Assembly (NCBI RefSeq): GCF_003002955.1
Contig: NZ_PVTJ01000002.1
Location: forward strand, 434,001-498,000
DNA: 64,000 nucleotides
Reading direction: 5' to 3'
Origin: Glycomyces artemisiae
GTDB taxonomy: Bacteria > Actinomycetota > Actinomycetes > Mycobacteriales > Micromonosporaceae
Numbering within the stretch: the stretch's first letter is position 1; each line of letters starts with the position of its first letter. Under the pieces are notes generated by a model. That model was not told the origin of the DNA and did not search any database. It saw only the letters and a list, made by a program, of their open reading frames with translations. The position numbers were made by a program, and so were the translations under genes. Below are positions 1 to 64,000 of the stretch, one piece after another.

Positions 1-1
1 G

Positions 2-184
2 ACGCAGGGCCCCGACGAGGCGTTCCTCTACTACTTCACGCACCCCGGCGGCGGGCGCCGCTCCACCGTCCAGGTCGCCCGGCTGCACGTGCGCGAGGGA
101 TGGCTGCGCTGCGACCGCGACGAGCACTTCGACTACCTCCCCGACCCCGCGAAGACCGCCGCGCTGCGCGGCGGCGCGTCCTGA
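2..184 (+). CDS. C-terminal fragment of an unidentified protein
   Basis: An open frame enters from the left edge and stops with TGA at 182-184, leaving the last 60 residues. The fragment is rich in aromatic and charged residues (a TQGPDEAFLYYF stretch, then HVREGWLRCDRDEHFDYLPDP) and has no membrane segment. I do not recognise the family. The gene starts outside the window, so its length and domains cannot be judged. It is followed by 175 bases without a clear gene before the YbaB-like gene. Confidence 0.6.
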   Translation, partial: TQGPDEAFLYYFTHPGGGRRSTVQVARLHVREGWLRCDRDEHFDYLPDPAKTAALRGGAS

Positions 185-359
185 AAGGGGCATGCGGGAC
201 GCCCGAAACCGTCCTAACAGGGGCGAAGCGAACTCCTGACACACGGCAAACAAGCTTGTCGAATCCCCTGGTAGGGCGGCACTTCTCGGGGACCCGTTTG
301 TGGCGCGCCCGGTCTATGCTGAAGGCCACACCGAGTCCACTGAGACCCCCGGAGGCGGC

Positions 360-761
360 ATGTTCGGTGAGGACGCGATCGCCCAGCAGCTGGCGGAAGC
401 CCGCTCGGCGCTCGACGAAGTCAGACAGCAGCAGGGCCAACCGGTCCAGCCCGTCACCGCCGAGGCGGCTGCCGGGCGCATTCAAGTGACCCTCGGCGCG
501 AACGGCCGCGTCGAGAAGTTCCGCTTCCTGGAAGAGCGGGTCCTCAAGGAGGGCACCGAGTTCCTCGAAGTCGAGATCGCCAAGGTCGTCAACGCCGCAC
601 TCGACGCCCGCGCGGAGGCCCTGACGGCCGACGTCCCGCCCCCGGACCTGGAGGCGATCGGCGACGCCGTCGCCCAGATCCAGGAGCAGGGCGTGCGCCA
701 GATGCGCGAGATGACCGCGCAGATCAGCGCGGTCATGCAGAAGCTCCAGGGAGGGGCCTGA
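360..761 (+). CDS. YbaB/EbfC family protein (EspL-like)
   Basis: A 133-residue YbaB/EbfC-type protein: an N-terminal helix (AIAQQLAEARSALDEVRQ), a short beta section (RIQVTLGANGRVEKFRF), then long C-terminal helices. I chose the ATG at 360 because GGAGG lies just upstream; an in-frame start at 300 lacks a ribosome site. Family members bind DNA as dimers. In ESX-1 of mycobacteria the YbaB-type protein EspL acts in the secretion locus, so a chaperone or regulator role is possible. The next gene, an EspC-like protein, begins 1 base after the stop, indicating one operon. Similar proteins occur at 53157 and 53489. Confidence 0.85.
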   Translation: MFGEDAIAQQLAEARSALDEVRQQQGQPVQPVTAEAAAGRIQVTLGANGRVEKFRFLEERVLKEGTEFLEVEIAKVVNAALDARAEALTADVPPPDLEAIGDAVAQIQEQGVRQMREMTAQISAVMQKLQGGA

Positions 762-762
762 C

Positions 763-1089
763 ATGGCCGTCAAGCTCAACCTCGACTCGATCCGCGAAGG
801 CGCGCAGCAGCTCGACTCCGCGACCGAGGCCGTGCAGGGCCTGTTCGACCAGTTCAAATCCTCTGTGGACGGACTGGCGGACTCGTTCGGCGGCGACATG
901 ATCGGCAGCCTGCTCGACCTGGCCCACCAGGCCGTCATGGAGGCCATCACCGAGTGCATCACGACGAACATCGAGGACCTCGGCGACTACGCCGAGAACT
1001 TGCGGCAGATCGCCGACACCCACGAGGAGAACGACGCGGAGATCGAGCGCCTGTTCCGGGCGATCCTCGCCGAGCTCGGCCGGGGCTGA
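763..1089 (+). CDS. EspC/WXG100-like type VII secretion substrate
   Basis: A 108-residue, wholly helical acidic protein. Its N-terminus (VKLNLDSIREGAQQLDSATEAV) and C-terminal helix (ADTHEENDAEIERLF) match the pattern of EspC/ESX-1 secretion-associated proteins. The same C-terminal pattern recurs in the protein at 48625 (ADEHAGNDAAIAAELERI). There is no signal peptide, as expected for ESX substrates. It follows the YbaB-like gene by 1 base and precedes the split toxin module. Role as a co-secreted partner or adaptor is inferred from context; family assignment is from sequence pattern only. Confidence 0.75.
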   Translation: MAVKLNLDSIREGAQQLDSATEAVQGLFDQFKSSVDGLADSFGGDMIGSLLDLAHQAVMEAITECITTNIEDLGDYAENLRQIADTHEENDAEIERLFRAILAELGRG

Positions 1090-1253
1090 CCCCCCGGGCC
1101 GCGACCCGACCCGCTCCCTCTATCCCCCCCTGACCCTTTCACTCTCTCTTCCCTTCTCTCCCAACGGCCGCCGCACCGGCCCGCATCAACTCCTTCATAA
1201 CGCTCCGTACCTCGGGCACTGCGCAGTGTCCCCTCCCTTCGAAGGAGCCCTCA

Positions 1254-1748
1254 GTGGGTTTGCAACTGCCCTCCGAGCTGAGAAGCCTCCTCAGCATGCT
1301 CGGCTACGACTGGCCCGAGCCAGACGAGGAGAAGCTCTTCAACCTCGGCAACACCTGGACCGACCTCGCCGACCAGATCGGCGGCGCGATCGACAAGCTC
1401 GAAGCCGCCGCGAAGACCGTCATCGACAACAACGTCAGCGACGACATCGCCGCGTTCAAGTCCGAATGGGAGGACGGCGAGTCCGCGGTCCGCAACATCG
1501 CGGACATCGGCGAGCCGTCCAACATCATCAGCATCGGCATCATGATCGCCGCGGGCGTCGTGCTCGCCCTCAAGATGCAGATGATCGTCCAGCTCGTGAC
1601 GCTCGCGATCCAGATCGCGCAGGCCATCGCCACCGCCGTGGCGACGTTCGGGGCGTCCCTGCTGGAGATCCCCATCTTCAAGATGATCACCTCCAAGCTC
1701 ATCGACATGCTCATCGACATGGCCATCGAGTCGGTGCTCAATGGTTAG
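1254..1748 (+). CDS. WXG100-like N-terminal delivery protein of a polymorphic toxin
   Basis: A 164-residue protein from a GTG start preceded by GAAGGAG. The opening (LPSELRSLLSMLGYDWPEPDE) is the signature of the WXG100-like domain that heads CpnT-type and other large actinobacterial toxins. A helical bundle with the WEDG element follows, then a long hydrophobic region (about residues 95-150). In most relatives this domain is fused to a C-terminal toxin. Here it stops with TAG at 1746 and the toxin-like gene starts 8 bases earlier in another frame. This may be a natural split with translational coupling, or a frameshifted fusion. Confidence 0.8.
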   Translation: MGLQLPSELRSLLSMLGYDWPEPDEEKLFNLGNTWTDLADQIGGAIDKLEAAAKTVIDNNVSDDIAAFKSEWEDGESAVRNIADIGEPSNIISIGIMIAAGVVLALKMQMIVQLVTLAIQIAQAIATAVATFGASLLEIPIFKMITSKLIDMLIDMAIESVLNG

Positions 1749-2247
1749 GATGCGCACCCGCGCCGCGCGGAAGACCACCGCCAAAGGCGCCAAGATCATC
1801 TCCGGACTCATCAGCAACACGCATTTCTTCCGCACGGGGAAAGGCGGCGGCAGCTGGGTCAAGAAGACCGTCTCCAGCGCCGCGAAGAAGACGACCCGGT
1901 CGCGCTGGCGCGCGAAAGTCGGGCACGCGCTCAACAACGACTACAAGGGCACGTTCTTCAAGCAGCACCCCAATCTCAAAGGCAAAGTGGTCGTCCACCA
2001 CGCCATCGAGCAGCAGGTCCTGCGCCGCTACCCCGGCCGGTTCAGCGCCGCGGAAATGCACTCGCTCCAGAACCTGCGCGGCATTCCCAAGGGGCAGGTG
2101 AACAGCCGAGTCCACCTGAGCCAGATCCGCAAGGAATGGAACCAGTTCTACAAGGACTACCCGAACGCCACCCGCCAGCAGATCCTCGACCATGCGACGA
2201 AGGTCGACCTCAAGCTCGGCACGAACTTCAATCCGTCCGTCCCCTAA
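1741..2247 (+). CDS. Putative HNH-like nuclease toxin domain protein
   Basis: A 168-residue, very basic protein. The first half is Lys/Arg-rich and low in complexity. The second half carries HHAIEQQVL, LQNLRGIP, then HLSQIRKEWNQFY. That is the HH...N...H order of His-Me finger (HNH) nuclease domains that end many RHS, WXG and LXG polymorphic toxins. It overlaps the delivery gene by 8 bases and is followed by an immunity-like gene 14 bases later. Nucleic-acid cleavage is inferred from motif order and context. An alternative ATG lies at 1750. Confidence 0.75.
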   Translation: MVRMRTRAARKTTAKGAKIISGLISNTHFFRTGKGGGSWVKKTVSSAAKKTTRSRWRAKVGHALNNDYKGTFFKQHPNLKGKVVVHHAIEQQVLRRYPGRFSAAEMHSLQNLRGIPKGQVNSRVHLSQIRKEWNQFYKDYPNATRQQILDHATKVDLKLGTNFNPSVP

Positions 2248-2261
2248 GTTAGGATGCGCCA

Positions 2262-2684
2262 ATGAGCTACTACCTTCTGGAGCCCGAGGTCGCCGGGGAA
2301 CTCGGCGAGGACACGGTCATGGACCTCGACGCGCAGCCGCCCGTCGTGACCAGGCTCCAGTACGTGATCCAGGACTGGCTCGGCGACGAGATCCTGGAGT
2401 CGACCCCCTGCTTCGTCGTCACGGAGCACCTGGCCGGCCTCATCGGCGCGGCGGGCCTGTCCGGGTACCGCCTCGCCGACGCCGAAGTGGTCCTCGGCGA
2501 GGACGCCGAGGAGCTCGCGGGCGGCCCCGTCGACCTGCCCAAGTGGCAGTGGCTCCAGCTCACCGGCACCGCCGGGGCCGACGACTTCGGGGCGTCCTCG
2601 AACGGCAGCCTCGTGGTCTCCCAGCGGGCCCTCGACGTGCTGCGCCAGGGCGCCCTGAACAACTGCGACGTCGAACCGCTGTAG
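2262..2684 (+). CDS. Immunity-like protein paired with the HNH-like toxin
   Basis: A 140-residue acidic cytoplasmic protein with no signal or TM segment. The opening (MSYYLLEPEVAGELGEDT) and the late GADDFGASSNGSLVVSQRAL resemble a widespread family of small proteins encoded directly after HNH-type polymorphic toxins; I cannot give the family number. Its charge is opposite to that of the basic toxin encoded 14 bases upstream, as expected for a binding inhibitor. A strong hairpin at 2700-2731 ends the cassette. The immunity role is inferred from position and family resemblance. Confidence 0.7.
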   Translation: MSYYLLEPEVAGELGEDTVMDLDAQPPVVTRLQYVIQDWLGDEILESTPCFVVTEHLAGLIGAAGLSGYRLADAEVVLGEDAEELAGGPVDLPKWQWLQLTGTAGADDFGASSNGSLVVSQRALDVLRQGALNNCDVEPL

Positions 2685-2699
2685 CGGACCGGATCGCGA

Positions 2700-2731
2700 A
2701 GGGGCGGAGGGACTGCGGTTCCTCCGCCCCT
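2700..2731 (+). terminator. Hairpin after toxin-immunity cassette
   Basis: An 11-bp GC-rich inverted repeat (AGGGGCGGAGG / CCTCCGCCCCT) with a 10-base loop lies 15 bases after the immunity gene stop. There is no U tract, which is usual in this group. Confidence 0.6.
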
Positions 2732-2838
2732 GCTGCGTCCCCAGCTCGGAGCAGCCGGCGCCTATGATGACCTGGTAACGACTGAATCGCGGCGTATGCG
2801 CAGTACGCATGCGCCGCAACGCGGAAGGACCGCACCCC

Positions 2839-3429
2839 TTGCACTACTACCTCAACGCGTTCAAGCAGTACGCCGTGTTCGCCGGGCGGGCCCGGCGCCA
2901 GGAGTACTGGATGTTCGCGCTCTTCCACTTCATCGCCTTCCTGGTGCTGTACGGGCTGGGGCTGTTCTCCGGATTCGTCCTCGACGGGAGGGTCCCCGAC
3001 CCGGTGGCCGTGGCGCTCATCATCCCGTTCTTCCTCTACGTCCTCGCCTCGTTCGTGCCCGCGCTCGCGCTGACCATCCGGCGCCTCCACGACACCGGCC
3101 GCGAGGGCGCCTGGTTCTTCATGGCGTTCATCCCCTTCGGGGTCGGCGCGGTCTTCATGATGATCTACATGTGCTCCGACGGGAACCCGTTCCAGAACCG
3201 CTTCGGCCCCGATCCCAAAGGCCGCCAGGAGATGCCGCCGCCCCAACCCGGCTACGCGTACGGCTACCAGCCGTACGGGCAGCCCGGGTACCCGCCGCAG
3301 CAGCCCGCCCCGGCCCAGCCGGGGTACCCGCAGCAGGGGTTCCAGCAGCCGGGCCACCCGCCCGCGCCGCACCCGCAGCAGCCCGGCGCCTACCCGCCCC
3401 CGCAGCAGCCGCCCGGACCCCGCGTCTAG
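2839..3429 (+). CDS. DUF805 membrane protein with Pro/Gln/Gly tail
   Basis: The first 115 residues are a DUF805 domain: the family start (YYLNAFKQYAVFAGRARRQEYW), three to four hydrophobic segments, the conserved RRLHDTGREG turn and the CSDGNPFQNRFGPDPKG end. About 75 residues of Pro-, Gln-, Gly- and Tyr-rich low-complexity tail follow (repeated GYP, QQP), presumably cytoplasmic. I place the start at TTG 2839, preceded by GGAAGGA; an ATG at 2809 has no ribosome site. The role of DUF805 proteins is unknown. Hairpins on both sides make it monocistronic. Confidence 0.85.
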   Translation: MHYYLNAFKQYAVFAGRARRQEYWMFALFHFIAFLVLYGLGLFSGFVLDGRVPDPVAVALIIPFFLYVLASFVPALALTIRRLHDTGREGAWFFMAFIPFGVGAVFMMIYMCSDGNPFQNRFGPDPKGRQEMPPPQPGYAYGYQPYGQPGYPPQQPAPAQPGYPQQGFQQPGHPPAPHPQQPGAYPPPQQPPGPRV

Positions 3430-3436
3430 ACGACGC

Positions 3437-3467
3437 AGGGGCGGCCGGTCGCACCGGCCGCCCCTTT
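3437..3467 (+). terminator. Terminator after DUF805 gene
   Basis: A 13-bp stem (AGGGGCGGCCGGT / ACCGGCCGCCCCT) with a 3-base loop followed by TT, starting 8 bases after the DUF805 stop. Confidence 0.7.
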
Positions 3468-3507
3468 CGCATGCGCGCCTTGCATGTCCGCGGCGGGCGC
3501 GCCTCCC

Positions 3508-3675
3508 TCAGTGCTCCGTGTCGGTCCACTGCTGCCAGCGGACGTTCGCGGGCAGGGCGCCGTCGAGCTCCCACAGGGCCGCCAGCGCCGCCTTGACCAG
3601 GTCCGCGCCGATCTCCGCGTCCGGGGAGGGGGCTGCGGCGGCTGCCGGGGGTGCCGGCATCGGAGGACGGGTCAT
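3508..3675 (-). CDS. Small hypothetical protein (55 aa)
   Basis: A short minus-strand frame from ATG 3675 to TGA 3508. The first 20 residues are Pro/Ala-rich; then a helix-forming stretch (AEIGADLVKAALAALWELD) and the end WQQWTDTEH. No hydrophobic segment and no known motif. Codon use is GC3-rich like real genes nearby, and it fills the gap between the DUF805 terminator and the DUF1707 gene. Function unknown; it may be a spurious call. Confidence 0.4.
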   Translation of the reverse strand: MTRPPMPAPPAAAAAPSPDAEIGADLVKAALAALWELDGALPANVRWQQWTDTEH

Positions 3676-3794
3676 TCCGGACTATAGAGCGATTCCGGAC
3701 GTGGCGGGGTACGGCGCGGTGACCGATGCGCTGCTTTGGGGCGCAAGGGGATCTGCGGGGCCGGATGGCTCCGGACCCGCGGGGGAGGCGGGGG

Positions 3795-4238
3795 TCAGAA
3801 CATGCCGGAGAAGGCCGCCACGACGAAGAGGACGAGGACGACCAGGACGCCGATCGCGATGTAGAGGAACAGCTCCGGGGAGATGATGAAGATCACGAGG
3901 CAGGCCGCGGCGGCGATGGCGATGGCGACGCCCGCGATCTTCCACTTGCTGGAGCGCTCGTCGGCGCCGTCGCGGAGCTGCTGGTTGGCCTTCGAGAGGG
4001 ACTCGGGGCGCATCACGCGGGTCGGCTCCATCGACGCCTCCTCGAACCCGGGGGGCGGGAGCTGGCGGAGGTCGGAGATGAGGACGTCGAGCTCGGAGTA
4101 GACGCGGGCGCGCATCGCGGCGTCGACGCGGTCCTGGTACTCCGGTACGTCCAGGCGGCCCTCCTCCACCGCCTGACGCAGGCGCTCCATGACGACCTGC
4201 CGGTCGCTCTCCGAGGCGCGCATCTGATCGCGGTCCAT
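3795..4238 (-). CDS. DUF1707 domain membrane protein
   Basis: A 147-residue protein. Residues 1-55 ([32 protein letters not shown]...) form the DUF1707 (SHOCT-like) domain common in actinobacteria. The C-terminus holds two adjacent hydrophobic segments ([19 protein letters not shown] and [19 protein letters not shown]). ATG 4238 is chosen because GGAGG lies 8 bases upstream. The gene diverges from nuoD. Function is unknown; DUF1707 usually heads small membrane or cell-surface proteins. A second DUF1707 protein is encoded at 17985-18578. Confidence 0.85.
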
Positions 4239-4392
4239 TCGGCCACACCTCCAATGTCGGATGCTCCGTCTAGGATGCCAGGGCCCGGCAACACGCTGCC
4301 ACGCCGAGTGGCGGCGCCCTGCCAACCTATGGCATCGCGGCCACGCCGCGGCTCCTCTTCCCGAACCGGGAGGAAACTGCGACGATGAGGGG

Positions 4393-5529
4393 GTGAGCGA
4401 ACAGCTGATCGTCGGCGTCGGTGCATCGACCGAAGCGGCCGACATGGTGCTCAACATCGGCCCGCAGCACCCCTCCACGCACGGGGTGCTCCGGCTCAAG
4501 CTGCGGGTGGACGGCGAACGCGTCACCGAATGCGAGCCGATCGTCGGCTACATGCACCGCGGCGCCGAGAAGCTCTACGAGGTGCGCGACTTCCGGCAGA
4601 TCATGCTGCTCGCCAACCGGCACGACTGGCTGTCCGCGTTCTCCTCCGAACTCGGGGTCGCCCTCGCCGCCGAGCGCCTCGCCGGGATCGAGGTCCCCGA
4701 GCGCGCCGTGTGGCTGCGCATGGCGCTCGCGGAGATGAACCGGATCCTCAACCACCTCATGTTCCTCGGGTCCTACCCCCTGGAGATCGGCGCGATCACC
4801 CCGATGTTCTACGCGTTCACCGAACGCGAGCGCATCCAGGCGGTCATGGAGGAGGCCAGCGGCGGCCGGATCCACTACATGTACAACTGCGTCGGCGGCC
4901 TCAAGCAGGACGTGCCCGACGGCTGGGAGGACCGTGCCCGCCGCGCCGTCGACGACGTCGAGACCGGCATGGCCCGACTCGACAAGCTCCTGCGCCACAA
5001 CGAGATCTTCGCCGCCCGGACCAAGGGCGTCGGCGTCCTCGACGCCGCCGCCGCGGCCGCGTTCGGCGTCACCGGGCCCGTCGCCCGCGCCTCCGGCCTC
5101 GACTTCGACCTGCGCCGCGACGAGCCCTACCTCGCGTACGGCGACCTCGACGTGCCCGTCGTGACCCGCACCGAAGGCGACTGCCACGCCCGCTTCCTCT
5201 GCCTCATGGACCAGGTGTACGCCTCGATCGAACTCGCCCGGACCTGCCTCGACCGCGCCGCCGCCGTGCCCGGGCCCGTCAACACGAAGCTCCCGAAGAT
5301 CTTCAAGCCCCCGGCGGGCGAGACCTACGTGTGGACCGAGAACCCGCTGGGCGCCAACGGCTACTACCTCGTCAGCCGCGGCGAGAAGACCCCCTACCGG
5401 CTCAAGCTCCGCACCGCGTCCTACGCGAACGTGCAGGCCCTCGCCACCCTCATGACCGGCTGCCTCATCCCCGACATGATCGCCATCCTCGGCTCCATGT
5501 TCTTCGTCGTCGGCGACATCGACAAATAG
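4393..5529 (+). CDS. nuoD: NADH-quinone oxidoreductase subunit D (orphan)
   Basis: A 378-residue 49-kDa-subunit homologue of complex I, which helps form the quinone-binding site. Visible signatures are [15 protein letters not shown] near the start, [31 protein letters not shown] and the C-terminal FFVVGDIDK. The family's usual length is about 380-440. GTG 4393 is chosen as the first start before the conserved block; ATG 4444 is an alternative. No other nuo gene is in the window: neighbours are a DUF1707 gene and an unrelated membrane protein. It may supplement a nuo operon elsewhere or serve a partial complex. Confidence 0.9.
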
Positions 5530-5533
5530 CCGC

Positions 5534-6178
5534 CTACGCGCAGCCGCCCGTCGTCTCGTGGACGCGGAGCGGCTCGGCCTCGACCGCCTCGGTCCAACTG
5601 GCGAGCTCCCCGCCGCCCGGGCAGGGGACCGCGCCGTACTCCCATTCGGGGGTCGCGCTCGCGGGCGGGTCCGGAGTGAAGTCCGGGACGCCGCCGTCGA
5701 GGGGGCGGCAGCCCGTGGTCGCCTGCACGGTGACCGGCTCGGACCAGCGGCCGCCCGGAGGGTCGGGGACCTCCGCGGTCACGCGGAGGCTGATGTAGCC
5801 GTCGGCGTCGCCGAACCACACGGCCGCATCCGAATCCGAGGACGGTTCGAGGCCGAACCGGTCGGCGAGCGCCTCGACCTGGTCGACCGTCGCCCCCGAG
5901 ATCTGGAGCGTCCGCGACAGCGACGCCCCCGGGCGCACCGGCGTCACCTCGCAGTCCTCCACGCCCAGCGGCCCCGCCGCGAGGACCGCCGCGCCCGTCA
6001 CCGAAGCGGCCGCCTCGCCCAGGGCCGCGTCCATGACCGCGCGGGCCTGCGCGGCGTCCACCTGCTCGCGGACCGTCGCCCGAGTCCCCGCGAACGCGGC
6101 CGCGAACAGCAGCAGCGCCCACACCATGACCGCGACGCGCAGGCGGCGGCGCCAGCGCGCCGAGACGTTCGAGAACAC
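5534..6178 (-). CDS. Membrane-anchored protein of unknown function
   Basis: A 214-residue protein from GTG 6178. The N-terminus is basic (ARWRRRLR), followed by one hydrophobic segment (VAVMVWALLLFAAAFAG) and an extracytoplasmic part with four or five Cys, suitable for disulfides (DCEVTP, TTGCRPL, AVPCPGGG, TTGGCA). It is convergent with nuoD (4 bases between stops) and divergent from the ECF41 sigma gene. No family recognised. Anchoring by a single N-terminal segment is inferred. Confidence 0.7.
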   Translation of the reverse strand: MFSNVSARWRRRLRVAVMVWALLLFAAAFAGTRATVREQVDAAQARAVMDAALGEAAASVTGAAVLAAGPLGVEDCEVTPVRPGASLSRTLQISGATVDQVEALADRFGLEPSSDSDAAVWFGDADGYISLRVTAEVPDPPGGRWSEPVTVQATTGCRPLDGGVPDFTPDPPASATPEWEYGAVPCPGGGELASWTEAVEAEPLRVHETTGGCA

Positions 6179-6234
6179 GGGACACAGTCTGCCCTACCCG
6201 ATCCGCGAGACAACCGTCACAATCAGCGATCCGG

Positions 6235-6261
6235 TGTCACACTCTTGAACCATGCCCCGTC
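6235..6261 (+). promoter_or_regulatory. ECF41-type autoregulated promoter
   Basis: TGTCACA at 6235-6241, a 16-base spacer, then CGTC at 6258-6261. This is the promoter pattern published for ECF41 sigma factors, lying directly before an ECF41 gene, so autoregulation is likely. It also decides the start: an ATG at 6252 falls inside the promoter, and transcription from it would begin close to the ATG at 6270. Confidence 0.7.
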
Positions 6262-6269
6262 CTCCCGAC

Positions 6270-7151
6270 ATGAACCGACCGGAATCCGCCGCAGCGATCT
6301 TCCAAGAACTGCGACCGCGCCTCGTCGGCGTCGCGTACGGACTCCTCGGCTCCGTCAGCGAAGCCGAGGACGTCGTCCAGGACGCCTGGATGCGATTGCA
6401 GCGCACCGACGCCGACGCCATCGACGACCTCACCGGCTGGCTCGTCACCACCACCTCCCGCCTCGCCCTCGACGTCCTGCGCTCCGCACGCGTCCGCCGC
6501 GAAGCCTACGTGGGCCCGTGGCTGCCCGAACCCGTCGAGACCGCCCCCGACCCCGCCGACAGCGTCAGCCTCGCCGACTCCCTGTCCTGGGCGATGCTCG
6601 TCGTCCTCGAAACGCTCAGCCCCGCCGAGCGCGCCGCATTCGTCCTCCACGACGTCTTCGGCCTCACCTTCGACGAGGTCGCCGAGACCCTCGGCCGCAC
6701 CCCCGCCGGCTGCCGCAAGCTCGCCAGCCGCGCCCGCGAGCACGTCGAGCGCCGCCAGCCCCGCTTCGACGTCGACCCCGACGAGCACCGCCACGTCGTC
6801 GAGGCGTTCTCCCGCGCCGTCACCTCCGGCGACATCGAGGGCCTCACCGCCCTCCTCGACCCCGACGCGGTCCTCACCTCCGACGGCGGCGGCGTCGTCC
6901 GCGCCGCCCGCAACCCTGTCCGCGGCGCCGACAAGATCGCCCGCTTCCTCACCGGCGTCACCCTGCGCTACGACGACTTCCACCATCGCGTCACCACCGT
7001 CAACGGCGGCCCCGCCCTCCTCACCGTCGTCGGCGGCGAAGTCGGCGGCATCACCCTCCTCGGCATCGCCGACGGCCGCATCGTCGCCGTCGACATGGTC
7101 CGCAACCCCGACAAGCTCACCGGAATCCACGAAGTCCACCGGCCCCGATAG
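6270..7151 (+). CDS. ECF41 family RNA polymerase sigma factor with SnoaL-like C-terminus
   Basis: Sigma region 2 (IFQELRPRLVGVAYGLLGS, AEDVVQDAWMRL) and region 4 (LSPAERAAFVLHDVFGLTFDEVA, GCRKLASRAREH) are followed by an NTF2/SnoaL-like extension. All three ECF41 hallmarks are present: the WLPEP linker, the DGGG motif and the C-terminal NPDKL. In known members the extension acts in place of an anti-sigma factor. I prefer ATG 6270 over 6252 because the promoter overlaps the earlier ATG, implying a leaderless mRNA. The downstream carboxymuconolactone decarboxylase gene is the standard ECF41 partner. Confidence 0.92.
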   Translation: MNRPESAAAIFQELRPRLVGVAYGLLGSVSEAEDVVQDAWMRLQRTDADAIDDLTGWLVTTTSRLALDVLRSARVRREAYVGPWLPEPVETAPDPADSVSLADSLSWAMLVVLETLSPAERAAFVLHDVFGLTFDEVAETLGRTPAGCRKLASRAREHVERRQPRFDVDPDEHRHVVEAFSRAVTSGDIEGLTALLDPDAVLTSDGGGVVRAARNPVRGADKIARFLTGVTLRYDDFHHRVTTVNGGPALLTVVGGEVGGITLLGIADGRIVAVDMVRNPDKLTGIHEVHRPR

Positions 7152-7171
7152 GCCCCGCAGGAAGGAACACC

Positions 7172-7672
7172 ATGGAAGCCCGACTCGCCTTCACCGACAC
7201 CGAGTTCGCCAAGGCCTACTACAAGAACATGCTCGCCAACGAGAAGCTGTTCCACACCGCCTCCACCGTCCCGCACCGCACCATGGAGCTCGTGAAGCTG
7301 CGCGCCAGCCAGATCAACGGCTGCGGCTTCTGCACCGACATGCACTTCAAGGACGCCGTGCACGCCGGAGACGACCCCGAGCGCCTCAACCTCGTCCCCG
7401 TCTGGCGCGAAGCGCCCGCCTTCGACGACGCCGAGCGGGCCGCGCTGGCCCTCGCGGAGGAGTCGGCGCGCCTCGCCGACAACCCGCACGGCGTCAGCGA
7501 CGAGACCTGGGAGGCGGTGCGCAAGCACTACGACGACGAGCAGATCGCGGCCCTCGTCGCGATGTGCGCGCAGATCAACGCCTGGAACCGCGTCAACGTC
7601 ATCCTCCGCACCCCCGCCGGGTTCTACGACCCGGCGACGAAGACCGCCCGCTACAGGGAACTCCAGAAGTAG
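7172..7672 (+). CDS. Carboxymuconolactone decarboxylase/AhpD-like protein
   Basis: A 166-residue protein of the CMD/AhpD fold with the redox motif NGCGFCTDMH: Cys51, Cys54 and His58, the C-x-x-C-x-x-x-H arrangement of AhpD-type peroxidase components. GAAGGA stands 6 bases before ATG 7172. It lies 20 bases after the ECF41 sigma gene, and this pairing is typical of the sigma group, so it is probably the main sigma target. The substrate is unknown; a thiol-dependent peroxidase role is a family-level inference. Confidence 0.9.
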   Translation: MEARLAFTDTEFAKAYYKNMLANEKLFHTASTVPHRTMELVKLRASQINGCGFCTDMHFKDAVHAGDDPERLNLVPVWREAPAFDDAERAALALAEESARLADNPHGVSDETWEAVRKHYDDEQIAALVAMCAQINAWNRVNVILRTPAGFYDPATKTARYRELQK

Positions 7673-7691
7673 CGCCCCGCCGGGACGTGAA

Positions 7692-7723
7692 AAGGGCCCG
7701 GACACGAACGTGTCCGGGCCCTT
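7692..7723. terminator. Bidirectional terminator
   Basis: A perfect 14-bp stem (AAGGGCCCGGACAC / GTGTCCGGGCCCTT) with a 4-base loop between the convergent CMD and DUF1416 genes. It should serve both strands. Confidence 0.8.
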
Positions 7724-7760
7724 CCTGACTGGGATACGAGCTGAATCGCCCCGGTCGGTA

Positions 7761-8072
7761 CTAGCGGCTGACGGCGAGCTTCGTCTCGTTGACGCCGCGG
7801 GCGGCCTCGATCTCGCCGGTGGCGTCGCCGTAGCGCGAGAGCGCGCGGAGCGTCCACTTGCCGGGGGCGGCGAAGAAGCGGAACTGGCCGCCCTCGCCGG
7901 TGACGACCTCGGCGGTGAACTCGCCGGTGCCGTCGAGGAGGCGCACGTACGCGCCCTGGACGAGTTCGCCCTCGTCGTTCACGACCGTGCCGCTGAGCAC
8001 GGTCTCCTTTTCGAGGTCCACGGACGCCGGCAGGGCCAGGTCCTGGTCGGGTGCAGCGCAGCTGTCAGACAT
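7761..8072 (-). CDS. DUF1416 protein (SseC-like), sulfurtransferase partner
   Basis: A 103-residue DUF1416 protein with a beta-rich carboxypeptidase-regulatory-like fold (VLSGTVVNDEGELVQGAYVRLLDGTGEF, FRFFAAPGKWTLRALS). It is the homologue of mycobacterial SseC, whose gene sits beside the CysA-type thiosulfate sulfurtransferase exactly as here, 27 bases downstream of the sulfurtransferase. Exact biochemical role unknown; a role in sulfur transfer or thiosulfate metabolism is inferred from the conserved pairing. Confidence 0.88.
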   Translation of the reverse strand: MSDSCAAPDQDLALPASVDLEKETVLSGTVVNDEGELVQGAYVRLLDGTGEFTAEVVTGEGGQFRFFAAPGKWTLRALSRYGDATGEIEAARGVNETKLAVSR

Positions 8073-8099
8073 GGATCTTCCTTTCCGTGCCGTCGCCGG

Positions 8100-8951
8100 C
8101 TACTTGGTGCCGGGCTCGTCGCCCAGCGCGATCGGGACGCCCACGAGGGAGCCGTACTCGGTCCAGGAGCCGTCGTAGTTCTTGACGTCGGTGTAGCCGA
8201 GGAGCTCGCGGAGCGCGAACCAGGTGTGGCTGGAGCGCTCGCCGATGCGGCAGTAGGCGATCGTCGACTTGGACTCGTCGAGGCCGGCCTCGCCGACGTA
8301 GAGCTCGCGGAGCTCGTCCTCGGACTTGAAGGTGCCGTCCTCGTTCGCGGCCTTGGACCACGGGACGCTCAGTGCGGTCGGGATGTGGCCGGCGCGCTGG
8401 GACTGCTCCTGCGGGAGGTGGGCCGGGGCCAGGAGGCGGCCGGCGTACTCGTCGGGGGAGCGGACGTCGATGAGGTTCTTGACGCCGATGGCGGCCTCGA
8501 CCTCGTCGCGCTTGGCGCGCAGGCCCCAGTCGAGCGGCTTGGCGACGTACTCGGTGGCCTCGCGCTTGGGCACCTCGGTGACGACGTCGCGGGCGTCGAG
8601 CTCCCACTTCTTGCGGCCGCCGTCGAGGAGCTTCACGGACTCGTGGCCGTAGAGCTTGAAGTACCAGTACGCGTAGGCCGCGAACCAGTTGTTGTTGCCG
8701 CCGTAGAGGACGACGGTGTCGTCGTTGGCGATGCCGCGCTCCGAGAGGAGCTGCGAGAACTGCTCCTGGTTGACGAAGTCGCGGCGGACCGGGTCCTGGA
8801 GGTCGTCCTTCCAGTCGATCTTGACGGCGCCCTTGATGTGGCCGCTGTCGTAGGCGGAGGTGTCCTCGTCGACTTCGACGAACACCACTCCGGGGGTGTC
8901 GAGGTTCGCTTCCGCCCAATCGGCGGTCACCAGCACGTCTTCACGGGCCAT
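8100..8951 (-). CDS. sseA: Thiosulfate sulfurtransferase (tandem rhodanese)
   Basis: A 283-residue two-domain rhodanese. The first domain is inactive and includes YDSGHIKGAVKIDW. The second carries RSPDEYAGR and the active-site loop CRIGERSSHTWF with Cys234, the residue that takes up the persulfide. It transfers sulfur from thiosulfate to cyanide or thiol acceptors in the cytoplasm. GGAGAG precedes ATG 8951. It is cotranscribed with DUF1416 and probably controlled by the Cys-containing leader peptide encoded at 9220-9297. Mycobacterial names for this type are cysA2/sseA; the symbol is by similarity. Confidence 0.93.
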   Translation of the reverse strand: MAREDVLVTADWAEANLDTPGVVFVEVDEDTSAYDSGHIKGAVKIDWKDDLQDPVRRDFVNQEQFSQLLSERGIANDDTVVLYGGNNNWFAAYAYWYFKLYGHESVKLLDGGRKKWELDARDVVTEVPKREATEYVAKPLDWGLRAKRDEVEAAIGVKNLIDVRSPDEYAGRLLAPAHLPQEQSQRAGHIPTALSVPWSKAANEDGTFKSEDELRELYVGEAGLDESKSTIAYCRIGERSSHTWFALRELLGYTDVKNYDGSWTEYGSLVGVPIALGDEPGTK

Positions 8952-9219
8952 GGCTGTTCTCTCCTGAACGTAGAAAGGAATGGTTTCGGTATCCGACTGT
9001 TTCCGAGTTCGAGAGGGCCCGGCGGGCGGTGCTGAGAAGCCGTTCGCGACGGCGAGCAGGGTGATCCAGGGGATCGTCAGTCCTGGGATCGAGACCGGTT
9101 CCGGCCGCGCGGAAGGCGCGGGTCATGGAACCTTGGGATGCAAGCCTTGCTCTTGGATGTCACGCACGCTGGGCCGCAATGCGGCGACTGCCGTCGGCCT
9201 CCGGGGCCGGGCGAGTCGC

Positions 9220-9297
9220 CTAAGGCATTCGACAGAGCGTGGCCGCGATCATGCAGTAGTCGATCGCGCGCCGCTTCGTGAGCATCGGCTTGCGCAT
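9220..9297 (-). CDS. Cys-containing leader peptide of the sulfurtransferase operon
   Basis: A 25-codon frame with Arg-rich start, KRRAIDYC, then AATLCRMP and TAG. This matches the small 'putative leader peptide' family seen upstream of sulfur-assimilation genes in actinobacteria. Two Cys codons (residues 15 and 22) would let ribosomes sense cysteinyl-tRNA supply. A second ATG five codons in (MLTKRR) is the alternative start. No ribosome site is visible; a TAGCGT box 7 bases upstream of the first ATG suggests leaderless translation. The sulfurtransferase starts 268 bases downstream. Confidence 0.75.
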   Translation of the reverse strand: MRKPMLTKRRAIDYCMIAATLCRMP

Positions 9298-9304
9298 GGG
9301 CAGA

Positions 9305-9333
9305 ACGCTAGCAGACTTGCCGGGCCGAATCCA
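9305..9333 (-). promoter_or_regulatory. Candidate promoter of leader peptide/sseA operon
   Basis: On the minus strand TAGCGT (-10-like, 9305-9310) is spaced 17 bases from a weak TGGATT (-35-like, 9328-9333). Transcription would start at about the leader ATG 9297, giving a leaderless leader peptide. Confidence 0.4.
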
Positions 9334-9391
9334 CCGCCGTTCTCGCGATGCGGACCGCGGACGGCACGAAAAGCGAGCGGGCGGTCACCGG

Positions 9392-10114
9392 TCAGGTGAG
9401 GACGACGTCCTCGGCGGACGCGGCGATGGCGACGGCGTCGCCCTCGAACGCGATCTCCGCGAGCGTGATCCCGTACGGCAGCTCGGGGAGCTCGACGGTG
9501 GAGGTGAGCTGGGACGCGAACTGGTCGACGAGCGGCTGCACCGACTGCGGGAGGCCCTGCGTGAGCGACTCCACGGCGTCGGGCGTGAAGGAGATGGCGT
9601 CGTCGCTCACTTCGACGGTGCCGGTCGCCTGGAGGTCGACGCTCATGCCGCCGAGCTCCTCGGTCGCAGTGAGGGTGGCGTTGCCGTCGCGGTCGATCTC
9701 CAGGTCCCAGCCGGTCTGCTCGGCCAGGAGCGCCTCGATCGAGTCGATGGAGATGGTGCCGTCGACGTCGAGGGTCCCGGCGACCGCGTCGCCGCCGTCG
9801 GCGAGCTCGCGCCAGTCCGCCTCGACGTCGCGGGCGGTCATCGCCAGCTCGGGGAAGATGAGCCCGTTCGCGCCGACGTCCTTGAGGGTGATGTCGATCT
9901 GCTCGAAGTCGCCGGTCCACGCCTGGGTCGCGAAGGGCCAGCCGTGGATCGTCACGTCGGGGCGCTGCTCGGAGTAGGCGCCGTGGTCGGCGGCGGTGGC
10001 CGCGACCTCGGTGGCGATGCGGCGTTCGGCGACGGCGTTCGCGACCCGGTCGCCGAGGGCGACGAGCGCGGCGACGATGACGAGGGTGATCAGGAGGCGG
10101 CGGAGGATCTTCAC
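9392..10114 (-). CDS. LmeA family (DUF2993) phospholipid-binding protein
   Basis: A 240-residue exported protein. A basic start (MKILRRLL) and a hydrophobic signal or anchor (ITLVIVAALVALGD) are followed by an all-beta/helical DUF2993 body (VTIHGWPFATQAWTGDFEQIDITLKDV, ELPYGITLAEIAFEGDAVAIAASAEDV). Mycobacterial LmeA of this family binds phospholipid and aids lipomannan maturation. Here only envelope lipid binding can be inferred. It begins at GTG 10114 and follows the membrane-protein gene at 10164 by 49 bases on the same strand; the sulfur genes lie downstream. Confidence 0.85.
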   Translation of the reverse strand: MKILRRLLITLVIVAALVALGDRVANAVAERRIATEVAATAADHGAYSEQRPDVTIHGWPFATQAWTGDFEQIDITLKDVGANGLIFPELAMTARDVEADWRELADGGDAVAGTLDVDGTISIDSIEALLAEQTGWDLEIDRDGNATLTATEELGGMSVDLQATGTVEVSDDAISFTPDAVESLTQGLPQSVQPLVDQFASQLTSTVELPELPYGITLAEIAFEGDAVAIAASAEDVVLT

Positions 10115-10163
10115 CAGGGGGCTCCAGGGAGTCTCGGGGTGCGTGCGGCGCGAGGGGTGTGCG

Positions 10164-11228
10164 TCAGTCGATCATGTAGTAGGCGCTGAGGAGGTACACC
10201 ACGGGGCCCGTGACGGCGAACGCCAGGAGCGGGCCCGCGGCGCTGACCACCGGGTTCGGGGCGGTCCCGGCGCCGTCGATGCGCCGCGACGCCGACAGGT
10301 ACCCGCACGCGAGGTCCGACAGGACCGCGATGAGCGCGACGAGGAGCCCGCCGATCGCGGCGTGCTTCGGGTCGGGGCCCTCGATGACGAGCCCGGCGTA
10401 CGCGGCCGAGGCGGTGCCGCACATGGTGCCGATGACGATCCCGAACGCGCCGCGGGTGACCTGGCGGTTGATGCGCGGGTCGGGCATGACGAGGTCGACG
10501 GCGCGGGCGGCGAGGACCGCGGTCCCGGCGGCGACGACCGCGGAGTACATGGCGGGCGGCGCGGAGCCCAGGCGGGACAGGGCGATGTAGCAGGCGTACC
10601 CGCAGACGGCGACGCACAGGACCATCGTGAAGCCGAGGCTCTCGGTGACCCCTTCGTGGGTGCGGCGCACGAGCTGCCCGGCGACGGCCGCGCCGAACGC
10701 GAGCGCGAGGAGCACGGTGACCGGCAGGAGCGACACGGGCGTCCAGGTGACGGCGACCCAGTCGGCGGCCACGGCGAGGAGCGACGCGACGGCGATCGTC
10801 ACCCACGCGCCGTCGATCTTGCGGACCCACGTGACGAGGGCGACGGTGGCGATCTGGAGGACCGCGATCCCGGCGGCGTAGACGGGCCGCTCCATCTGCG
10901 CGCCGAGGACGAGCCCGGCCGCGACGACGACGACCACGGCGACCGCGGGGAGGCGGTGCAGCAGCGGCGGGGTGGGCGGCGGGAGCGTGTGGTCCTCGCG
11001 GCCGTCGGCCCCGGCGGCCCGGTAGGCGCCGGTGTCCGCGGAGGAGCGGCGGGGCGCGGGGCGGCGGGAGGCCGCCTTGCGGGACGCGGCGGGGCCCGAG
11101 CCCGTCCCGCGGGGGGCCCGCGGCTCCTCGGGGTACGTCTCGCCCCAGGCGGGGCCCTCGGCGGGCCGGGCCGCCTCGGGGGGTTCGTGGCCCCAGGTCT
11201 CGTCGGGTCGGCTGTACGACACGGACAC
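10164..11228 (-). CDS. Polytopic membrane protein, Pro/Arg-rich N-terminus
   Basis: A 354-residue protein. The first 90 residues are charged, Pro/Ala/Arg-rich and probably cytoplasmic. Some eight hydrophobic segments follow, for example LPAVAVVVVVAAGLVLGA, LLPVTVLLALAFGAAVAG and AFGIVIGTMCGTASAAYAG. The last third (KHAAIGGLLVALIAVLSDLACGYLSASRR) faintly recalls CDP-diglyceride synthetase-type membrane enzymes, but I see no secure motif. It lies between glnR (divergent) and the LmeA-like gene, an order I recall from other actinobacteria. Function unknown. Confidence 0.75.
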   Translation of the reverse strand: MSVSYSRPDETWGHEPPEAARPAEGPAWGETYPEEPRAPRGTGSGPAASRKAASRRPAPRRSSADTGAYRAAGADGREDHTLPPPTPPLLHRLPAVAVVVVVAAGLVLGAQMERPVYAAGIAVLQIATVALVTWVRKIDGAWVTIAVASLLAVAADWVAVTWTPVSLLPVTVLLALAFGAAVAGQLVRRTHEGVTESLGFTMVLCVAVCGYACYIALSRLGSAPPAMYSAVVAAGTAVLAARAVDLVMPDPRINRQVTRGAFGIVIGTMCGTASAAYAGLVIEGPDPKHAAIGGLLVALIAVLSDLACGYLSASRRIDGAGTAPNPVVSAAGPLLAFAVTGPVVYLLSAYYMID

Positions 11229-11540
11229 AGCCTACGGCAAGGCCCTTGTGCACCGTTCACCTTCGATGGGCGGTCCGTCCGGTGTCCCGCGCGCCACCCG
11301 CGCGGGTGACGGGTGCGGGGCGGGCCGTGAGCAGCGCGTGTCGGCGCGGTGAACGGCGGTTTGCCGGCTCCTCGCCGCAATGCGTCCCGAATAGTGAAGT
11401 CACACAGTCGTGACGCTGGTCATTCGGCCGGTGACCGTTTACACTCGGACAGGACTCCACCTACCGCATGTAAGCCCACCCGTCGCCGAAGCCGGGAAGA
11501 GCGATATTCGCGTGTGCTCACCTACCAGCGGAGGACTGCC

Positions 11541-12263
11541 TTGGAAATCCTGATCCTCACTTCCAACCCCGTGCCGGAGTCCCCAGAGTCCATCCTGCCG
11601 TCCCTGGAGCTGCTGCCGCACCGCGCGCGGTACGCGGGCCGGGACGTGCGGGCGCTGCTGAGCGGGCCGAGCCCCGACGCCGTCATGGTCGACGCCCGGT
11701 CCGACCTCGCCGACGCCCGCGCCACCTGCCGCGTCCTCCAGGCCACCGGCCTGACCGTGCCGCTCCTCGCGATCGTCACCGAGGCGGGCCTGGCCGCGCT
11801 CCAGGCCGACTGGGGCGTCGACGACTTCCTGCTCGCCTCGGCCGGCCCGGCGGAGGTCGAGGCGCGCCTGCGGCTGACCACCGGGAAGCCCAACGCGGCC
11901 ACGGCCGCCGGGCCCGCGGTGATCCGCGCCGGGGACCTCACGGTCGACCCGGACACGTACGCCGCGAAGCTCAAGGGCGCCCCGCTCGACCTGACGTACA
12001 AGGAGTTCGAGCTGCTGCGGTTCCTCGCCCAGCACCCCGGGCGCGTGTTCACCCGCGAGCAGCTGCTGCGGGAGGTGTGGGGCTACGACTACTTCGGCGG
12101 CACCCGCACCGTCGACGTCCACGTGCGGCGCCTGCGCGCGAAGCTCGGCTCGGAGTACGAGTCGATGATCGGCACGGTGCGGCAGGTCGGCTACAAGTTC
12201 GTGGCGCCGCCGCCGGAGAACCTCCGCGAGTCCGAGCCGCTCCCCGAGCGGGTCGACGCCTAA
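11541..12263 (+). CDS. glnR: GlnR-type orphan response regulator
   Basis: A 240-residue OmpR-like regulator. The receiver-like N-domain ([22 protein letters not shown], then [19 protein letters not shown] and [22 protein letters not shown]) lacks the usual acidic pocket, as in GlnR, which works without phosphorylation. The C-terminal winged helix ([48 protein letters not shown]) is nearly the family consensus. GlnR is the global nitrogen regulator of actinobacteria, binding promoters of glnA, amtB and nirB. TTG 11541 is chosen because GGAGG lies 6 bases before it. The sulfurtransferase/LmeA neighbourhood is typical of GlnR loci. Confidence 0.93.
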
Positions 12264-12307
12264 GAGCCGCTTGGCATTCGTTCCCCGTTCACTCAGGTGG
12301 CGGGAGG

Positions 12308-12336
12308 GGCGGCCCCGCAGCGCGGGGCCGCCTTTT
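12308..12336 (+). terminator. Terminator of glnR
   Basis: An 11-bp stem (GGCGGCCCCGC / GCGGGGCCGCC) with a 3-base loop followed directly by TTTT, 45 bases after the glnR stop. Confidence 0.85.
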
Positions 12337-12608
12337 GCTTTAGTTTCCACAGTTGACAGTGGGTCTGGAGTTGTCACCGGTCCAGGAGTTGCTTCCGGAA
12401 TTCCTTGCCGCGTTGCGCATTCGCCCCTTCCGGGTGAACACTCTCCCGGAGTCGTGCCAAACAGGAATATTAACTGAAGAAAAGTCCGGCAGAGATCCGT
12501 CCTTAACGGACAATTCCGGCAACGGAGCGTACCCGTGGCGTGGCACTCGGTGGATAGAATTGAGTTCGCTTTGGACTCAAACCCTCGTCCCCCTTGGAGT
12601 GTGACCCC

Positions 12609-12926
12609 GTGTCCGATCGCTCCGTCGACCCCGACGCCCTCGCCGAGTTCCGCGAGGCCGCGCAGGGCCGCTTGGATTTCCTCGAAACACTGATCGAACG
12701 GCTGCGGCACGGCAACGAACTCGGCGTGGAGCCCGGCTTCGGGCTCCTCGACTCCGGCCAGACCGCCCGCGAGATGTACCGCGACTTCCACCGACAGACC
12801 TGGTCCAACCTGCAGGACCTCCGATCCGACCTGGCCGGCATCATCGCCACCGTCGACGGCGTCGCCGAGCGCGCCGCCGACACCGACGCGAACTCGGCCG
12901 CCGACCTGTCGCGAAGCGAGGACTGA
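12609..12926 (+). CDS. Small WXG100-like partner of DPYA cassette 1
   Basis: A 105-residue helical protein from GTG 12609, with GGAG 9 bases upstream. It pairs with the large gene 5 bases downstream. Key block: ALAEFREAAQGRLDFLETLIERLRHG, then MYRDFHRQTWSNLQDLRSDLAGI. The F-x(3)-TW-x-NL-Q-x-LR-x(2)-L core recurs in the proteins at 44138 and 44726, each also beside a large DPYA-ended gene. No signal peptide. By analogy with ESX pairs it should form a helical heterodimer with the large protein; that is inference. Confidence 0.75.
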   Translation: MSDRSVDPDALAEFREAAQGRLDFLETLIERLRHGNELGVEPGFGLLDSGQTAREMYRDFHRQTWSNLQDLRSDLAGIIATVDGVAERAADTDANSAADLSRSED

Positions 12927-12931
12927 CCACC

Positions 12932-14551
12932 ATGCCAGACACCCAGACCAGCGGCGACACCGGCCGCGACGACGACCGCACCGACGAAGAGTTCGACGAG
13001 CGCGACGACGACGACCAGGACGACCGCGACGACGACCGTGAAGACGACGACCGCGACGACGATGACGACGGCGACCACGCCAGCCGGGACCGCGACGAGC
13101 ACCCGCGCGGACCCCGCGAGGAGTACGAGAACAACGCGCCCGACGACTCCACCGTCGTCGAATACCAGCGGCGCGACGCCGACGCGCTGTTCCTCTCCGG
13201 CGAGCCGTGCGGCTACGCCAACTGCCAGAACCTCTACAACGAGGCCGAGGCCGCCTGGATCAAGCTCGTCTCCGCCATCCCCATCGCCGGGCAGGTCCAG
13301 ATGCTGACCGTCGAGACCAAGGGCACGCCCGCGCCGAGCCAGCAGTCCATCCGCAACCTGGTCGCCGAGGTCCGCCCCGACGACCCCGACAAGTACGCGC
13401 TCCGCTCCGTCAGCGAGCACTGGCAGCAGTTCAAGACCGACTTCGACACCGACCCGGCCACCGGGATCGGCCCGACCCTGAAGTCCGCCCTGCGCACGCT
13501 CTCGGAGACCTGGAAGGGCACCGACTTCGACGCGTTCGCCGAGCAGGTCGAGATCGTGCTCGCCAACTGCGCCTCGGTGTGCGACGACATCGGCGACGCC
13601 ACCACCGGCGCCGTCGGGCTCCTGGAGCAGAAGGCCGACGAGTTCTTCGGCCTCCAGGGCGGCGACTCCGGAGAGCTGCCGTACCCGGCGCCGCTCTACT
13701 GGATCTCCGACATGGAGTCGATGTTCACCGACCCGCTCGTGCACGTGCGCCCGCCGTTCCGCTCCGGATGGTGCGACGTCACCGCCGGATGCGACAACGA
13801 CGGCGGCCTCATCGGCGCGCTCCTGGAACTCGGCGGATTCGAGAAGGACTACGTCTCCGAAGTCCAGGACTACGTCGAGAACCAGACCGACTACTACATG
13901 CGCAAGCACAAGAACGACGAGCCGCCGATCACCGAGGAGCAGGCGCGCTCCTGGGCGCAGGCCGACGCGAACAGCAACATCACCGCCGACGTCAACGCCG
14001 GGATCGACGACTACAACTCGCGCTCGCAGATCGCCAACGAGGACGTCGTGAACCGCTGGGAGAACGCCGAGGAATCGGCGTCGACCTTCCAGCCCGAGGC
14101 GTACCCGTCGAGCCCCTCGACGTTCCGCGACTCCTCCGACATGCTCGCCGACTCCTACGGGGGCCTCGACGCCGGCAGCGGCGGCCTCGAAGCGGGCGGC
14201 GCCATGTCCGACGGCGGCGGCCTCGAACCGCCCGGCGGCGGAGGCGGCGGCAGCGTCTCGGGCGGTCTCGCCTCCGGCGGGGGCGGCCTCGGCGGCTCCA
14301 CGCTCGGCAGCGGCGGATCGTTCCCCGTCGGCGCGGCCTCCGCGACCGGCGCGGGCGCCGTCGGCAACACCGCCGCGGGCCTCGGCGGCACCGGCGGAGG
14401 CATGGGCGGCATGATGGGCGCCGGCGGCGGCATGGGAGGCCGCGGCATGGGCGGCGACCAGGAAGCCGAAGGCGAGCACAAGGACTGGCTCGAAGAGGAC
14501 GAGGAGATCTGGGGCATCATCCGCGATGCCGAAGAGGACCCCTACGCCTAG
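12932..14551 (+). CDS. Large WXG effector-like protein with DPYA tail (cassette 1)
   Basis: A 539-residue protein. It opens with about 60 residues of almost pure Asp/Arg/Glu. A helical region holds AEAAWIKLVSAIP and the WXG-type turn ETWKGTDFDAF (about residue 190). A conserved GGDSGELPYPAPLYW block follows, then a Gly/Ser-rich linker (about 405-510) and the tail WLEEDEEIWGIIRDAEEDPYA. Proteins at 42605 and 45843 share the WxGxD[FY]DAF, GGD..E.PYP.P and C-terminal WG...DDPYA features in the same order. This layout recalls PPE/EspB-like T7SS substrates. Secretion is inferred. Confidence 0.75.
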   Translation: MPDTQTSGDTGRDDDRTDEEFDERDDDDQDDRDDDREDDDRDDDDDGDHASRDRDEHPRGPREEYENNAPDDSTVVEYQRRDADALFLSGEPCGYANCQNLYNEAEAAWIKLVSAIPIAGQVQMLTVETKGTPAPSQQSIRNLVAEVRPDDPDKYALRSVSEHWQQFKTDFDTDPATGIGPTLKSALRTLSETWKGTDFDAFAEQVEIVLANCASVCDDIGDATTGAVGLLEQKADEFFGLQGGDSGELPYPAPLYWISDMESMFTDPLVHVRPPFRSGWCDVTAGCDNDGGLIGALLELGGFEKDYVSEVQDYVENQTDYYMRKHKNDEPPITEEQARSWAQADANSNITADVNAGIDDYNSRSQIANEDVVNRWENAEESASTFQPEAYPSSPSTFRDSSDMLADSYGGLDAGSGGLEAGGAMSDGGGLEPPGGGGGGSVSGGLASGGGGLGGSTLGSGGSFPVGAASATGAGAVGNTAAGLGGTGGGMGGMMGAGGGMGGRGMGGDQEAEGEHKDWLEEDEEIWGIIRDAEEDPYA

Positions 14552-14570
14552 CCGGTCGCGAACACGACGA

Positions 14571-14600
14571 GGCGCCCCGGAGCTTCCGCTCCGGGGCGCC
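14571..14600. terminator. Hairpin between DPYA cassette 1 and the subtilase gene
   Basis: A perfect 12-bp stem (GGCGCCCCGGAG / CTCCGGGGCGCC) with a 6-base loop, between convergent genes. Confidence 0.75.
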
Positions 14601-14688
14601 GTTCGGCTCCCGGGACGCCGAACAGGGCGCCTGCCGCGACCGCGGCGGGCGCCCTGAACCCTTCAGATACTCAAGCGCTCAGGCGCAC

Positions 14689-17600
14689 TCAGGTCGTGAC
14701 CCCCACGACCGTCGAGTCGATCGCCTCGCCGTCCGCCGCATAATTCAGCGTCCCGAGGAACCGCGAGTCCGCGGCCAGACCCGACCACGACAGCGACACC
14801 GAGAACTCGCCCGCGAGCGACACGTCCTGCTCGGCCGGGGACACCGCGAGGTTCCCCTCGTCCGAACCCGGCACGACCCACGTGTGCAGGCGCGCGTCCA
14901 GCGGCGACGGGCCCGCCCACTCGTCGACGAACGCCACGAACGTGTAGCCGCCCGGCAGCGTCACCGACTCGTTCGAGCCGCCCGACGCCGAATAGCCGAC
15001 CAGCGTCAGCTCGTCGCCCTCCTTCAGGTACACGAACAGGTCCAGGTCGGTCCCGGTCGGGTGCTCGTCCTCGAACGTCGAGAACCGCACCAGCGCCGCA
15101 TCGGCCGGCGTCGTGAACTCGAACGACGCCGTGTGCGAGCTCTCCACCGGCGCGTCCGACGGGAACGACGACGAGTCCGGGTCGGTCAGCGACGCCGTCG
15201 AGACCTCCGAGGGCACCAGGCCCGACACCGACGCGCCCAGCGACCCGTCGAAGCCCGACACGCCCGAGATCTCGGCCGAACCCGAAGCGCCCGAATAGGT
15301 CACCTCGTCAGCGGCCGCCAGCTGCGACGGCTTCACCACGATCGGCGAACGCACCTCGTGGACCGTGCGGTGGCCCCGCTTCTCCACCCAGGTGATGTCG
15401 CCGAACGCCCATTCGCCGAACGCCGCATCCGTGCGCGTGATCGTCAGCGTGTACGACGCCGACTCGCCCGCGTCCAGCGTCAGCCGCGAGTGGTCGACCT
15501 CGACCTCGAAGCCCGCAGGAGCCGTGATGTCCGCGTTGTACGTCGACTTGCGGTCCGACACGTTCGTGACCGTGCGGGTCACCTCGTAGACGCCGGTCAG
15601 CTCCGCCACCGTCACCGACGGGTAGTTCAGCTGCGACGGGTCCATCGAACCGTACGTGTCGCACAGCGACTGGATCTTGAACGCCTCCGGAGTGCCGCAC
15701 ACGTACTGCACCCACTCGACGACGCCCGAGTCGTAGACCAGGCCCGGGTCGAACATCTCCGCGCCGTCCACGTGACCGGCGCCGAAGTCGAACGGCGTCG
15801 CGTCCTCGGTGCCGCGCTGGATCGGGTTCCCGTCCTGGTCGGTCTGGTACGAGGTCGTCATCATCGCCGACTTGATCGCCATCGGCGACCAGTCCGGGTG
15901 CGCCGATGCGATCAGCGCCGCCAGGCCCGCGATGTGCGGGCTCGCCATCGACGTGCCCTGCGCGGTCGCGAAGTCGTTGCCCGCGTGGTTGTCCGGCGTG
16001 ATCCCCGCCAGGACCTCAAGACCCGGGGCGGTGATGTCCGGCTTCAGCAGGTTCTGGCCCGCCGACAGCGCCGGGCCGTTCGACGAGAACGCCGCCATCG
16101 ACGGCGCGTTCTGGTCCTCCAGCTCCGACGTCTCGACCTCCACCTTCGGGCGGCTCTTCGACGCGATCCACTCGGTCAGCTCCTGGCCGTCCGAGTACGA
16201 CACGTGGATCACCGGCACCGACTGCGAGGTCACGACGTTCGCCGGGCCCCGCTCGGACTGGTCCACCACGATCAGGGCGACCCCGCCCGCACCGTGCACC
16301 TCGTCCGCGTTCGCCGTGAACGTGTTGCCGCGCACGCACACGATCGCGTAGCCCTCGGCCTTCTCGGGGTCCAGCGTGCCCGTGTTGCAGGTCGCCGCCG
16401 CGGCCGGGTCGGCGTCGTCGAACGCCGCGTCCGTCGCCAGCTTCACCGGCCACTCGGCCTCGCCGACCAGCCCCGCGACCTCGATCTCCTCGCGGCCGAA
16501 CTCCATCTCGGTGCGGAAGGTCTGGTCGTGCGAGGACGCCGCGACCGTGGTCACCCACGGCTCCTGGTGGTCCACAGTGGAAGTGGGACCGTCGTTGCCG
16601 GCGCTGGCGGCGACGAAGACGCCCGCCTGGGCGGCGGCGCGGAACGCCCACGAGGTCGAGTCGAGGAACTCGGGGGTGCCGGTCGAGCCGATCGAGAAGT
16701 TGATGACGTCGACGCCGTCCTGGACCGCGGCCTCGATGGCGGCGTTGATGTCCAGGCTGGAGCAGCCGCCCCAGCAGACCTTGTAGGCGGCGACGCGGGC
16801 GGCCGGCGCCATGCCGGTGAACGTCCCGATCCGCTCGCCGTCGACCTCGACCTTGGTCTTGTAGTTGCCGGTGGCCGTGGTCGCGGTGTGGGTGCCGTGG
16901 CCGTCGGAGTCGCGCGGGGAGGCGTAGCCGTCCGCGGACCGGCCGGCGGCGTCGAACCAGCGGGCGCCGATGAGCTTGTTGTTGCACTCGATGTTCCCGG
17001 CGGGGTCCTCGTCCTCGCCCGTGACGCACTCGCCGTTCCACTTGGCGTCGATGACGTCCTGGTCGGGGCGGGGCTCCGAGAGCGGGGCGAGGGCCGGGTT
17101 CTCCGGCCAGATGCCGGTGTCGAGGACGCCGACGATCACGCCTTCGCCGGCGTGCTTGGCGGAGCCGAACTCCTCGTTCCAGGCGCCGTCGCCGCCCGAG
17201 AGGTCCAGGAAGCCGGTGGTGTCGACCGCGGAGTTGCTGCCGGTCGGCTGGTAGATGACCTCGGGGGTCACGGCGAGCACGTCGTCGCTGGCGGCGAGCG
17301 CCTCGGCCTCGGCGGCGGTGAGGTGCGCGCCGAAGCCGTTGAGGACGGTGTCGTACTCGGCGAGGGCGTCCACGTCGAACTCGGCGATGACGTCGGCGCG
17401 CTCCTCGGCGAGGTAGTCGCCGTACTCCTGGACCGCGTCGGCGGCGAAGTCGATCGTGTCGCCGCTGTCGGGGGTGGTCGCGTCGAGGCCGGAGATGCCG
17501 CCGTCATAGGTGGCGATGGGGTCGTCGGCGAGCTGGACGACGTAGAAGCCGTCCTCGTAGTCGACGGGGGCCGCGGCCTCCTTGAAGTACTGGGGGACGA

Positions 17601-17754
17601 CCTCGGGGAGCGCGGGCTCAGCGGCGGCCGGGGCCGCCGCGGCGGTGAGGCCGACGAGCACCAGCGGGACGGCCGCGGCGCCTGCCGCGGCTCTGGTTCC
17701 GGCTCGGGTGCGCCCTCGGGCGCGCCGGGATGTGGATGGGTACGGGGTCCCCAT
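14689..17754 (-). CDS. Secreted S8 (subtilisin-like) serine peptidase with PA domain
   Basis: A 1021-residue exported protease from ATG 17754 (GAGGAG 9 bases upstream). Arg-rich signal peptide, then an I9-type propeptide (YVVQLADDPIATY). The catalytic triad is visible: Asp212 in GVLDTGIWP, His286 in DGHGTH, Ser602 in GTSMASPH. A PA insert (VHGAGGVALIVVDQSERG) splits the catalytic domain, as in plant-type subtilases. An Fn3-like domain (VTRTVTNVSDRKSTYNADI) follows, then a beta-rich C-terminus (FVYLKEGDELTLVGYSASGG). No C-terminal TM anchor, so it is not a mycosin. It faces the DPYA effector gene across a shared terminator. Confidence 0.92.
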   Translation of the reverse strand: MGTPYPSTSRRARGRTRAGTRAAAGAAAVPLVLVGLTAAAAPAAAEPALPEVVPQYFKEAAAPVDYEDGFYVVQLADDPIATYDGGISGLDATTPDSGDTIDFAADAVQEYGDYLAEERADVIAEFDVDALAEYDTVLNGFGAHLTAAEAEALAASDDVLAVTPEVIYQPTGSNSAVDTTGFLDLSGGDGAWNEEFGSAKHAGEGVIVGVLDTGIWPENPALAPLSEPRPDQDVIDAKWNGECVTGEDEDPAGNIECNNKLIGARWFDAAGRSADGYASPRDSDGHGTHTATTATGNYKTKVEVDGERIGTFTGMAPAARVAAYKVCWGGCSSLDINAAIEAAVQDGVDVINFSIGSTGTPEFLDSTSWAFRAAAQAGVFVAASAGNDGPTSTVDHQEPWVTTVAASSHDQTFRTEMEFGREEIEVAGLVGEAEWPVKLATDAAFDDADPAAAATCNTGTLDPEKAEGYAIVCVRGNTFTANADEVHGAGGVALIVVDQSERGPANVVTSQSVPVIHVSYSDGQELTEWIASKSRPKVEVETSELEDQNAPSMAAFSSNGPALSAGQNLLKPDITAPGLEVLAGITPDNHAGNDFATAQGTSMASPHIAGLAALIASAHPDWSPMAIKSAMMTTSYQTDQDGNPIQRGTEDATPFDFGAGHVDGAEMFDPGLVYDSGVVEWVQYVCGTPEAFKIQSLCDTYGSMDPSQLNYPSVTVAELTGVYEVTRTVTNVSDRKSTYNADITAPAGFEVEVDHSRLTLDAGESASYTLTITRTDAAFGEWAFGDITWVEKRGHRTVHEVRSPIVVKPSQLAAADEVTYSGASGSAEISGVSGFDGSLGASVSGLVPSEVSTASLTDPDSSSFPSDAPVESSHTASFEFTTPADAALVRFSTFEDEHPTGTDLDLFVYLKEGDELTLVGYSASGGSNESVTLPGGYTFVAFVDEWAGPSPLDARLHTWVVPGSDEGNLAVSPAEQDVSLAGEFSVSLSWSGLAADSRFLGTLNYAADGEAIDSTVVGVTT

Positions 17755-17984
17755 GCGATGAGCTCCTCTCAAGGGGGGCGCGCACCGCGGAGGGTGACTG
17801 TCCTCCACTGCAAGGTCACTTGCCGTGGCCGCGGCGCACGGAAACGAGCCTATTGCGAGGAAGGTTCGGTGTAAACCCTCGTATGAGGGGATTGCCGGGA
17901 TCAGGCATGACTGTTATGGGGCCGTTACATTGGACGTTGCGGCGCCCTTGCATTCACTGAATTCCATTCCTCCGGGGGAGCGGT

Positions 17985-18578
17985 CTACCAACGCCACCAG
18001 AGGAATCGGCGCTCGTGGCGGAACGTCACGGAGCTGGCCTTGGCCTTCCCCGAGAACGTGAAGCGAATGCCCGAACCTCCCTTGTAGGGGGCGTGATTGC
18101 TCACCGAGCTCGCCACGACGTCCGTATTGTCGTCCGCGGCGTAGGCGCCGCGGGGGAGGACCACTTCGAGCGAGGACGCGATCAGGTTGACGTCGATGTC
18201 GACCGCGCCGGAGCGGATCACGGCGTGGCGGCAGTCGAGCTTCACGGAGGAGGCCTTCGCGTCGACGACGAGGCGCGCGGGGACGACCCAGTCGCCCTTG
18301 CGCTCCACGGACGACGCCTTCGGGGCGATCCGCATCTCGGCGGGCGCGCTCGGGGCGAGCGGCGACGGGGTGGGGACGGCGAGGGCGCCGGCGGCCTCGG
18401 GGAGGTCGGCGAGGAGGTGCTCGACCTCGGCGAAGGTGCGGGCCTCGTAGGCCTTCCCGGAGCGCTCGGCGAACTCGTGGAGGTCGAGGCGGCCCTCTTC
18501 GGTGGCGGCGTGGAGGCGGGCGATGATCGCCTCGCGGTCGGCGTTCGACATGCGCAGGTTCGGGTCGGGCCGGTTCAT
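17985..18578 (-). CDS. DUF1707 protein with beta-solenoid-like C-terminus
   Basis: A 197-residue protein. The DUF1707 block (RMSNADREAIIARLHAATEEGRLDLHEFAERSGKAYEARTF) opens it. Three similar strands follow, each with an ASSV/ASSL element (IAPKASSVERKGDW, VVDAKASSVKLDCRHA, NLIASSLEVVLPRGAYA), a repeat like that of DUF2154-type cell-surface sensors. There is no TM segment, unlike the protein at 3795. Probably interacts with envelope or regulatory partners; function unknown. Confidence 0.8.
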   Translation of the reverse strand: MNRPDPNLRMSNADREAIIARLHAATEEGRLDLHEFAERSGKAYEARTFAEVEHLLADLPEAAGALAVPTPSPLAPSAPAEMRIAPKASSVERKGDWVVPARLVVDAKASSVKLDCRHAVIRSGAVDIDVNLIASSLEVVLPRGAYAADDNTDVVASSVSNHAPYKGGSGIRFTFSGKAKASSVTFRHERRFLWWRW

Positions 18579-18613
18579 CGGACGGCGCTCTCTTCAAGCG
18601 GTGCCATGGCTTC

Positions 18614-19051
18614 TCATCTTCTCTTCGGGCCGGGGTCGAGCCGCCGCGGCCGTCGCACCAGCCCGCCGTTGCACCATTCGTGGTAGTCGAACAGGTCCGG
18701 TTGGCGGATCAGCGCTCGGGTGTTGGCTGCCCACAGTCCAACATACTGGTCCCGGGACTCCGACGCCTTCTCCAGGAGCCGGTCGACGCGCTTGCGCGCG
18801 TGGACGCGGAACTTGGTGCGCACGGCGTCGCCCGCGTAGATGTAGAGCACGTGCAGCGCGAACGACCGCTTCGGGCAGGTCGGGTCGCCCGCGAGCTCCA
18901 GCCAGGTGTCGGCGAGCTCGTCGGTGGCGAGGGTGAGGTCCCACTGCCGCCCTTCGGGGGCGGTCGAGTACGGGTCGAGCGCCCACTCGGTGATCTCCTG
19001 CGGCGTCGGCTCCGCCGGGCGCGCGAACCCGCCGAAGGTCCCGTCGGCCAC
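18614..19051 (-). CDS. Hypothetical protein (145 aa)
   Basis: A soluble 145-residue protein from GTG 19051 with GGGGAG upstream. Mainly helical, with an Arg/Lys-rich C-terminus (GGLVRRPRRLDPGPKRR) and conserved-looking blocks EITEWALDPYSTAPEGRQWDL and LHVLYIYAGDAVR. I have seen similar unnamed proteins in other actinobacteria but know no function. It ends 35 bases before the DUF1707 gene start, so the two may share a transcript. Confidence 0.65.
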   Translation of the reverse strand: MADGTFGGFARPAEPTPQEITEWALDPYSTAPEGRQWDLTLATDELADTWLELAGDPTCPKRSFALHVLYIYAGDAVRTKFRVHARKRVDRLLEKASESRDQYVGLWAANTRALIRQPDLFDYHEWCNGGLVRRPRRLDPGPKRR

Positions 19052-19337
19052 GTGCGCTCCCCGCCTTATTCGAACAATGCTCGCAACGATCCTAGCCCGC
19101 CCGCGCCCGCGGCCCCGCCCCCGTTTTCACCTCCTGGGCCCCCCGGGGGGGCTCCCCCTCCCCCCGCCCCCACCCCACCCCGATTCCCGCCCACCTCCGC
19201 GCCCGCGCCCGCCAAATCCCGCCCACCCTGCGGCGCGGCGCCCGGTCATCGTGCCGTCCTCTGCTCGGCGTGCGGCGGGGCGATCGCTTCGAGCCGCGGT
19301 GCCGACGCCCCGCCCGGTCGTGCCGTCCTCTTCGGTA
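19052..19337. other. GC-rich spacer without recognised gene
   Basis: Long C-rich and G-rich runs (around 19091-19215) with no open frame I would accept on either strand and no clear terminator. I see nothing else in it. Confidence 0.5.
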
Positions 19338-20177
19338 CTACCTCAGGGCCAGGGCGATCTCCTCGATTCGTGCGTTGATGTCGTGGAGGTCGTCGGCGCT
19401 GGGGTCCCAGCCCTTGCGCAGCAGGCGATCCCGGAGCCGGATGAGCCATGGGCGGGGGTGCTCCATGACCTCCGAGGCGGTGAGGACCTCGACCTCCCAG
19501 CCGAGGGTCTGGAGGAGGTGGCGGCGCCGGTCGCCGGTTTCGGCGGCGAGTCCGAAGTGAGTGGCCATGCCGTCGTACTCGACGCCGATGCGCCACCGGT
19601 CCCAGCCGAGGTCGAGGAAGCGGGAGCGGCCGTTCGGGCCGCGGACCCGCAGTTGCGGGACCGGGGCGGGGAGACCCGCGTCGGCGATGAGGCAGCGGGT
19701 CCAGGACTCCATGGGCGACTCGGCACGCGGGTCGGCGGCGAGGAGCGTCGCGTTCGCGCGGCGCAGGCGCTCGCCTTGCAGCGGTTCGAGGGCGTCCGCG
19801 AGGCGGTGCACCTCGATGCCCGCCCGCAGGAACTGGTCGGCGGCCGCGACCGCTTCGAGGCGCGGCAGGTCGGCCGCGCAGTCCACCAGGGTCCGCGCGA
19901 GCGTGGTCACCGGGAGGCCGTCGACCACCGCGACGTCCGCGAGCACCGGATCGGAGGAGGACTCGACCGGCCACTCGCGCTGGTCGGCACCCGGCGGGAG
20001 CACGTCGAAGCCGTGGATCCAGGCCGCGGTGCGGCCCGTCGCCACTTGGGAGAAGTCGGATTCGAAGACGGTCTCGAACCGCAGGAGGAGGTCCTCCCCG
20101 GCGGTGAGCAGGTCGCCTTCGAACGGAGAATCGGTCATCACGGGAGCTGCGGTGCGGTACATCGGTTGCTGCGTCAT
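19338..20177 (-). CDS. AbiEi-like/DUF559-type protein
   Basis: A 279-residue protein from ATG 20177 (later ATGs at 20159 and 20138 are possible). The middle (VTTLARTLVDCAADLPRLEAVAAADQFLRAG) matches the AbiEi-type antitoxin-domain proteins common in actinobacteria. The C-terminus (RSRFLDLGWDRWRIGVEYDGMATHF, then GDRRRHLLQTLGWEVEVLT) is the DUF559/very-short-patch-repair nuclease-like fold; the D-x(9)-E-Y-DG residues resemble its active site. Such genes are often solitary. A role in defence or DNA repair is unproven. Confidence 0.75.
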   Translation of the reverse strand: MTQQPMYRTAAPVMTDSPFEGDLLTAGEDLLLRFETVFESDFSQVATGRTAAWIHGFDVLPPGADQREWPVESSSDPVLADVAVVDGLPVTTLARTLVDCAADLPRLEAVAAADQFLRAGIEVHRLADALEPLQGERLRRANATLLAADPRAESPMESWTRCLIADAGLPAPVPQLRVRGPNGRSRFLDLGWDRWRIGVEYDGMATHFGLAAETGDRRRHLLQTLGWEVEVLTASEVMEHPRPWLIRLRDRLLRKGWDPSADDLHDINARIEEIALALR

Positions 20178-20229
20178 GTACCAACCGTCGCCGACCCGTC
20201 GCCGAGCGTCCACATCTTTGTTTCAGGCC

Positions 20230-20282
20230 TGTGGATAACTCTTGGGGTGGTATCGCGGCGCAGGTCATCGCCCTGTGGATAA
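20230..20282 (-). repeat. Pair of perfect DnaA-box-like 9-mers
   Basis: TTATCCACA on the minus strand at 20230-20238 and 20274-20282, 44 bases apart, in the short gap upstream of the AbiEi-like gene. The same 9-mer recurs five times within virB4. In the absence of binding data they are only sequence matches. Confidence 0.5.
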
Positions 20283-20317
20283 CTCGCCTCGGTGGCCATC
20301 GCCCGGATGCCGAAACG

Positions 20318-20352
20318 GCGGTGCCGGAGCCCTTCAGGGCTCCGGCACCGCC
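20318..20352 (-). terminator. Terminator of the Tyr/Gln-rich membrane protein gene
   Basis: A 15-bp stem (GGCGGTGCCGGAGCC / GGCTCCGGCACCGCC) with a 5-base loop, starting 18 bases past the stop of the gene at 20370 and followed on the minus strand by GTTT. Confidence 0.75.
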
Positions 20353-20369
20353 GTCGAGTCCGGTCGGGC

Positions 20370-21248
20370 CTAGTTCAGGAGGCCGTACTCAAGGTCGTAC
20401 AGCTTCCACGCGCCGTCTTCCTCGACCAGCGTGTAGGTGTAGCCGCCGATCGTGTCGTCGGCGGACTGCGGGGCGGTGTCGTCCCAGGTGTAGCCCGCCC
20501 ACGCCTGCACGACGCCGTCGACCTCGCGCGACATCGCCCAGTACGGGTACGAGGCGGGAGCGGCCGTGTCGTTGATCTCGTAGTCGAGGTCCCAGGCCAT
20601 GTCGTCGGTCATGTCCGCCGCGCACAGCGACTGGAGGGTCTCGTCGTCGCCGTTGTTCTGCGCGACCTGGTACGCCAGCGCCACGCCCTCGGGCGTCGAG
20701 ACGTCGTAGGAGTAGTCGCCCGCGGAGCCGACCGGCGTGCCCCACGAGTCGAACCCGCCGCCGCCGGAGTCGCCGCCGTCGGTGGGCTCCTCCGCCGGTT
20801 CCTCAGACGCCTCGTCGGAGGGCTCGGGCTCCTCCTCGGACTCGCTGGTCGCCGGGTCGTCGCCGCCCGCCTGGGGGTCGTCGTCCTCGCCGGTGAGCTT
20901 CGGGATCAGCAGGACCGCGGCCACGCCGAGCACGATGACCAGGCCGACGACGACCGCGAGGATCACGCCGAGGCTGCCGCCCTGCTTGGCGGGCGGGATC
21001 GGCGGCGGCAGGACCGAGCCGGGGGCCGACGGGTACGGGCCCGGCTGGACGCCCATCTGCGGCTGGGTGTACTGCGGCTGCTGCGGCGGGGGCTGCATCT
21101 GCGGCTGCGAGTAGCCCGGCTGCTGCTGGTAGTAGTTCGTGGGGGGCGGAGGCGTGTTGTACCCCTGCGAGTAAGGGTCGCTGGGCTGCTGCGGCTCGGG
21201 TTGCAGCTGGTACTGCGGGTTCTCGCCGCCGGGGGGCGGATACGTCAT
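20370..21248 (-). CDS. Single-TM protein with Pro/Gln-rich N-terminus and NTF2-like end
   Basis: A 292-residue protein from ATG 21248. The first 95 residues are Pro/Gln/Tyr-rich and cytoplasmic. One TM segment (GVILAVVVGLVIVLGVAAVLLI) leads to an acidic Ser/Glu spacer. A C-terminal domain of about 110 residues (YDVSTPEGVALAYQVAQNNGDDETLQSLC...DDTIGGYTYTLVEEDGAWKLYDLEYG) looks like an NTF2/DUF4878-type fold facing outside. Many actinobacterial surface proteins are built this way. Function unknown; single-gene unit. Confidence 0.75.
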   Translation of the reverse strand: MTYPPPGGENPQYQLQPEPQQPSDPYSQGYNTPPPPTNYYQQQPGYSQPQMQPPPQQPQYTQPQMGVQPGPYPSAPGSVLPPPIPPAKQGGSLGVILAVVVGLVIVLGVAAVLLIPKLTGEDDDPQAGGDDPATSESEEEPEPSDEASEEPAEEPTDGGDSGGGGFDSWGTPVGSAGDYSYDVSTPEGVALAYQVAQNNGDDETLQSLCAADMTDDMAWDLDYEINDTAAPASYPYWAMSREVDGVVQAWAGYTWDDTAPQSADDTIGGYTYTLVEEDGAWKLYDLEYGLLN

Positions 21249-21585
21249 AGCTCTAACACGCCTCGTCTGCTCAGGGGCTTGGGCCGGGCGGAGGGATGGG
21301 TTCTCCCCGCGCTTCCGATCGTACAGGCCCGGCGCGAGAATGTGGCACCCGCGAAAGTGCAGGTCCGGGCCGCAATACGGCAACAGCGCCGCAAACGGGG
21401 CGAGTGGATCGGGCCCTGCTGGGGCGTTTCGGCCGTCGCACACCCTGTGCGACCGCCGGGGCCCCGCGAGGACTACGCTTTATGCCCCGGCCCACTGCGG
21501 AACGGACCCCCGCCGGGGCCCCGCACGGCGCCGTACCGAGAAGTTCAGGCAGCACCGAACACCGCTTCTACCCGAGGTTCAACGT
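21249..21585. other. Divergent intergenic region (337 bp)
   Basis: Separates the membrane-protein gene (left) and the HEAT-repeat gene (right). A TACGCT element at about 21474 could be a -10 box for the rightward gene. No open frame with gene-like composition and no repeat was seen. Confidence 0.4.
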
Positions 21586-22686
21586 ATGGCGAACGCAGCA
21601 ATGGGGCTCTGGACGCTCAGGTTCTCCTCCGTCCTCGCCCCCGTCCCGGTGGTCGAGCTCCTGGAGATCAACCGGTTCTGGGGCTACGGCCTCCTCTGCC
21701 CGGCCATCGCCGCCACATGGGCGACCGGGCTGTGGCAGCGCCGCCGCCAGCTCGCCCGCACCGCCGTCGCCGCGGCCGCCGAAGCGCCTCCGCGCCAGGG
21801 GTTCTGGGACCCCGACCGGCCCGGCGCGCCCGCGCCCGGCGGGCACGACGAGCGCCGCGACCGGGCCATGACGAACCTCGTGGCCTCCATCAAGGACGAG
21901 TCGGTGGACGCGGACCTGCGCATCCAGCTCATCCAGGACCTCGTGGACCTCGGGGGCGAGGCGATGGCCCTGCGCCTCTCGCCCGTCGCCGTCGCCTCCG
22001 AAGTGGACGTGGAGGTGCGGCTGGAGGCCGCGGAGCACATGGGCCGCTTCAACCTCGACGACGCCGTGAACGCGCTCGAAGCGATCGCCACCGACCCCGC
22101 CGTCGACGACAAGTACCGCCTCGACGCCGCCAGCGCCCTCGCCGACAGCGCCGCGAGCCCCGCGGCGATCGCGCTCATGCAGCTGGTGACCGACGACGGC
22201 GTCAGCGAGTACGTGCGGCATTCGGCGGCGCACGCGCTGCGGCGCGTCAACCGGGATGCGGCGGCGATGGCGCTGCGGCACTTGGCGAACGCGCCGCTGG
22301 TGACGTCGCGGCTGCGGATCATCTGCGCCGAGCAGCTCGCCGACGACAGCCGCGAGGACGCCCGGGAGGCGCTGTGGCGCATCGTGAAGGGCGTGGAGTC
22401 GCTGATGGACCACCATCTGGGGATCGATGCGGCGGAGGCGATGCACGGGGTCGACCCGGACGCGGGCGTGGAGGCGTACTCGGTGCTCGCGGTCGACGCG
22501 TGCTTCCACTGGGCGGGGCGGATCGAGGCCGCGTACCGGCTGGGGCGGCTCGGGGTGGGGGACGGGTTCGACCTGCTGAGCGACTTCGCGTGCGCGGAGG
22601 GCGTGGACGACGTGTACGGGTTGGCGGCCCTGGATCGGTTGTTCCAGTTGGAGATCGAGTCGGGGACCCTCGACTCCGAGGAGTGA
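21586..22686 (+). CDS. HEAT-repeat-like protein with N-terminal membrane segment
   Basis: A 366-residue protein from ATG 21586. A hydrophobic N-terminal stretch (SSVLAPVPVVELLEINRFWGYGLLCPAIAATWATG) is followed by about 280 residues of Ala/Leu-rich helical pairs typical of HEAT/armadillo repeats (VRLEAAEHMGRFNLDDAVNALEAIATD, YRLDAASALADSAASPAAIALMQLVTDD, VRHSAAHALRRVNRDAAAMAL). Such solenoids are protein-binding scaffolds; the partner is unknown. Stands alone. Confidence 0.75.
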   Translation: MANAAMGLWTLRFSSVLAPVPVVELLEINRFWGYGLLCPAIAATWATGLWQRRRQLARTAVAAAAEAPPRQGFWDPDRPGAPAPGGHDERRDRAMTNLVASIKDESVDADLRIQLIQDLVDLGGEAMALRLSPVAVASEVDVEVRLEAAEHMGRFNLDDAVNALEAIATDPAVDDKYRLDAASALADSAASPAAIALMQLVTDDGVSEYVRHSAAHALRRVNRDAAAMALRHLANAPLVTSRLRIICAEQLADDSREDAREALWRIVKGVESLMDHHLGIDAAEAMHGVDPDAGVEAYSVLAVDACFHWAGRIEAAYRLGRLGVGDGFDLLSDFACAEGVDDVYGLAALDRLFQLEIESGTLDSEE

Positions 22687-22708
22687 ACCGGGCCTGTTCC
22701 CACCGGTC

Positions 22709-23575
22709 CTAGGCGGGTCGGACCGCGGTGTAGACGGTGTCGATGGCGAGGTGGTGGAGGTCGCGGCGGCGGCCGAGCCATTCGGGGCCGTCGGGGTCGA
22801 GCAGGCGCGTCCACGTGTCGCGGTCGTCGTCGTCGAGGAAGTGCTCGAACCAGTCGACGCGGGTGGCGAGGGCGTCGAGCGCGTGGTCGAGGTCGGCGCC
22901 GGTGAGCGGGGCGGGCTTCGCGACGAGTTCGTTGACGGTGCGGACCTCGGTGAGCCCGGCGTGTTCGAGGGCGAGGTTCCAGCCGTAGGGGAGCGGTGTG
23001 CCGCCGTGGGCGGCGAGTTCGTCGGCGAGGCGGCGGGCGCCGGCCTCGATGAGGCGCAGTTCCAGGCCGGGGCGGCCGGTGCCGAGGTTCGCGGGAAGGA
23101 ACTGGGGCGCGGTGCCGCCTTCGCCGATGGCGAGGCGCCCGCCCGGGTTGAGGAGCGCGGCCAGGTTCCCCAGGGCCGCTTGGGGGTCGGCGGCGTGGTG
23201 GACGACGTGGCCGGCCCACGCGAAGTCGACGGGCGCGAGGGCGGCGAGCGCTTCGGCGTCGTCGACGGAGGCGAGGACGGTCGGCATGGGGGTGCCGCGT
23301 TCGGCGGCGCGCCCGCGGACGAGTTCGAGCATCGCCGGTTCGGCGTCGACCGCGGTGACCTCGATGCCGGGGATCGTCTCGGCGAGGGCGAACGCCATGC
23401 TCGCGGCGCCGCAGCCGATGTCGGCGGCCGTGCGGGCGCCGGGGTCCGGGAGGGACGCGGCGAGGCGCCGGTACCTGGGGGTCTCGGCGTCGGCGCGCGC
23501 CCGGAACCGGGGCGCGGCCTCCGCGAAGTCGAACACCGCGTCGTCGCGTCCGTGGTGGTGCCCGTGGGGTGCCAT
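22709..23575 (-). CDS. Class I SAM-dependent methyltransferase
   Basis: A 288-residue protein with the Rossmann-type methyltransferase signature: motif I TAADIGCGAASMAFALAE, the acidic end of strand 2 (VTAVDAEPAML), and motif IV/post-IV AGHVVHHAADPQAALGNLAALLNPGGRLAIGEGG. His-rich start (APHGHHHGRDDAVFDFAEAAPRF). No substrate clue. Convergent with the HEAT-repeat gene. Confidence 0.88.
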   Translation of the reverse strand: MAPHGHHHGRDDAVFDFAEAAPRFRARADAETPRYRRLAASLPDPGARTAADIGCGAASMAFALAETIPGIEVTAVDAEPAMLELVRGRAAERGTPMPTVLASVDDAEALAALAPVDFAWAGHVVHHAADPQAALGNLAALLNPGGRLAIGEGGTAPQFLPANLGTGRPGLELRLIEAGARRLADELAAHGGTPLPYGWNLALEHAGLTEVRTVNELVAKPAPLTGADLDHALDALATRVDWFEHFLDDDDRDTWTRLLDPDGPEWLGRRRDLHHLAIDTVYTAVRPA

Positions 23576-23605
23576 GCGGCCCAACCTATCACCGGACGCG
23601 CGCCG

Positions 23606-23634
23606 GGGGCGGCCGCTCAGCGAGCGGCCGCCCC
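23606..23634 (-). terminator. Terminator of sensor-domain gene
   Basis: A 12-bp stem (GGGGCGGCCGCT / AGCGGCCGCCCC) with a 5-base loop, 13 bases beyond the stop at 23647 on the minus strand. Confidence 0.75.
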
Positions 23635-23646
23635 TGGCGAGATCGT

Positions 23647-24354
23647 CTAAGCGGCGGAGAGGCGCTCCTGGACGCGGGTGACCTCGGCGTCGGCGAGCGC
23701 GGAGCGGACAGGGCCGTTCGGGGCGTCGGCGTCGGTCAGCGACGCGAGCAGCCCGCGGGACAGGTTCGCCTGGGTGAGCGCGAAACCGCGCAGCACCAGC
23801 GGCAGGAGCAGGGCCATGACCAGGCCGCCCGCGAACGCGAGCGCCGAGACGGCGAGGTAGGAGTCGCCCCAGCCGAGCCAGCGGGTCGCGTACTCCAGGC
23901 CGTCGCCGTCCCCGGCGGCGCGGCGGATCACCCAGCCGTACAGCGGGTACGCGAGGGACGCGACCGTCGCCGCCCACCAGGACAGGGCCACCGCGAACCC
24001 GGCGACCGCGAGCGGGAAGTTCACCAGGCCCCACAGGAGGTTCAGCCACGACTGGCCGTCGGCGAGGGGCGTCAGGAACCGGCGCAGCGGCGACGCGCCC
24101 TCGGCGGCCCGGCGGTAGTGCGGCCGCTCGACGGGCGTGCCGAGGACCCCTGCGAGCTGGACGCGGCCCGCGGCGGCGAGGCCGCGCATCGCGAGGAGGG
24201 TCGCGGCGAGGATCGGGACCCCCAGCCAGACGACGACGGTGCCGATGCCGGCAGCGAAGCCGGTCACGGTGATGACGAACGCGGGCAGTGCGATCGGGAA
24301 GCCGGAGAGCAGGTACGCGGAGTCGGCGCCGAGCTGCTTGAAGGTCTTGTTCAT
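23647..24354 (-). CDS. Standalone putative-sensor-domain membrane protein
   Basis: A 235-residue protein from ATG 24354 with four to five TM segments (ALPAFVITVTGFAAGIGTVVVWLGVPILAATLLA, VNFPLAVAGFAVALSWWAATVASLAY, YLAVSALAFAGGLVMALLLPLVL). This is the 'putative sensor' domain that usually heads actinobacterial histidine kinases (LSGFPIALPAF start). Here it ends without HisKA or HATPase parts. It diverges from the Met/Pro-repeat lipoprotein gene, so the two may form a signalling unit (inference). Confidence 0.82.
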   Translation of the reverse strand: MNKTFKQLGADSAYLLSGFPIALPAFVITVTGFAAGIGTVVVWLGVPILAATLLAMRGLAAAGRVQLAGVLGTPVERPHYRRAAEGASPLRRFLTPLADGQSWLNLLWGLVNFPLAVAGFAVALSWWAATVASLAYPLYGWVIRRAAGDGDGLEYATRWLGWGDSYLAVSALAFAGGLVMALLLPLVLRGFALTQANLSRGLLASLTDADAPNGPVRSALADAEVTRVQERLSAA

Positions 24355-24515
24355 GCCTTCAATCCTCGTCCGCGGCCGGTGGTCCTTCGAGCCTGCGAGC
24401 AGGCATTTCGCGGGTAGGGACAGCCCTACCGGGCCGGTCGGGGCGACCGTTTCGGGAGCGTGGTCTGACCCGGTTGTGAGCCACCCCTGAGGTTCGGCCG
24501 CGAGGCTCGGCTCCC

Positions 24516-25010
24516 ATGAGACCGATGCTTTCCCGGGCCGCGCGGATCGGCTGCGCCGCGGGCCTCGCCGCGTTCGCGCTGGCCGCCTGCGGCGACGACG
24601 ACGCGGACGCCACCGATGAGGCGACGACCGCGGACGGGCAGTTCGCGGCGTACACGGCGTGCCTCGAAGAGCAGGGCATCGACCTCCCCGACGACTGGAG
24701 CCCCTTCGGCGAGGGCGGCATGCCCGGCGGCGGCAACGGCGGTGAGATGCCGAGCGGGGCGCCCACCGACATGCCGTCGGACATGCCCACTGGCGAGATG
24801 CCGACCGGCGACATGCCCACCGACATGCCTTCCGGCGGATTCGGCGGCGGTGGCGGGTTCGGGGGCTTCGAGGCGCCCGACGGCGTCGACGAGGACGACT
24901 GGACGGCCGCCACGGAGGCGTGCGCGGACGAGCTCCCGCAGGGCGGCGGTATGCCCGGCGGCCAGGCCCCCGGCCAGGAGAGCGCCACCGACGAGACCAC
25001 CGAAGGCTGA
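24516..25010 (+). CDS. Lipoprotein with Met-Pro repeats
   Basis: A 164-residue protein. The signal peptide ends in the lipobox FALAAC-G, so Cys25 would be lipidated. The body has two Cys-containing conserved segments (FAAYTACLEEQGIDLPDDW and WTAATEACADELPQGGG) around a low-complexity region with repeated [DE]MP[ST] units and a Gly/Phe stretch. Many actinobacteria encode similar short lipoproteins beside sensor systems; function unknown. Divergent from the sensor-domain gene (161 bp gap). Confidence 0.8.
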   Translation: MRPMLSRAARIGCAAGLAAFALAACGDDDADATDEATTADGQFAAYTACLEEQGIDLPDDWSPFGEGGMPGGGNGGEMPSGAPTDMPSDMPTGEMPTGDMPTDMPSGGFGGGGGFGGFEAPDGVDEDDWTAATEACADELPQGGGMPGGQAPGQESATDETTEG

Positions 25011-25037
25011 GACTTTCCCCCGCTCTCCCCAGAGCAG

Positions 25038-25075
25038 GAGCGGCGCCGGACGCGCCATCGAATCGGCGCCGCTCC
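25038..25075 (+). terminator. Hairpin after the lipoprotein gene
   Basis: A 12-bp GC-rich stem (GGAGCGGCGCCG / CGGCGCCGCTCC) with a 14-base loop, 28 bases after the stop. Confidence 0.5.
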
Positions 25076-25108
25076 CGGAGAGCGTCCGGTGTGGACGAAA
25101 AGGATGGT

Positions 25109-25142
25109 GCGGCCCGGGTCGTTGACCTCGACACCGGGCCGC
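25109..25142 (-). terminator. Hairpin bounding the tRNA-like region
   Basis: A 9-bp stem (GCGGCCCGG / CCGGGCCGC) with a 16-base loop. On the minus strand it lies just past the last tRNA-like half and could end its transcript. Confidence 0.5.
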
Positions 25143-25189
25143 CATGTGCCACATAGTGGCCGTCACGCTCCTGCGGCAGCCGTTGAGTC

Positions 25190-25277
25190 TGCTGCTAGCA
25201 CAGTGCTCTGCCATTGAGCTACCGCCGCATGTGGTGCGGCGGGAAGGATTCGAACCTTCAACTCCTGTGTCCCAGGG
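25190..25277 (-). tRNA. Circularly permuted tRNA-like element 2
   Basis: Read on the minus strand a 3' half comes first: CACAG, GAGTT, T-stem GAAGG, loop TTCGAAT, CCTTC, acceptor CCGCCGC, then ACCA (25232-25269). After 3 bases the 5' half follows: GCGGCGG, TA, D-arm GCTC-AATGGCA-GAGC, A, CTGTG (25199-25228). Put in normal order every stem pairs perfectly: acceptor 7/7, D 4/4, anticodon 5/5, T 5/5, with a 5-base variable loop. Flanking CT and TGGGA would give a Pro(UGG)-like loop, but the join is unknown. A linear tRNA cannot be drawn with these parts. Confidence 0.5.
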
Positions 25278-25320
25278 GACTGCTCGCGGATGCGGTCGGC
25301 GTGGCGAATGCTGACACTGG

Positions 25321-25440
25321 AGCGAGAATCTGAATCTTCGCGGATTGCCTCTGCCAGTTGGGCCACCCCGGCACGAGTGCCGGGGGAGGGACTCGAACCC
25401 CCACCTCTACCGCGCTGTATTCCGACTGAACCTCAGTTTC
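25321..25440 (-). tRNA. Circularly permuted tRNA-like element 1
   Basis: Minus strand: a 3' half with T-stem GGGGG, loop TTCGAGT, CCCTC and acceptor CCCCGGC plus A (25378-25402) precedes, by 5 bases, a 5' half GCCGGGG-TG-GCC(CAACTGGCAGA)GGC (25346-25372). The acceptor pairs 7/7 and both arms look canonical. Anticodon pairing is less clear: TCCG can pair with CGGA in the 3' half, leaving a 17-base variable region as in class II tRNAs. Two outer segments (TTCAG/CTGAA) could hold the halves together. It may be degenerate. Confidence 0.45.
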
Positions 25441-25450
25441 AGCGTGGTTC

Positions 25451-25487
25451 GGCGCTTGCGCGCCACCCCTGCCGCTCAAAGCAGGGG
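25451..25487 (-). terminator. Double hairpin between the 244-aa gene and the tRNA-like elements
   Basis: CCCCTGC-GCAGGGG (25466-25487) followed on the minus strand by GGCGC-GCGCC (25451-25464). It may end the upstream mRNA or act as a processing site. It explains a GCAGGGG stretch that might be mistaken for a tRNA acceptor. Confidence 0.5.
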
Positions 25488-25497
25488 AGCTTGCGTC

Positions 25498-26232
25498 CTA
25501 CTCGCCGAGCAGGTACCCGAAGACCTTCGCGCCGACCTGCTCGTCGACGACCTCGGTCCCGTTGGCCTCCTCGCGCGCGAACTTGACGGCGACCTGGAGC
25601 TTCTCCAGGCGCTCGGTCAGCTGCGCGACGCGCTTCGCGGGGGCCGAGCCGGAGAACTTCACCGTCGTCCAGTAGCCGACCGGGATGTCCTCGTAGTACA
25701 CCTCGACCTGCGCCGGGTGCTCCTCGGTCGCCTCGGCCTTCACGTGGTTGCGCGGCACTTTCTTCGTGCGCACCGTCTTCACCGGGTCGGTCGCGAAGCA
25801 GTCCGCGGCCTCGTTGAACGACCACGACTCGGCCGCGTCCAGCACCGGCAGGGCCTTCACGAACGACTGGAGCTCCGCGAGCTGCTTCTCCAGGAACAGC
25901 AGGTACGTGACCGGGACGTCCGCGAGGAGGACCTCGCCGTCCACCGCGACGTCCGCCGTCGCGAGCGCGTTCGTGCGGTCCTTCGTCGCCGTCACGTCGA
26001 ACAGGCGCGTCATCGCCGCGGACACCTCGCGCAGCTGCTCCTCCACGCGGCGCTGCACCTTCGTCGACTCGGGCGGCAGCTGCTCGCCCTCCTCGTCCTT
26101 CGGCTGGTACGTCCGGGAGATGCCCGACAGCAGCGGCGCCTTCGCGAGCTCGCGCCCGGCGTCGCCGAGGGAGCGGGCGGCCTTCGCCTTGACGCTCTTC
26201 TCGATCGCGATGATCTGGTTCAACTTGGTCAC
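25498..26232 (-). CDS. Conserved 244-aa protein next to tRNA-like elements (DUF7873-like)
   Basis: From GTG 26232 with GAGGG upstream. The start (TKLNQIIAIEKSVKAKAARSL) and the later SRTYQPKDEEGEQLPPESTKV, DVPVTYLLFLEKQL, VRTKKVPRNHVKAEATEEHP and VEVYYEDIPVGYWTTVKFSG are strongly reminiscent of a widespread actinobacterial/phage family I remember as DUF7873; function unknown. No TM, no nuclease motif I can name; helical with a Lys/Glu-rich centre. The stop is 20-60 bases upstream of tRNA-like halves on the same strand. I have a recollection, unverified, that relatives also lie beside tRNA-like sequences. Confidence 0.75.
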   Translation of the reverse strand: MTKLNQIIAIEKSVKAKAARSLGDAGRELAKAPLLSGISRTYQPKDEEGEQLPPESTKVQRRVEEQLREVSAAMTRLFDVTATKDRTNALATADVAVDGEVLLADVPVTYLLFLEKQLAELQSFVKALPVLDAAESWSFNEAADCFATDPVKTVRTKKVPRNHVKAEATEEHPAQVEVYYEDIPVGYWTTVKFSGSAPAKRVAQLTERLEKLQVAVKFAREEANGTEVVDEQVGAKVFGYLLGE

Positions 26233-26454
26233 GGAGCAACCCTCACTTTCGGGCCCCACCTTAAGACGCCCCCGCCACCGGGGGCAACGCGGTTTCACCG
26301 CCCCCGCGCCGCCCCGCCGGCCACCGCCCGCCCCGAGAAACCGGGCCCGAGGGCCGCCGATCGGTTTTCGGCGGAGCGGTTTCGGGGTACTAGGGTGGGC
26401 GCGGACCGGACGGCAGGGGCGCCGCCCGGACCCGCGGCAGGACGGAGACGCGAC

Positions 26455-27192
26455 ATGATCATGCGACTGGCCCAGTCGCTCGGATACGAGGTCGTCGAGG
26501 TCGACGACGGCGACGGGACCCTCGCCGTCGGCGGACACGACGGCGCCAGCGCCCTCAAGGTCGGCTGGCGGCCCCTCATCGTCGAGGGCTACACCGGGTC
26601 CGGGTCCATCGACCGGTTCGCGATCCGCACCCGCGACGACCGGCACCGCCGGAGCCTGCGCGACATGCGCGAACGCCTCCGCTTCCCCGATCGCGACGCC
26701 GACCCCGTCGACCTCGCCGCCCCGATCCTCAAGCTCCTCGCGCCCGGCGCGTACGGGGTGCGGCGCTGGCCGGACGCGAACGTGCACATCGAGCCGTTCG
26801 GGGAGAACCGGTCCGCGTGGTGGTACCCGTACGAGCCGATCGGCACCGAGGGCACCGCGGTCATCCCGACCGACGCGTGGCCCCCGCCCGGCGAGGACAC
26901 CGTCGCGGCGTACGCCGAGGCCATCGAGCGCGGCGAGCGGCCCCTGGCGGTGCTGCTGCGGTCCGAGCCGCCCGGCGACGAGCAGGACTGCGCGGCGTTC
27001 CTCATCGACGGGCACCACAAGCTCGCCGCGTACCGGCGCACCGGGACCGCCCCGCACTTCCTGGACATCGCGCACCTCGCCGACAGGCGCCCGTGCGAGC
27101 CCGAGGACCTGCGGACCGTCATCGGCGGCGACGGGAGCCTGGAGCAGACCGCGTCGAACCTCATGCGGTACCTGGAGCACGCCAGGCAGTGA
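26455..27192 (+). CDS. Hypothetical protein with ParB-like IDGHHK motif
   Basis: A 245-residue soluble protein, ATG 26455 with GGAG 7 bases upstream. Near residue 185 it has CAAFLIDGHHKLAAYRRTG, resembling the IDG-H-R-x-A segment of ParB/Srx-type nucleotide-binding domains. The preceding PLAVLLRSEP also fits that fold. The N-terminal half (YEVVEVDDGDGTLAVGGHDGAS...) is unrecognised. Not beside any partition genes. Function unknown. Confidence 0.65.
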   Translation: MIMRLAQSLGYEVVEVDDGDGTLAVGGHDGASALKVGWRPLIVEGYTGSGSIDRFAIRTRDDRHRRSLRDMRERLRFPDRDADPVDLAAPILKLLAPGAYGVRRWPDANVHIEPFGENRSAWWYPYEPIGTEGTAVIPTDAWPPPGEDTVAAYAEAIERGERPLAVLLRSEPPGDEQDCAAFLIDGHHKLAAYRRTGTAPHFLDIAHLADRRPCEPEDLRTVIGGDGSLEQTASNLMRYLEHARQ

Positions 27193-27227
27193 ACGGCGCG
27201 TCCACTACTGAGCGGTGAACGCACCGA

Positions 27228-27914
27228 TCACTGCGCTGCGCGCCACCGGCCCGCGGGGACGCCCCCGGGGCGGTCGAACGCCGCGAGCAGCGCCCGCGCC
27301 TCATCGTCGTCGCCGACGGCGCCTTCCGCCTCGGCGAGGTACTCCTCCATGAACGCCCGCAGCGGCGCCCCGTCGATCCCGTCGCCGCTGATGAACACGG
27401 GCGCGGCGTGCAGGACGAGCAGGAGCATGCCGCGGACGCGGCCGCCGGGACCGCCGATGCCCGGCTGGAAGTACGGGACGTCGAGGACCCGCGCGCCCGC
27501 GGCCTCGTAGAACGCCAGGCGCCGCCGCGGGTCCCCGTGCGCGTCGTGCGCGGGCGCGCCCGGGTCCTCGATCTCGGCGACCACGATGCACGGGTCGCGA
27601 CGCACGCTCCACACGTTCACCGCGTCCCGCAGCAGCCGCCCGCCGATCCCGCCGCCCCGCGCCGCCGGTCCCACCGCCAGGTACGTGAGCAGCTGGACGC
27701 GCGAGGCCTCCGACCACTCACCGAACGCGGCCGCGACCGGCGTCCCCGCGTTGTCGACCACCGCGAACAGGTTCGCGGCACCGCCTTCGAGCGCCGCGGC
27801 GAGGACGTCCTCCCCGTCGAGCTCCTCCGGCGGGAACGCCTGCGCGAACAGGCCCCGGTAGACGGCGGTGAACAGCGCGTCCGGGACGGTCCGCTCCACG
27901 GTCGAGAACCCCAT
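27228..27914 (-). CDS. GNAT family N-acetyltransferase
   Basis: A 228-residue GNAT protein. The acyl-CoA pyrophosphate loop is seen in YLAVGPAARGGGIGGRLLRDAV (R-G-x-G-I-G type), preceded by FAVVDNAGTPVAAAFGEW and followed by RRRLAFYEAAGARVLDVPYFQPG. Substrate unknown. It is convergent with the gene at 26455 and begins 26 bases after the stop of the 784-aa gene, on the same strand. Confidence 0.85.
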   Translation of the reverse strand: MGFSTVERTVPDALFTAVYRGLFAQAFPPEELDGEDVLAAALEGGAANLFAVVDNAGTPVAAAFGEWSEASRVQLLTYLAVGPAARGGGIGGRLLRDAVNVWSVRRDPCIVVAEIEDPGAPAHDAHGDPRRRLAFYEAAGARVLDVPYFQPGIGGPGGRVRGMLLLVLHAAPVFISGDGIDGAPLRAFMEEYLAEAEGAVGDDDEARALLAAFDRPGGVPAGRWRAAQ

Positions 27915-27940
27915 GCCACGGAGTCTCCCACCGCCGGGGC

Positions 27941-30295
27941 CTACGGGCGGGCGATGCGGCGCATCCGGGCCCGCGCCAGGCCCGTGCGCGCCCGCGACAG
28001 CGCCCGCACCGGGAACCCCGCGAGGAACCGCGCCGTCGACCACGGGCCGCCTTGGTACGACACCCACCGCGCCGACACGTACACGGCCGCCCACGCGGCC
28101 ACGACCACCGTCGCCGCGCCCCACCCGAACGGCGTCCAGAACCCCGCCGCCTGCCAGATGCTGATCGCCGCGCACACCGACAGCGCCGACACCGCCGCCG
28201 TCAGCGAATCGCGCACCCGCTGCTGCCGGTCCACCTCCCAGCGCTGGAGCGTCGCCTCCGACTGGTCCGCCATCACCTCGTTCAGGCGCTCGCTGAAACT
28301 CGCCAGCTGCTCGTCGATGCCCTTCACCGCCAGCAGCCGACGCAGCTCCGCCGCATTCGACGGCGACCGCAGCAGCCCTGGCGAGTGCAGCAGCGCGATC
28401 ACCTGCCGCGTCTCGCTCTCGAACTCCAGCATCTGCATCCGCTTCGCCTTCATCGCCTCCACCTGCGCGGCCCGGTCCGCGCCCGGCAGGCTGTACCCGG
28501 CGATGATCTCCGAGACGCCCGCCCGGTACGCGTCCAGCTGGTGGTTCCAGGCCGCCATCATCCCGCCCAGGCACGCCGTGAACTCCGCGAGCGCCTCCAA
28601 GTCCCCCGAGATGAAGTTCGGGGCGTCCAGCGCCGCGATCACCGTCGTGTTCTCCGTGGAGATCAGCAGGTCGCCCTCGTTGCGCTGGTTCCAGATCTTG
28701 CGGGAGTGGTCGTCCGCCAAGCGGATCCAGTCCCACAGCGACTCCTTCGCGTCAGGCGCCGAATGCAGCAGCACCGACGAGCCCACCAGCTCCAGCAGCC
28801 GGTTCCCGTCCTGCACCAGCGGCCGGTCCTCGTCCCCGCTCGGCGGCTCGAACTCCCGGCCGCGCTCGCTCGCCCGCAGCACCCGGATCAGCACGTGCGA
28901 GCGGCCCCGGTGGATCCCGACCGGCGCGTCCGGCTCCCCGCCGCGCGGCGCGAGCGCCTCCGGCAGCTGCCGCAGGATCAGGTCCCTCGCGAAGCGCGCC
29001 AACCGGTCCCACGTCCGGTCCGTGCCCTCGCACGACACCTCGACCGTGCCGTGCTCCCGGGCCGCCCGGAACATCGCCGCGTGCAGGCCGCTCGGGTACA
29101 GGTCCTCCACCGTCCGCTCCAGGCGCAGGCAGTGGACGCCCATGGGGGAGAACCGCAGCGCCGCGTTCAGCTCCTCGACCGTGTCGCCGTCGATCGTCAG
29201 CCGCACCTTCGGGAGGATCAGCTCCAGGCCGTCGAACCGCTTGGACGGTTCGAGGCGCGGCTCCCAGATGTCCGCGTGGTACGTGAAGTGGTCGATCGCC
29301 GCCGACGGCCGCACCGGCCCCGCGCCCTCCCCGAACGACCGCTTCAGGCGCGATCGGACCGTCTCGTAGTCGATCCCGTTCACCCCGAACGGGAACAGGT
29401 ACACGATCCGGCCCTCGTCGATTCGCATCCACTGCTTCTTCCGGTCCGCGTGGGCCTCCCGCAGCCGCTCCAGCGCCTGCCGGTGCGCGTTCATCTTCGA
29501 CAGCTCCACCGACGAGAACGGCCACGTGTTCACCAGGGTCCGCAGCTCCTTGCGGACCTCGAACCGCTCCCGCTCCTTCCCCGCGGACTGCGCGACCAGC
29601 GCACGGTGCAGCCGCCGCAGCATCACGTGGTACTCGCGGCGCACCGCGACCTCCCCGCGCACGTACACCCCGACCGGTCCCGCGTCGTCCTCGGCGTCGT
29701 GCAGCAGGCCCCTGCACGACCCGATCACCATGTCCAGGGCCTCCGAGTAGCGCAGCTGCGACCCGGTCTTCAGGCAGTCTTCGAGTTCGATCTCCAGGCG
29801 CACGAGTTCGCACAGACGCAGCGCCAGCTCCACTTCGGGCGCCGGCCGGGCCTTGAGCGCCCAGTCGCGGCGGACGATGTCGCGGAACCGCAGCATGCAC
29901 TTCATCAGCAGGTCCACGCGGTACGTGTGGTTCCACGCGCGCACCGAACTGTGGTGCACCCACAGGCACAGCAGCGCCCGGTCCACAGCGTCCGGAGTGA
30001 GAGCGGCCTGCGCCTCGAACACCTCCCCGGCCCGGCGCAGGAACACGTCCTCCACGTCCAGCTCACCGCCCGGGTCGACCTCCGACTGGAGGCCGTTCCA
30101 GATGAAGCAGTCCCGCACCGCCTGCGTGTCCACCCCGCACCGCTGATGGAGGTGCGCCTCGATCCGGCCCTGCACCTCGGGCGCCCTCGCCACCAGGTCG
30201 AACCGGAGTCCGGCGGCGTCCGGCGCGGTGCCGTCCCGCTGCCCCGGAACGACCGCTGTCTCCTGCTCGCCGCGCTGCATCGGGGGGTGGCTCAT
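27941..30295 (-). CDS. Large protein of unknown function with two C-terminal TM segments
   Basis: A 784-residue protein. Most of it is soluble, helical and Arg/Glu-rich, with no motif I recognise; a central alpha/beta section holds WMRIDEGRIVYLFPFGVNGIDYETV. About residues 600-700 form a coiled-coil-like stretch (AAQVEAMKAKRMQMLEFESETRQVIALL). Two TM segments follow (LTAAVSALSVCAAISIWQAAGF and WGAATVVVAAWAAVYVSARW) with a basic C-terminal tail. This end resembles CorA-type topologies but lacks GMN. It starts with ATG 30295. Possibly a conflict-system or signalling protein; no firm assignment. Confidence 0.7.
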   Translation of the reverse strand: MSHPPMQRGEQETAVVPGQRDGTAPDAAGLRFDLVARAPEVQGRIEAHLHQRCGVDTQAVRDCFIWNGLQSEVDPGGELDVEDVFLRRAGEVFEAQAALTPDAVDRALLCLWVHHSSVRAWNHTYRVDLLMKCMLRFRDIVRRDWALKARPAPEVELALRLCELVRLEIELEDCLKTGSQLRYSEALDMVIGSCRGLLHDAEDDAGPVGVYVRGEVAVRREYHVMLRRLHRALVAQSAGKERERFEVRKELRTLVNTWPFSSVELSKMNAHRQALERLREAHADRKKQWMRIDEGRIVYLFPFGVNGIDYETVRSRLKRSFGEGAGPVRPSAAIDHFTYHADIWEPRLEPSKRFDGLELILPKVRLTIDGDTVEELNAALRFSPMGVHCLRLERTVEDLYPSGLHAAMFRAAREHGTVEVSCEGTDRTWDRLARFARDLILRQLPEALAPRGGEPDAPVGIHRGRSHVLIRVLRASERGREFEPPSGDEDRPLVQDGNRLLELVGSSVLLHSAPDAKESLWDWIRLADDHSRKIWNQRNEGDLLISTENTTVIAALDAPNFISGDLEALAEFTACLGGMMAAWNHQLDAYRAGVSEIIAGYSLPGADRAAQVEAMKAKRMQMLEFESETRQVIALLHSPGLLRSPSNAAELRRLLAVKGIDEQLASFSERLNEVMADQSEATLQRWEVDRQQRVRDSLTAAVSALSVCAAISIWQAAGFWTPFGWGAATVVVAAWAAVYVSARWVSYQGGPWSTARFLAGFPVRALSRARTGLARARMRRIARP

Positions 30296-30421
30296 GCCAC
30301 AAGTCTAAGGCGGACATGCACGTCACCGGGGCCCTCGACCACGGCCCCAACCCGACCCGAGCCCGGAACCGGCGGCCGCTTCCGGTTGAGCCGGGTGGGC
30401 CCCGTCCCATAGGGTGTTCAC

Positions 30422-31390
30422 ATGCGAAAGGGTCTGATCCGCCGCACCATCCGGCGCGCCCGCCCGTCCCGGCCCGCCACGGTCGCCGACACCAGCGGCA
30501 AACGCTACCGCGTGGTCCCCGCCGACGACCCCGAAACCGCCGCCTACGCAGACCCGCCCCGCACATGGCCCCGCGTGGCCACAATGGCCGGCGCCTGGGC
30601 TCTCGTGCTCGCGCTGGGATCCTGGATCGCCCCTGCGTTCGCCGCCAGCGGAAGCGAGGAGAACCAGGACCCGCGGGACCAGGCCGCAACGGATGCGGAG
30701 GGGGCAGCGCTCCGCTACCTGCGGTACGGCTCCAACGAGGAGACCGATCGCGCCGAGGACGCGCTCTGCGACGACGCTTCTCCCGAGATCACTCCGAGCG
30801 ACCTCGACGCGATGCGACAGTCGTACGCCGACGAACTCGGCGGCATCACCGACATCGACCTGACCACGGGAGATCCGGTCCCCTCCAGCGACGGCATCGC
30901 CATCGCAGGAACCGTCTCCTACATCTACCAAGGCACCCAACGACACGAGGAATTCCTCGTCACCGTGCAAGAGTACGACGGCACCTACTGCGTGTCCGAC
31001 GCGACGCAACCAGCGGCCGAGATCCCGACTGCGACCCCCGACGAAGGACAGACCCAGGAGATCGACTCCCAGGAGGTCGCCACCGACTTCCTCCGCACCG
31101 TCGTGGCAGACCGGAACCCGGCGACCGCCGAAGCCATGCAGTGCAGTGCGTTCACCGGCATCACCGCCCAGGACCTCGACGACGCCATCACCGAATGGGT
31201 CGCCGTCAACGGCGCCACGACCGGGTACCTCAACGGCATCTCGCCCGCCGAAGCAGACGGCGCCTTCGAGACCGAGATCGTCCTCCAAGGCGAACTGAAC
31301 CAGGAGAGCTTCACGTTCCAGATCGCCGTCGACGGCGACTGCGTCGCCTCACTCGAAGGCGGCGACGACCTCATGAACGCCGCCGACTGA
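30422..31390 (+). CDS. Single-TM protein with duplicated NTF2-like domains
   Basis: A 322-residue protein. Basic start (MRKGLIRRTIRRARPSR), one TM segment (VATMAGAWALVLALGSWIAPAFA), then two NTF2-like units of about 110 residues each (AEGAALRYLRYGSNEETDRAEDALCDD...; SQEVATDFLRTVVADRNPATAEAMQC...). Each ends with a beta strand and Cys (YCVSD; GDCVAS). Similar in build to VirB8/TcpC-type transfer proteins and convergent with the T4SS-like operon, but the domain is also common in non-transfer surface proteins. Confidence 0.65.
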   Translation: MRKGLIRRTIRRARPSRPATVADTSGKRYRVVPADDPETAAYADPPRTWPRVATMAGAWALVLALGSWIAPAFAASGSEENQDPRDQAATDAEGAALRYLRYGSNEETDRAEDALCDDASPEITPSDLDAMRQSYADELGGITDIDLTTGDPVPSSDGIAIAGTVSYIYQGTQRHEEFLVTVQEYDGTYCVSDATQPAAEIPTATPDEGQTQEIDSQEVATDFLRTVVADRNPATAEAMQCSAFTGITAQDLDDAITEWVAVNGATTGYLNGISPAEADGAFETEIVLQGELNQESFTFQIAVDGDCVASLEGGDDLMNAAD

Positions 31391-31392
31391 CC

Positions 31393-32553
31393 TCACTTCA
31401 GCGGCGCGCCCATCTGGTTCATGAACGCGATCGGGTCCACCGCGCCCGCCGCGCTGCGATCCGCGTTCAAATGCGTCTCGAAGTGCAGGTGCGGACCGCT
31501 GGAGCGGCCCGACGAGCCGACGTAGCCGAGGATCTGGCCCGCCTGGACCACGTCGCCCTCCTTCACCAGCGGTGCGGAACCCATGTGGCAGTAGCGGGTC
31601 AGGTAGTCGCCAGCGTGGAGGATGTTGACGTACCAGCCGCACCCGGCGACCTCCGGCGAGCCGTCGACGTCGCACGAATAGGGCTCGCCGTACAGGCTCG
31701 CGTTGCACTCCGAGGTGATGACGGTCCCGCTCGACGCCGCCACGATCGTCGCACCGCGCGGCGCGCCGATGTCAACCCCGTTGTGGGTCGGGCGCTCCGG
31801 AGTCTGGAAGCCCGAGTTGATCGGGCCCTCGACCGGCGCCATCCAGCCCGCCGCGGACAGCTCGCCCGGCTGCGCGCATGTGCCGAGCTGCGTGCTCACC
31901 GCGGAGACGCTCGCGCCGCCGCCGGTCAGCGTGTTGACGATCTCCGTCGCGATCGGCTCATGCTTCGCATACGCGTTCGGGAACGCCGAGATCTGCACGC
32001 GCTGGGCCGCGACCGTGAGCGGCAGCGACTCCCAGCCGTCGATCTTCACGAGCTTCTCGTAGAACTTCGTCGACGCGTACACCGGGTCGGTGACCTGGTC
32101 CGGCGTCCCCCAGCCGGAGGACGGACGCTGCTGGAACAGACCCAGCGAGTCGTGGTCGTTCTGGTCGCCCAAGTGCCCCAGGTTCGTCAGCCGCGACTCC
32201 TGCATCGCGGTCGCGACCGCGATGACCCAGCCGCGCACCGGCACTTCGAGGTCCTGACCCACGGCGATGATGATCGCGGCGTTCCCGACCTGCTCCGAAC
32301 TATACGGCCCGATCTCCGGGAACTCGCCGTCCACATCGACCGACGTCGTCCCGCACCCGGCGGCGATCGCGTTGCCGTCCTCGTCGTTCGACTGGTCCGA
32401 CAGGAGCTGCACGATCGACACGACCGCGCCCAGGCAGCACACGGACAGAATCGTGAGCGTCCACATGAGCGGCCGCAGCCGTTTCGGGACCTTCGGCGCC
32501 AGCGGGTCCTCGGACCGGTCCTTCGCCGTCGTCTCCTCGCTCGCGATGCTCAT
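31393..32553 (-). CDS. Lytic transglycosylase-like/M23 peptidase fusion (T4SS peptidoglycan hydrolase)
   Basis: A 386-residue protein: one N-terminal TM (PLMWTLTILSVCCLGAVVSIVQL), a lysozyme-like domain (VIAVATAMQESRLTNLGHLG, GLFQQRPSSGWG), then an M23 endopeptidase with HNGVDIGAP and the zinc-binding PHLHFE. Such hydrolases open the wall for conjugation machines, as VirB1 does. ATGA overlap with the VirB8-like gene upstream and the order in the operon support that role. Confidence 0.88.
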   Translation of the reverse strand: MSIASEETTAKDRSEDPLAPKVPKRLRPLMWTLTILSVCCLGAVVSIVQLLSDQSNDEDGNAIAAGCGTTSVDVDGEFPEIGPYSSEQVGNAAIIIAVGQDLEVPVRGWVIAVATAMQESRLTNLGHLGDQNDHDSLGLFQQRPSSGWGTPDQVTDPVYASTKFYEKLVKIDGWESLPLTVAAQRVQISAFPNAYAKHEPIATEIVNTLTGGGASVSAVSTQLGTCAQPGELSAAGWMAPVEGPINSGFQTPERPTHNGVDIGAPRGATIVAASSGTVITSECNASLYGEPYSCDVDGSPEVAGCGWYVNILHAGDYLTRYCHMGSAPLVKEGDVVQAGQILGYVGSSGRSSGPHLHFETHLNADRSAAGAVDPIAFMNQMGAPLK

Positions 32554-33068
32554 GACTGCTCCCAGTCGATCGCCGACACCAGCCAGTCGCCGCCCGAGAC
32601 CTCGACCATCGTCAGCGTCAACGTCCCGGTGTCGAGCGGGATGGCGACCTTCGGGCCGTCAGGGGCCGGTTCCCCGGCGATCTCCGTCGCCGGGACCGTC
32701 TCGGGGTCGACGCCCTCCATCAGCGCGGCGGTGTCCTCGGTCAGGAACGGCCTGATCGAATCCAGCCAGCCCTGCGCCCCGTACCCGTTCGGGTTCAGCC
32801 ACGCCTCGGCGAACGCGACGGCCTTGTCGACCGCCTCCTGCGGCAGCTCCTCGTCGGTGAAGCAGCCGTCGTCCTCGCAGTCGTCGGTCGCGAAGCCGTC
32901 GTCAGCGGTCACCGCCTCCGACGTGGCATCGGAGCCGTCCGCACCGTTGGTGCCGTCCAGCGGCGTCTCCTGGCGGCGGTTCGCCAGCGCGATCACGCCG
33001 AGCACCAGGACGAGGATGATGACGACGATCCCATAGCGGGAGAAGATGATCCGGAGGGCGCGGTTCAT
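32550..33068 (-). CDS. VirB8/TcpC-like single-TM protein
   Basis: A 172-residue protein with an N-terminal TM (IVVIILVLVLGVIALANRR), an acidic spacer and a C-terminal NTF2-like domain (EAVDKAVAFAEAWLNPNGYGAQGWLDSIRPFL ... TLTLTMVEVSGGDWLVSAIDW). VirB8/TcpC proteins of Gram-positive conjugation systems have this layout. It lies 3 bases after the VirB6-like gene and overlaps the hydrolase gene by 4 bases. Confidence 0.72.
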   Translation of the reverse strand: MNRALRIIFSRYGIVVIILVLVLGVIALANRRQETPLDGTNGADGSDATSEAVTADDGFATDDCEDDGCFTDEELPQEAVDKAVAFAEAWLNPNGYGAQGWLDSIRPFLTEDTAALMEGVDPETVPATEIAGEPAPDGPKVAIPLDTGTLTLTMVEVSGGDWLVSAIDWEQS

Positions 33069-33071
33069 CCG

Positions 33072-34991
33072 TCATTCCCTTCTCGCAGGCCGGTAGACCT
33101 CTCCACCGCCGGAGGATCCGCCTCCGGTGGACGTGCTCGATCCGGCTCCGCTCGTGGAACTCGCGGACTTGTCCGGGGTGGCCTGCTGCTCGGGCAGCGT
33201 GTCGCTGCCCTTGCTGCGCGGGGTGCGCACGGTATCCGAAGTCTCCTCGGGCCGGGCGTCGTCGCGGCGCTGCCGCGCGCGCTCCAGTTCCCGTTCGCGC
33301 TCGGCGCTCCTGTCGGAGTCGACGCGGCGGCCGAGGAACGCATCGGCCGGGCCGCTGCCACCCACTAGGCCTGCGATGCGTCTGCCCGGTCTGAGGAGCA
33401 GCCAGGCGGCGACGCCGAGGAGCCCGATCATGACCACTTGCAGCCATACGGGCATGGCGGTCTGGAGGATGCGGCTCGACGCCCATATGTAGATGACCGC
33501 CGCGAGGGAGAAGATCGCGACGTTGATGATCGCGCCCAGGACGGTGTTCACCAGACGCTTGAACGGGCCGCCGGCGGGGCGGAGCAGCGCGATGGTGCCG
33601 ATGATCGGCAGGGCCACGATCGCGAACCGCACGATCATGAAGCCGAGGATGATGAGGATCGACGCGGTGAGGTCGAACAGCGAGAAGAAGATCGCCGTCA
33701 GCAGCGCGAGCAGCCCGGTGCCGGTCCGTTCCCAGGCGCGCTGGCCGCTGATGTTCGCGTACGCCTCGGGGTCCTCGGTCTGGATCTGCGCGACCAGGCC
33801 TTGCCAGAGTTCCTGCTTCTCGGCGATGAGGTCGTTCCGGTACGTCGCGGAGTCCTGGGCTTCGTCGTCCTCCTGCCACGACATCGCCTGCGCCGCGAAC
33901 AGCGCCGGTCCGTACTTGTAGGCCGTGTTCGCCTCGGTGACTTCGGGATTGCCTTCGGCATCCTCGACGACCTCGCCGTTGCGCTCGCGGAAGGTGACCT
34001 CTTCGCTCTGGCCCAGCATCGTCCGCAGCCAGTTCTGGTACAGCACCTGGCCCGAGACGGTGTCTGAGGCGGTGACGGCCGCCGAACGGGTGTCGATGCA
34101 GAAGTCGTCGCCGTTGAGCTCTTTGAGCTCGTCGTAGCGGTCCTGGTCAACGCCGGGGATGCGGGCGCAGCCGTCGGCAGTGTCATCGGCGATGAGGACC
34201 GTACTGAGGTCCATGCCGATGGTCAGCGCCTTGTCGGTGTACTCGGCGGCCTTCACCGGCCAGCGCACGACCGCCGTCACGAGTACGAGGATCAGCACTG
34301 CCCACGCGACGGTGGTGACCGCGTTGTTCATGTCCGCCTGACGAGAGCGCCACAGCAGGTACAGGCCGATCAAGCCGACCGTGACGGCGCCGAAGACGGT
34401 GAAGATCTGGCGGTAGAGCACCTCGGTGCCCTGCTCCATGAAGCGGTTCGACCAGCCCCACATGGTGTCCGGCTCCCACGCGGCCTGGCGCATCGAGTTC
34501 GCGGCGCCGACGGTGGCGACCGACAGGTTGAACTCCATGTTGGCGAGGGCGTTCGCGGTGTCGGCGCCGTTGGGGATCGACACCGAGTCCACGCACTGGC
34601 CGCCGACGCTCATCTGCTGGGAGCCGTACATGGGCAGTTGGTATCCGGCGTAGCCGTACCGGCTGTAGGTCCCGATGCCTTCGCTCCGGTCGAGCTGGCT
34701 CGGTTCGGCGAACCACCCCGCCATGCCTGAATCCGGCGAGGCCGGCTGCGGGGCGGCCTCACATGGCAGTTCTTGCGCTTCAGGCAGTTCGTCGATGCAT
34801 TGCGACCAGGCCGTGTGCCACTCGTAGTCCGAGCACCCCTCGTCCCCCTGCGCCCCAGCCGAACCCGGCGTCAGGACGAGTGCTCCGAGCATGGCGGCCA
34901 AGGCCACCAGGATGCGGGCGGCGCGCCCTCCGGCACGCCGCCAGGACCGGGCGGGAGGAGGGGCGAGGTCGTGGGCGGAGGGGTCGGTCAC
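33072..34991 (-). CDS. VirB6/TrbL-like polytopic membrane protein
   Basis: A 639-residue protein from GTG 34991. A signal peptide (ILVALAAMLGALVLTPGSAGA) is followed by a Cys-containing external domain and TM segments (IFTVFGAVTVGLIGLYLLWR, TTVAWAVLILVLVTAVVRW). A second cluster (LLALLTAIFFSLFDLTASILIILGFMIVRFAIVALPIIGTIALL) precedes a Ser/Thr/Gly-rich hydrophilic tail. This matches VirB6/TrbL-type channel proteins. GTG overlaps the virB4 stop (GTGA), indicating tight coupling. Confidence 0.82.
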   Translation of the reverse strand: MTDPSAHDLAPPPARSWRRAGGRAARILVALAAMLGALVLTPGSAGAQGDEGCSDYEWHTAWSQCIDELPEAQELPCEAAPQPASPDSGMAGWFAEPSQLDRSEGIGTYSRYGYAGYQLPMYGSQQMSVGGQCVDSVSIPNGADTANALANMEFNLSVATVGAANSMRQAAWEPDTMWGWSNRFMEQGTEVLYRQIFTVFGAVTVGLIGLYLLWRSRQADMNNAVTTVAWAVLILVLVTAVVRWPVKAAEYTDKALTIGMDLSTVLIADDTADGCARIPGVDQDRYDELKELNGDDFCIDTRSAAVTASDTVSGQVLYQNWLRTMLGQSEEVTFRERNGEVVEDAEGNPEVTEANTAYKYGPALFAAQAMSWQEDDEAQDSATYRNDLIAEKQELWQGLVAQIQTEDPEAYANISGQRAWERTGTGLLALLTAIFFSLFDLTASILIILGFMIVRFAIVALPIIGTIALLRPAGGPFKRLVNTVLGAIINVAIFSLAAVIYIWASSRILQTAMPVWLQVVMIGLLGVAAWLLLRPGRRIAGLVGGSGPADAFLGRRVDSDRSAERERELERARQRRDDARPEETSDTVRTPRSKGSDTLPEQQATPDKSASSTSGAGSSTSTGGGSSGGGEVYRPARRE

Positions 34992-37900
34992 TGGTCCTCC
35001 CCGGGGGTGGTGTTCAGGTAGTCGAGGAGGCCGCGGACCCAGCCGAAGTCCGCGCGGATGCGCTGGACGCGGCCGTCGACGTCGCGCATGACGAACTCGC
35101 GGTAGGGGAGCTTGCGGGTCTCGGAAGCGTCCACTTCGGACAGGGATGCGAGCACCGACTCGTACCCGACCCCCGTGGGGACGCGCAGCAGCTTGAGCGC
35201 CTCCTCCGCGATGGTCGCGTCCTCGGCGATGCGGCCGACGAACACGGTCGAGACGAGGTTCTGCACGTCGAGCCCGAGGATGTCCTTCGGGTTCTGCGAG
35301 GCGACGAGCGCGGCGAGGTTCCACTTCCGGGAGTCGCGGGCGAGGCGCACCAGGAACGAGCGGCCGGACTTCCAGCCCTCCATGAAGTGCGCCTCGTCGA
35401 GGCCGACGAGCTTGCGGCGGTGCATGTCGCCGCCGTAGGCGCGGCGGACGGCGAGGCGGTGCGCGGTGTGGAGCATCGGCAGCGCGAGGGCCTCCTCCGC
35501 GGACCAGTACTCGCGCTCGATCCCCAGGTCGGGCAGGCGCAGCCCCGACATGGTGATGACGGTGAGCGCCGTGTCGTCCTCCAGGACGCCCTTGTCGGGG
35601 GTGCCGAAGAACAGCTTCGCGAGCGGCATCTCGGCGGTGTCGAGCAGGAGCGCGGCGAGTTCGGCGCCGTCGCCGGTGGCGTGGTCCTCGGCGTCCTGGA
35701 GGGACTCGACGAGGTCTTCGAGCGCGGAGTCCTCCTCGGCGGGGACGTGGCGGGCGGCGTGGCGAAGGAGGCGGGCGGTGCTCGCCTCGCGCTGGACCTG
35801 CGGCGGCAGGAGCATCGAGCAGATGTCCTGGACGAGCATGCGCCGCTCGGACCGGGCGTTGGAGACGGCGATGTCGTACTCGCGCTGCCCGTCCGGGGAG
35901 TCGGCGTAGTGCTCGCGCCTCGGGGACGGGATGAGCGCGTAGGGCGCGAGCGTGCCGTACTCGGAGCCGGTCAGGTTGAGCACGCGCGAGAACGGCTTGA
36001 GCTCGGGCATCTCGCAGAGCTTCGCGAGCGGCCCCGACGGGTCCAGGAGCGTGACCTGGACGCCGCGGCGGGCCGCGAGGTAGCCGATGGCGCCCATGAG
36101 CGTGGACTTGCCGCCGCCGGGCTCGGCGACGAACACCGACAGGCCGGACTTCTCGCGGACCTCGGTGGCGAAGTGCAGGTCGAGGAAGACGGGGCTGCGG
36201 GAGGTTCCCGCGGTCCGCCCGATGAGGTCGCCGCGGCGGTCGCCGACGACGGACGCGGCCTGCGGCATCGCCGCGGACATGAGCTTGACGGGCATGCGGC
36301 GCACGTACCCGGTCTGGGCGACCGGCTCGCCGGGGATGAACTCGCGGGCGAGCCAGTCCTGGTTCTTCGGGTGCTGGAGGCTGATGCGCATGTCCCGCTG
36401 GTACATCTGCATGAGCGTGCGGGCGCGCTCCAGGCACTCCTCCTTCGTCTCCGCGGTGACGGCGAGGCGGTGCCAGCCGTGGGCGCGCGCGGCGTCGATC
36501 GGCAGGCCGGTGGTCATCTCGTCGCCGACGCCGAGCGCGCGCTCGGCGAGGCGCTGGAGCTCCGGCGGCGCGTCCATGGCGTGCTCGTCGTAGTCGCGCT
36601 GCTGGGAGCGGATGAGGCGGAGCCGGTGGTCGAGGTCGCGGAACGCCTCGCCCGCGCCGAGGATGTCGATGCGGCTCGACAGCTCGACGGGCCACGGGCA
36701 CCGCTCGTGGAAGTGCAGCCACGGCTCGTGGCGCTGGGGGATCTCCAGCTCCTCCATGCGGCCGACTGTGAGGACCGCCGTGTGCTTCTCCTCGCCGGTG
36801 AGCCGGTTGACGAGCTTCACCGTGGACCCGTACGGGCTGCGGTAGCGCTCGATCGACTCGGTCAGCGCGAGGACGTCGCCGGGCTCCCAGTCGCCGTCCG
36901 AGCCCGAGAGCAGGCGCGGCGGCTCCATGCCGAGGGCGACGGACCGGTAGACGAGCCATTCGAGCTCGGCGGTGGTGGCGCGGCGGGCGCGCACCCCGAA
37001 CGAGCCGAGGACCTCGTCGAACTGGAGGCTTCGCTTCTCGATCTTCTCGCGCTCGGAGAGCTTCGTGCCGCGCCCGAACATGCGGCCTACCTTCTCGCCG
37101 AGCTGGTCGAAAGCGCCGCGCCGCGAGAACGTGATGCCGAGGAACGTCTCGCCCTCGGCGTGGGAGAGCTGCTGGAGGTGGCGCTGGGCGGCCACGAGGT
37201 GGTCGGCCCAGCTGGTGCCGCCGGGGACGGTGCGCAGCGGCCGCGCCGTGTGCTTGTCGACGGTGCGGGCCCACTGGTCGGCCGGGAACGGCCGGGTGGT
37301 GCGGCGCAGGTGGACGCGCATGCCCGCGAGGCCCGCGTACTGCTCGGCGATCGCGACGATGAGCGCTTCGCGCTCCAGGTCGGGCCGGAACGACCAGCGC
37401 ACGCCGGGCAGCTTGTACCAGGCGGTGACCGACGCGGGCGTGAACGTGGCGTGCCCGGCGATCTCGGTGAGGCTCAGCTCCCGGAGCGGCTGGCGCTCCT
37501 TCTGCGCGCCGATCGGCTTGACGCGCGTCGGCTTCGCGTCCCCGGACGGGACCGCGACCGCTTCCTTCCGGGACTGCCGGACCGGGACGAGGTCCTGTCC
37601 GGGCACCCGTTGTGTACTGGTTTGCGCGGACTGGCGGCGACCTGCGGCGGAGGCTTGGCGACCCTGGTCAGTGCCCTGTGGATAACTCGGGCCCTGCTGT
37701 GGATAACTTCCGTTACGCTGTGGATAACCCTGTGGATTCCCGCTGGTCGGAGCCTGTGCGTAACGCTGTGGATACCCCTGTGGATAACTTCCCTGATTCT
37801 GTGGATAACCCTGTGTACGACCCTGTGGACGAGCGGTCGAAGGAGGCGTCGTCGGCGCAGGTGGCGACGCGTGTCGCAGCGACTCCACTGGGGACTGCTG

Positions 37901-38128
37901 GCGGGGCTCCTGTGCCGTGGGGGGCCGCTGCGGCTCGGATTGGGGACGGGCCTTCGCCGGTTCGCCTCTGCCGTGCCCTCTTGCGGGCTCCGCCCGGAAC
38001 ACCGCATCGGCCAGAGCGGTCGCGTCGTCGCCGAGGTCGCCGGAAGGCCGCTCCCGGTCCCGCACCGGCGCGGGCGGCCGGGGGGCGGAGAACTTGGCGA
38101 CGGGCTGACGGCGGTCCTCGCCGCTCAT
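34988..38128 (-). CDS. virB4: VirB4/TraC-type conjugation ATPase
   Basis: A 1046-residue ATPase. About 210 N-terminal residues are low-complexity with repeated YPQ units; the following domain is typical VirB4 (LPGVRWSFRPDLEREALIVAIAEQYAGLAG). Walker A is AEPGGGKSTLMG (Lys near 673) and Walker B KLVGLDEAHF (near 910), followed by LAALVASQNPKDILG. Such ATPases power type IV secretion assembly and transport. It follows the PrgI-like gene with a 4-base overlap. The repeat-coding 5' part contains five perfect DnaA boxes, see the repeat entry. Confidence 0.9.
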   Translation of the reverse strand: MSGEDRRQPVAKFSAPRPPAPVRDRERPSGDLGDDATALADAVFRAEPARGHGRGEPAKARPQSEPQRPPTAQEPRQQSPVESLRHASPPAPTTPPSTARPQGRTQGYPQNQGSYPQGYPQRYAQAPTSGNPQGYPQRNGSYPQQGPSYPQGTDQGRQASAAGRRQSAQTSTQRVPGQDLVPVRQSRKEAVAVPSGDAKPTRVKPIGAQKERQPLRELSLTEIAGHATFTPASVTAWYKLPGVRWSFRPDLEREALIVAIAEQYAGLAGMRVHLRRTTRPFPADQWARTVDKHTARPLRTVPGGTSWADHLVAAQRHLQQLSHAEGETFLGITFSRRGAFDQLGEKVGRMFGRGTKLSEREKIEKRSLQFDEVLGSFGVRARRATTAELEWLVYRSVALGMEPPRLLSGSDGDWEPGDVLALTESIERYRSPYGSTVKLVNRLTGEEKHTAVLTVGRMEELEIPQRHEPWLHFHERCPWPVELSSRIDILGAGEAFRDLDHRLRLIRSQQRDYDEHAMDAPPELQRLAERALGVGDEMTTGLPIDAARAHGWHRLAVTAETKEECLERARTLMQMYQRDMRISLQHPKNQDWLAREFIPGEPVAQTGYVRRMPVKLMSAAMPQAASVVGDRRGDLIGRTAGTSRSPVFLDLHFATEVREKSGLSVFVAEPGGGKSTLMGAIGYLAARRGVQVTLLDPSGPLAKLCEMPELKPFSRVLNLTGSEYGTLAPYALIPSPRREHYADSPDGQREYDIAVSNARSERRMLVQDICSMLLPPQVQREASTARLLRHAARHVPAEEDSALEDLVESLQDAEDHATGDGAELAALLLDTAEMPLAKLFFGTPDKGVLEDDTALTVITMSGLRLPDLGIEREYWSAEEALALPMLHTAHRLAVRRAYGGDMHRRKLVGLDEAHFMEGWKSGRSFLVRLARDSRKWNLAALVASQNPKDILGLDVQNLVSTVFVGRIAEDATIAEEALKLLRVPTGVGYESVLASLSEVDASETRKLPYREFVMRDVDGRVQRIRADFGWVRGLLDYLNTTPGEDQ
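37677..37808 (-). repeat. Cluster of five perfect DnaA boxes inside virB4
   Basis: TTATCCACA on the minus strand at 37677-37685, 37698-37706, 37719-37727, 37779-37787 and 37800-37808. Degenerate copies lie near 37731, 37767 and 37825. Steps of 21 bases reflect a seven-codon protein repeat, since TTATCCACAG encodes Tyr-Pro-Gln. The nucleotide identity is stricter than the protein repeat needs. Confidence 0.8.
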
Positions 38129-38514
38129 AGGCGCTCCTCAGTTCGGACGGGCTCCACGAGCGTGGGCCGCAGGCGGATCGAACGGGTCGTGAACGCCGGG
38201 ATGCGGACCTCGTGGCCGGAGTCGCGCGTGTGCTTCCAGTCGGTGAGCAGGGTGCGCAGGACCGTGGTCGCGGGCCGGTCGGCGTCGACGTAGCGGAAGA
38301 TCAGCGAGGTCGTCACGAGGGCGAGGGAGATCTCGATGGCGGGGAACAGGTCGACGTCGCCGGTGAAGGCCCAGCGGACGAACATGAACATCGCCAGCAG
38401 CGCGGCGAACGCGCCGTACTGCCCGTACGGGAGGTGGACGGGGAGCGTGTACCCGGGAGGGCCGAGGTACAGCAGGCGGGCACGGTAGATGTCGTCGTCG
38501 GTGCGCAAGCGCAT
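38125..38514 (-). CDS. PrgI/VirB3-like membrane protein
   Basis: A 129-residue protein: hydrophilic start, two closely spaced TM segments (YGAFAALLAMFMFVRWAF and FPAIEISLALVTTSLIFRYV), then DADRPATTVLRTLLTDWKHTRD. This is the PrgI-family pattern that always precedes virB4 in Gram-positive T4SS clusters. The stop overlaps the virB4 start by 4 bases. Confidence 0.8.
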   Translation of the reverse strand: MRLRTDDDIYRARLLYLGPPGYTLPVHLPYGQYGAFAALLAMFMFVRWAFTGDVDLFPAIEISLALVTTSLIFRYVDADRPATTVLRTLLTDWKHTRDSGHEVRIPAFTTRSIRLRPTLVEPVRTEERL

Positions 38515-38558
38515 GGGCGTCCTCCGTCCGGCCTTCCTCTAAGGGGCGATGCGGGATG

Positions 38559-38840
38559 CTAGTCCTCTTGGCTGAACAGCACGTCGACCAGGCCGCCGCC
38601 GACGGCGACCAGGACCACCGCGCCCGCGATGAACGCGATGCCGATGATCGCGATCGTCGACGAGGTGAGGACGCGGCTGACCTCGCCCTTGTTCGCCCGG
38701 GCGATGAAGATGAGGCCGAGGATGGCCAGGAGGATCGGGGCGATCTTGGACAGGAAGAACCCGATGATCCCCTGCGTGTTGATCTCGGCGCCGGCCTGGG
38801 CGTGCGCGGCCACCGTCCAGAGTGTCTCTCTCACAGTCAT
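38559..38840 (-). CDS. VirB2/TcpD-like small two-TM protein
   Basis: A 93-residue protein from ATG 38840, chosen because GGAAGG stands 9 bases before it; ATG 38849 is the alternative. N-terminal signal-like stretch ending AHAQAGAE, then two TM segments (IIGFFLSKIAPILLAILGLIFIA and TIAIIGIAFIAGAVVLVAVGGG), typical of pilin-like VirB2 or TrbC proteins. First gene of the T4SS-like operon, 44 bases before the PrgI-like gene. Confidence 0.75.
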   Translation of the reverse strand: MTVRETLWTVAAHAQAGAEINTQGIIGFFLSKIAPILLAILGLIFIARANKGEVSRVLTSSTIAIIGIAFIAGAVVLVAVGGGLVDVLFSQED

Positions 38841-38849
38841 CAGTCCCAT

Positions 38850-39198
38850 CCTTCCGTCACACGAGCCACTAGAACCTCACGTAACGCAATTTTCACTCAT
38901 GTTTCTTGTCTCCCAACCCATTGCGGGGTCTGCCCTCATCATATGCCGGACCCCTGACGGAACGCACCTTCGTCGGCTCGAAGAGCGACCGTGAGACCGG
39001 ACAACCGCAACTGAAACAGATAAGCCGGGAAGTATCAATCCGATGGCCGCGATCACTCCGTGTCGGCAATCCGACACTAAACTGGGAGAGCCGGGTGCCC
39101 TACGCTCAAGCGGCACCGCACAATAGAGCCCGACAGCCCTCACGGGCCAGCCCGATCCGCCGGCCCACCGGCCGAGCACCGACCTCGCGGAGACCACC
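38850..39198. other. Divergent intergenic region (349 bp)
   Basis: Less GC-rich than surrounding genes. It should hold the promoters of the T4SS-like operon (left) and the gene at 39199 (right). No clear -35/-10 pair, repeat or open frame that I would accept. Confidence 0.4.
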
Positions 39199-40014
39199 AT
39201 GGACTACATCGACGACATCGCCGGCCGGCTCACCGCCGCGGCCGTCGCCTTCGCCGTCGCCGGTCTCGCGGTGGCCGCGCTCGCCGCCGCCGCCCTCGGC
39301 GGCGTCCGCGCCTCCGAGAAGTGGCCCTCGGCCCCCGCCCCCCGGCTCGGCCGCCCCGCCGTCATGACCGGCGCCCTCGCCGGACTCGTCGTCTTCGCCC
39401 TCGCCGCCGGGCTGTTCTCCCTCGCCCAGTTCGGCACCGGTTTGAACGCCAACCTGCGGGTACTCCTCGCCGTGGGCGTGGACCTCCTCGCCCTCGCCGC
39501 CGGGCTGTGGCTCGTCAGCGTCGTCGCCGGCAAGATCGAGATGCGGACCCTGATCGCCGTCCCCGACCACCACGCGGCCCCGCCGCCGATCCCGGTCTCC
39601 GGCGACCCGACCCGCTACCAGATCCCCGACTACACGGAGACGCCCGTGGAACCCGACCCGCAGGACCAGCCGCACCAGTACGCGCCGGAGCCGCGCCAGG
39701 CCCCCCAGTCGCCGTACGCCCCCGACCTCACCTCCACCGGAAGCCTCCCCGCGGCCCGACCCGGCGTCCCCACCATCCCCACCGACACCCGCCCCGGCTG
39801 GGTCTTCCAGGACAAGGGCACCGGCGCGTTCTACGCCGCCGTCGCCCAGAGCCGCGGCGGCATCAGCCTCCTCGCGCTCGACGACTTCACCGTCGCCCGC
39901 ACCGCCTCCCTCGTCGGCCCGCTCGAACTCGTCGGCTCCGTCGAGGCCACCGTCTGGCCCCTGGAGAACGGCGACAACGGGCGCACCGAAGCCGGAGCCG
40001 ACCGCACCGCCTGA
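39199..40014 (+). CDS. Membrane protein with three TM segments and Pro-rich cytoplasmic part
   Basis: A 271-residue protein. TM segments: LTAAAVAFAVAGLAVAALAAAALGG, AVMTGALAGLVVFALAAGLFSLA and LRVLLAVGVDLLALAAGLWLVSVVAG. A Pro/Gln-rich linker (about 125-195) follows, then a small domain PGWVFQDKGTGAFYAAVAQSRGGISLLALDDFTVARTAS. GGAGA upstream of ATG 39199. Family unknown. It heads the type VII-like substrate region. Confidence 0.65.
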   Translation: MDYIDDIAGRLTAAAVAFAVAGLAVAALAAAALGGVRASEKWPSAPAPRLGRPAVMTGALAGLVVFALAAGLFSLAQFGTGLNANLRVLLAVGVDLLALAAGLWLVSVVAGKIEMRTLIAVPDHHAAPPPIPVSGDPTRYQIPDYTETPVEPDPQDQPHQYAPEPRQAPQSPYAPDLTSTGSLPAARPGVPTIPTDTRPGWVFQDKGTGAFYAAVAQSRGGISLLALDDFTVARTASLVGPLELVGSVEATVWPLENGDNGRTEAGADRTA

Positions 40015-40099
40015 GCACCGGCGCCTGCGAAACGCGGTCGGTCACTGTGAGCGCGGTTCGCTATCCTCGGAGTGACCTCCAGCGAAGCGAGCCGCGACT

Positions 40100-40837
40100 G
40101 TGAACGACGCCGACCGGGTCCTCACCGACCTCGACGAGCACGTGACGCTCCGCGTGCTCGACGGCCGCATCACCGTCCAGATCACCACCACCGGCTTCGG
40201 CCAGCCGCCCGCCGCCATCGCCAAGCTCATCGTCGAACTCGCCGGGACCCTCCCGCGGCCCGGCGCCGAGTCCGACGCGAACCTCGCGTCAGGCATCGAC
40301 GCCGTCGCCGGACTCCAGCAGGCCGCCGCCACCGGCGGCTACGAGGACTTCGCCGCCGCCGTCCGCGGCCGCCTCGGCATCGAGGCCCCCGCGAACACCC
40401 TCAGCCGCGACCCCGAGTTCGACCGCGCCATCGCCAACCGCCTCGACGGCGTCCTCAACGCCATGCGCGCCGCCCAGACCGCCCGCGCCGAACCCGCCCG
40501 CGAGGTCCTCACCGCCGAAGTCTTCACCGACGAAGGCGACTGCTCCGTCACCTCCAGCTCCGAACGCGCCGTCGCCGGAGTGTGGATCGGACCCGATGCC
40601 CGCGGCCGCGGCATCGACGGCCTCGGCGAGGCCCTCACCGGCCTCATCGCCCGCGCCCGCGACGAGGTCCGCCGCCTCGCCGAAGACCGCGCCCACGCCG
40701 CCCTCCCCGGGGAAGTGGCGGAGACGATCGACAATGCCCCCGAGGACGCCGCGCGCGCGGGCGAGGCCACCGGCCGCATCCTCGACGGGATCGCCAAGGC
40801 CAACGAGACCCTCCAGAGGAAGGCAGGACGCACATGA
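40100..40837 (+). CDS. YbaB-like protein, probably with two YbaB-type units
   Basis: A 245-residue protein from GTG 40100. The C-terminal half contains a YbaB-type beta section (VFTDEGDCSVTSSSERAVAGVWIG) followed by a helix (GLGEALTGLIARARDEVRRLAEDRAH). The N-terminal LRVLDGRITVQITTTGFGQPPAAIAKLIVELA may be a second, diverged unit. Its stop overlaps the ATG of the EspC-like gene (ATGA). Same gene order as at 360-1089, supporting a chaperone or regulatory role for secreted partners. Confidence 0.65.
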   Translation: MNDADRVLTDLDEHVTLRVLDGRITVQITTTGFGQPPAAIAKLIVELAGTLPRPGAESDANLASGIDAVAGLQQAAATGGYEDFAAAVRGRLGIEAPANTLSRDPEFDRAIANRLDGVLNAMRAAQTARAEPAREVLTAEVFTDEGDCSVTSSSERAVAGVWIGPDARGRGIDGLGEALTGLIARARDEVRRLAEDRAHAALPGEVAETIDNAPEDAARAGEATGRILDGIAKANETLQRKAGRT

Positions 40838-41136
40838 CCCGGATCTTCGACCCCGAGTTCGTCCGCGGCCTCGGCGCGGGCATCGACGCCAACGTGGTCC
40901 CCGTCCTCGAATCCACCAACGAGGACCTCCCCGAGCTCAGCGCCATCGACCGCAGCCTCTACACCACCGTCACCCTCCCCATGGCCGCCGCGTACTCCCT
41001 CGCGACCGCCACCGTCACCGAGTCCATGGCCGGCGCCGCCGAGGGCTTCCGCCAGATGCGCGACGCCCTCGACGCCTGCGCCCAGGACATGACCGACACC
41101 GACGACGCCTGCGCCCGGGCGTTCGGCGGCAACTGA
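40834..41136 (+). CDS. EspC/WXG100-like small protein
   Basis: A 100-residue helical protein (ATG in ATGA overlap with the YbaB-like gene). Body: DRSLYTTVTLPMAAAYSLATATVTESM; C-terminal helix EGFRQMRDALDACAQDMTDTDDACARAF, matching the C-terminal helix pattern of the proteins at 763 and 48625. No signal peptide. Followed 12 bases later by the WSG-containing protein. Presumed co-secreted or adaptor partner. Confidence 0.7.
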   Translation: MTRIFDPEFVRGLGAGIDANVVPVLESTNEDLPELSAIDRSLYTTVTLPMAAAYSLATATVTESMAGAAEGFRQMRDALDACAQDMTDTDDACARAFGGN

Positions 41137-41148
41137 GGGGGCCGCCGC

Positions 41149-42459
41149 ATGTCAACCGGGCAGAGCCTCTACGACGCAGGGGAGGAGATGTCGCCGTACT
41201 ACAACGGCGTCATCAAGTCCTGCGCCGTCGCCATCGCGCCGCCCGCGATCGTCTTCGGCCTCGCCGTCCAGTCCATGGCCACCAGCATCTACCTCAACCA
41301 GTGCAACCCAGGCGACATCCTCAAGGCCGCCGGAGCCTGGGTCTGCCTGGCCGAGAAGAACACCGCCGCCGCCGAGGCCCTCCAGGCCGAGGTCGACACC
41401 GTCAACGACGGCAACTGGTCCGGCGACGACGCCGACGCGTTCCGCGCCTCCGCCGCGAACGTCAAGGCCCAGCTCCAGGAGCTCGCCGTCACCGCGTTCC
41501 TCATCGGCGCGCAGCTCCTCGCGTTCGCCGCCATGCTCACCGTCTACTGGCTGTTCCTCACCGCCTGCACCGTCGTCATGGACGCCTTCCTCGCCGCCTA
41601 CCTCGCCGCGCTCGCCGGAGTCCTCACCGCCCCCGGCGCCCCCGCGATCATGGCCAGCGCCCAGACCGTCGCCACCAGCCTCGTCGCCTCCATGAAGAGC
41701 TTCGAGGCGTACCTCATCGCCGTGTCCACCGGCTGCGCCGCCCTCACCGGGGGCCTCACCGCCGTCACCTTCGGATACCAGAAGATCAAGGGCAACCCCG
41801 TCGACCCGCTCGACATCGCCGGGGCCGGGCTCGCCAACATGCTCGAAGGGCTCCTCGTCTACGGCATCAACGTCGCCACCATGACCCCCGGCGGCCGCCA
41901 CGCCTCCGTCGCCAACGCCATGCACGTCTTCCAAGGCGTCTCCTCGATCTTCCCGATGTACAAGGGCGACGGCGAGACCGGCGCGCTCTTCGACGGCGGC
42001 GGCCCCGCCCTCGGCATCCCCGACTCGCTGCTGAACCTGTGGGAGGACCACGCCCCCGACCGGTTCACCAACCCCGAGTCGGTCGAATGGCGCTTAGGGC
42101 CAGCATCGTGCTGGCGCTGGCCGTGGCCGTGCCGCTCCTCGCGCTCGCCGCGACCCTGGTGCGCTACTTCGAGTTCCGGGCCGCCGCGGACGGGGCCGGG
42201 ACGCACGGCACGGTCGTGGTCGAGCAGGGCTTCACCTCCGGCAGCGGCGACGAGGTGTGCACGGGGGCCTTCAGCCCCGCCGACGGCGGGCCCGCGGTCG
42301 AAGTCGACGTCGAGGTCGACGGCCGCTGTAAAGAAGGTGCGGTGCTCGACGCGTTCCTGGTCGAACCCGCGCCGCTGCACCCGGACTGGTGGGGCCGTCC
42401 CACGGCGTGGACGGCCGGGACCGGCACCGCCGCGCACCTCGCTCCCGTCGTCGTCGTGA
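41149..42459 (+). CDS. WXG-type multi-helix effector-like protein; C-terminus probably misread
   Basis: As read, 436 residues, but only about the first 313 look native. The EVDTVNDGNWSGDDADAFRASAANV turn is the WxGxDxDA motif of the larger secretion proteins here. It is followed by long hydrophobic helices (VTAFLIGAQLLAFAAMLTVYWLFLTACTVVMDAFLAAYLAAL). After ...FTNPESVEW at about 42090 the composition becomes Arg/Ser/Pro-rich, out of frame with a convincing gene that starts at 42087. A TAG one base out of frame (42095-42097) would give a normal end. Confidence 0.65.
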   Translation: MSTGQSLYDAGEEMSPYYNGVIKSCAVAIAPPAIVFGLAVQSMATSIYLNQCNPGDILKAAGAWVCLAEKNTAAAEALQAEVDTVNDGNWSGDDADAFRASAANVKAQLQELAVTAFLIGAQLLAFAAMLTVYWLFLTACTVVMDAFLAAYLAALAGVLTAPGAPAIMASAQTVATSLVASMKSFEAYLIAVSTGCAALTGGLTAVTFGYQKIKGNPVDPLDIAGAGLANMLEGLLVYGINVATMTPGGRHASVANAMHVFQGVSSIFPMYKGDGETGALFDGGGPALGIPDSLLNLWEDHAPDRFTNPESVEWRLGPASCWRWPWPCRSSRSPRPWCATSSSGPPRTGPGRTARSWSSRASPPAAATRCARGPSAPPTAGPRSKSTSRSTAAVKKVRCSTRSWSNPRRCTRTGGAVPRRGRPGPAPPRTSLPSSS

Positions 42460-42530
42460 CCGTCTTCCTGGTGGCGCCGGTGGCGCTCGCCGCGTGGCTC
42501 CTGCGGAGGCGCCTGCGGCCGCGGCCGTGA
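42087..42530 (+). CDS. Two-TM hypothetical protein
   Basis: A 147-residue protein from ATG 42087, overlapping the tail of the previous open frame by 373 bases. An N-terminal TM (ASIVLALAVAVPLLALAATLVRYFEF), an external loop with two Cys (DEVCTGAFS, DGRCKEGA) and a C-terminal TM (VVVVTVFLVAPVALAAWLLRRRLR). GC3 is high throughout this frame, so I take it as the real gene here. Family unknown; possibly a membrane partner of the secretion module. Confidence 0.6.
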   Translation: MALRASIVLALAVAVPLLALAATLVRYFEFRAAADGAGTHGTVVVEQGFTSGSGDEVCTGAFSPADGGPAVEVDVEVDGRCKEGAVLDAFLVEPAPLHPDWWGRPTAWTAGTGTAAHLAPVVVVTVFLVAPVALAAWLLRRRLRPRP

Positions 42531-42604
42531 GTGCTGTCGCGGGGCGCCTCCAGTTGGTACCGTGTGGGGGACCGGCCACCCGTCCCCTCGCGAGGTGAGT
42601 ATCG

Positions 42605-44122
42605 ATGAGCGACAACGACTCGTACCAGGGCCTCGACCCTGCCGCCCCGGCCGCCGCCGCGCCCGCGTTCGGGTCCGTCGCGCCCGCCCCCGACATCGAG
42701 ACCCAGCCCGACGAGGCCATCGTCGCCGTGCGGCCCGGCTGCTCGAACGCCGCGTGCGGCAACGCGACCGCACACCCCTCCGAGCAGGCCTGGCAGCAGC
42801 TCGTGTCCGCCGTGCCGGTCGAGCGGCAGCTGTTCCGGCTGCGGCCCAAGGAGTCCGGGATGGCGTACCCGACCGAGGCCGACTTCCGCGACGCCGTCGC
42901 CGCGGTCCGCCCCGCCGAAGCCGACGCGCACTCCCTCGCGCGCCTGCGCGCCGCCTGGACCGACGACGTCTCCGGCCGCCTCGCCGACTGGTCCGAGCGG
43001 ATCCGCTCCAACCTCGCCGACCTGGCCGAAGGCTGGTCCGGCACCGACTTCGACGCGTTCGAGGCCGCCTGCGGGCAGACCCGCGAGCTCGTCGAGGACC
43101 TCATCGACGACGTCGACGCCACCGTCGCGAGCCTCCAGGCGACCGAGGACGCCCTCTACGCGATCCAGGGCGGCGACTCCGGCGAGATCCCTTACCCCGC
43201 ACCGCAGTTCTGGATCGACGGCGAGTGGCACAGCTGGGTGTCCGTGCACGTGCGGCCCGCCTGGTGGCACGGCGACTGCCTCCAGTACACCTGCCAGGAC
43301 GCCGAGCACGTGCTCGCCCTCGGCGGCGCCGAACCCGACCTCGCGACCGAGGTCATCGACTACATCGACGAGCGGATCGTCCACTACATCGACTACTACT
43401 CCAGCCCCGTCACCATCGAGCGCGAAGGCCTCGACCCGACGAAGGGCCTCACCGTCGAGGAGGCGAAGGAGCTCGCCGTCGCCGACGCCGTCGAGCACTA
43501 CGGCACCCTCGTCGACCAGAGCTGGGGCGCCTACGACGCCCGCCAGGCCGAGGTCGACGACGACGTGAGCCAGCGCAGCGCCGACACCGACGGCGAGGAG
43601 CGGTCCGTGCGCACCGTCCGCAGCGACAAGCCCTACCCGGCCGCCGCCGACCCCGCCTACATGGACCTCGAACCCCCGCCGATGGACCAGCCCGCCGGGG
43701 CCTCCTCGCCGCGCGCCACCGAGGACCCGTCCCTGGAACCGCCCGCGGGCGACCCGCCTTCCGGGGACGCCGAGGAGCCCGCCGAGGACGACGGCGCCTC
43801 CGGCGGCCTCGCCAGCGGCGGCACCGCTCCCGGCGCGGCTCCGCTCGGCGGCGGCGCCTTCGCGTCCCCTGCGGCCGCGTCCCCGGTGTCGAACGGTGGC
43901 GCGGGCCCCACCTCGTTCGCCGCCCCTGCCGCGGCGACGGTCGCGGGCGCCTCGGCCGCTGCCGCCGCTCCCCGCAGCGGCGGCGCCCCGATGATGGGCG
44001 CCCCCGGCGCGGCCGGTCGCGGCGCGCCCGCCGAGGACAAGGACCGCGAACCCGACGTCGACCTGGTCGAAGACGCGAACATGTGGGGCTTCGTCAACGA
44101 AGACGACGACCCCTACGCCTAG
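42605..44122 (+). CDS. Large WXG effector-like protein with DPYA tail (cassette 2)
   Basis: A 505-residue protein. Helical N-terminal region with SEQAWQQLVSAVP, the WXG turn EGWSGTDFDAFEAACG (about residue 140), then IQGGDSGEIPYPAPQFWIDG. From about residue 340 it is Pro/Gly/Ala-rich, with GGAPMMGAPGAAGRG before the end VEDANMWGFVNEDDDPYA. Same order of features as the proteins at 12932 and 45843, which are clear paralogues despite low identity. The small partner gene follows 15 bases later, the reverse of the order in cassette 1. Confidence 0.75.
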   Translation: MSDNDSYQGLDPAAPAAAAPAFGSVAPAPDIETQPDEAIVAVRPGCSNAACGNATAHPSEQAWQQLVSAVPVERQLFRLRPKESGMAYPTEADFRDAVAAVRPAEADAHSLARLRAAWTDDVSGRLADWSERIRSNLADLAEGWSGTDFDAFEAACGQTRELVEDLIDDVDATVASLQATEDALYAIQGGDSGEIPYPAPQFWIDGEWHSWVSVHVRPAWWHGDCLQYTCQDAEHVLALGGAEPDLATEVIDYIDERIVHYIDYYSSPVTIEREGLDPTKGLTVEEAKELAVADAVEHYGTLVDQSWGAYDARQAEVDDDVSQRSADTDGEERSVRTVRSDKPYPAAADPAYMDLEPPPMDQPAGASSPRATEDPSLEPPAGDPPSGDAEEPAEDDGASGGLASGGTAPGAAPLGGGAFASPAAASPVSNGGAGPTSFAAPAAATVAGASAAAAAPRSGGAPMMGAPGAAGRGAPAEDKDREPDVDLVEDANMWGFVNEDDDPYA

Positions 44123-44137
44123 ACAAGGAGCCCCCGC

Positions 44138-44476
44138 ATGGCCAACCGCGCCTTCGACCCCGCCGCGCTCGAACGCTACCGGCAGTTCCTCGGCGACCTC
44201 ATCGACGAGCTGGAGAACGACATCGTCCCGTCCCTGCGCGACGGCGCCCTGAAGAAGGCCCCCGCCTTCGGCTCCTCTCCCGGCGCCACCGAGCACGCCG
44301 CCGCCGAATACGCCGACTTCCACGCCACCACCTGGCGCAACCTCCAGTACCTCCGCGGCACCCTCCACGGCCTCCGCGCCGGCCTCCAGTCCGCCATCGA
44401 CAACGGCGGCACCGTCGACCACCAGACCGCCACCGACCTCCGCAACCTCGCCGACGGCGACGACCTCTACGCCTGA
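44138..44476 (+). CDS. Small WXG100-like partner (cassette 2)
   Basis: A 112-residue helical protein: DPAALERYRQFLGDLIDELENDIVPSL, APAFGSSPGATEHA, then YADFHATTWRNLQYLRGTLHGLRAGL. The F-HATTW-x-NLQ-x-LR core is shared with 12609 and 44726. AAGGAG precedes ATG 44138. It follows the large DPYA protein gene directly, so a two-gene unit. No signal peptide. Confidence 0.75.
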   Translation: MANRAFDPAALERYRQFLGDLIDELENDIVPSLRDGALKKAPAFGSSPGATEHAAAEYADFHATTWRNLQYLRGTLHGLRAGLQSAIDNGGTVDHQTATDLRNLADGDDLYA

Positions 44477-44725
44477 ACCGGCCTCTTTCCGCATGTCGCG
44501 GCCGGTGGTCACCATGCGTGACGACCCGGTTGTCTACAGGCGCACGGTTTGCACACCCCTGCTAACCTGAACCGTGAACTTACCGCCGAGACCCGCGTAA
44601 TCCCCCCGAAGGACGCCAGGCAGCGCCCCGATTCCGCAGTTGCCCACCGCGTCCTCGCGCGATGGAGTCCGACCGCACGTCGGGGGACCGTACCGCAGGT
44701 ACTGAACTCACAGACAGGAAATGCG

Positions 44726-45037
44726 ATGCCGAAGGTCGATCCAGAAGCGCTGCGCGCCTACCAGCGCACTGTCCAAGCGCAGCTCGACAAGCTCGAGGAC
44801 GAGATCATCTCCCAGATGAGGAACGGGCAGCCCCTCGGCAAGCTGCCCGCGTTCGGGGTGCTGGACGGGTCTGAGCAGGCACGTACGACGTACACGACGT
44901 TCCACGAGACCACCTGGAACAACCTCCAGGCGCTGCGGGAAGCCCTCGACGGCATCGTCAACTCCCTCGAAGACACTGCCAAGCAGCACGAGGACTCCGA
45001 CGACGCCAGCGGCCAGGACTTCGACAACCAGCTGTGA
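44726..45037 (+). CDS. Small WXG100-like partner (cassette 3)
   Basis: A 103-residue helical protein from ATG 44726 (weak AGGAA upstream). DPEALRAYQRTVQAQLDKLEDEIISQM, LPAFGVLDGSEQARTTYTTF, then HETTWNNLQALREALDGIVNSL. It aligns over nearly its whole length with the protein at 44138 (LERYRQ../LRAYQR.., APAFG/LPAFG, ATTWRNLQYLR/ETTWNNLQALR), indicating recent duplication. A lipoprotein gene and the third large DPYA gene follow in the same direction. Confidence 0.75.
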   Translation: MPKVDPEALRAYQRTVQAQLDKLEDEIISQMRNGQPLGKLPAFGVLDGSEQARTTYTTFHETTWNNLQALREALDGIVNSLEDTAKQHEDSDDASGQDFDNQL

Positions 45038-45084
45038 GAGTGGTCAGCCGGCAACCGGGCGACCGAGAGAGAGGATCCACCAAC

Positions 45085-45840
45085 GTGACCCGAAACCTGA
45101 CCTTCATCCGGGGCCTCGCCGTCGCGGGCGCCGCCGGCCTCCTGCTGACCGGCTGCGGCGGCAACGAACCCCCGGTGCCCGGTGAGAACGGCACGAACAA
45201 CCCCGACGGCGGCGACAGCTCCGGTTCCAGCTCGTACGGCGTGATGGCCGAGTGGGACGGCTGCGAGGCGCTCGACGACGTCCAGGCGGTACAAGACTTC
45301 ATGGGTGTCACTGACTGGGGCACCAACGGGATCATGTCCAGCGACATCCCCGGCGGCCTTGACGGGGAGGCGTTCAACTGCGGCGGGGCGGCGAACCTGG
45401 CTGTCTACCTTATGGAGAACGAGGTCACCGGTGACAAGGAGATTCCCGGTACCGCGAACATCGATGTCGGCGTGGCTCCGTGGGAATCCGACTCGGAGGC
45501 GGCCGAGAACTTCCAGGAGCGTGTCGACCAGCTGAAAGAGGCCATCGAGACCGGTGGAACCGAGTACTCGAACGTGCAGGAAGGCGAAATCGAGGGCGAC
45601 TGGGACGGCTCCTATTACTATGCGGGGGCCTCGAACACCGGGTTCAATGCTGATGCGATCGCCTACAAGGGCGATCTCGTCCTCTACGTTTTCATCGATT
45701 ACACGACCGACCCCGCTGTCCAGGATGGCGCGGACCCGGTCTACCCCTTCACCGATGAGTCGATCGTCGACTGGATGCTGAACGACTATATGCCGACGAC
45801 CTACTCGGACCTCCTCGCCAAGAAAGAGAGCGGGCTCTAG
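45085..45840 (+). CDS. Lipoprotein, DUF3558-like
   Basis: A 251-residue lipoprotein from GTG 45085 (GAGAGAGGA upstream; a GTG at 45034 overlapping the previous stop is possible). The signal peptide ends LLLTGC-GG, so the Cys is lipidated. The body has DGCEALDDVQAVQDFMG, like the C-x-L-L start of DUF3558 lipoproteins, plus FNCGGAANLAVYL. It sits between the small and large genes of cassette 3 (2 bases before the large gene), so it is likely a surface component of that system. Confidence 0.72.
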   Translation: MTRNLTFIRGLAVAGAAGLLLTGCGGNEPPVPGENGTNNPDGGDSSGSSSYGVMAEWDGCEALDDVQAVQDFMGVTDWGTNGIMSSDIPGGLDGEAFNCGGAANLAVYLMENEVTGDKEIPGTANIDVGVAPWESDSEAAENFQERVDQLKEAIETGGTEYSNVQEGEIEGDWDGSYYYAGASNTGFNADAIAYKGDLVLYVFIDYTTDPAVQDGADPVYPFTDESIVDWMLNDYMPTTYSDLLAKKESGL

Positions 45841-45842
45841 AC

Positions 45843-47504
45843 ATGGCCGAAGAATTCGAGACCGAAGAGTACGGCGACGCCCAGGAGGGGATCGCGAACT
45901 CCGCGATCCAGGCTCGGATCAACGAGCTGATGAAGACCCCCACCTGCGGGCTCAGCGAGTGCACTGCAAAGACGGTCGACCCGGCGGAGGAAGCCTGGCT
46001 CAAGCTCATGTCGGCGGTGCCGAATGGCGATGGAGCGACCGCGAACATCCGGCCGTCGCGCGAGATCCAGTCCTACGCGCTCCCGAACGGCGAGTCGATC
46101 GCATCGCTCGTGGCTTCGCTGCGGCCGGCGGATCCGGACAACTACGCGATCACCAAGATCAGCAGCTTGTGGGTAACGCTGTGCGGCAGCCTCAGCGACA
46201 TTCCGGTGGAACTCAAGAACGGTTTGACCACGCTCGCGGAGGAATGGCAAGGCGACGACTACGACGCCTTCGAGGAGCAGGTCGAGAAGGTCATCAAGAA
46301 CTGCCAGAAGGTCCTCGGCGACATCTGGGGCGAGGACACGAGCCTCGGCGGGGCCGTCAAGAATCTCAATGACAAGGCGTCGGAAATCCTGGCCCAGCAG
46401 GGCGGGGACGAATGCCCCTACCCCTCGCCGAAGTTCCACCTCGAAGACGCCGCGGCCTGCTCGCACAAGATCCACATCCGGCCGCCGTACTTCCCCGAGT
46501 GCGAGGTCTTCCCGGACGACGAGACCAAGGTCGCCATGGAGTGGGCCGGGTTCGACAGCACCATCGTCGACGAGGTCCAGGAAGAGCGCGAGCGGACGTA
46601 CAACGCGTACATCGAGTACACGAACCAGTACCCGGACTACGAAGAGGACGGGATGCGCGGCGAGGAGCTCGCCCGCACCCGCGCCGACGAGTACGCCAAG
46701 GACGCGACCGACAGCCTCGGCACCGACGGCCAGGAGGAGCTGCAAGCGCAGGCCACCCAGGTCAACGAGGACATCACGGACCGCACGAGCAACACCAACA
46801 TGGCGGTCACGGAGATCAAGCCCGAAGCGGGGCAGTCGGAGCCGACGACCTTCAACGACGGCAACACCGAGCCGCCCGGCGGCCTCGACGGCGGTTCGCC
46901 CCCCGGCGGCGGGACGCCTCCCGGGCTCGGCGACATGAAGCCCCCGGGCGGCATGAAGCCGGTGTCGCCGTCGACCCCGGACATGCCTGGTAACCCCGAT
47001 AACCCGGACCTCCCCGGCAGTCCTGATCTCCCGGGCGGCAACGACCCGGGCGGGCTCGACGACAACCCGTGGGAGCCGTCCACGCCCGACCCCGACGACC
47101 TGCCTTCGGGTGGTCTGGCCGGTGGCGGCGGTGGCGGTCTCGGCGGCGGCGGTCTTCCCGGCGGCGGCGCCGGCGGTGGCCTGCCCGGAGGCGGTGCCGG
47201 CGGCGGCCTCGGTGGAGGCGTCGGCGGCGGTATCGGCGCCGGTGGCATGGGCGGCATGATGGGCGCCGGAGGCGCCGGTCGCGGCGCTGGCGGCGCAGGT
47301 GCCGGGGGCCGCAGGCCCGGTGGCATGGGCGGCAAGATGGGCGCCGGTGCCGGCGGTCGCGGCATGGCCGGCGGCATGATGGGTGCCGGCGGCGGACGCG
47401 GCATGGGCGGCCCCGGGGACGAGAACGGGGAGTCCGGGACCTGGCTCACCGAGGACGACGACGTGTGGGGGATCGGGAACGAGAAGGACGACCCCTACGC
47501 GTAG
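45843..47504 (+). CDS. Large WXG effector-like protein with DPYA tail (cassette 3)
   Basis: A 553-residue protein. Features in order: PAEEAWLKLMSAVP, the WXG turn EEWQGDDYDAFEEQVEKV (about residue 135), QQGGDECPYPSPKFH, and a helical charged region. A Pro-rich section with PDMPGNPDNPDLPGSPDLPG repeats comes next, then a Gly-rich linker of about 90 residues and the end WLTEDDDVWGIGNEKDDPYA. It shares the conserved landmarks with 12932 and 42605; the tail W-L-x-E-D-[DE]-x-[IV]-W-G-I is closest to 12932. A hairpin at 47521 closes the operon. Confidence 0.75.
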   Translation: MAEEFETEEYGDAQEGIANSAIQARINELMKTPTCGLSECTAKTVDPAEEAWLKLMSAVPNGDGATANIRPSREIQSYALPNGESIASLVASLRPADPDNYAITKISSLWVTLCGSLSDIPVELKNGLTTLAEEWQGDDYDAFEEQVEKVIKNCQKVLGDIWGEDTSLGGAVKNLNDKASEILAQQGGDECPYPSPKFHLEDAAACSHKIHIRPPYFPECEVFPDDETKVAMEWAGFDSTIVDEVQEERERTYNAYIEYTNQYPDYEEDGMRGEELARTRADEYAKDATDSLGTDGQEELQAQATQVNEDITDRTSNTNMAVTEIKPEAGQSEPTTFNDGNTEPPGGLDGGSPPGGGTPPGLGDMKPPGGMKPVSPSTPDMPGNPDNPDLPGSPDLPGGNDPGGLDDNPWEPSTPDPDDLPSGGLAGGGGGGLGGGGLPGGGAGGGLPGGGAGGGLGGGVGGGIGAGGMGGMMGAGGAGRGAGGAGAGGRRPGGMGGKMGAGAGGRGMAGGMMGAGGGRGMGGPGDENGESGTWLTEDDDVWGIGNEKDDPYA

Positions 47505-47520
47505 CGAGACAAGGTAAGAG

Positions 47521-47555
47521 GACCGGGCCGGTGGCGTTGCGCCACCGGCCCGGTC
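47521..47555. terminator. Terminator between convergent T7SS-like genes
   Basis: A 16-bp perfect stem (GACCGGGCCGGTGGCG / CGCCACCGGCCCGGTC) with a 3-base loop followed by TTT. Confidence 0.85.
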
Positions 47556-47572
47556 TTTGCTGCGTCCCTTCG

Positions 47573-48625
47573 TCAGCCGGTGGCCTGCTCGACCATGCCC
47601 GCGCCCGTGACGATCGCGTTCTTGTGGTCCTTCAGGAATTCGAGGACCGGTTTGATCTTGTCCAGGACGGCCCAGATCTTCGCGAGGACCTGCGCGGCCC
47701 GCGCGAAGATGCTGGTGGCCTGGCGGATGCGGTTGAAGGCCTTGAGGAGCATCGAGGCGACCTTGTAGACGGCGTCGACGATCGCGGTGGCGACGGTCGC
47801 GCCGAAGGTCGCGATGCCAGCGGCGACCTGGGGGAGGAGCCGGGTCAGGGCCCAGGAGACGCCCTTGGCGAGGAGGTCGACGATGTCCTGGCGGAGGGCC
47901 TTCGCGAGGTCGGCCATGCAGGTCAGGAGGCCCTCCATGCCGACGGCGAGGTACCCGAGGCCGTTGATCACCTCGGCCGCTTCGGAGACGCGCATGCGGG
48001 CCGCGTCGCCGTCCTCGCCCTGCCAGTCCGCGAGGATGTCGCCGCCCGCCGCGGCGATGTACTCGCCGACCTGCGGGGCGCCCTGGGAGACCGAGTTCCA
48101 CATCGACGCGGAGGTCTTCATGCGGGTCTCGTTGCCGGAGACGATGCCGACGAGGTCCTCCAGCGGCTGGAAGATCTGGATGAGGAAGTCGATGAGCGTG
48201 CCCGCGAGCCACTGCACCGGGTCGAACTTCGGGTCGGTGACGCCCTCGACGAAGTTCCAGAACTCCTCCGAAGCGCCCTGGACGGCCGTGATGTCCCCGG
48301 CCAGGCCGGTCACGAGGTTCGCGTAGCCGTCCCAGTCGGTCAGGCCCTCGATCTTCCCGGCGTTGGTGATCGTGTTCTGCACGGCGACAACGGGAGAGGC
48401 GACGCTCTTGAAGACGTTCAGGCCCGTGGAGGTCGCCTTCGTGGTGGTGCCGTCGGGGTTGCGGTACCCGTCGACGGCCTGGTGGATCAGGCCGCCGTCG
48501 CTGCTCGCGTCCGGGGAGCCCTGGCCGGTCACGGCCTTCCAGGCGTCGCCGCCGCTGACCGTGGGATTGTCCGACTGGTGCGGCGCCTGCTCGTCCCAGG
48601 TCGGCTCTTTGACGTCGTCGGACAT
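47573..48625 (-). CDS. WXG-type long helical secretion protein (split form)
   Basis: A 350-residue protein from ATG 48625 (GGGAGG upstream). Features: GTLIDFLIQIFQPLEDLVGIVSGNETRM (about residue 140), the WXG turn DILADWQGEDGDAARMRVSEAAEVI, then long amphipathic/hydrophobic helices to the end. The middle and C-terminal parts match the 410-residue protein at 51749 (LIQPIDDLVGMVTGNGERM, TAWSGKDGDAAREK). Its start overlaps the stop of the EspC-like gene (TGATG), so the two are coupled. No signal peptide; secretion through an ESX-like route is inferred. Confidence 0.75.
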   Translation of the reverse strand: MSDDVKEPTWDEQAPHQSDNPTVSGGDAWKAVTGQGSPDASSDGGLIHQAVDGYRNPDGTTTKATSTGLNVFKSVASPVVAVQNTITNAGKIEGLTDWDGYANLVTGLAGDITAVQGASEEFWNFVEGVTDPKFDPVQWLAGTLIDFLIQIFQPLEDLVGIVSGNETRMKTSASMWNSVSQGAPQVGEYIAAAGGDILADWQGEDGDAARMRVSEAAEVINGLGYLAVGMEGLLTCMADLAKALRQDIVDLLAKGVSWALTRLLPQVAAGIATFGATVATAIVDAVYKVASMLLKAFNRIRQATSIFARAAQVLAKIWAVLDKIKPVLEFLKDHKNAIVTGAGMVEQATG

Positions 48626-48948
48626 CACTTGCCTCCCCTGAGGTCGCCGCCGATGCGCTCCAGTTCGGCCGCGATGGCCGCGTCATTGCCGGCGTGCTCG
48701 TCGGCGCACGCCTGGATGCGGTCGGCCAGACCGGACACGGCCTCGACCGAATCCGTTACGGCGGAATGGAAGTAGTCGGCGAGTGCGAAATACGCCGGAG
48801 CCATCACCAGACCGGCCACACCCCACATCCACCATTCGGGGTCGGCCTCTTTCGCGTAATCGGCGAGGGCCAAGATCTCGCCTTCCGACTCGTGCAGGGC
48901 GGCGGCCGCTTGGCGCAGCGTTTCGGCATCGACATTGATCCATGTCAT
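48625..48948 (-). CDS. EspC-like small protein
   Basis: A 107-residue protein from ATG 48948 (GGAG upstream). N-terminal VDAETLRQAAAALHESEGEI, a hydrophobic patch WWMWGVAGLVMAPAYFALADYF, and the EspC-type C-terminal helix RIQACADEHAGNDAAIAAELERI. The WGV-G-L segment also appears near the start of the fused protein at 51749 (MAWGVPGLFFSPGYYQML), which therefore joins this gene to its downstream neighbour. Presumed type VII substrate or adaptor. Confidence 0.75.
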   Translation of the reverse strand: MTWINVDAETLRQAAAALHESEGEILALADYAKEADPEWWMWGVAGLVMAPAYFALADYFHSAVTDSVEAVSGLADRIQACADEHAGNDAAIAAELERIGGDLRGGK

Positions 48949-49070
48949 CGGTTCACTCCGAGGGGCGGGAGATGCGGGCGTCACCAAGTGTAGTCAACCA
49001 GTGCAAGCCGGTTGGAACGCCTGTCGTAGCCTGAATCCGCCCCAGGAATCGCAATGGAGAACGGCACGGA

Positions 49071-49844
49071 ATGGCACGCGGCAACAGACTCCTCAGACGC
49101 CTTCTCAAGCATCAAGAGACGCGATCCCCGCACTCGGCCCCGATCGGCGCGGAGCAGATCCTGAACCGCGCCGCGGCATTGCTGGCCGCCACCCTCATAT
49201 CGGGCGCCGTCGCCTGGACCGCCATGTCCGCGTGGGCGGCCGAGCCGAGCGAGTGGCCGCCCGGCGGCGAGTGGCCGGGGCCGACCGCGAACCTCATCGG
49301 CGCCGCCGGGTTCGCGGTCACGGCCGCCGTGCTCGTCTACGGCACGTTCCGGCCCGTCTCGAGCGCAGCGGTGGCCGCGCTCTACGCGGTCGCGCAGGGC
49401 TGCCTCCTCGCCTGGCTCGGCACCGCCTTCGACCTCGGCTCGGGCGGGCTCCTCGCCAACGCGCTGCTCGGCACCGTGCTCACCGGCCTCGCCGCCCTCG
49501 CGATCCGGCGCGCGCCCTGGGGGACCAGGGCGTCCCTCGTCGTCGTGCCCGCCACCGCCGCAACAGGACTCGCGGCCCTCGCCCTCGTCAACGCGGCCCT
49601 CGCCGCGACCGGGCGCGGGCTGTTCGCGACCGGCGTCCCCTGGTGGGGCTGGTGCCTGGTGCTCGTCCTCGCCGTCTGGTCGGCGTACTCCTACAGAGCC
49701 GACCTCGACCTCCTCGACGAGCATCTCGCCACCGGAGCCGAGGACGCCTGGCCCGCCGCCCTCGCCGTCGCGACCGGGCCCGTCGGCATCTACGTCTGGC
49801 GCCTCTCCGACTTCCGCTCCAGGTCCATCGAGACCTCCTACTAG
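49071..49844 (+). CDS. Membrane protein, Bax inhibitor-1-like
   Basis: A 257-residue protein with about seven hydrophobic segments (AAALLAATLISGAVAWTAMSAW, VTAAVLVYGTFRPVSSAAVAALYAVAQGCLLAWLG, LVVVPATAATGLAALALVNAALA, WWGWCLVLVLAVWSAYSY). The last part, ADLDLLDEHLATGAEDAWPAALAVATGPVGIYVW, recalls the loop and final TM of actinobacterial BI-1/YccA proteins (D-x-D-x-I-x-x-G-x-x-x-x-A), but the match is weak. Divergent from the EspC-like gene. Confidence 0.6.
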   Translation: MARGNRLLRRLLKHQETRSPHSAPIGAEQILNRAAALLAATLISGAVAWTAMSAWAAEPSEWPPGGEWPGPTANLIGAAGFAVTAAVLVYGTFRPVSSAAVAALYAVAQGCLLAWLGTAFDLGSGGLLANALLGTVLTGLAALAIRRAPWGTRASLVVVPATAATGLAALALVNAALAATGRGLFATGVPWWGWCLVLVLAVWSAYSYRADLDLLDEHLATGAEDAWPAALAVATGPVGIYVWRLSDFRSRSIETSY

Positions 49845-49889
49845 GGGTCGACGGTCCCTGCGGCCCGCCCGCGGCGGTAGCCTCGGCGC

Positions 49890-50543
49890 ATGACAGGAAC
49901 GCGCCCGCCGAAGCTCGACCTCAAGCGCGACGCGCAGCGGGTGCTCCAGGAGAACTGGCTGCGCCCCGGCGAGCGCCTGCTCGAAGCGGTGCCGGTGTGG
50001 AAGCTGCCTGCGCTGGACGGGATCCCGAACCCGGGCTGGACCGCGGGCCAGCTCGCGAAGCAGGTCGCCAAGGTCGTCGGGCTGGCGCTGCTGTGGATCG
50101 TGTTCTCGGTGCTGATCGCGATCGTGTTCGTGGCTCTGGCCGACGGCATCACCGGCAGCGGCGGCGACAGCGGGAAGCCCAAGCGCATCAAGGGACCCGG
50201 GGTGGTCCTGCGCGGCGAGGGCGAGGGCTCGATGATGGGGCGGCTCGTGACGCCCGCGCTGCGGCGGCGCGGCTGGTGGGTGCTCACCGACCGGCGGGTG
50301 GCGCACGTGGCCGTGCAGCGGAGCTACGGGAAGTTCTGGAGCGGCTCGGGTCCCGAGACGAAGATCGACGGGCCGGTTCCACTTGAGACGGTGCTGGAGA
50401 TCCCGCGTGAGCAGTACGCGTACGACGAGGACCACCGCTTCCGCAAGACCCGGATGCTGCGGCGCACCAAGCCCGCCGGGCTCTACCGGCGCATCACGCT
50501 CGCCGACGGGTCCGGCGTGGACCTGCGGCGGCGGCACCAGTAA
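49890..50543 (+). CDS. Single-TM protein with PH-like C-terminal domain
   Basis: A 217-residue protein. The N-terminal soluble part (VLQENWLRPGERLLEAVPVWKLPA) is followed by one TM (VVGLALLWIVFSVLIAIVFVALADG) and a Lys/Gly-rich link. A beta-rich end (RRGWWVLTDRRVAHVAVQRSYGKFW ... RRITLADGSGVDL) looks like a bacterial PH-type domain (W-VLTDRRV). No known role. Convergent with the gene at 50544 (stops adjacent). Confidence 0.65.
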   Translation: MTGTRPPKLDLKRDAQRVLQENWLRPGERLLEAVPVWKLPALDGIPNPGWTAGQLAKQVAKVVGLALLWIVFSVLIAIVFVALADGITGSGGDSGKPKRIKGPGVVLRGEGEGSMMGRLVTPALRRRGWWVLTDRRVAHVAVQRSYGKFWSGSGPETKIDGPVPLETVLEIPREQYAYDEDHRFRKTRMLRRTKPAGLYRRITLADGSGVDLRRRHQ

Positions 50544-51749
50544 CTAAGCGGGAGGCCAGATCCGGGGCGGCACCCAGTCGTCGGGGTCGGCGTTGTTCTG
50601 GTACACCCGGCCCACGGCGGTCTTGGCGCGCTTGGTGATCCGGTGCGCGATCTGGGCGGGCAGGGGCTCGAAGCCGGTTCCGTCCCAGACGCGGAAGACG
50701 CGGACCGGGACGTGGAGCACGGCCGCGTCGCCGTGCACGGGGACGTCCACAGTGAACTCGGTCGAGGTCTCGCCGTCGTAGTCGACGCGGAACCGGTGCG
50801 GCCCAGGCGCAAGCGGGTAGTGCCAGGCGGCCCAGTCGCACGGCACCTCGGCGCCGTCGATCCAGGCGCGCAGGCGCCCGGCGTGCGCGAGGGCGAGCGC
50901 CTCGCCGGTGCCCTCGTACGCCAGGGTCCCGTCGTCGGCCCGCGAAAGGCGGTACAGGAACAGGTCGTACACGACCAGCAGCCCCTGGGCCTTCCCGCGG
51001 GCGTCCTCAGCGGACGGATATGCGGTCGCGCCGCCGTCGGTGCGCGCGGATTCGAGTCGGTTCGCCTTGGCGCGCTTGTGGAGCGAGCGGGTCGCGGTGA
51101 TGCCCATGGCCGCGCCGCCGATGAGCACGAGCCCGCCGCCGCCGCCGATCGCGCCCGCCACGGCGCCGAACGTCCCGCCGTCCGACAGCGGGACGGCGAC
51201 CATCGCGAAGGCGAGCGCGATCGCGCCGACCACCGCGATGAGGCACCCGGCGCCCGAGACGTTCGCGGCCCGGCCGCCGAGGACCGGCAGCAGGTCGGAG
51301 GCGTCGCGCACCCGGTACAGCTGGGTCCGGTAGTCGACCTGGTGCCGCACGGCCACGCCCTGCCCGGTCGTGAAGTGGACGCGCTCGCCCGCGGCGACGG
51401 TGAACACGGCGCTGGCGGCGTCGGCGCCCTGGACGTCGAGCCGGTGCGTCCCCGGGGCGACCTCGACCTGGTAGCGGCCGTCCCCGGCGGCGACCGGAGC
51501 GCCGTCGAGGAGGAGCACGCCGGTCCGGTCGGCGGTGGCCGCGGTGCACACGAGGACGTCGAGCAGGCCCGAGCCGGGCCCGGGGTCGGCGGCGGCCGAG
51601 CGGCCCGCGCGGTAGTCCTCGACGGAGTCGAAGCGCAGCGTCGGGGCGCCGGGCGCTTCGTGGCGGCGCCCGTCCCGGTCGCGGTAGGCCGCCCGCGGGG
51701 CGTCGTCGACGTCCTGCGGGTCCCGGAACGCGCGCCCGGCGGCCTCCAC
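50544..51749 (-). CDS. Membrane protein with beta-sandwich repeats
   Basis: A 401-residue protein from GTG 51749, which overlaps the stop of the upstream gene (TAGTG). Two similar beta-rich segments: GVLLLDGAPVAAGDGRYQVEVAPGTHRLDVQGADAASAVFTVAAGERV and LRAWIDGAEVPCDWAAWHYPLAPGPHRFRVDYDGETSTEFTVDVPVHG. Between them are two TM segments (AGCLIAVVGAIALAFAMVAVPL and GAIGGGGGLVLIGGAAMGI). The beta units resemble PEGA-like or Ig-like domains. Cotranscribed with a WXG protein; probably a membrane accessory, function unknown. Confidence 0.65.
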   Translation of the reverse strand: MEAAGRAFRDPQDVDDAPRAAYRDRDGRRHEAPGAPTLRFDSVEDYRAGRSAAADPGPGSGLLDVLVCTAATADRTGVLLLDGAPVAAGDGRYQVEVAPGTHRLDVQGADAASAVFTVAAGERVHFTTGQGVAVRHQVDYRTQLYRVRDASDLLPVLGGRAANVSGAGCLIAVVGAIALAFAMVAVPLSDGGTFGAVAGAIGGGGGLVLIGGAAMGITATRSLHKRAKANRLESARTDGGATAYPSAEDARGKAQGLLVVYDLFLYRLSRADDGTLAYEGTGEALALAHAGRLRAWIDGAEVPCDWAAWHYPLAPGPHRFRVDYDGETSTEFTVDVPVHGDAAVLHVPVRVFRVWDGTGFEPLPAQIAHRITKRAKTAVGRVYQNNADPDDWVPPRIWPPA

Positions 51750-52981
51750 TAGCCGTTGAGCCCGTCGACGATCGAGGAGTCGGAGGGCGCGCCCGAGCCG
51801 GCCAGGTTGCCGACCATGCCGACGGACTTGATCCCGGCTTCGGCGAGCGGCGACGCGGCCTTGCCGAGGGTCTCGACGACGCGGCCGAGGATGGTGTTGG
51901 CCTGGAGGAACGCGTCGACGGCGGTCTTGTAGCGGCGGATGGCCAAGACGATCGACTGGATCGCGGAGCGGATCGAGTTGATCATCGCGGCGACGGCGGC
52001 GCCGCCGAAGGTCACGGCCGAGAGCGGCCCGGCCGCGGCCCACGTGATGATCTGCTGGCTCGCCCACTTCCCGGCGATGTCGAGGAGGGTCTTGCGGATG
52101 AGGGTCGCGATGAGCTCGGTGAGCTGGAGGAGCCCCTGCATGACCTGGATCTTGTCGCCGACGTCGACGACGGCCTCGGCGAACTCGGCGATCTTCTCAC
52201 GGGCGGCGTCGCCGTCCTTGCCCGACCAGGCGGTGAGCATCTCCTCGGGGACCTTCGCGACGGCCTCGCCGATCGGCGGCAGCGCGTCCTTGATCGGGTC
52301 CCAGCGCTGGATCTCCTGGTTCATGCGCTCGCCGTTGCCGGTGACCATGCCGACCAGGTCGTCGATGGGCTGGATGAGCGAGATGAGGAAGTCCAGGCCC
52401 GCGGAGATGAGGAACATGAGCGGGTCGGTGATCGCCTGCGCGACGTCGTTGAGGGTGCCGAGCAGCGAGTTCGAGACGTCGGCGACGGCGCCGATGAGCT
52501 CCCCGGCGTTCTCGGCGCGTCCGACCTTCTGGATCTTCTCGACGGTGTCCATCGCGCCGAAGATCGGCTTCGCGTAGGACTGCTTCTTCGACTCGCCGAT
52601 CTCGAACATCTGGAAGTTGCCGTCGCCGTCGGTGAAGGTCGAGCCGCCCCACTGGATGGAGCCGCCGATGCCCTCCGGCGAGAACTGGCTGAACTCCTTC
52701 GCGGTGTCCATGTCCGCGGTCTCCCACGACTCGCGGCAGTCCTTGAGTCGCCCGGCGTGGCCTTCGAGGCCCGCGGTGAGCATCTCGAACATCTCGCGCA
52801 GCTCGCCCAGCATCTGGTAGTAGCCCGGGGAGAAGAACAGGCCGGGCACGCCCCACGCCATCATGTCGAGGCCGTCGTCGTCGGCCTTGCCCTGGAGCTG
52901 CTGCGCGGCCGGGACCTGCCCGCGGAGCTGCTGCTCGGCGGATTCGAGCTGGGCGGGCGTGACGCCAACCGGTTCACCCAT
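51749..52981 (-). CDS. WXG-type long helical secretion protein (fused form)
   Basis: A 410-residue protein. The N-terminal part (VTPAQLESAEQQLRGQVPAAQ, MAWGVPGLFFSPGYYQMLGELREMFEML) corresponds to the EspC-like protein at 48625. The rest corresponds to the protein at 47573: LISAGLDFLISLIQPIDDLVGMVTGNGERM, the WXG turn LTAWSGKDGDAAREKIAEF, then long helices ending AGSGAPSDSSIVDGLNG. So one gene here equals two genes there. It diverges from two YbaB genes. Secretion or pore-like behaviour is inferred only. Confidence 0.75.
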   Translation of the reverse strand: MGEPVGVTPAQLESAEQQLRGQVPAAQQLQGKADDDGLDMMAWGVPGLFFSPGYYQMLGELREMFEMLTAGLEGHAGRLKDCRESWETADMDTAKEFSQFSPEGIGGSIQWGGSTFTDGDGNFQMFEIGESKKQSYAKPIFGAMDTVEKIQKVGRAENAGELIGAVADVSNSLLGTLNDVAQAITDPLMFLISAGLDFLISLIQPIDDLVGMVTGNGERMNQEIQRWDPIKDALPPIGEAVAKVPEEMLTAWSGKDGDAAREKIAEFAEAVVDVGDKIQVMQGLLQLTELIATLIRKTLLDIAGKWASQQIITWAAAGPLSAVTFGGAAVAAMINSIRSAIQSIVLAIRRYKTAVDAFLQANTILGRVVETLGKAASPLAEAGIKSVGMVGNLAGSGAPSDSSIVDGLNG

Positions 52982-53156
52982 GGGACACCTCTGATCGACG
53001 GGGGCGGAGCGGACTGACGTCAATATAGCGAAGCCCCCCAAACCGGCGCCAGTGACGAACCTGTTCACACCCGTGACCGGTGCTAGCAGGGTGCCGTTAG
53101 CATCGTGTGATCGCGGCCGACCCATCCGGCCGCGCCTGCCCCGGGAGGTGAGCGGT

Positions 53157-53492
53157 ATGCCGGAGGATCCGGCCGAGGACATGCGGCGTAAGGCCCGCGA
53201 GATCGAGCGCATCGCGGTCGAACTCGAAGGCGAGGCCGTCAGCGAGGACGGCTCGGTCCGCGTGGTGACCGGCGCCGCCGGCAACATCAAGGTGCTCGAC
53301 CTGCGCATGAGCGCGTTCCAGCTGTCCGGCGTCGAGCTCGGCGAGCTCATCGTCGAGACGATCCGGGACGCCGACCGGCGCACGCAGGCCGACCTCGCGC
53401 AGCGCGTCGGCGCCGTCATGGGCACAGCCCTGACGCCCGAGGACCTCGGCGGCAGCGGCCTCGCCCCCATCGACCCCGAGGAGCCCCGATGA
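53157..53492 (+). CDS. YbaB/EbfC family protein
   Basis: A 111-residue YbaB-type protein from ATG 53157 (GGGAGG upstream). A helix (EDMRRKAREIERIAVELE), the beta section AVSEDGSVRVVTGAAGNIKVLDLR, then FQLSGVELGELIVETIRDADRRTQADL. First of two tandem YbaB genes with a 4-base overlap. Divergent from the fused WXG protein gene, repeating the YbaB/EspC-type association seen at 360 and 40100. Confidence 0.85.
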   Translation: MPEDPAEDMRRKAREIERIAVELEGEAVSEDGSVRVVTGAAGNIKVLDLRMSAFQLSGVELGELIVETIRDADRRTQADLAQRVGAVMGTALTPEDLGGSGLAPIDPEEPR

Positions 53493-53887
53493 GCGATCAG
53501 CGCCCGACCGACCCCGAGGCGATGATGCGCCGCCTGGAGCAGATGCAGGCGGAGGCCGAGTCGATGCTCGCGAAGTTCAACGAGCTCAGCGAGCGGCTCG
53601 GCGCCGACGCCGTGGAGGTCTTCTCCGAGGACGGCCGCATCCGCGTCAAGCTCGACGCCGAGGGCAAGGTCGCCGAGATCGGCATCGACGAGTCCTCGAT
53701 GCGCCAGCACCAGTCGCTGTCCCCGACGATCATGGCGCTCATCCAGGAGGCCACCGCCACGCACGCGGTGAAGATGGCGCAGATGGCGCAGTCCCTCGTC
53801 GGCGACAAGATCGACGTCATGGGCATCGTCAACCGCGACATGCCCGAGCACCTGCGCGACCGCGCCCGCGACAACCTCGAACGCTAG
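53489..53887 (+). CDS. YbaB/EbfC family protein
   Basis: A 132-residue YbaB-type protein, ATGA overlap with the previous gene. Long N-terminal helix (MMRRLEQMQAEAESMLAKFNELSERL), beta section VEVFSEDGRIRVKLDAEGKVAEIGI, then a helical end (ATATHAVKMAQMAQSLVG). The two tandem proteins could form a heterodimer. In ESX-1, EspL is of this family. Confidence 0.85.
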   Translation: MSDQRPTDPEAMMRRLEQMQAEAESMLAKFNELSERLGADAVEVFSEDGRIRVKLDAEGKVAEIGIDESSMRQHQSLSPTIMALIQEATATHAVKMAQMAQSLVGDKIDVMGIVNRDMPEHLRDRARDNLER

Positions 53888-53962
53888 GGGCCCCTGCGGC
53901 CCGGCCCCCGTCCGGCGCCGCAGGGTCACCGCCCGGTTGCCCGACACCGGTATGTTGCTCGC

Positions 53963-54844
53963 ATGGGAATGAAGGACCGCCTGGAGCAGATGAAGCAGCG
54001 CGCCCAGGACGCAGGGAAGATGGTCGTCGACGTCGGCGTGGAGAGCGCCCGCGAGAAGCGCGACGCCGCAACGGGATTCGCCAAGGGCAAAGTGGACGAC
54101 GTGACGGGCTACGCGGTGCAGAAGCGCGACGCGGCCGTGGACTTCGCGGCGAACACCAAGTCCGCGTTCAAGGAGGGCGACTTCGAGGAGCTGCTCGCCC
54201 GGCTTCCCCTTCCGGCGCAGCCGGTCCAGGAGGAATGGCAGTGGAGCCTCGCGAAGCTCATCACCGCGGGGAGCAAGCCGCCCACCGGGACCGGGCTGCT
54301 GCTGGGCCTGCTCGACAACTTCGGGACGATCGACATCGGCCCGAAGGAGGTCGGCTTCGACGGCGGGACCGCCAAGTGGCACAAGGTGAAGGCGATCCGG
54401 ACCCGCTCGCTCGACGGGATCCTCCAGAAGCTCTCGACCGACACGTTCACCGAGTCGATCGAGGCGCTCCTGCCGCCCGTCCCGGGCCGCGGCTGGGTCT
54501 CCGAGAAGGCCACCTCCGCGATCTTCACCCTGTGGGCCATGGTCGCCGACCTCGCGATCCGCGACCCCGAGGCGGGCCACCGCCAGGTCGTGTGCGAGAT
54601 CGAGTACAAGGGCTGGATCTTCACGAAGGAGGCCGCGACCGGGTACTTCACCGGCCCCGTCATGGCGCTCCTGCCGAACCTCGACCGGATCTTCCGCGAC
54701 GAGGCCGCGAGCCGCGGCATCCTCGTCGAGCAGGCCGAGGACACCGCGATCGAGAACGCGGAGGCGCGCGTCGCGTGGCTGCGCGAGAAGCACGCGGGGA
54801 TCGTCGCCAAGCGCGAGGCCGCGCAGAAGGCGATCGAGTACTAA
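53963..54844 (+). CDS. Hypothetical protein with amphipathic N-terminal helix
   Basis: A 293-residue soluble protein from ATG 53963. The first 65 residues are a charged helix (DRLEQMKQRAQDAGKMVVDVGVESAREKRDAATGFAKGK) like LEA or apolipoprotein-type helices. A globular part with TGTGLLLGLLDNFGTIDIGPKEVGFDGG and GHRQVVCEIEYKGWIFTKEAATGYF follows, and a C-terminal helix rich in Ala/Arg/Glu. Family unknown. It lies 75 bases after the tandem YbaB genes and may belong to that operon. Confidence 0.6.
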   Translation: MGMKDRLEQMKQRAQDAGKMVVDVGVESAREKRDAATGFAKGKVDDVTGYAVQKRDAAVDFAANTKSAFKEGDFEELLARLPLPAQPVQEEWQWSLAKLITAGSKPPTGTGLLLGLLDNFGTIDIGPKEVGFDGGTAKWHKVKAIRTRSLDGILQKLSTDTFTESIEALLPPVPGRGWVSEKATSAIFTLWAMVADLAIRDPEAGHRQVVCEIEYKGWIFTKEAATGYFTGPVMALLPNLDRIFRDEAASRGILVEQAEDTAIENAEARVAWLREKHAGIVAKREAAQKAIEY

Positions 54845-54857
54845 GCGCCCCTTGGGT

Positions 54858-55859
54858 CTACGACTGCTTGGGGTGCGTCTCGCCGGGGTAGCGGAGCCCG
54901 ATCCGGGCCCGCACCTCGTCGAGGATCTCCATGACCTCAAGGGTCGACTGCGGCGGCACCAGGGTCGACTCCAGGCGGCCCTGCCGCAGCGCGCGGTGCA
55001 CTTCGAGGGCCTCGTGGACGTAGCCGTGGCCGACGTACGGCGCCTCGAACTCCCGCGGCGGCTCGTTGTACCGCACCAGCGTGTACCCGCTGGGCCGGTA
55101 CGCGTAGTCGCGCAGCTCGATCCGGCCCTCGGTGCCCGCGATCGTGACCTCGTTCGCGGCGCCGCCGCGGTAGGAGCACGACAGCTGCGCGACGGCCTTC
55201 GGGTACTGGAGCGTGATCGCGGTCTGCGCGTCGACGCCGGTCACCTCGTCCATGACGGCCACGGCCGACACCGACTCGGGGACGCCGAGCGCCAAGTGCG
55301 CCAACGTCACCGGGTACACGCCGAGGTCGAGCAGGGCGCCGCCCGCGAGCTCGGGGTTGCGGAGCCGGTGCGAGGGCGGGATGTCCCCGGCGGTCGCGAA
55401 GTTCCCGTTGACGGACACGACCTCGCCGATCATGCCCTCCTTGATGGCCCGGCGCATCTCCCGGATCGCCGGGTTGCAGCGGGTCCACATTGCCTCCATG
55501 AGGAACCGCTGGTGCTCGCGGGCCACGTCGAACATGGTGCGGGCCTGCGCCGCGTTGTACGCGAACGCCTTCTCGCACAGGACGTGCTTGCCCGCCTCCA
55601 GGAGCCGGAGGGTCGGCAGGTAGTGGTGGGAGTGGGGGGTCGCGACGTACACGATGTCGACCTCGTCGTCGGCGGCGAGCGCCTGGACGGAGTCCCATGC
55701 GTGAGGGATGTCGTGCTTCTTGGCGAACGCGGCGGCGCGCTCCGCCGATCGAGAGGCCACAGCGGTGACGCGGCAATCGTCGAGGAGGGCAAGATCTTCC
55801 ACAAAGGTCGATGCGATTCCGCCGGTCGCCAGGATTCCCCATCGGATCGGTTCAACCAT
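54858..55859 (-). CDS. Gfo/Idh/MocA family oxidoreductase
   Basis: A 333-residue NAD(P)-dependent oxidoreductase. The N-terminal Rossmann motif is WGILATGGIASTFVEDL, then VTAVASRSAERAAAFAKKHDIPHAW; the family EK motif appears in GKHVLCEKAFAYNAAQA. The C-terminal domain includes GGALLDLGVYPVTLAHLALG with the Asp-x-x-x-Y/H region. Substrate, probably a sugar or trans-dihydrodiol, unknown. ATG 55859 gives the normal family length. Convergent with the gene at 53963. Confidence 0.92.
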   Translation of the reverse strand: MVEPIRWGILATGGIASTFVEDLALLDDCRVTAVASRSAERAAAFAKKHDIPHAWDSVQALAADDEVDIVYVATPHSHHYLPTLRLLEAGKHVLCEKAFAYNAAQARTMFDVAREHQRFLMEAMWTRCNPAIREMRRAIKEGMIGEVVSVNGNFATAGDIPPSHRLRNPELAGGALLDLGVYPVTLAHLALGVPESVSAVAVMDEVTGVDAQTAITLQYPKAVAQLSCSYRGGAANEVTIAGTEGRIELRDYAYRPSGYTLVRYNEPPREFEAPYVGHGYVHEALEVHRALRQGRLESTLVPPQSTLEVMEILDEVRARIGLRYPGETHPKQS

Positions 55860-56050
55860 GGACGTAAGCACACCACAACTTCCGGCGATCGTCAACACGA
55901 GGGTGAGCGGTACTATCTCCGCCAACCGGGCCATTTCCCGGCAAGACGGTGACCGTGTGTAGCGCCCCGACGCCACCGCGTGCGCGATGTGACCAGCCCC
56001 CCACCGGCCGGCCGGTCGGCCCGGCGCTCCCGGGCCGCTCCCGTGGCATC

Positions 56051-56237
56051 ATGGGCGCCATGCAGACGACTCACGGCCTGGACGCCGCCGCCCTCGCGCT
56101 CGCCGCTTCGGCCGAAGGCGACTCGGAGGCGGGCGCGGCACTGGGCGCGATCCTGCTGGGCCTGCTCGTCATCGTCGTGCTCGGCGTGGTCCTCGTGAAG
56201 ACCGTGGGCCGCAAGAAGGACGACCCGAAGGACTTAG
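56051..56237 (+). CDS. Small single-TM protein; stop one base out of frame
   Basis: From ATG 56051 (ATG 56060 is also possible) the frame encodes a short polar start, one TM segment (LGAILLGLLVIVVLGVVLVKTVG) and a basic/acidic end RKKDDPKD, a typical small membrane protein. The next codons read TTA-GGG, and the frame then runs on antisense to moaE/moeA, which is not credible. A TAG lies one base off at 56235-56237, so the end given is not in frame as sequenced. Convergent with moaE. Confidence 0.4.
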
Positions 56238-56647
56238 GGGCAGTTGACCCACTCGTCGGTGCCGTCGGCGAAGTACTGGTGCTTCCAGATCGGCAGGCGG
56301 GCCTTCACCTCGTCGACGAGGTCGGCGCACGCCTCGAACGCCTCCTTGCGGTGCTCCGCGGCGACGGCCGCGACCAGCGCCGGGTCGCCGATCGCGAGAT
56401 CCCCGACCCGGTGCGAGACGACGACGCCCCGCACGCCGGGACGCGCGGCGATCTCCTCGGCGATGCGGCGCAGCTCCTCGCCCGCCGACGGGTGCCCCTC
56501 GTAGGACAGCGACAGGACGCCGCGGCCGTGGTCGTGGTTGCGCACGACCCCAGCGAACGAGACGACCGCACCGGCTTCGGCGGCCGAGACGGCCGCCTCG
56601 TGCTCGGACACGTCGAGCGGGGCGTCGAGGACTCGGGCGCGGATCAT
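56234..56647 (-). CDS. moaE: Molybdopterin synthase catalytic subunit MoaE
   Basis: A 137-residue MoaE: AGAVVSFAGVVRNHDHGRGVLSLSYEGH near the start, VVSHRVGDLAIGDPALVAAVAAEHRKEAFEACADLVDEVKARLPIWKHQYFADG with the conserved Lys residues of the active site, and the end EWVNCP. It adds dithiolene sulfur to precursor Z (cPMP) with MoaD. Last gene of moaC-mog-moeA-moaE; its start overlaps the moeA stop by 4 bases. Confidence 0.93.
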   Translation of the reverse strand: MIRARVLDAPLDVSEHEAAVSAAEAGAVVSFAGVVRNHDHGRGVLSLSYEGHPSAGEELRRIAEEIAARPGVRGVVVSHRVGDLAIGDPALVAAVAAEHRKEAFEACADLVDEVKARLPIWKHQYFADGTDEWVNCP

Positions 56648-57801
56648 GACGACACTCCAGGGACGGTGGCGAGGTCGACGACGGTCCCGGCGGCGGCCGC
56701 GTCGTCAGGGGGGATGACCGCGAACCCGGCGGCGCCCGCGAGCCCGCGGAGCATCGCCGAACCGTGGTGGGCGAGCCGCCGCCCGGCCGGGTCGACCAGT
56801 GCGAGGTGCGTGAACGAGCCGCGGCCCGGCACGTCCTCGGCGAGCTCGACGGTGCGCAGCGGCGGCAGCGGCAGGCCGCGCAGGCCCGCCAGGAGCGGCG
56901 CGACGACCGTGACGACCGCGATCACGGCCGACTGCGGGTTGCCGGGGAGCCCGGCGATGAACTTGCCGTCCGCGGTGCGCGCCAACAGCATCGGGAACCC
57001 GGGGCGCACGGCGACGGTGTTGAGCACGTACTCGGCGCCGATCTCGGCGAGCGCGGCGTGCAGGTGGTCGACGGGCCCGACCATGGTCCCGCCGGTGGTG
57101 CAGACGACGTCGGCGTCGGCGAGGGCCTCGCGCAGGGCGGCGACGTGCGCTTCGAGGGTGTCCGCGACCGGGCCGATCGACGCCTGGACGTCGGCGCCGA
57201 CGAGGAGGTGCGGGACCATCGGGCCGAGGGCGTCGCGGATGCGGCCCTTCCCGGAGACGCCGCTGGTCAGCAGCTCGTCGCCGAAGACGACGACGCGGGC
57301 GCGCGGGCGCCCGTGCGCGGGGAGCGTCAGGTGGCCCGCGGCGGCGGCGAGGCCGATCACGGGCGGCGTGACGGGCGTGCCCGCGGGCATGAGCTCCTCG
57401 CCGTGGCGGGCCTCTTCTCCGGCCTCGCGCCATTCGCGGTCGGTCGGACCCGAGACGTAGCCGTCCTCCACGGTGCTGTGCTCCAGGCGGATGAGGCCGT
57501 CGGTGCCCTCGGGGACCTGCGCGCCGGTCGCGATCTTCACGGCCGCACCGGAAGCCAGGGGCTCGGGGACGTGCCCGGCGAGCACTTCGCCGCCGATGCG
57601 CCACGGCCCGGTGCCGGCGACGGCCCAGCCGTCGACCGCGGAGGTCGGGAACGCGGGCAGGTCGGACACGGCGGTCAAGGGCGCGGCGAGCGCGGACCCG
57701 GCGGCCTCGGCGAACGGCAGCTCGGCGGGCGCCGGTTTCGCGGCATAGCCTGCGGCCCAAGCGGTCTCGCGGGCGTCGGCCCAGGTGATGGGGTCGGTCA
57801 T
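56644..57801 (-). CDS. moeA: Molybdopterin molybdotransferase MoeA
   Basis: A 385-residue MoeA that inserts molybdate into adenylylated molybdopterin. Landmarks: SDLPAFPTSAVDGWAVAG, VKIATGAQVPEGTDGLIRLEH, TTGGTMVGPVDHLHAALAEIG (MPT-binding), FIAGLPGNPQSAVIAVVT, and a C-terminal beta domain. The usual conserved DVPPFD-x-S-x-MDGYA element reads DLPAFPTSAVDGWA here. The start overlaps the mog stop by 4 bases, so translation is coupled. Confidence 0.93.
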   Translation of the reverse strand: MTDPITWADARETAWAAGYAAKPAPAELPFAEAAGSALAAPLTAVSDLPAFPTSAVDGWAVAGTGPWRIGGEVLAGHVPEPLASGAAVKIATGAQVPEGTDGLIRLEHSTVEDGYVSGPTDREWREAGEEARHGEELMPAGTPVTPPVIGLAAAAGHLTLPAHGRPRARVVVFGDELLTSGVSGKGRIRDALGPMVPHLLVGADVQASIGPVADTLEAHVAALREALADADVVCTTGGTMVGPVDHLHAALAEIGAEYVLNTVAVRPGFPMLLARTADGKFIAGLPGNPQSAVIAVVTVVAPLLAGLRGLPLPPLRTVELAEDVPGRGSFTHLALVDPAGRRLAHHGSAMLRGLAGAAGFAVIPPDDAAAAGTVVDLATVPGVSS

Positions 57802-58289
57802 GCTGTCCTCTCATGGTCGCCGTCGTGCAGCTGGGCGACCGCGTGCTCGATGAGGGCCCCGGTGAGGACGGCCAGGCCGTCCTTCGCGGCGCCCCGCGAC
57901 CCGGCCAGGTTGACGATGAGCGTGCGCCCGGCGACGCCCGCGATCCCGCGCGACAGCGCCGCGTGCGGGGTCTTCGCGAGCCCGGCCGCGCGGATCGCCT
58001 CGGCGATCCCGGGGACCTCGTAGTCGACGACCTCGCTGGTCTGGTCCGGCGTCAGGTCGAGGCTGGTCAGGCCCGTCCCGCCGGAGGTGACCACGAGGTC
58101 CGCGCCCGCGGCGACCGCCGCGCGCATGGCCGCGCCGACCTCGGCGCCGTCGTGCACGACGACCGGCCCGGTCACGGCGAACCCCTCCGCACGGAACCCA
58201 TCGGCCAGGATCGGCCCCGACTCGTCCTCGTAAACCCCATCGGCCGCCCGATTCGAAGCGACGATGACGGTCACCTTTATCGATGCCAT
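57798..58289 (-). CDS. MogA/MoaB-like molybdenum cofactor protein
   Basis: A 163-residue MogA/MoaB-type protein (molybdopterin adenylyltransferase fold): VIVASNRAADGVYEDESGPIL, ADLVVTSGGTGLTSLDLTPDQTSEVVDYEVPGIAEAIR, ALSRGIAGVAGRTLIVNLAGSRGAAKDGL. The GGTG and PGSxxA-like LAGSRGAA motifs mark the MPT site. The start overlaps the end of moaC by 13 bases. Confidence 0.92.
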   Translation of the reverse strand: MASIKVTVIVASNRAADGVYEDESGPILADGFRAEGFAVTGPVVVHDGAEVGAAMRAAVAAGADLVVTSGGTGLTSLDLTPDQTSEVVDYEVPGIAEAIRAAGLAKTPHAALSRGIAGVAGRTLIVNLAGSRGAAKDGLAVLTGALIEHAVAQLHDGDHERTA

Positions 58290-58819
58290 TCGCCCTCACC
58301 CGTCGCCCCGCCCAGCCGCTCGCTGCGCTCGCTTCCCCGAACCGGAGGCGCTTCGCGCCGCCATTCCTGTGTCTTCCCTCCCAGCTTCTCCTCGACCTTG
58401 ATGTCCGAGATGACAGCGGCCGGGTCCACGGCCTTCACCATGTCCACCAGCGTCAACGCCGCCACCGACACGGCCGTGAGGGCCTCCATCTCGACCCCGG
58501 TCCGGTCGGCGGTCTTGACGCGGGCGGCGATGTCCACGCCCTCGTCGGTCACCGTCAGGTCGACCTTCACGCCGCTGATCGCGATCGGGTGGCACAGCGG
58601 CACCAGGTCAGGGGTGCGCTTGGCGGCCATGATCCCCGCGATGCGCGCGGTCGCGAGCGCGTCGCCCTTCGCGAGGGAGTTCTCCCGCAGGGCCGCCACG
58701 ACCTCCGGCGTCGTGCGCAGCCGCCCGGTCGCCAGCGCCGAGCGCTGCGAGACGTCCTTGCCGGAGACGTCCACCATCCGGGCCGCACCGGTCGAGTCCA
58801 CGTGGGTCAGGTCGGTCAT
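58277..58819 (-). CDS. moaC: Cyclic pyranopterin monophosphate synthase MoaC
   Basis: A 180-residue MoaC; ATG 58819. Landmarks: ARMVDVSGKDVSQRSALATG, GIMAAKRTPDLVPLCHPI, DRTGVEMEALTAVSVAALTLVDMVKAVDP with the catalytic Lys region, and IKVEEKLGGK. It converts the MoaA product to cPMP. A basic 20-residue tail (PPVRGSERSERLGGATGEG) is longer than usual and overlaps the next gene. moaA and moaD are not in the window. Confidence 0.93.
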   Translation of the reverse strand: MTDLTHVDSTGAARMVDVSGKDVSQRSALATGRLRTTPEVVAALRENSLAKGDALATARIAGIMAAKRTPDLVPLCHPIAISGVKVDLTVTDEGVDIAARVKTADRTGVEMEALTAVSVAALTLVDMVKAVDPAAVISDIKVEEKLGGKTQEWRREAPPVRGSERSERLGGATGEGEWHR

Positions 58820-58877
58820 GCTGCGAAGTCTAGCCGCGGCGGGGGACAAGACGCCGTTTCCGCGGCAGTGCGGGAGG

Positions 58878-59273
58878 TCAGTCGCGGTCGGTCCAGAACG
58901 CGAGGTTGGCGAAGATCGAGGTGACGAACGGCCCGAACACGAGGATCAGCGGGAGGATCGCCTCGAACCGCGAGAACAGGCCCAGTCCTGGGAGCGGGCC
59001 GATGAGCGTCGACGGCTCCATGCCCGGCTCGAAGTCGCCCAGGATCGTGATCTCCTCTGGGCCCGAAGGGGTCTCGCGCAGCGCGGGGGACCGCATCCAG
59101 GACCCGTCGGTGCACCAGGTGCCGACGCAGTTCGGGTCCTCGCCGTCGTCGAGGACGGTCACCGTCTCGTACTCGCCCCAGAACAGGTACGAGACGCACC
59201 AGACGATGACGGCGCCGGTCAGGCCGAACCAGAGGGCGAGCAGCAGGGCGGCGATGGCGCGCTTGAGGGACAC
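58878..59273 (-). CDS. Two-TM hypothetical protein
   Basis: A 131-residue protein from GTG 59273 (GGAG 8 bases upstream). TM segments ALLLALWFGLTGAVIVWCVSYLFW near the start and ILPLILVFGPFVTSIFANLAFW at the end. The external loop holds Cys residues in DPNCVGTWCTDGSW, likely a disulfide. Family unknown. Upstream of moaC on the same strand, 58 bases apart. Confidence 0.65.
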   Translation of the reverse strand: MSLKRAIAALLLALWFGLTGAVIVWCVSYLFWGEYETVTVLDDGEDPNCVGTWCTDGSWMRSPALRETPSGPEEITILGDFEPGMEPSTLIGPLPGLGLFSRFEAILPLILVFGPFVTSIFANLAFWTDRD

Positions 59274-59396
59274 ATGGGCTCCAAGTGGTCGAGGGGACGC
59301 AAGGGAACGTGAGGGGCGGGGCCGCTCCAGCGTACGCGGCCACTTCGCGGTGCGGCCTCGGATTCGGCGCCGCGGGCCTGTATTAGCGTCGGGTGC

Positions 59397-59765
59397 GTGA
59401 TCGACTGGCTCTACCTCGCCGCCCAGGCCGCCGCGCTGGCGATGAGCGCCTGGTTCTTCGTGGACACGGCGCGCTCGCAGCGGGTGGGCCGCCGCCACTT
59501 CGCGGGCGTCGGCGTCCTCGAAGTCTTCGTGCTCGCGCAGCTGGTCGCGGGCATCGCGATCGTCCCCGGCGAGCCGGGCGGCGGCGCGGGGCTGTTCTTC
59601 TCGTACCTGGTCACGGCCCTGCTCGTGCCGGTCGCCGCGTGCTTCTGGGGGTCGATCGACCGCAGCCGCTGGGGGATCGGGACGGTGGCCGCGTCGGGGC
59701 TCATCGTCGCGGCGCTGCTGCTGCGCGTCCACCAGATCTGGGAGTTCCAGATCCATGTCGGCTGA
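59397..59765 (+). CDS. Four-TM membrane protein
   Basis: A 122-residue protein from GTG 59397 with four hydrophobic segments (LYLAAQAAALAMSAWFF, GVGVLEVFVLAQLVAGIAIV, LFFSYLVTALLVPVAACFWG, GTVAASGLIVAALLLRV) and a typical RSQRVGRRHF cytoplasmic loop. Unnamed small membrane proteins like this are common in actinobacteria in pairs; the next gene overlaps by 11 bases and is of the same kind. Confidence 0.7.
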   Translation: MIDWLYLAAQAAALAMSAWFFVDTARSQRVGRRHFAGVGVLEVFVLAQLVAGIAIVPGEPGGGAGLFFSYLVTALLVPVAACFWGSIDRSRWGIGTVAASGLIVAALLLRVHQIWEFQIHVG

Positions 59766-60159
59766 ACCGGAGGCGCGGCGCCGCCTCGCCGACGGCTTCG
59801 GCCGCTTGATCGTGCTCGTGTACATCGTGTTCGCGGTCTCCGCGGGGGCCCGCGCGGGCTACCAGGTCGCGACGAAGTTCTCGCACGCGCCGCTCAGCTT
59901 CACGCTCAGCGCCGTCGCCGCCGCGATCTACCTGGTCGCGGCGGTCGCGATCATCCGCGGCGCGGCCCGCACCGCCCTCGCGGCGGTCGGCGTCGAGCTC
60001 GTCGGCGTGGTCGCGGTGGGCGCGTTGAGCTTCGCGGACCCGGACTGGTTCCCCGAGCCGTCCGTGTGGTCCCACTTCGGGTCCGGGTACGGGTACGTGC
60101 CGCTGGTCCTGCCGGTCGCGGGCCTGCTATACCTGCTCAAGCGCCGCAGGGAAGGCTAG
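59755..60159 (+). CDS. Four-TM membrane protein
   Basis: A 134-residue protein: LIVLVYIVFAVSAGARAGYQVAT, SFTLSAVAAAIYLVAAVAII, ALAAVGVELVGVVAVGALSF and YVPLVLPVAGLLYLLKRRR. DPDWFPEPSVWSHFGSGYGYVP lies before the last TM. Overlaps the previous gene, so the two probably work together in the membrane. Function unknown. Confidence 0.7.
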   Translation: MSAEPEARRRLADGFGRLIVLVYIVFAVSAGARAGYQVATKFSHAPLSFTLSAVAAAIYLVAAVAIIRGAARTALAAVGVELVGVVAVGALSFADPDWFPEPSVWSHFGSGYGYVPLVLPVAGLLYLLKRRREG

Positions 60160-60737
60160 CGCTCGACGGCGTCGGCCGCGGCTGCGAGGAACGTGAGCAG
60201 CGCCGCGTCCTCCTCGGGCTTGACGTGTCCGCGGCGCCAGCCGGCGACCCAGGTCGACCTGACCATCCACGGCCGACCGAGCGGATCGGGCAGCGAGGCG
60301 AGGACGGCGCTGGCGGCGGCCGGGTCGGAGGCGACGACGGTCCGCTTCGCACCGGCCGGAACCGGGACGGCGAGGCAGCGCGCGTCGGGGTCGAACCACT
60401 GCTTCGTGAACCGCTCCGTGCCGGGGTCGGCGACGAGCAGGTCCGGGGCGGGGCGCCGCAGCGCCACGGCGGCGAACCGGTACGCCACGTGCTTCCTGCC
60501 GTCCCAGACCCCCGGGTTGGTGAACACCGCGACGCGCCGCCCGCTCCGGTCCCCGGCGGCCGTGTCGGCCGCAGGCCGGTTGAAGCGGACACCGAGCGCG
60601 TCGAGCTCGTCGAGCCCCGCATCGTCCCCGGCCCGCAGGCCGTGCGCGGCGGCGAACCGGGCCGCGCGGCGGCGCCGGGCCGCCCCCGTGGCCGCGCCGA
60701 ACACGGTCTCCAGGAAGAACTGCGCGATCGCCTCCAC
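60156..60737 (-). CDS. Hypothetical protein (193 aa)
   Basis: A soluble 193-residue protein from ATG 60737. Helical start (IAQFFLETVFGAATGAARRRRAARFAAAHGL), then alpha/beta sections GRRVAVFTNPGVWDGRKHVAYRFAAVALRRPAPDLLVADPG and LAVPVPAGAKRTVVASDPAAASAVL. Family unknown, though the layout suggests a small enzyme or surface-binding domain. Its stop overlaps that of the gene at 59755 by 4 bases (convergent). Confidence 0.6.
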   Translation of the reverse strand: MEAIAQFFLETVFGAATGAARRRRAARFAAAHGLRAGDDAGLDELDALGVRFNRPAADTAAGDRSGRRVAVFTNPGVWDGRKHVAYRFAAVALRRPAPDLLVADPGTERFTKQWFDPDARCLAVPVPAGAKRTVVASDPAAASAVLASLPDPLGRPWMVRSTWVAGWRRGHVKPEEDAALLTFLAAAADAVER

Positions 60738-60752
60738 GGCATCCGCCTCCGG

Positions 60753-60878
60753 TCACATCTGGTTGTAGAGCGTCTCGAACGAGGCCGCCGCCATCTCGTC
60801 GGCGCTGCAAATCGAGTCGCCGCTCCCGGAGAGCCGGTCGAGCTCCGCGGCGAGCGCGTCGAGCTCGTCGAGCCGCAC
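60753..60878 (-). CDS. Very small hypothetical protein (41 aa)
   Basis: A frame from GTG 60878 to TGA 60753: RLDELDALAAELDRLSGSGDSI, then CSADEMAAASFETLYNQM. An amphipathic Leu-rich helix suits a small partner of the helical proteins here. It lies between two minus-strand genes, 40 bases after the gene at 60919 ends. No ribosome site is clear; low certainty. Confidence 0.35.
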   Translation of the reverse strand: MRLDELDALAAELDRLSGSGDSICSADEMAAASFETLYNQM

Positions 60879-60918
60879 GGTGAGGCATTCGGGTCACTCG
60901 ACTATAGGAAGCCCCTGC

Positions 60919-61545
60919 TCAGGAGAAGAACCCGAAGCACGCGACCAGCAGGGTCGAGCCGCACAGGACGAGCCCGAGGCGGAAGTTCCGCTCCAGCTTC
61001 GCCTCCTCGTCGCCGATGCGGGGCCGGGCGGCGACGCCGATCGTGAGCCAGCCCGCGCAGAACGCCGCGAGCGGCGCGGCGACGAGGATCGCGCCGAGGA
61101 CGACCGCGCCGGTGAGGTCGTCGGCGCGAACGGTGCGCAGGACGACGAGCTGCACGAGGACGCAGACGAGCGCGAACGCCCCGTAGATGAGGCCGTTGCG
61201 CTCGTCGGCCCGCCACCGGGGGAGCCAGGGCGGGCGGTGGGCGAGGAAGCGGGCCTCTTCGAGTTCCGTTGCGGCGGTGTGGAGGTCGGTCTCGGCGGCG
61301 GCGAGCTCGGCGTGCGGGTCGCCGAGCGGCGCGGGTGCGGCGGTGCGCTGCGGGGGAGCGGTGCGGGCGGTCCGCGCGAGCTCGTCGACGGAGGTGCGGG
61401 TCGCGGCCGCCTGCTCGGCGATCCGCTGCGTGCGCTGCCCGAGGGTCTCGGCCACGGTGGCCGTGGCGGCGGCGGCCTCGTCGGCGCTGCGCCTTGCTTC
61501 GTCGAGGCGCCGGACCTGGGCGAGGTAGTCGTCGAAGGCGCTCAT
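60919..61545 (-). CDS. Coiled-coil protein with two TM segments
   Basis: A 208-residue protein from ATG 61545, overlapping the FtsK-type gene by 4 bases. The first 110 residues form an Ala/Glu/Arg-rich coiled coil (YLAQVRRLDEARRSADEAAAATATVAETLGQRTQRIAEQ). Two or three TM segments follow (LIYGAFALVCVLVQLVVLR, VVLGAILVAAPLAAFCAGWLTIG, LGLVLCGSTLLVACFGFF). Translational coupling to the ATPase suggests a membrane partner of that motor. Confidence 0.7.
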   Translation of the reverse strand: MSAFDDYLAQVRRLDEARRSADEAAAATATVAETLGQRTQRIAEQAAATRTSVDELARTARTAPPQRTAAPAPLGDPHAELAAAETDLHTAATELEEARFLAHRPPWLPRWRADERNGLIYGAFALVCVLVQLVVLRTVRADDLTGAVVLGAILVAAPLAAFCAGWLTIGVAARPRIGDEEAKLERNFRLGLVLCGSTLLVACFGFFS

Positions 61546-63965
61546 TGGCGGGTCCTCTCGATCGCGGTGCCCTCGCCGCTGCGCTGCGGGCCGGGCGCGT
61601 GCCCTTCGGGGCGGGAGAACGGGACGACGAGGCGCCCGCCCGCGGTGTCGGCGTGCCGGTCGACCAGGAGCGCGCGGCCGGGCCGGGGGCTCCAGTGCTG
61701 GAACTGGGTGCCGAAGTGGCCCATGATCTCGCCGCCGGGGAGGTTGAGGACGAGCGCGCAGGCGACGTCCTCGCGCCCGGCGGTCCCGCCGATGTCGTCG
61801 GTGAAGCGGCGGAAGTTCCGCCACCAGCCGAGGAGGTGGACGCCGCGGGCGGGCCCGGTCCGCAGCAGGTCGCGGAGTGCCTTCTGGCCCTTGGAGTCGA
61901 GGGCGGCGGCGTCGAGGCCCCACGCGGCGATGAGCGTGTCGTCGGGGACCTCGCCGAGCTTGGCCGCGAACTCCGAATCCGATATCCTATAGGATATAGG
62001 ATGCATGATCGCGGCGCCGGTGAAGTCGACGCCCCACACGGTCGACCCTGATCCGGCGAGCGATTCGACCGCGGCCTCAAGGGCTTCGCCGCCGACCGGG
62101 TCGGAGCCGAGGACGGCGAGGTGGCGGCCGGGTCTGCGGTCGAGGTCCACTCCCGCGGCGGCGAGGTGCAGGGACACTTCGCGGCCGAGGAGCGCACGTC
62201 CCGGTTTTCGTTCCCCGGGAAGGGCGTCGGCGAGGTGGACGGGCCGGTAGCCGTAGAAGACCCGCGGCGCGCCGACCCCGGCGTGGGCCCGGCCGAGCTG
62301 CTCGCGCAGGCGGTGCATGGCCTCGGGGTCGGTGTCGGGGAAGCGCGCCACCCGGTCGGCCCCGGCGGTGCCGCCCTCCCGGTTGACGACGACCTGCCCG
62401 AGCGAGATCCGCGCGGCCGCATCGTTGTTCGGCTCCAGGACGGTGCGCGCGCCGGGCAGGGCGATGCGCATCGGGAACTGCCCGAAGATCGAGTCCTTCT
62501 TCGCCCACAGGGCCTCGATGCCGGAGATCGTCTGCGAGGCGAGCACCAGGTGGACGCCGTACGAGCGGCCCTTGCGGGCCAGGTTCTCCAGCAGCGCGAC
62601 CGCTTCGGAGGCGACCCGGTCGTTCCCGGCGAGGAGCACCTGGAACTCGTCGGCGACGCACACGATCCGCGGGTACGCCTCGTGCTGGCGCAGGCCCGCG
62701 AAGGACGCGACCCCGTAGCGCTTCATGACGTTCGAGCGGCGCGTCATCTCCTCGTTGAGCGTCTTGAGGACCGCGAGCCCGTACTCGCGGTCGGACTCGA
62801 CGCCGACGGCGCGCGCGTGCGGGATGAAGGACGGGTCGCGCTCGGTGGGGATGAACTCCGTGAACGACACGCCCTCTTTGAAGTCGAGGAGGAACAGCGC
62901 CAGATCCGAAGGCGCGTACCGGGACGCGAGGCCGTAGAGGACGTCGAGGAGGAGCACGGTCTTGCCGCCGCCGGTGCGCCCGCCGACGAGCCAGTGCGGG
63001 GTCGCGTCGTCGAACCGCAGCCGCACCTCCCCGGCCGCGTCGCGTCCGATGAGGACTTCCAGGCCCTTCGCGGGGTCCCCGGCCTCGGGGGCCGCGGGCA
63101 GCAGGTCGGCGAACGAGAGCGTCGCGGCGGCCTTGTGCCGCTCCGCGAGCCGCGCCGCCTCGCCGGCCACGAAGGACGGATCGGGGGCGTCGGGCCAGGC
63201 GACGGGCGCCGCGAGCCGCTCGCCGCGCCCGAACGGCGCCGCGGGCGGGTTCGTGACCTCCACGTGGTCGCCGACCGCGTGCATGACGGCGGCCTGCGGG
63301 AGGGACGGCAGGCCGCAGCCGAGGACGGTGACGCCGTGCGCGAGGCCGGAGCGCGCGAGCGCGTCGATCCGCTCCACGAGCGTCTTCGGCGCGTCCCCGA
63401 GCGAGGCCACGACCAGGAGCATCCGGTCGGCGCGGCGGCCCGCGATGTGCTCGGCCACTTGGGTTTCGGCGAGGGCGACCGCGTCGGCGGCGGCCCGGGA
63501 GTCGGTGGCGACGGCCTCGATGACCCCGGCGTCGGCGAGGGGCCGCAGCGGCGCGAAGGAGGCGCCGAGGGTCGCGGTGTCGATCCCGACGACGCGCAGC
63601 CCGCCCGCGTCGCGGGTCGCGACGGCGTGGAGGACCGCGGTGCGCACCAGGGCCGCGACGCCCTCGACGCGCGCGTCCACGGACGTGGCGAGGTGTCCGC
63701 GGGACCCGAACGGCACCACCAGCGGCAGCGTGCGGCCCTCGTGCAGGACGATGCGGCCCGCGTGCAGCAGTTCGGGATCGGTGCGCAGCTGCTGCGCCGA
63801 AGCCGCGGCCGCGTCGGATATCTGACGTTCGGCGGCGAGGAGCGCCGGGTCCACAGGGGTCTGGAATGCGGCGTCGCCGAGGCGCTGCGCCGCGAGCGAG
63901 GCGCGGGCGGCCGCCGCGTCGCAGGCCGCCGCCGCGTTCACCAGCGCAGTCTGGAAACCGGGCAC
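61542..63965 (-). CDS. FtsK/SpoIIIE-type ATPase
   Basis: An 807-residue protein from GTG 63965 (GGGGAGG upstream). After an N-terminal helical region and an alpha/beta domain comes the FtsK/SpoIIIE motor: Walker A VGGRTGGGKTVLLLDVLYGLA (Lys near 332), Walker B YPRIVCVADEFQVLL (near 437), and HLVLASQTISG. The C-terminal 200 residues may be a second, inactive ATPase-like domain (GRHLAVLGSDPVGGEALEAAVES). No TM segment, unlike EccC. It could be a soluble motor for DNA or for the WXG proteins of this window. Confidence 0.85.
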   Translation of the reverse strand: MPGFQTALVNAAAACDAAAARASLAAQRLGDAAFQTPVDPALLAAERQISDAAAASAQQLRTDPELLHAGRIVLHEGRTLPLVVPFGSRGHLATSVDARVEGVAALVRTAVLHAVATRDAGGLRVVGIDTATLGASFAPLRPLADAGVIEAVATDSRAAADAVALAETQVAEHIAGRRADRMLLVVASLGDAPKTLVERIDALARSGLAHGVTVLGCGLPSLPQAAVMHAVGDHVEVTNPPAAPFGRGERLAAPVAWPDAPDPSFVAGEAARLAERHKAAATLSFADLLPAAPEAGDPAKGLEVLIGRDAAGEVRLRFDDATPHWLVGGRTGGGKTVLLLDVLYGLASRYAPSDLALFLLDFKEGVSFTEFIPTERDPSFIPHARAVGVESDREYGLAVLKTLNEEMTRRSNVMKRYGVASFAGLRQHEAYPRIVCVADEFQVLLAGNDRVASEAVALLENLARKGRSYGVHLVLASQTISGIEALWAKKDSIFGQFPMRIALPGARTVLEPNNDAAARISLGQVVVNREGGTAGADRVARFPDTDPEAMHRLREQLGRAHAGVGAPRVFYGYRPVHLADALPGERKPGRALLGREVSLHLAAAGVDLDRRPGRHLAVLGSDPVGGEALEAAVESLAGSGSTVWGVDFTGAAIMHPISYRISDSEFAAKLGEVPDDTLIAAWGLDAAALDSKGQKALRDLLRTGPARGVHLLGWWRNFRRFTDDIGGTAGREDVACALVLNLPGGEIMGHFGTQFQHWSPRPGRALLVDRHADTAGGRLVVPFSRPEGHAPGPQRSGEGTAIERTRQ
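61982..61997. repeat. Perfect 16-bp AT-rich palindrome inside the ATPase gene
   Basis: ATATCCTATAGGATAT reads the same on both strands, followed by a further AGGAT half (61998-62003). It lies in an AT-rich patch of about 30 bases in an otherwise GC-rich gene and encodes PISYRISD. It may be a protein-binding site. Confidence 0.6.
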
Positions 63966-64000
63966 CTGGCCTCCCCTTCAAGCGGGTTCGGGGCCGCGCC

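What the first reader, a model, noticed from the sequence alone, without database searches (positions are those of the whole stretch)
25190..25497. tRNA-like halves in permuted (3' before 5') order beside a 244-aa gene of unknown function
Seen directly: on the minus strand two places have a tRNA 3' half (T-arm plus acceptor) followed after 3-5 bases by a 5' half (acceptor plus D-arm). In both the acceptor strands of the adjacent halves pair 7/7. For element 2 the anticodon stem (CTGTG/CACAG) also pairs 5/5 across the permutation. A linear reading of the stretch between the two junctions gives a 141-base body with mismatched acceptor (5/7). They follow the stop of a conserved gene on the same strand. 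Known parallels are permuted tRNA genes of algae/archaea and two-piece permuted tmRNA; I know of no described bacterial system of this kind. Inference: the gene product binds, joins or uses these RNAs, perhaps in RNA repair or defence.
Basis: partly seen in the sequence, partly recalled or inferred. Interest (0 to 1): 0.88.

Follow-up and report, generated by a model that had tools for sequence, protein, structure and literature searches.

The report
Twin permuted tRNA-like RNA with DUF7873
Right after a small gene of unknown function lies a structured RNA that carries two tRNA look-alikes built back to front; the same gene-RNA pair recurs in soil bacteria and in phages of unrelated bacteria, so it is very probably a real but uncharacterised RNA-protein system.

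Summary
On the minus strand, behind a 244-aa gene (Pfam DUF7873), lie two modules in the order T-arm, 3' acceptor strand, short linker, 5' acceptor strand, D-arm. Both acceptors pair 7/7 and both anticodon-like helices 5/5; the linear reading pairs 5/7. They belong to a conserved RNA of about 400 nt. At least one module lies downstream of DUF7873 in 79 of 80 genome loci, 52 of 60 viral contigs and 10 of 11 phage loci, against 11 of 755 shuffles. Three helices not used for selection covary (z 10-21). The modules resemble YrlA, the tRNA-mimicking Y RNA that partners Ro60 (Rfam E 3e-6, below its cut-off). But the window genome has no Ro60 match, and the linkers differ from those of Ro60-linked modules: NCCA in 51 of 118 against 3 of 28, U before the 5' acceptor in 65 of 118 against 5 of 28. 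I read it as a two-component ribonucleoprotein: DUF7873 plus a double permuted tRNA mimic, a new variant of the YrlA kind. Protein binding, cutting, ligation, charging, repair and defence are untested.

The parts
25498..26232 (-). DUF7873 gene (GTG start, TAG stop), 244 aa
   Evidence: Pfam PF25283 E 8.3e-113 over residues 1-242; start and stop re-read
25101..25497 (-). whole predicted RNA, about 397 nt, from the gene's stop to just after the last hairpin (ends inferred)
   Evidence: conserved block downstream of the gene in related loci
25466..25487 (-). leader hairpin 1, CCCCTGC/GCAGGGG
   Evidence: sequence; similar hairpins in relatives, by eye
25451..25464 (-). leader hairpin 2, GGCGC/GCGCC
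   Evidence: sequence; similar in relatives, by eye
25432..25443 (-). conserved GCTGAAACTGAG strand (period-6 CTNARR motif)
   Evidence: CTNARRYTNAR in 105 of 134 loci against 71 of 1340 shuffles (loci thinned only loosely)
25410..25414 (-). module 1 anticodon-like helix, first strand CGCGG
   Evidence: pairs 5/5 with 25343-25339; own-versus-swapped z 10.0, n 57
25386..25402 (-). module 1 T-arm
   Evidence: sequence, alignment A3
25379..25385 (-). module 1 acceptor 3' strand CCCCGGC
   Evidence: 7/7 with 25372-25366
25373..25378 (-). module 1 linker ACTCGT
   Evidence: linker statistics of relatives
25366..25372 (-). module 1 acceptor 5' strand GCCGGGG
25347..25365 (-). module 1 D-arm
   Evidence: alignment A3
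25339..25343 (-). module 1 anticodon-like helix, second strand CCGCG
25290..25338 (-). conserved core between modules (...CAGATTCTCGCTCCAG...TCAGCATTCGCC...)
   Evidence: alignments
25278..25283 (-). module 2 outer helix, first strand GCAGTC (6 pairs here)
   Evidence: outer helix z 21.3, n 56; 9 alignment pairs, all with changes on both sides, 81.3% of cells paired; folded so
25265..25269 (-). module 2 anticodon-like helix, first strand CACAG
   Evidence: pairs 5/5 with 25203-25199; z 13.0, n 56; the energy fold pairs it otherwise
25243..25259 (-). module 2 T-arm
25236..25242 (-). module 2 acceptor 3' strand CCGCCGC
25229..25235 (-). module 2 linker: discriminator A, CCA, CAT
25222..25228 (-). 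module 2 acceptor 5' strand GCGGCGG
25205..25221 (-). module 2 D-arm
25199..25203 (-). module 2 anticodon-like helix, second strand CTGTG
25176..25181 (-). module 2 outer helix, second strand GGCTGC
25109..25142 (-). terminal GC-rich hairpin, probably a terminator (no full T-run)
   Evidence: conserved hairpin; the consensus scan finds no terminator by its T-run rule

Best explanation
DUF7873 and the RNA encoded next to it are the two parts of one ribonucleoprotein. The RNA is a trans-acting non-coding RNA that displays two complete tRNA elbows and acceptor stems in circularly permuted order on stalks, the same kind of domain as in YrlA Y RNAs, and DUF7873 takes the place that Ro60 has for Y RNAs. 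The modules are tRNA mimics recognised by tRNA-handling enzymes. The linkers look like real tRNA ends (discriminator, CCA, U at -1, G1:C72), so I think it more likely than not that RNase P and 3'-end enzymes open them, giving an RNA in pieces held by base pairing. The particle then either steers or blocks enzymes that act on tRNA; in phages, which often carry it among their tRNA genes, that would protect or replace the tRNA pool. Shown: structure, permutation, covariation, gene-RNA linkage. Inferred: protein-RNA binding, processing, function.
For: Linkage: modules in 79 of 80 genome, 52 of 60 viral and 10 of 11 phage loci; a covariance model finds them in 3 of the 4 module-less viral loci (of 8) that I gave it (L119, L121, L124; not L098). 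In 296 Actinomycetes genomes DUF7873 is in 25; 24 of these have a module beside it at 57.7 bits or more, and all 22 listed matches of 75 bits or more lie beside DUF7873 (the model was built from such RNAs). Structure: anticodon-like helices z 10.0 and 13.0, outer helix of module 2 z 21.3, none of them a selection criterion. In the named module-2 structure 24 of 25 pairs change on both sides and 92.4% of cells pair against 37.8-45.0% when slid (16 of the 25 pairs lie in arms that the scan had asked for). tRNA signature: U54, U55, C56, A58, U8, G19, A21 invariant and A14, G18 nearly so in module 2 (tRNA numbering by me). Ends: discriminator A 48/60 (module 1), U 37/58 (module 2); NCCA 28/60 and 23/58; -1 U 25/60 and 40/58; G1:C72 46/60 and 51/58. 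Relation to YrlA: Rfam E 3e-6; model R1 in turn finds modules about 1 kb from Ro60 genes. Trans action: in L146 weak modules (28.5 and 33.9 bits; no tRNA found there) lie 1.8-2.2 kb past the gene's end, beyond a 1278-nt CDS.
Against: No expression, binding or processing data. Encoded NCCA is in fewer than half of the modules (51 of 118); actinobacteria often add CCA enzymatically (general knowledge), so its absence is neutral. The association is not exclusive in reverse: stand-alone modules exist in L182-L184, in genomes not among the DUF7873-positive ones. Some distant phages have only one module in the scan (L147, L148, L149, L152). L098 has none. DUF7873 has no confident fold match, so nothing shows that it binds RNA. 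An outer helix of module 1 is not supported by covariation (z -0.5 and 2.2). The modules' fold energies are hardly better than shuffles.
Confidence: 0.6

Rival explanations
1. It is an ordinary Ro60-binding Y RNA (YrlA); DUF7873 is an unrelated neighbour.
For: Same permuted tRNA-like fold; YrlA hit 37.3 bits E 3e-6, sub-threshold hits at the RNA in 7 of 9 further loci. Actinobacterial modules beside Ro60 also score only 30.5-56.2 bits with Rfam's model and can come in pairs. Ro60 is in 16 of 24 other DUF7873 genomes.
Against: No Ro60 match in the window genome and none in 8 of those 24; where both are on one contig the nearest pair is about 68 kb apart. Ro60-site-like octamer (proxy) in 0 of 238 DUF7873-linked modules against 6 of 18 Ro60-linked YrlA hits on size-matched stretches. 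Different linkers. DUF7873 is the constant neighbour.
Confidence: 0.1
2. A double-headed relative of two-piece (permuted) tmRNA: both linkers are cut, the acceptor ends are aminoacylated and the RNA works on the ribosome.
For: [quoted passage not shown] CCA, discriminator, -1 U and G1:C72. A weak beta_tmRNA match to module 2 of L150, 24.5 bits.
Against: The alanine determinant G3:U70 (recalled) occurs as G-U in 2 of 60 and 3 of 58. No conserved tag frame seen: the KLKL-like stretch has 1-2 nt indels. No tmRNA family reaches threshold in the window. L101, the same length as phage GodonK, has a separate tmRNA (384-912).
Confidence: 0.15
3. A 3' cis-regulatory element of the DUF7873 mRNA that senses tRNA enzymes or protects the transcript.
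For: It lies behind the stop codon on the same strand in nearly all loci.
Against: Size, two full modules and a terminal hairpin of its own; separation from the gene by another CDS in L146 (weak scores); stand-alone modules without the gene.
Confidence: 0.12
4. Permuted tRNA genes that mature into decoding tRNAs by joining, as in algae and one archaeon.
For: Acceptor, T, D and anticodon-stem pairings are all tRNA-like.
Against: The anticodon-like stem continues into a stalk: module 2 has a covarying outer helix of 9 alignment pairs. No conserved anticodon seen. Known cases depend on the bulge-helix-bulge splicing endonuclease (PMC3978253, passages), which bacteria lack (general knowledge).
Confidence: 0.03
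5. Decayed tandem tRNA genes or chance.
For: Tandem tRNA-Asn genes score 52-63 bits with the same model.
Against: Linear acceptor pairing 7/7 in 2 of 57 against permuted 55 and 56 of 57 (the permuted pairing was selected on); helices not selected on covary; shuffles 11 of 755. A small excess of linear pairing does exist (4.30 of 7 against 3.83 swapped, z 3.9).
Confidence: 0.01

Closest known systems
YrlA / bacterial Y RNA (Rfam RF02553) with Ro60/Rsr
   Same: tRNA-like domain with T-arm, acceptor hairpin and D-arm in this order; matched by Rfam's YrlA model below its cut-off; in some actinobacterial Ro60 loci modules also come in pairs
   Different: constant partner gene DUF7873 instead of Ro60; no Ro60-site-like octamer in 238 modules, against 6 of 18 Ro60-linked hits; longer linkers with CCA and -1 U instead of short loops (5 nt or less in 3 of 118 against 15 of 28); about 400 nt with conserved core motifs
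Permuted two-piece tmRNA (Rfam RF01849-RF01851; RF04321 as told in PMC11915505, passages)
   Same: permuted tRNA-like domain with an intervening linker at the acceptor end and the anticodon arm replaced by a stalk
   Different: two domains instead of one, no alanine G3:U70, no tag frame seen, DUF7873 as neighbour; SmpB not tested
Circularly permuted tRNA genes of algae and an archaeon (PMC3978253, passages)
   Same: 3' half before 5' half, linker at the acceptor end
   Different: no anticodon loop seen; embedded in a larger conserved RNA; bacterial and phage
GOLLD and other large phage or tRNA-array RNAs (recalled; GOLLD named in passages of PMC9569102)
   Same: occur among tRNA arrays
   Different: no Rfam family reaches its cut-off in the window

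Membership tests
YrlA / Y RNA | permuted tRNA-like domain | tested here: met
   both modules
YrlA / Y RNA | Rfam RF02553 gathering score 69 | tested here: inconclusive
   37.3 and 21.4 bits; but Ro60-adjacent actinobacterial modules also stay below 69 (30.5-56.2)
YrlA / Y RNA | encoded near Ro60 (TROVE) | tested here: not met
   no PF05731 match in the window genome; none in 8 of 24 other DUF7873 genomes
YrlA / Y RNA | basal stem that binds Ro60 (proxy: GGATACTT and three variants, read off the YrlA consensus and hits) | tested here: inconclusive
   0 of 238 modules against 6 of 18 Ro60-linked hits on matched stretches; an unmatched first count was 1 of 137 downstream stretches against 9 of 16 whole loci on both strands. 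The proxy misses 12 of 18 true hits
YrlA / Y RNA | binding of Ro60 and PNPase | not testable with these tools
   -
permuted tmRNA | permuted tRNA-like domain cut into two pieces | tested here: inconclusive
   topology and end signals present; cutting untested
permuted tmRNA | alanine identity G3:U70 | tested here: not met
   G-U at 3:70 in 2 of 60 and 3 of 58
permuted tmRNA | tag-encoding frame | tested here: inconclusive
   no conserved frame seen in A3; no systematic frame test was run
permuted tmRNA | Rfam tmRNA models | tested here: not met
   no match at gathering in the window, none up to E 5 in 25000-26300
permuted decoding tRNA gene | anticodon loop after joining, bulge-helix-bulge motif | tested here: inconclusive
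   stem runs on into a covarying stalk; the motif itself was not scanned for
DUF7873 (PF25283) | Pfam score above 27 | tested here: met
   376.5 bits
known anti-phage defence | PADLOC family match of the protein | tested here: not met
   0 families

The most novel reading that the evidence does not exclude
A phage-born, three-piece ribonucleoprotein: RNase P and CCA enzymes open both linkers, leaving an RNA with two independent tRNA acceptor ends that are charged or end-modified, and DUF7873 delivers this double-headed tRNA mimic to the translation or tRNA-quality machinery. It would be a third class of permuted tRNA-like RNA beside two-piece tmRNA and YrlA.
Probability: 0.15. Interest if true: 0.93.

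Novelty: new variant of a known kind. Interest (0 to 1): 0.72.

Why it matters
It ties a protein family of unknown function to a defined RNA, found in actinobacterial chromosomes and in phages of actinobacteria, proteobacteria and cyanobacteria. It suggests that the permuted tRNA-like fold of Y RNAs is not bound to Ro60, and makes a direct test possible: does a bacterial RNA carry two tRNA ends that RNase P opens in place?

Tried and rejected

Results that complicate the reading: model R1 has some match at E 0.01 or below in 185 of 296 genomes. Of those I looked at, L177-L180 are tandem tRNA-Asn genes, L186 a tRNA-Asn/tRNA-Ser pair, L185 a tRNA-Ile/tRNA-Ala pair, L181 and L187 Ro60-linked modules, L182-L184 stand-alone modules, and the 14 stretches were chosen because they lie near Ro60; the rest were not inspected and the listing was cut. 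In the window genome R1 has 9 matches at E 1 or below; 2 are this RNA, the other 7 score 26.8 bits or less, and L190 and L191 hold ordinary tRNAs. Acceptor, T and D pairings were part of my scan's criteria and so are not independent evidence. Rows dropped: near-identical loci before (96 two-module loci to 56-60); two of the 30 rows (no tRNA-like D-arm) before the linker comparison. The 28 Ro60-linked rows were found with other criteria (perfect acceptor of 5-7 pairs, D-stem 4/4), were not thinned, and were not each checked to be YrlA. The 238 modules were not thinned. Of the 73 phage records with DUF7873 I examined 11.

Full report
What is there. The window lies in a 5.8-Mb genome (G000, contig C2); the closest copies of its DUF7873 are those of Glycomyces (88-94% identity). 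The gene at 26232-25498 (minus strand, GTG start) encodes 244 residues that match Pfam DUF7873 over its whole length (E 8.3e-113). Directly behind its stop, on the same strand, two hairpins, a conserved strand, a first tRNA-like module, a conserved core, a second tRNA-like module and a terminal GC-rich hairpin follow within about 400 bases. In each module the order is T-arm, 3' acceptor strand, short linker, 5' acceptor strand, D-arm: a tRNA cut open at the anticodon and closed at the acceptor end. Acceptors pair 7/7, and the strands outside pair as an anticodon stem, 5/5 in both modules. Energy folding of either module returns this arrangement (in module 2 the anticodon-like strands are paired otherwise); its energy is hardly better than shuffles (z -2.27 and -0.25), so the case rests on comparison, not on energy.

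Is it more than chance. I scanned 650 bases behind DUF7873 in 151 loci for a T-arm, an acceptor pairing at least 6/7 and a D-arm. At least one module was found in 79 of 80 genome loci, 52 of 60 viral contigs and 11 of 11 phage loci, against 11 of 755 dinucleotide shuffles and 13 of 148 upstream flanks (some phage flanks hold tRNA genes, not checked against the 13). Of the 11 phage loci, L146 is a 6/7 match with a 64-base linker, probably chance and not found; the covariance model places weak modules (28.5 and 33.9 bits) at 6556-6665 and 6802-6909, beyond another CDS. L041 and L105 have only 129 and 9 bases downstream. Of eight viral loci without a module in the scan, four were given to the covariance model and three of them (L119, L121, L124) have one at 61.9 bits or more; L098 has none.

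Permutation and covariation. Because acceptor, T and D arms were scan criteria, I tested helices that were not. Pairing of each sequence with itself was compared with pairing across sequences. The anticodon-like helix gives z 10.0 (module 1, 57 sequences) and 13.0 (module 2, 56), the outer helix of module 2 z 21.3; outer helices of module 1 give -0.5 and 2.2. On the module-2 alignment of 41 sequences all nine pairs of the outer helix change on both sides, with 81.3% of cells paired; over the whole named structure 92.4% of cells pair against 37.8-45.0% when slid. The linear reading fails: the 3' acceptor of module 2 with the 5' acceptor of module 1 pairs 7/7 in 2 of 57, the permuted ones in 55 and 56 of 57; the linear pairing is slightly above swapped sequences (4.30 against 3.83 of 7, z 3.9). 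The bases that build the tRNA elbow (U8, A14, G18, G19, A21, U54, U55, C56, A58 by tRNA numbering, which I assigned) are invariant or nearly so in module 2.

The ends. Between the acceptor strands the first base is A in 48 of 60 non-redundant module 1 sequences and U in 37 of 58 module 2 sequences; NCCA follows the acceptor in 28/60 and 23/58; the base before the 5' acceptor is U in 25/60 and 40/58; the first pair is G-C in 46/60 and 51/58. Linkers run from 4 to 68 bases. In modules found at Ro60 loci the linkers are mostly short loops: NCCA 3 of 28, -1 U 5 of 28, five bases or fewer in 15 of 28, against 51, 65 and 3 of 118 (Fisher p 0.001, 0.0006, 2e-10; the two sets were not collected by identical rules). 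This is what one expects if the modules have, or descend from, real tRNA ends. It does not show that they are cut.

Relatives and spread. The Rfam YrlA model matches module 2 at 37.3 bits (E 3e-6) and module 1 at 21.4 (E 0.12), below its cut-off of 69, and matches the RNA in seven of nine further loci at 25-38 bits. My module-2 model finds modules about 1 kb from Ro60 genes, so the two RNAs are of one kind. They differ: no Ro60 match exists in the window genome or in 8 of 24 other DUF7873 genomes, and a Ro60-site-like octamer read off the YrlA consensus is near 0 of 238 DUF7873-linked modules against 6 of 18 Ro60-linked YrlA hits (it misses 12 of 18, so it is a weak proxy; the unmatched first count was 1 of 137 against 9 of 16). 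A review states that the basal stem of YrlA holds Rsr while the tRNA-like domain holds PNPase and is modified by DusA and TruB (PMC8394870, passages). DUF7873 is in 25 of 296 Actinomycetes genomes; in 24 of the 25 a module lies beside it, the exception (G197) having only two partial matches to the gene; all 22 listed matches of 75 bits or more lie beside DUF7873. The protein is also in 73 phage records, of Vibrio, Gordonia, Rhizobium, Klebsiella, Serratia, Arthrobacter, Rhodococcus, Pseudanabaena and Microcoleus phages; I examined 11, several with the gene among tRNA genes. In a tree of 71 sequences thinned from 151 (midpoint root only), 11 of 13 chromosomal rows sit with four viral contigs in one shallow part of a much deeper viral diversity (support 94/94), which suggests but does not prove a phage origin.

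The protein. The best predicted structure is confident (mean pLDDT 91.7, pTM 0.67; two of the five models only 63-64): helices towards both ends and a strand-rich stretch at 137-190. The most conserved stretch is near the C terminus, KFAREEAN in this copy. No solved or viral structure matches firmly. Whether it binds RNA is inferred from linkage alone.

How it most likely works. The constant pairing of one protein with one RNA, the lack of another constant neighbour (no family in more than 23 of 80 loci) and the separation of the two in L146 point to a ribonucleoprotein whose RNA acts in trans. The RNA shows tRNA elbows and acceptor ends to enzymes that know tRNA; DUF7873 stands where Ro60 stands in the Y RNA particle. 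Processing of the linkers to a multi-piece RNA is my preferred but unshown next step; in permuted tmRNA the same topology is cleaved by tRNA enzymes into two paired pieces (PMC11915505, passages). Alanine charging as in tmRNA is unlikely, since G3:U70 (recalled) is rare. Several phages keep the unit among their tRNA genes, which fits a role in guarding or managing tRNA; this is inference.

Verdict. Its claim of a wholly new kind is too strong, since YrlA is a known tRNA mimic with the same order of arms, but the DUF7873-linked RNA is a distinct, double, tRNA-ended variant of which the papers listed by my searches show no description; only listings and passages were seen, and the main YrlA papers are not held.

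Noticed in passing
L183 1647-1760 (-), L184 1721-1827 (-), L211 1367-1481 (+): Stand-alone permuted modules (57.6, 46.3 and 36.6 bits) near ORFs other than DUF7873. The ORFs in L183 and L184 hold RNLTAH and RNCVIH, which look like HEPN nuclease motifs (recalled; no Pfam family above cut-off). L211 carries a 29% identical relative of the L183 ORF and a module of its own; the relative position differs. A possible second gene-RNA pairing; relatives of the L184 ORF were not found in viral contigs and the genome search failed.
   Followed up: partly
L177-L180: Head-to-tail tandem tRNA-Asn genes in unnamed actinobacterial genomes score 52-63 bits with a permuted-module model: a trap for any search for permuted tRNAs.
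   Followed up: yes
L187, L197, L202, L206: Modules at Ro60 loci can come in pairs about 210-250 bases apart, so paired modules are not unique to DUF7873.
   Followed up: partly
window 25432-25443; also L147, L148, L152: A period-6 motif (CTNARR repeated; AAACTNAAACTNAA in Vibrio and Rhizobium phages) precedes the modules: CTNARRYTNAR in 105 of 134 loci against 71 of 1340 shuffles. CTTAAAYG, seen near the 3' end, is in 58 of 134 against 11 of 1340. Roles unknown, perhaps protein-binding sites.
   Followed up: partly
L182 1312-1426 (-): A permuted module (54 bits) fills a gap in a dense tRNA array of a genome not among the DUF7873-positive ones.
   Followed up: no
L101 384-912: This viral contig (same length as Gordonia phage GodonK) also encodes a standard tmRNA (90.3 bits).
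   Followed up: no
L109 3001-3726; G197 C27: The DUF7873 match of L109 holds an in-frame stop, and G197 has only two partial matches to the gene: possible decay.
   Followed up: no
window 19945-20037 (+): ARAGORN's only tRNA in the window (tRNA-Ala CGC) lies inside overlapping ORFs and has no Rfam tRNA match: probably false.
   Followed up: no
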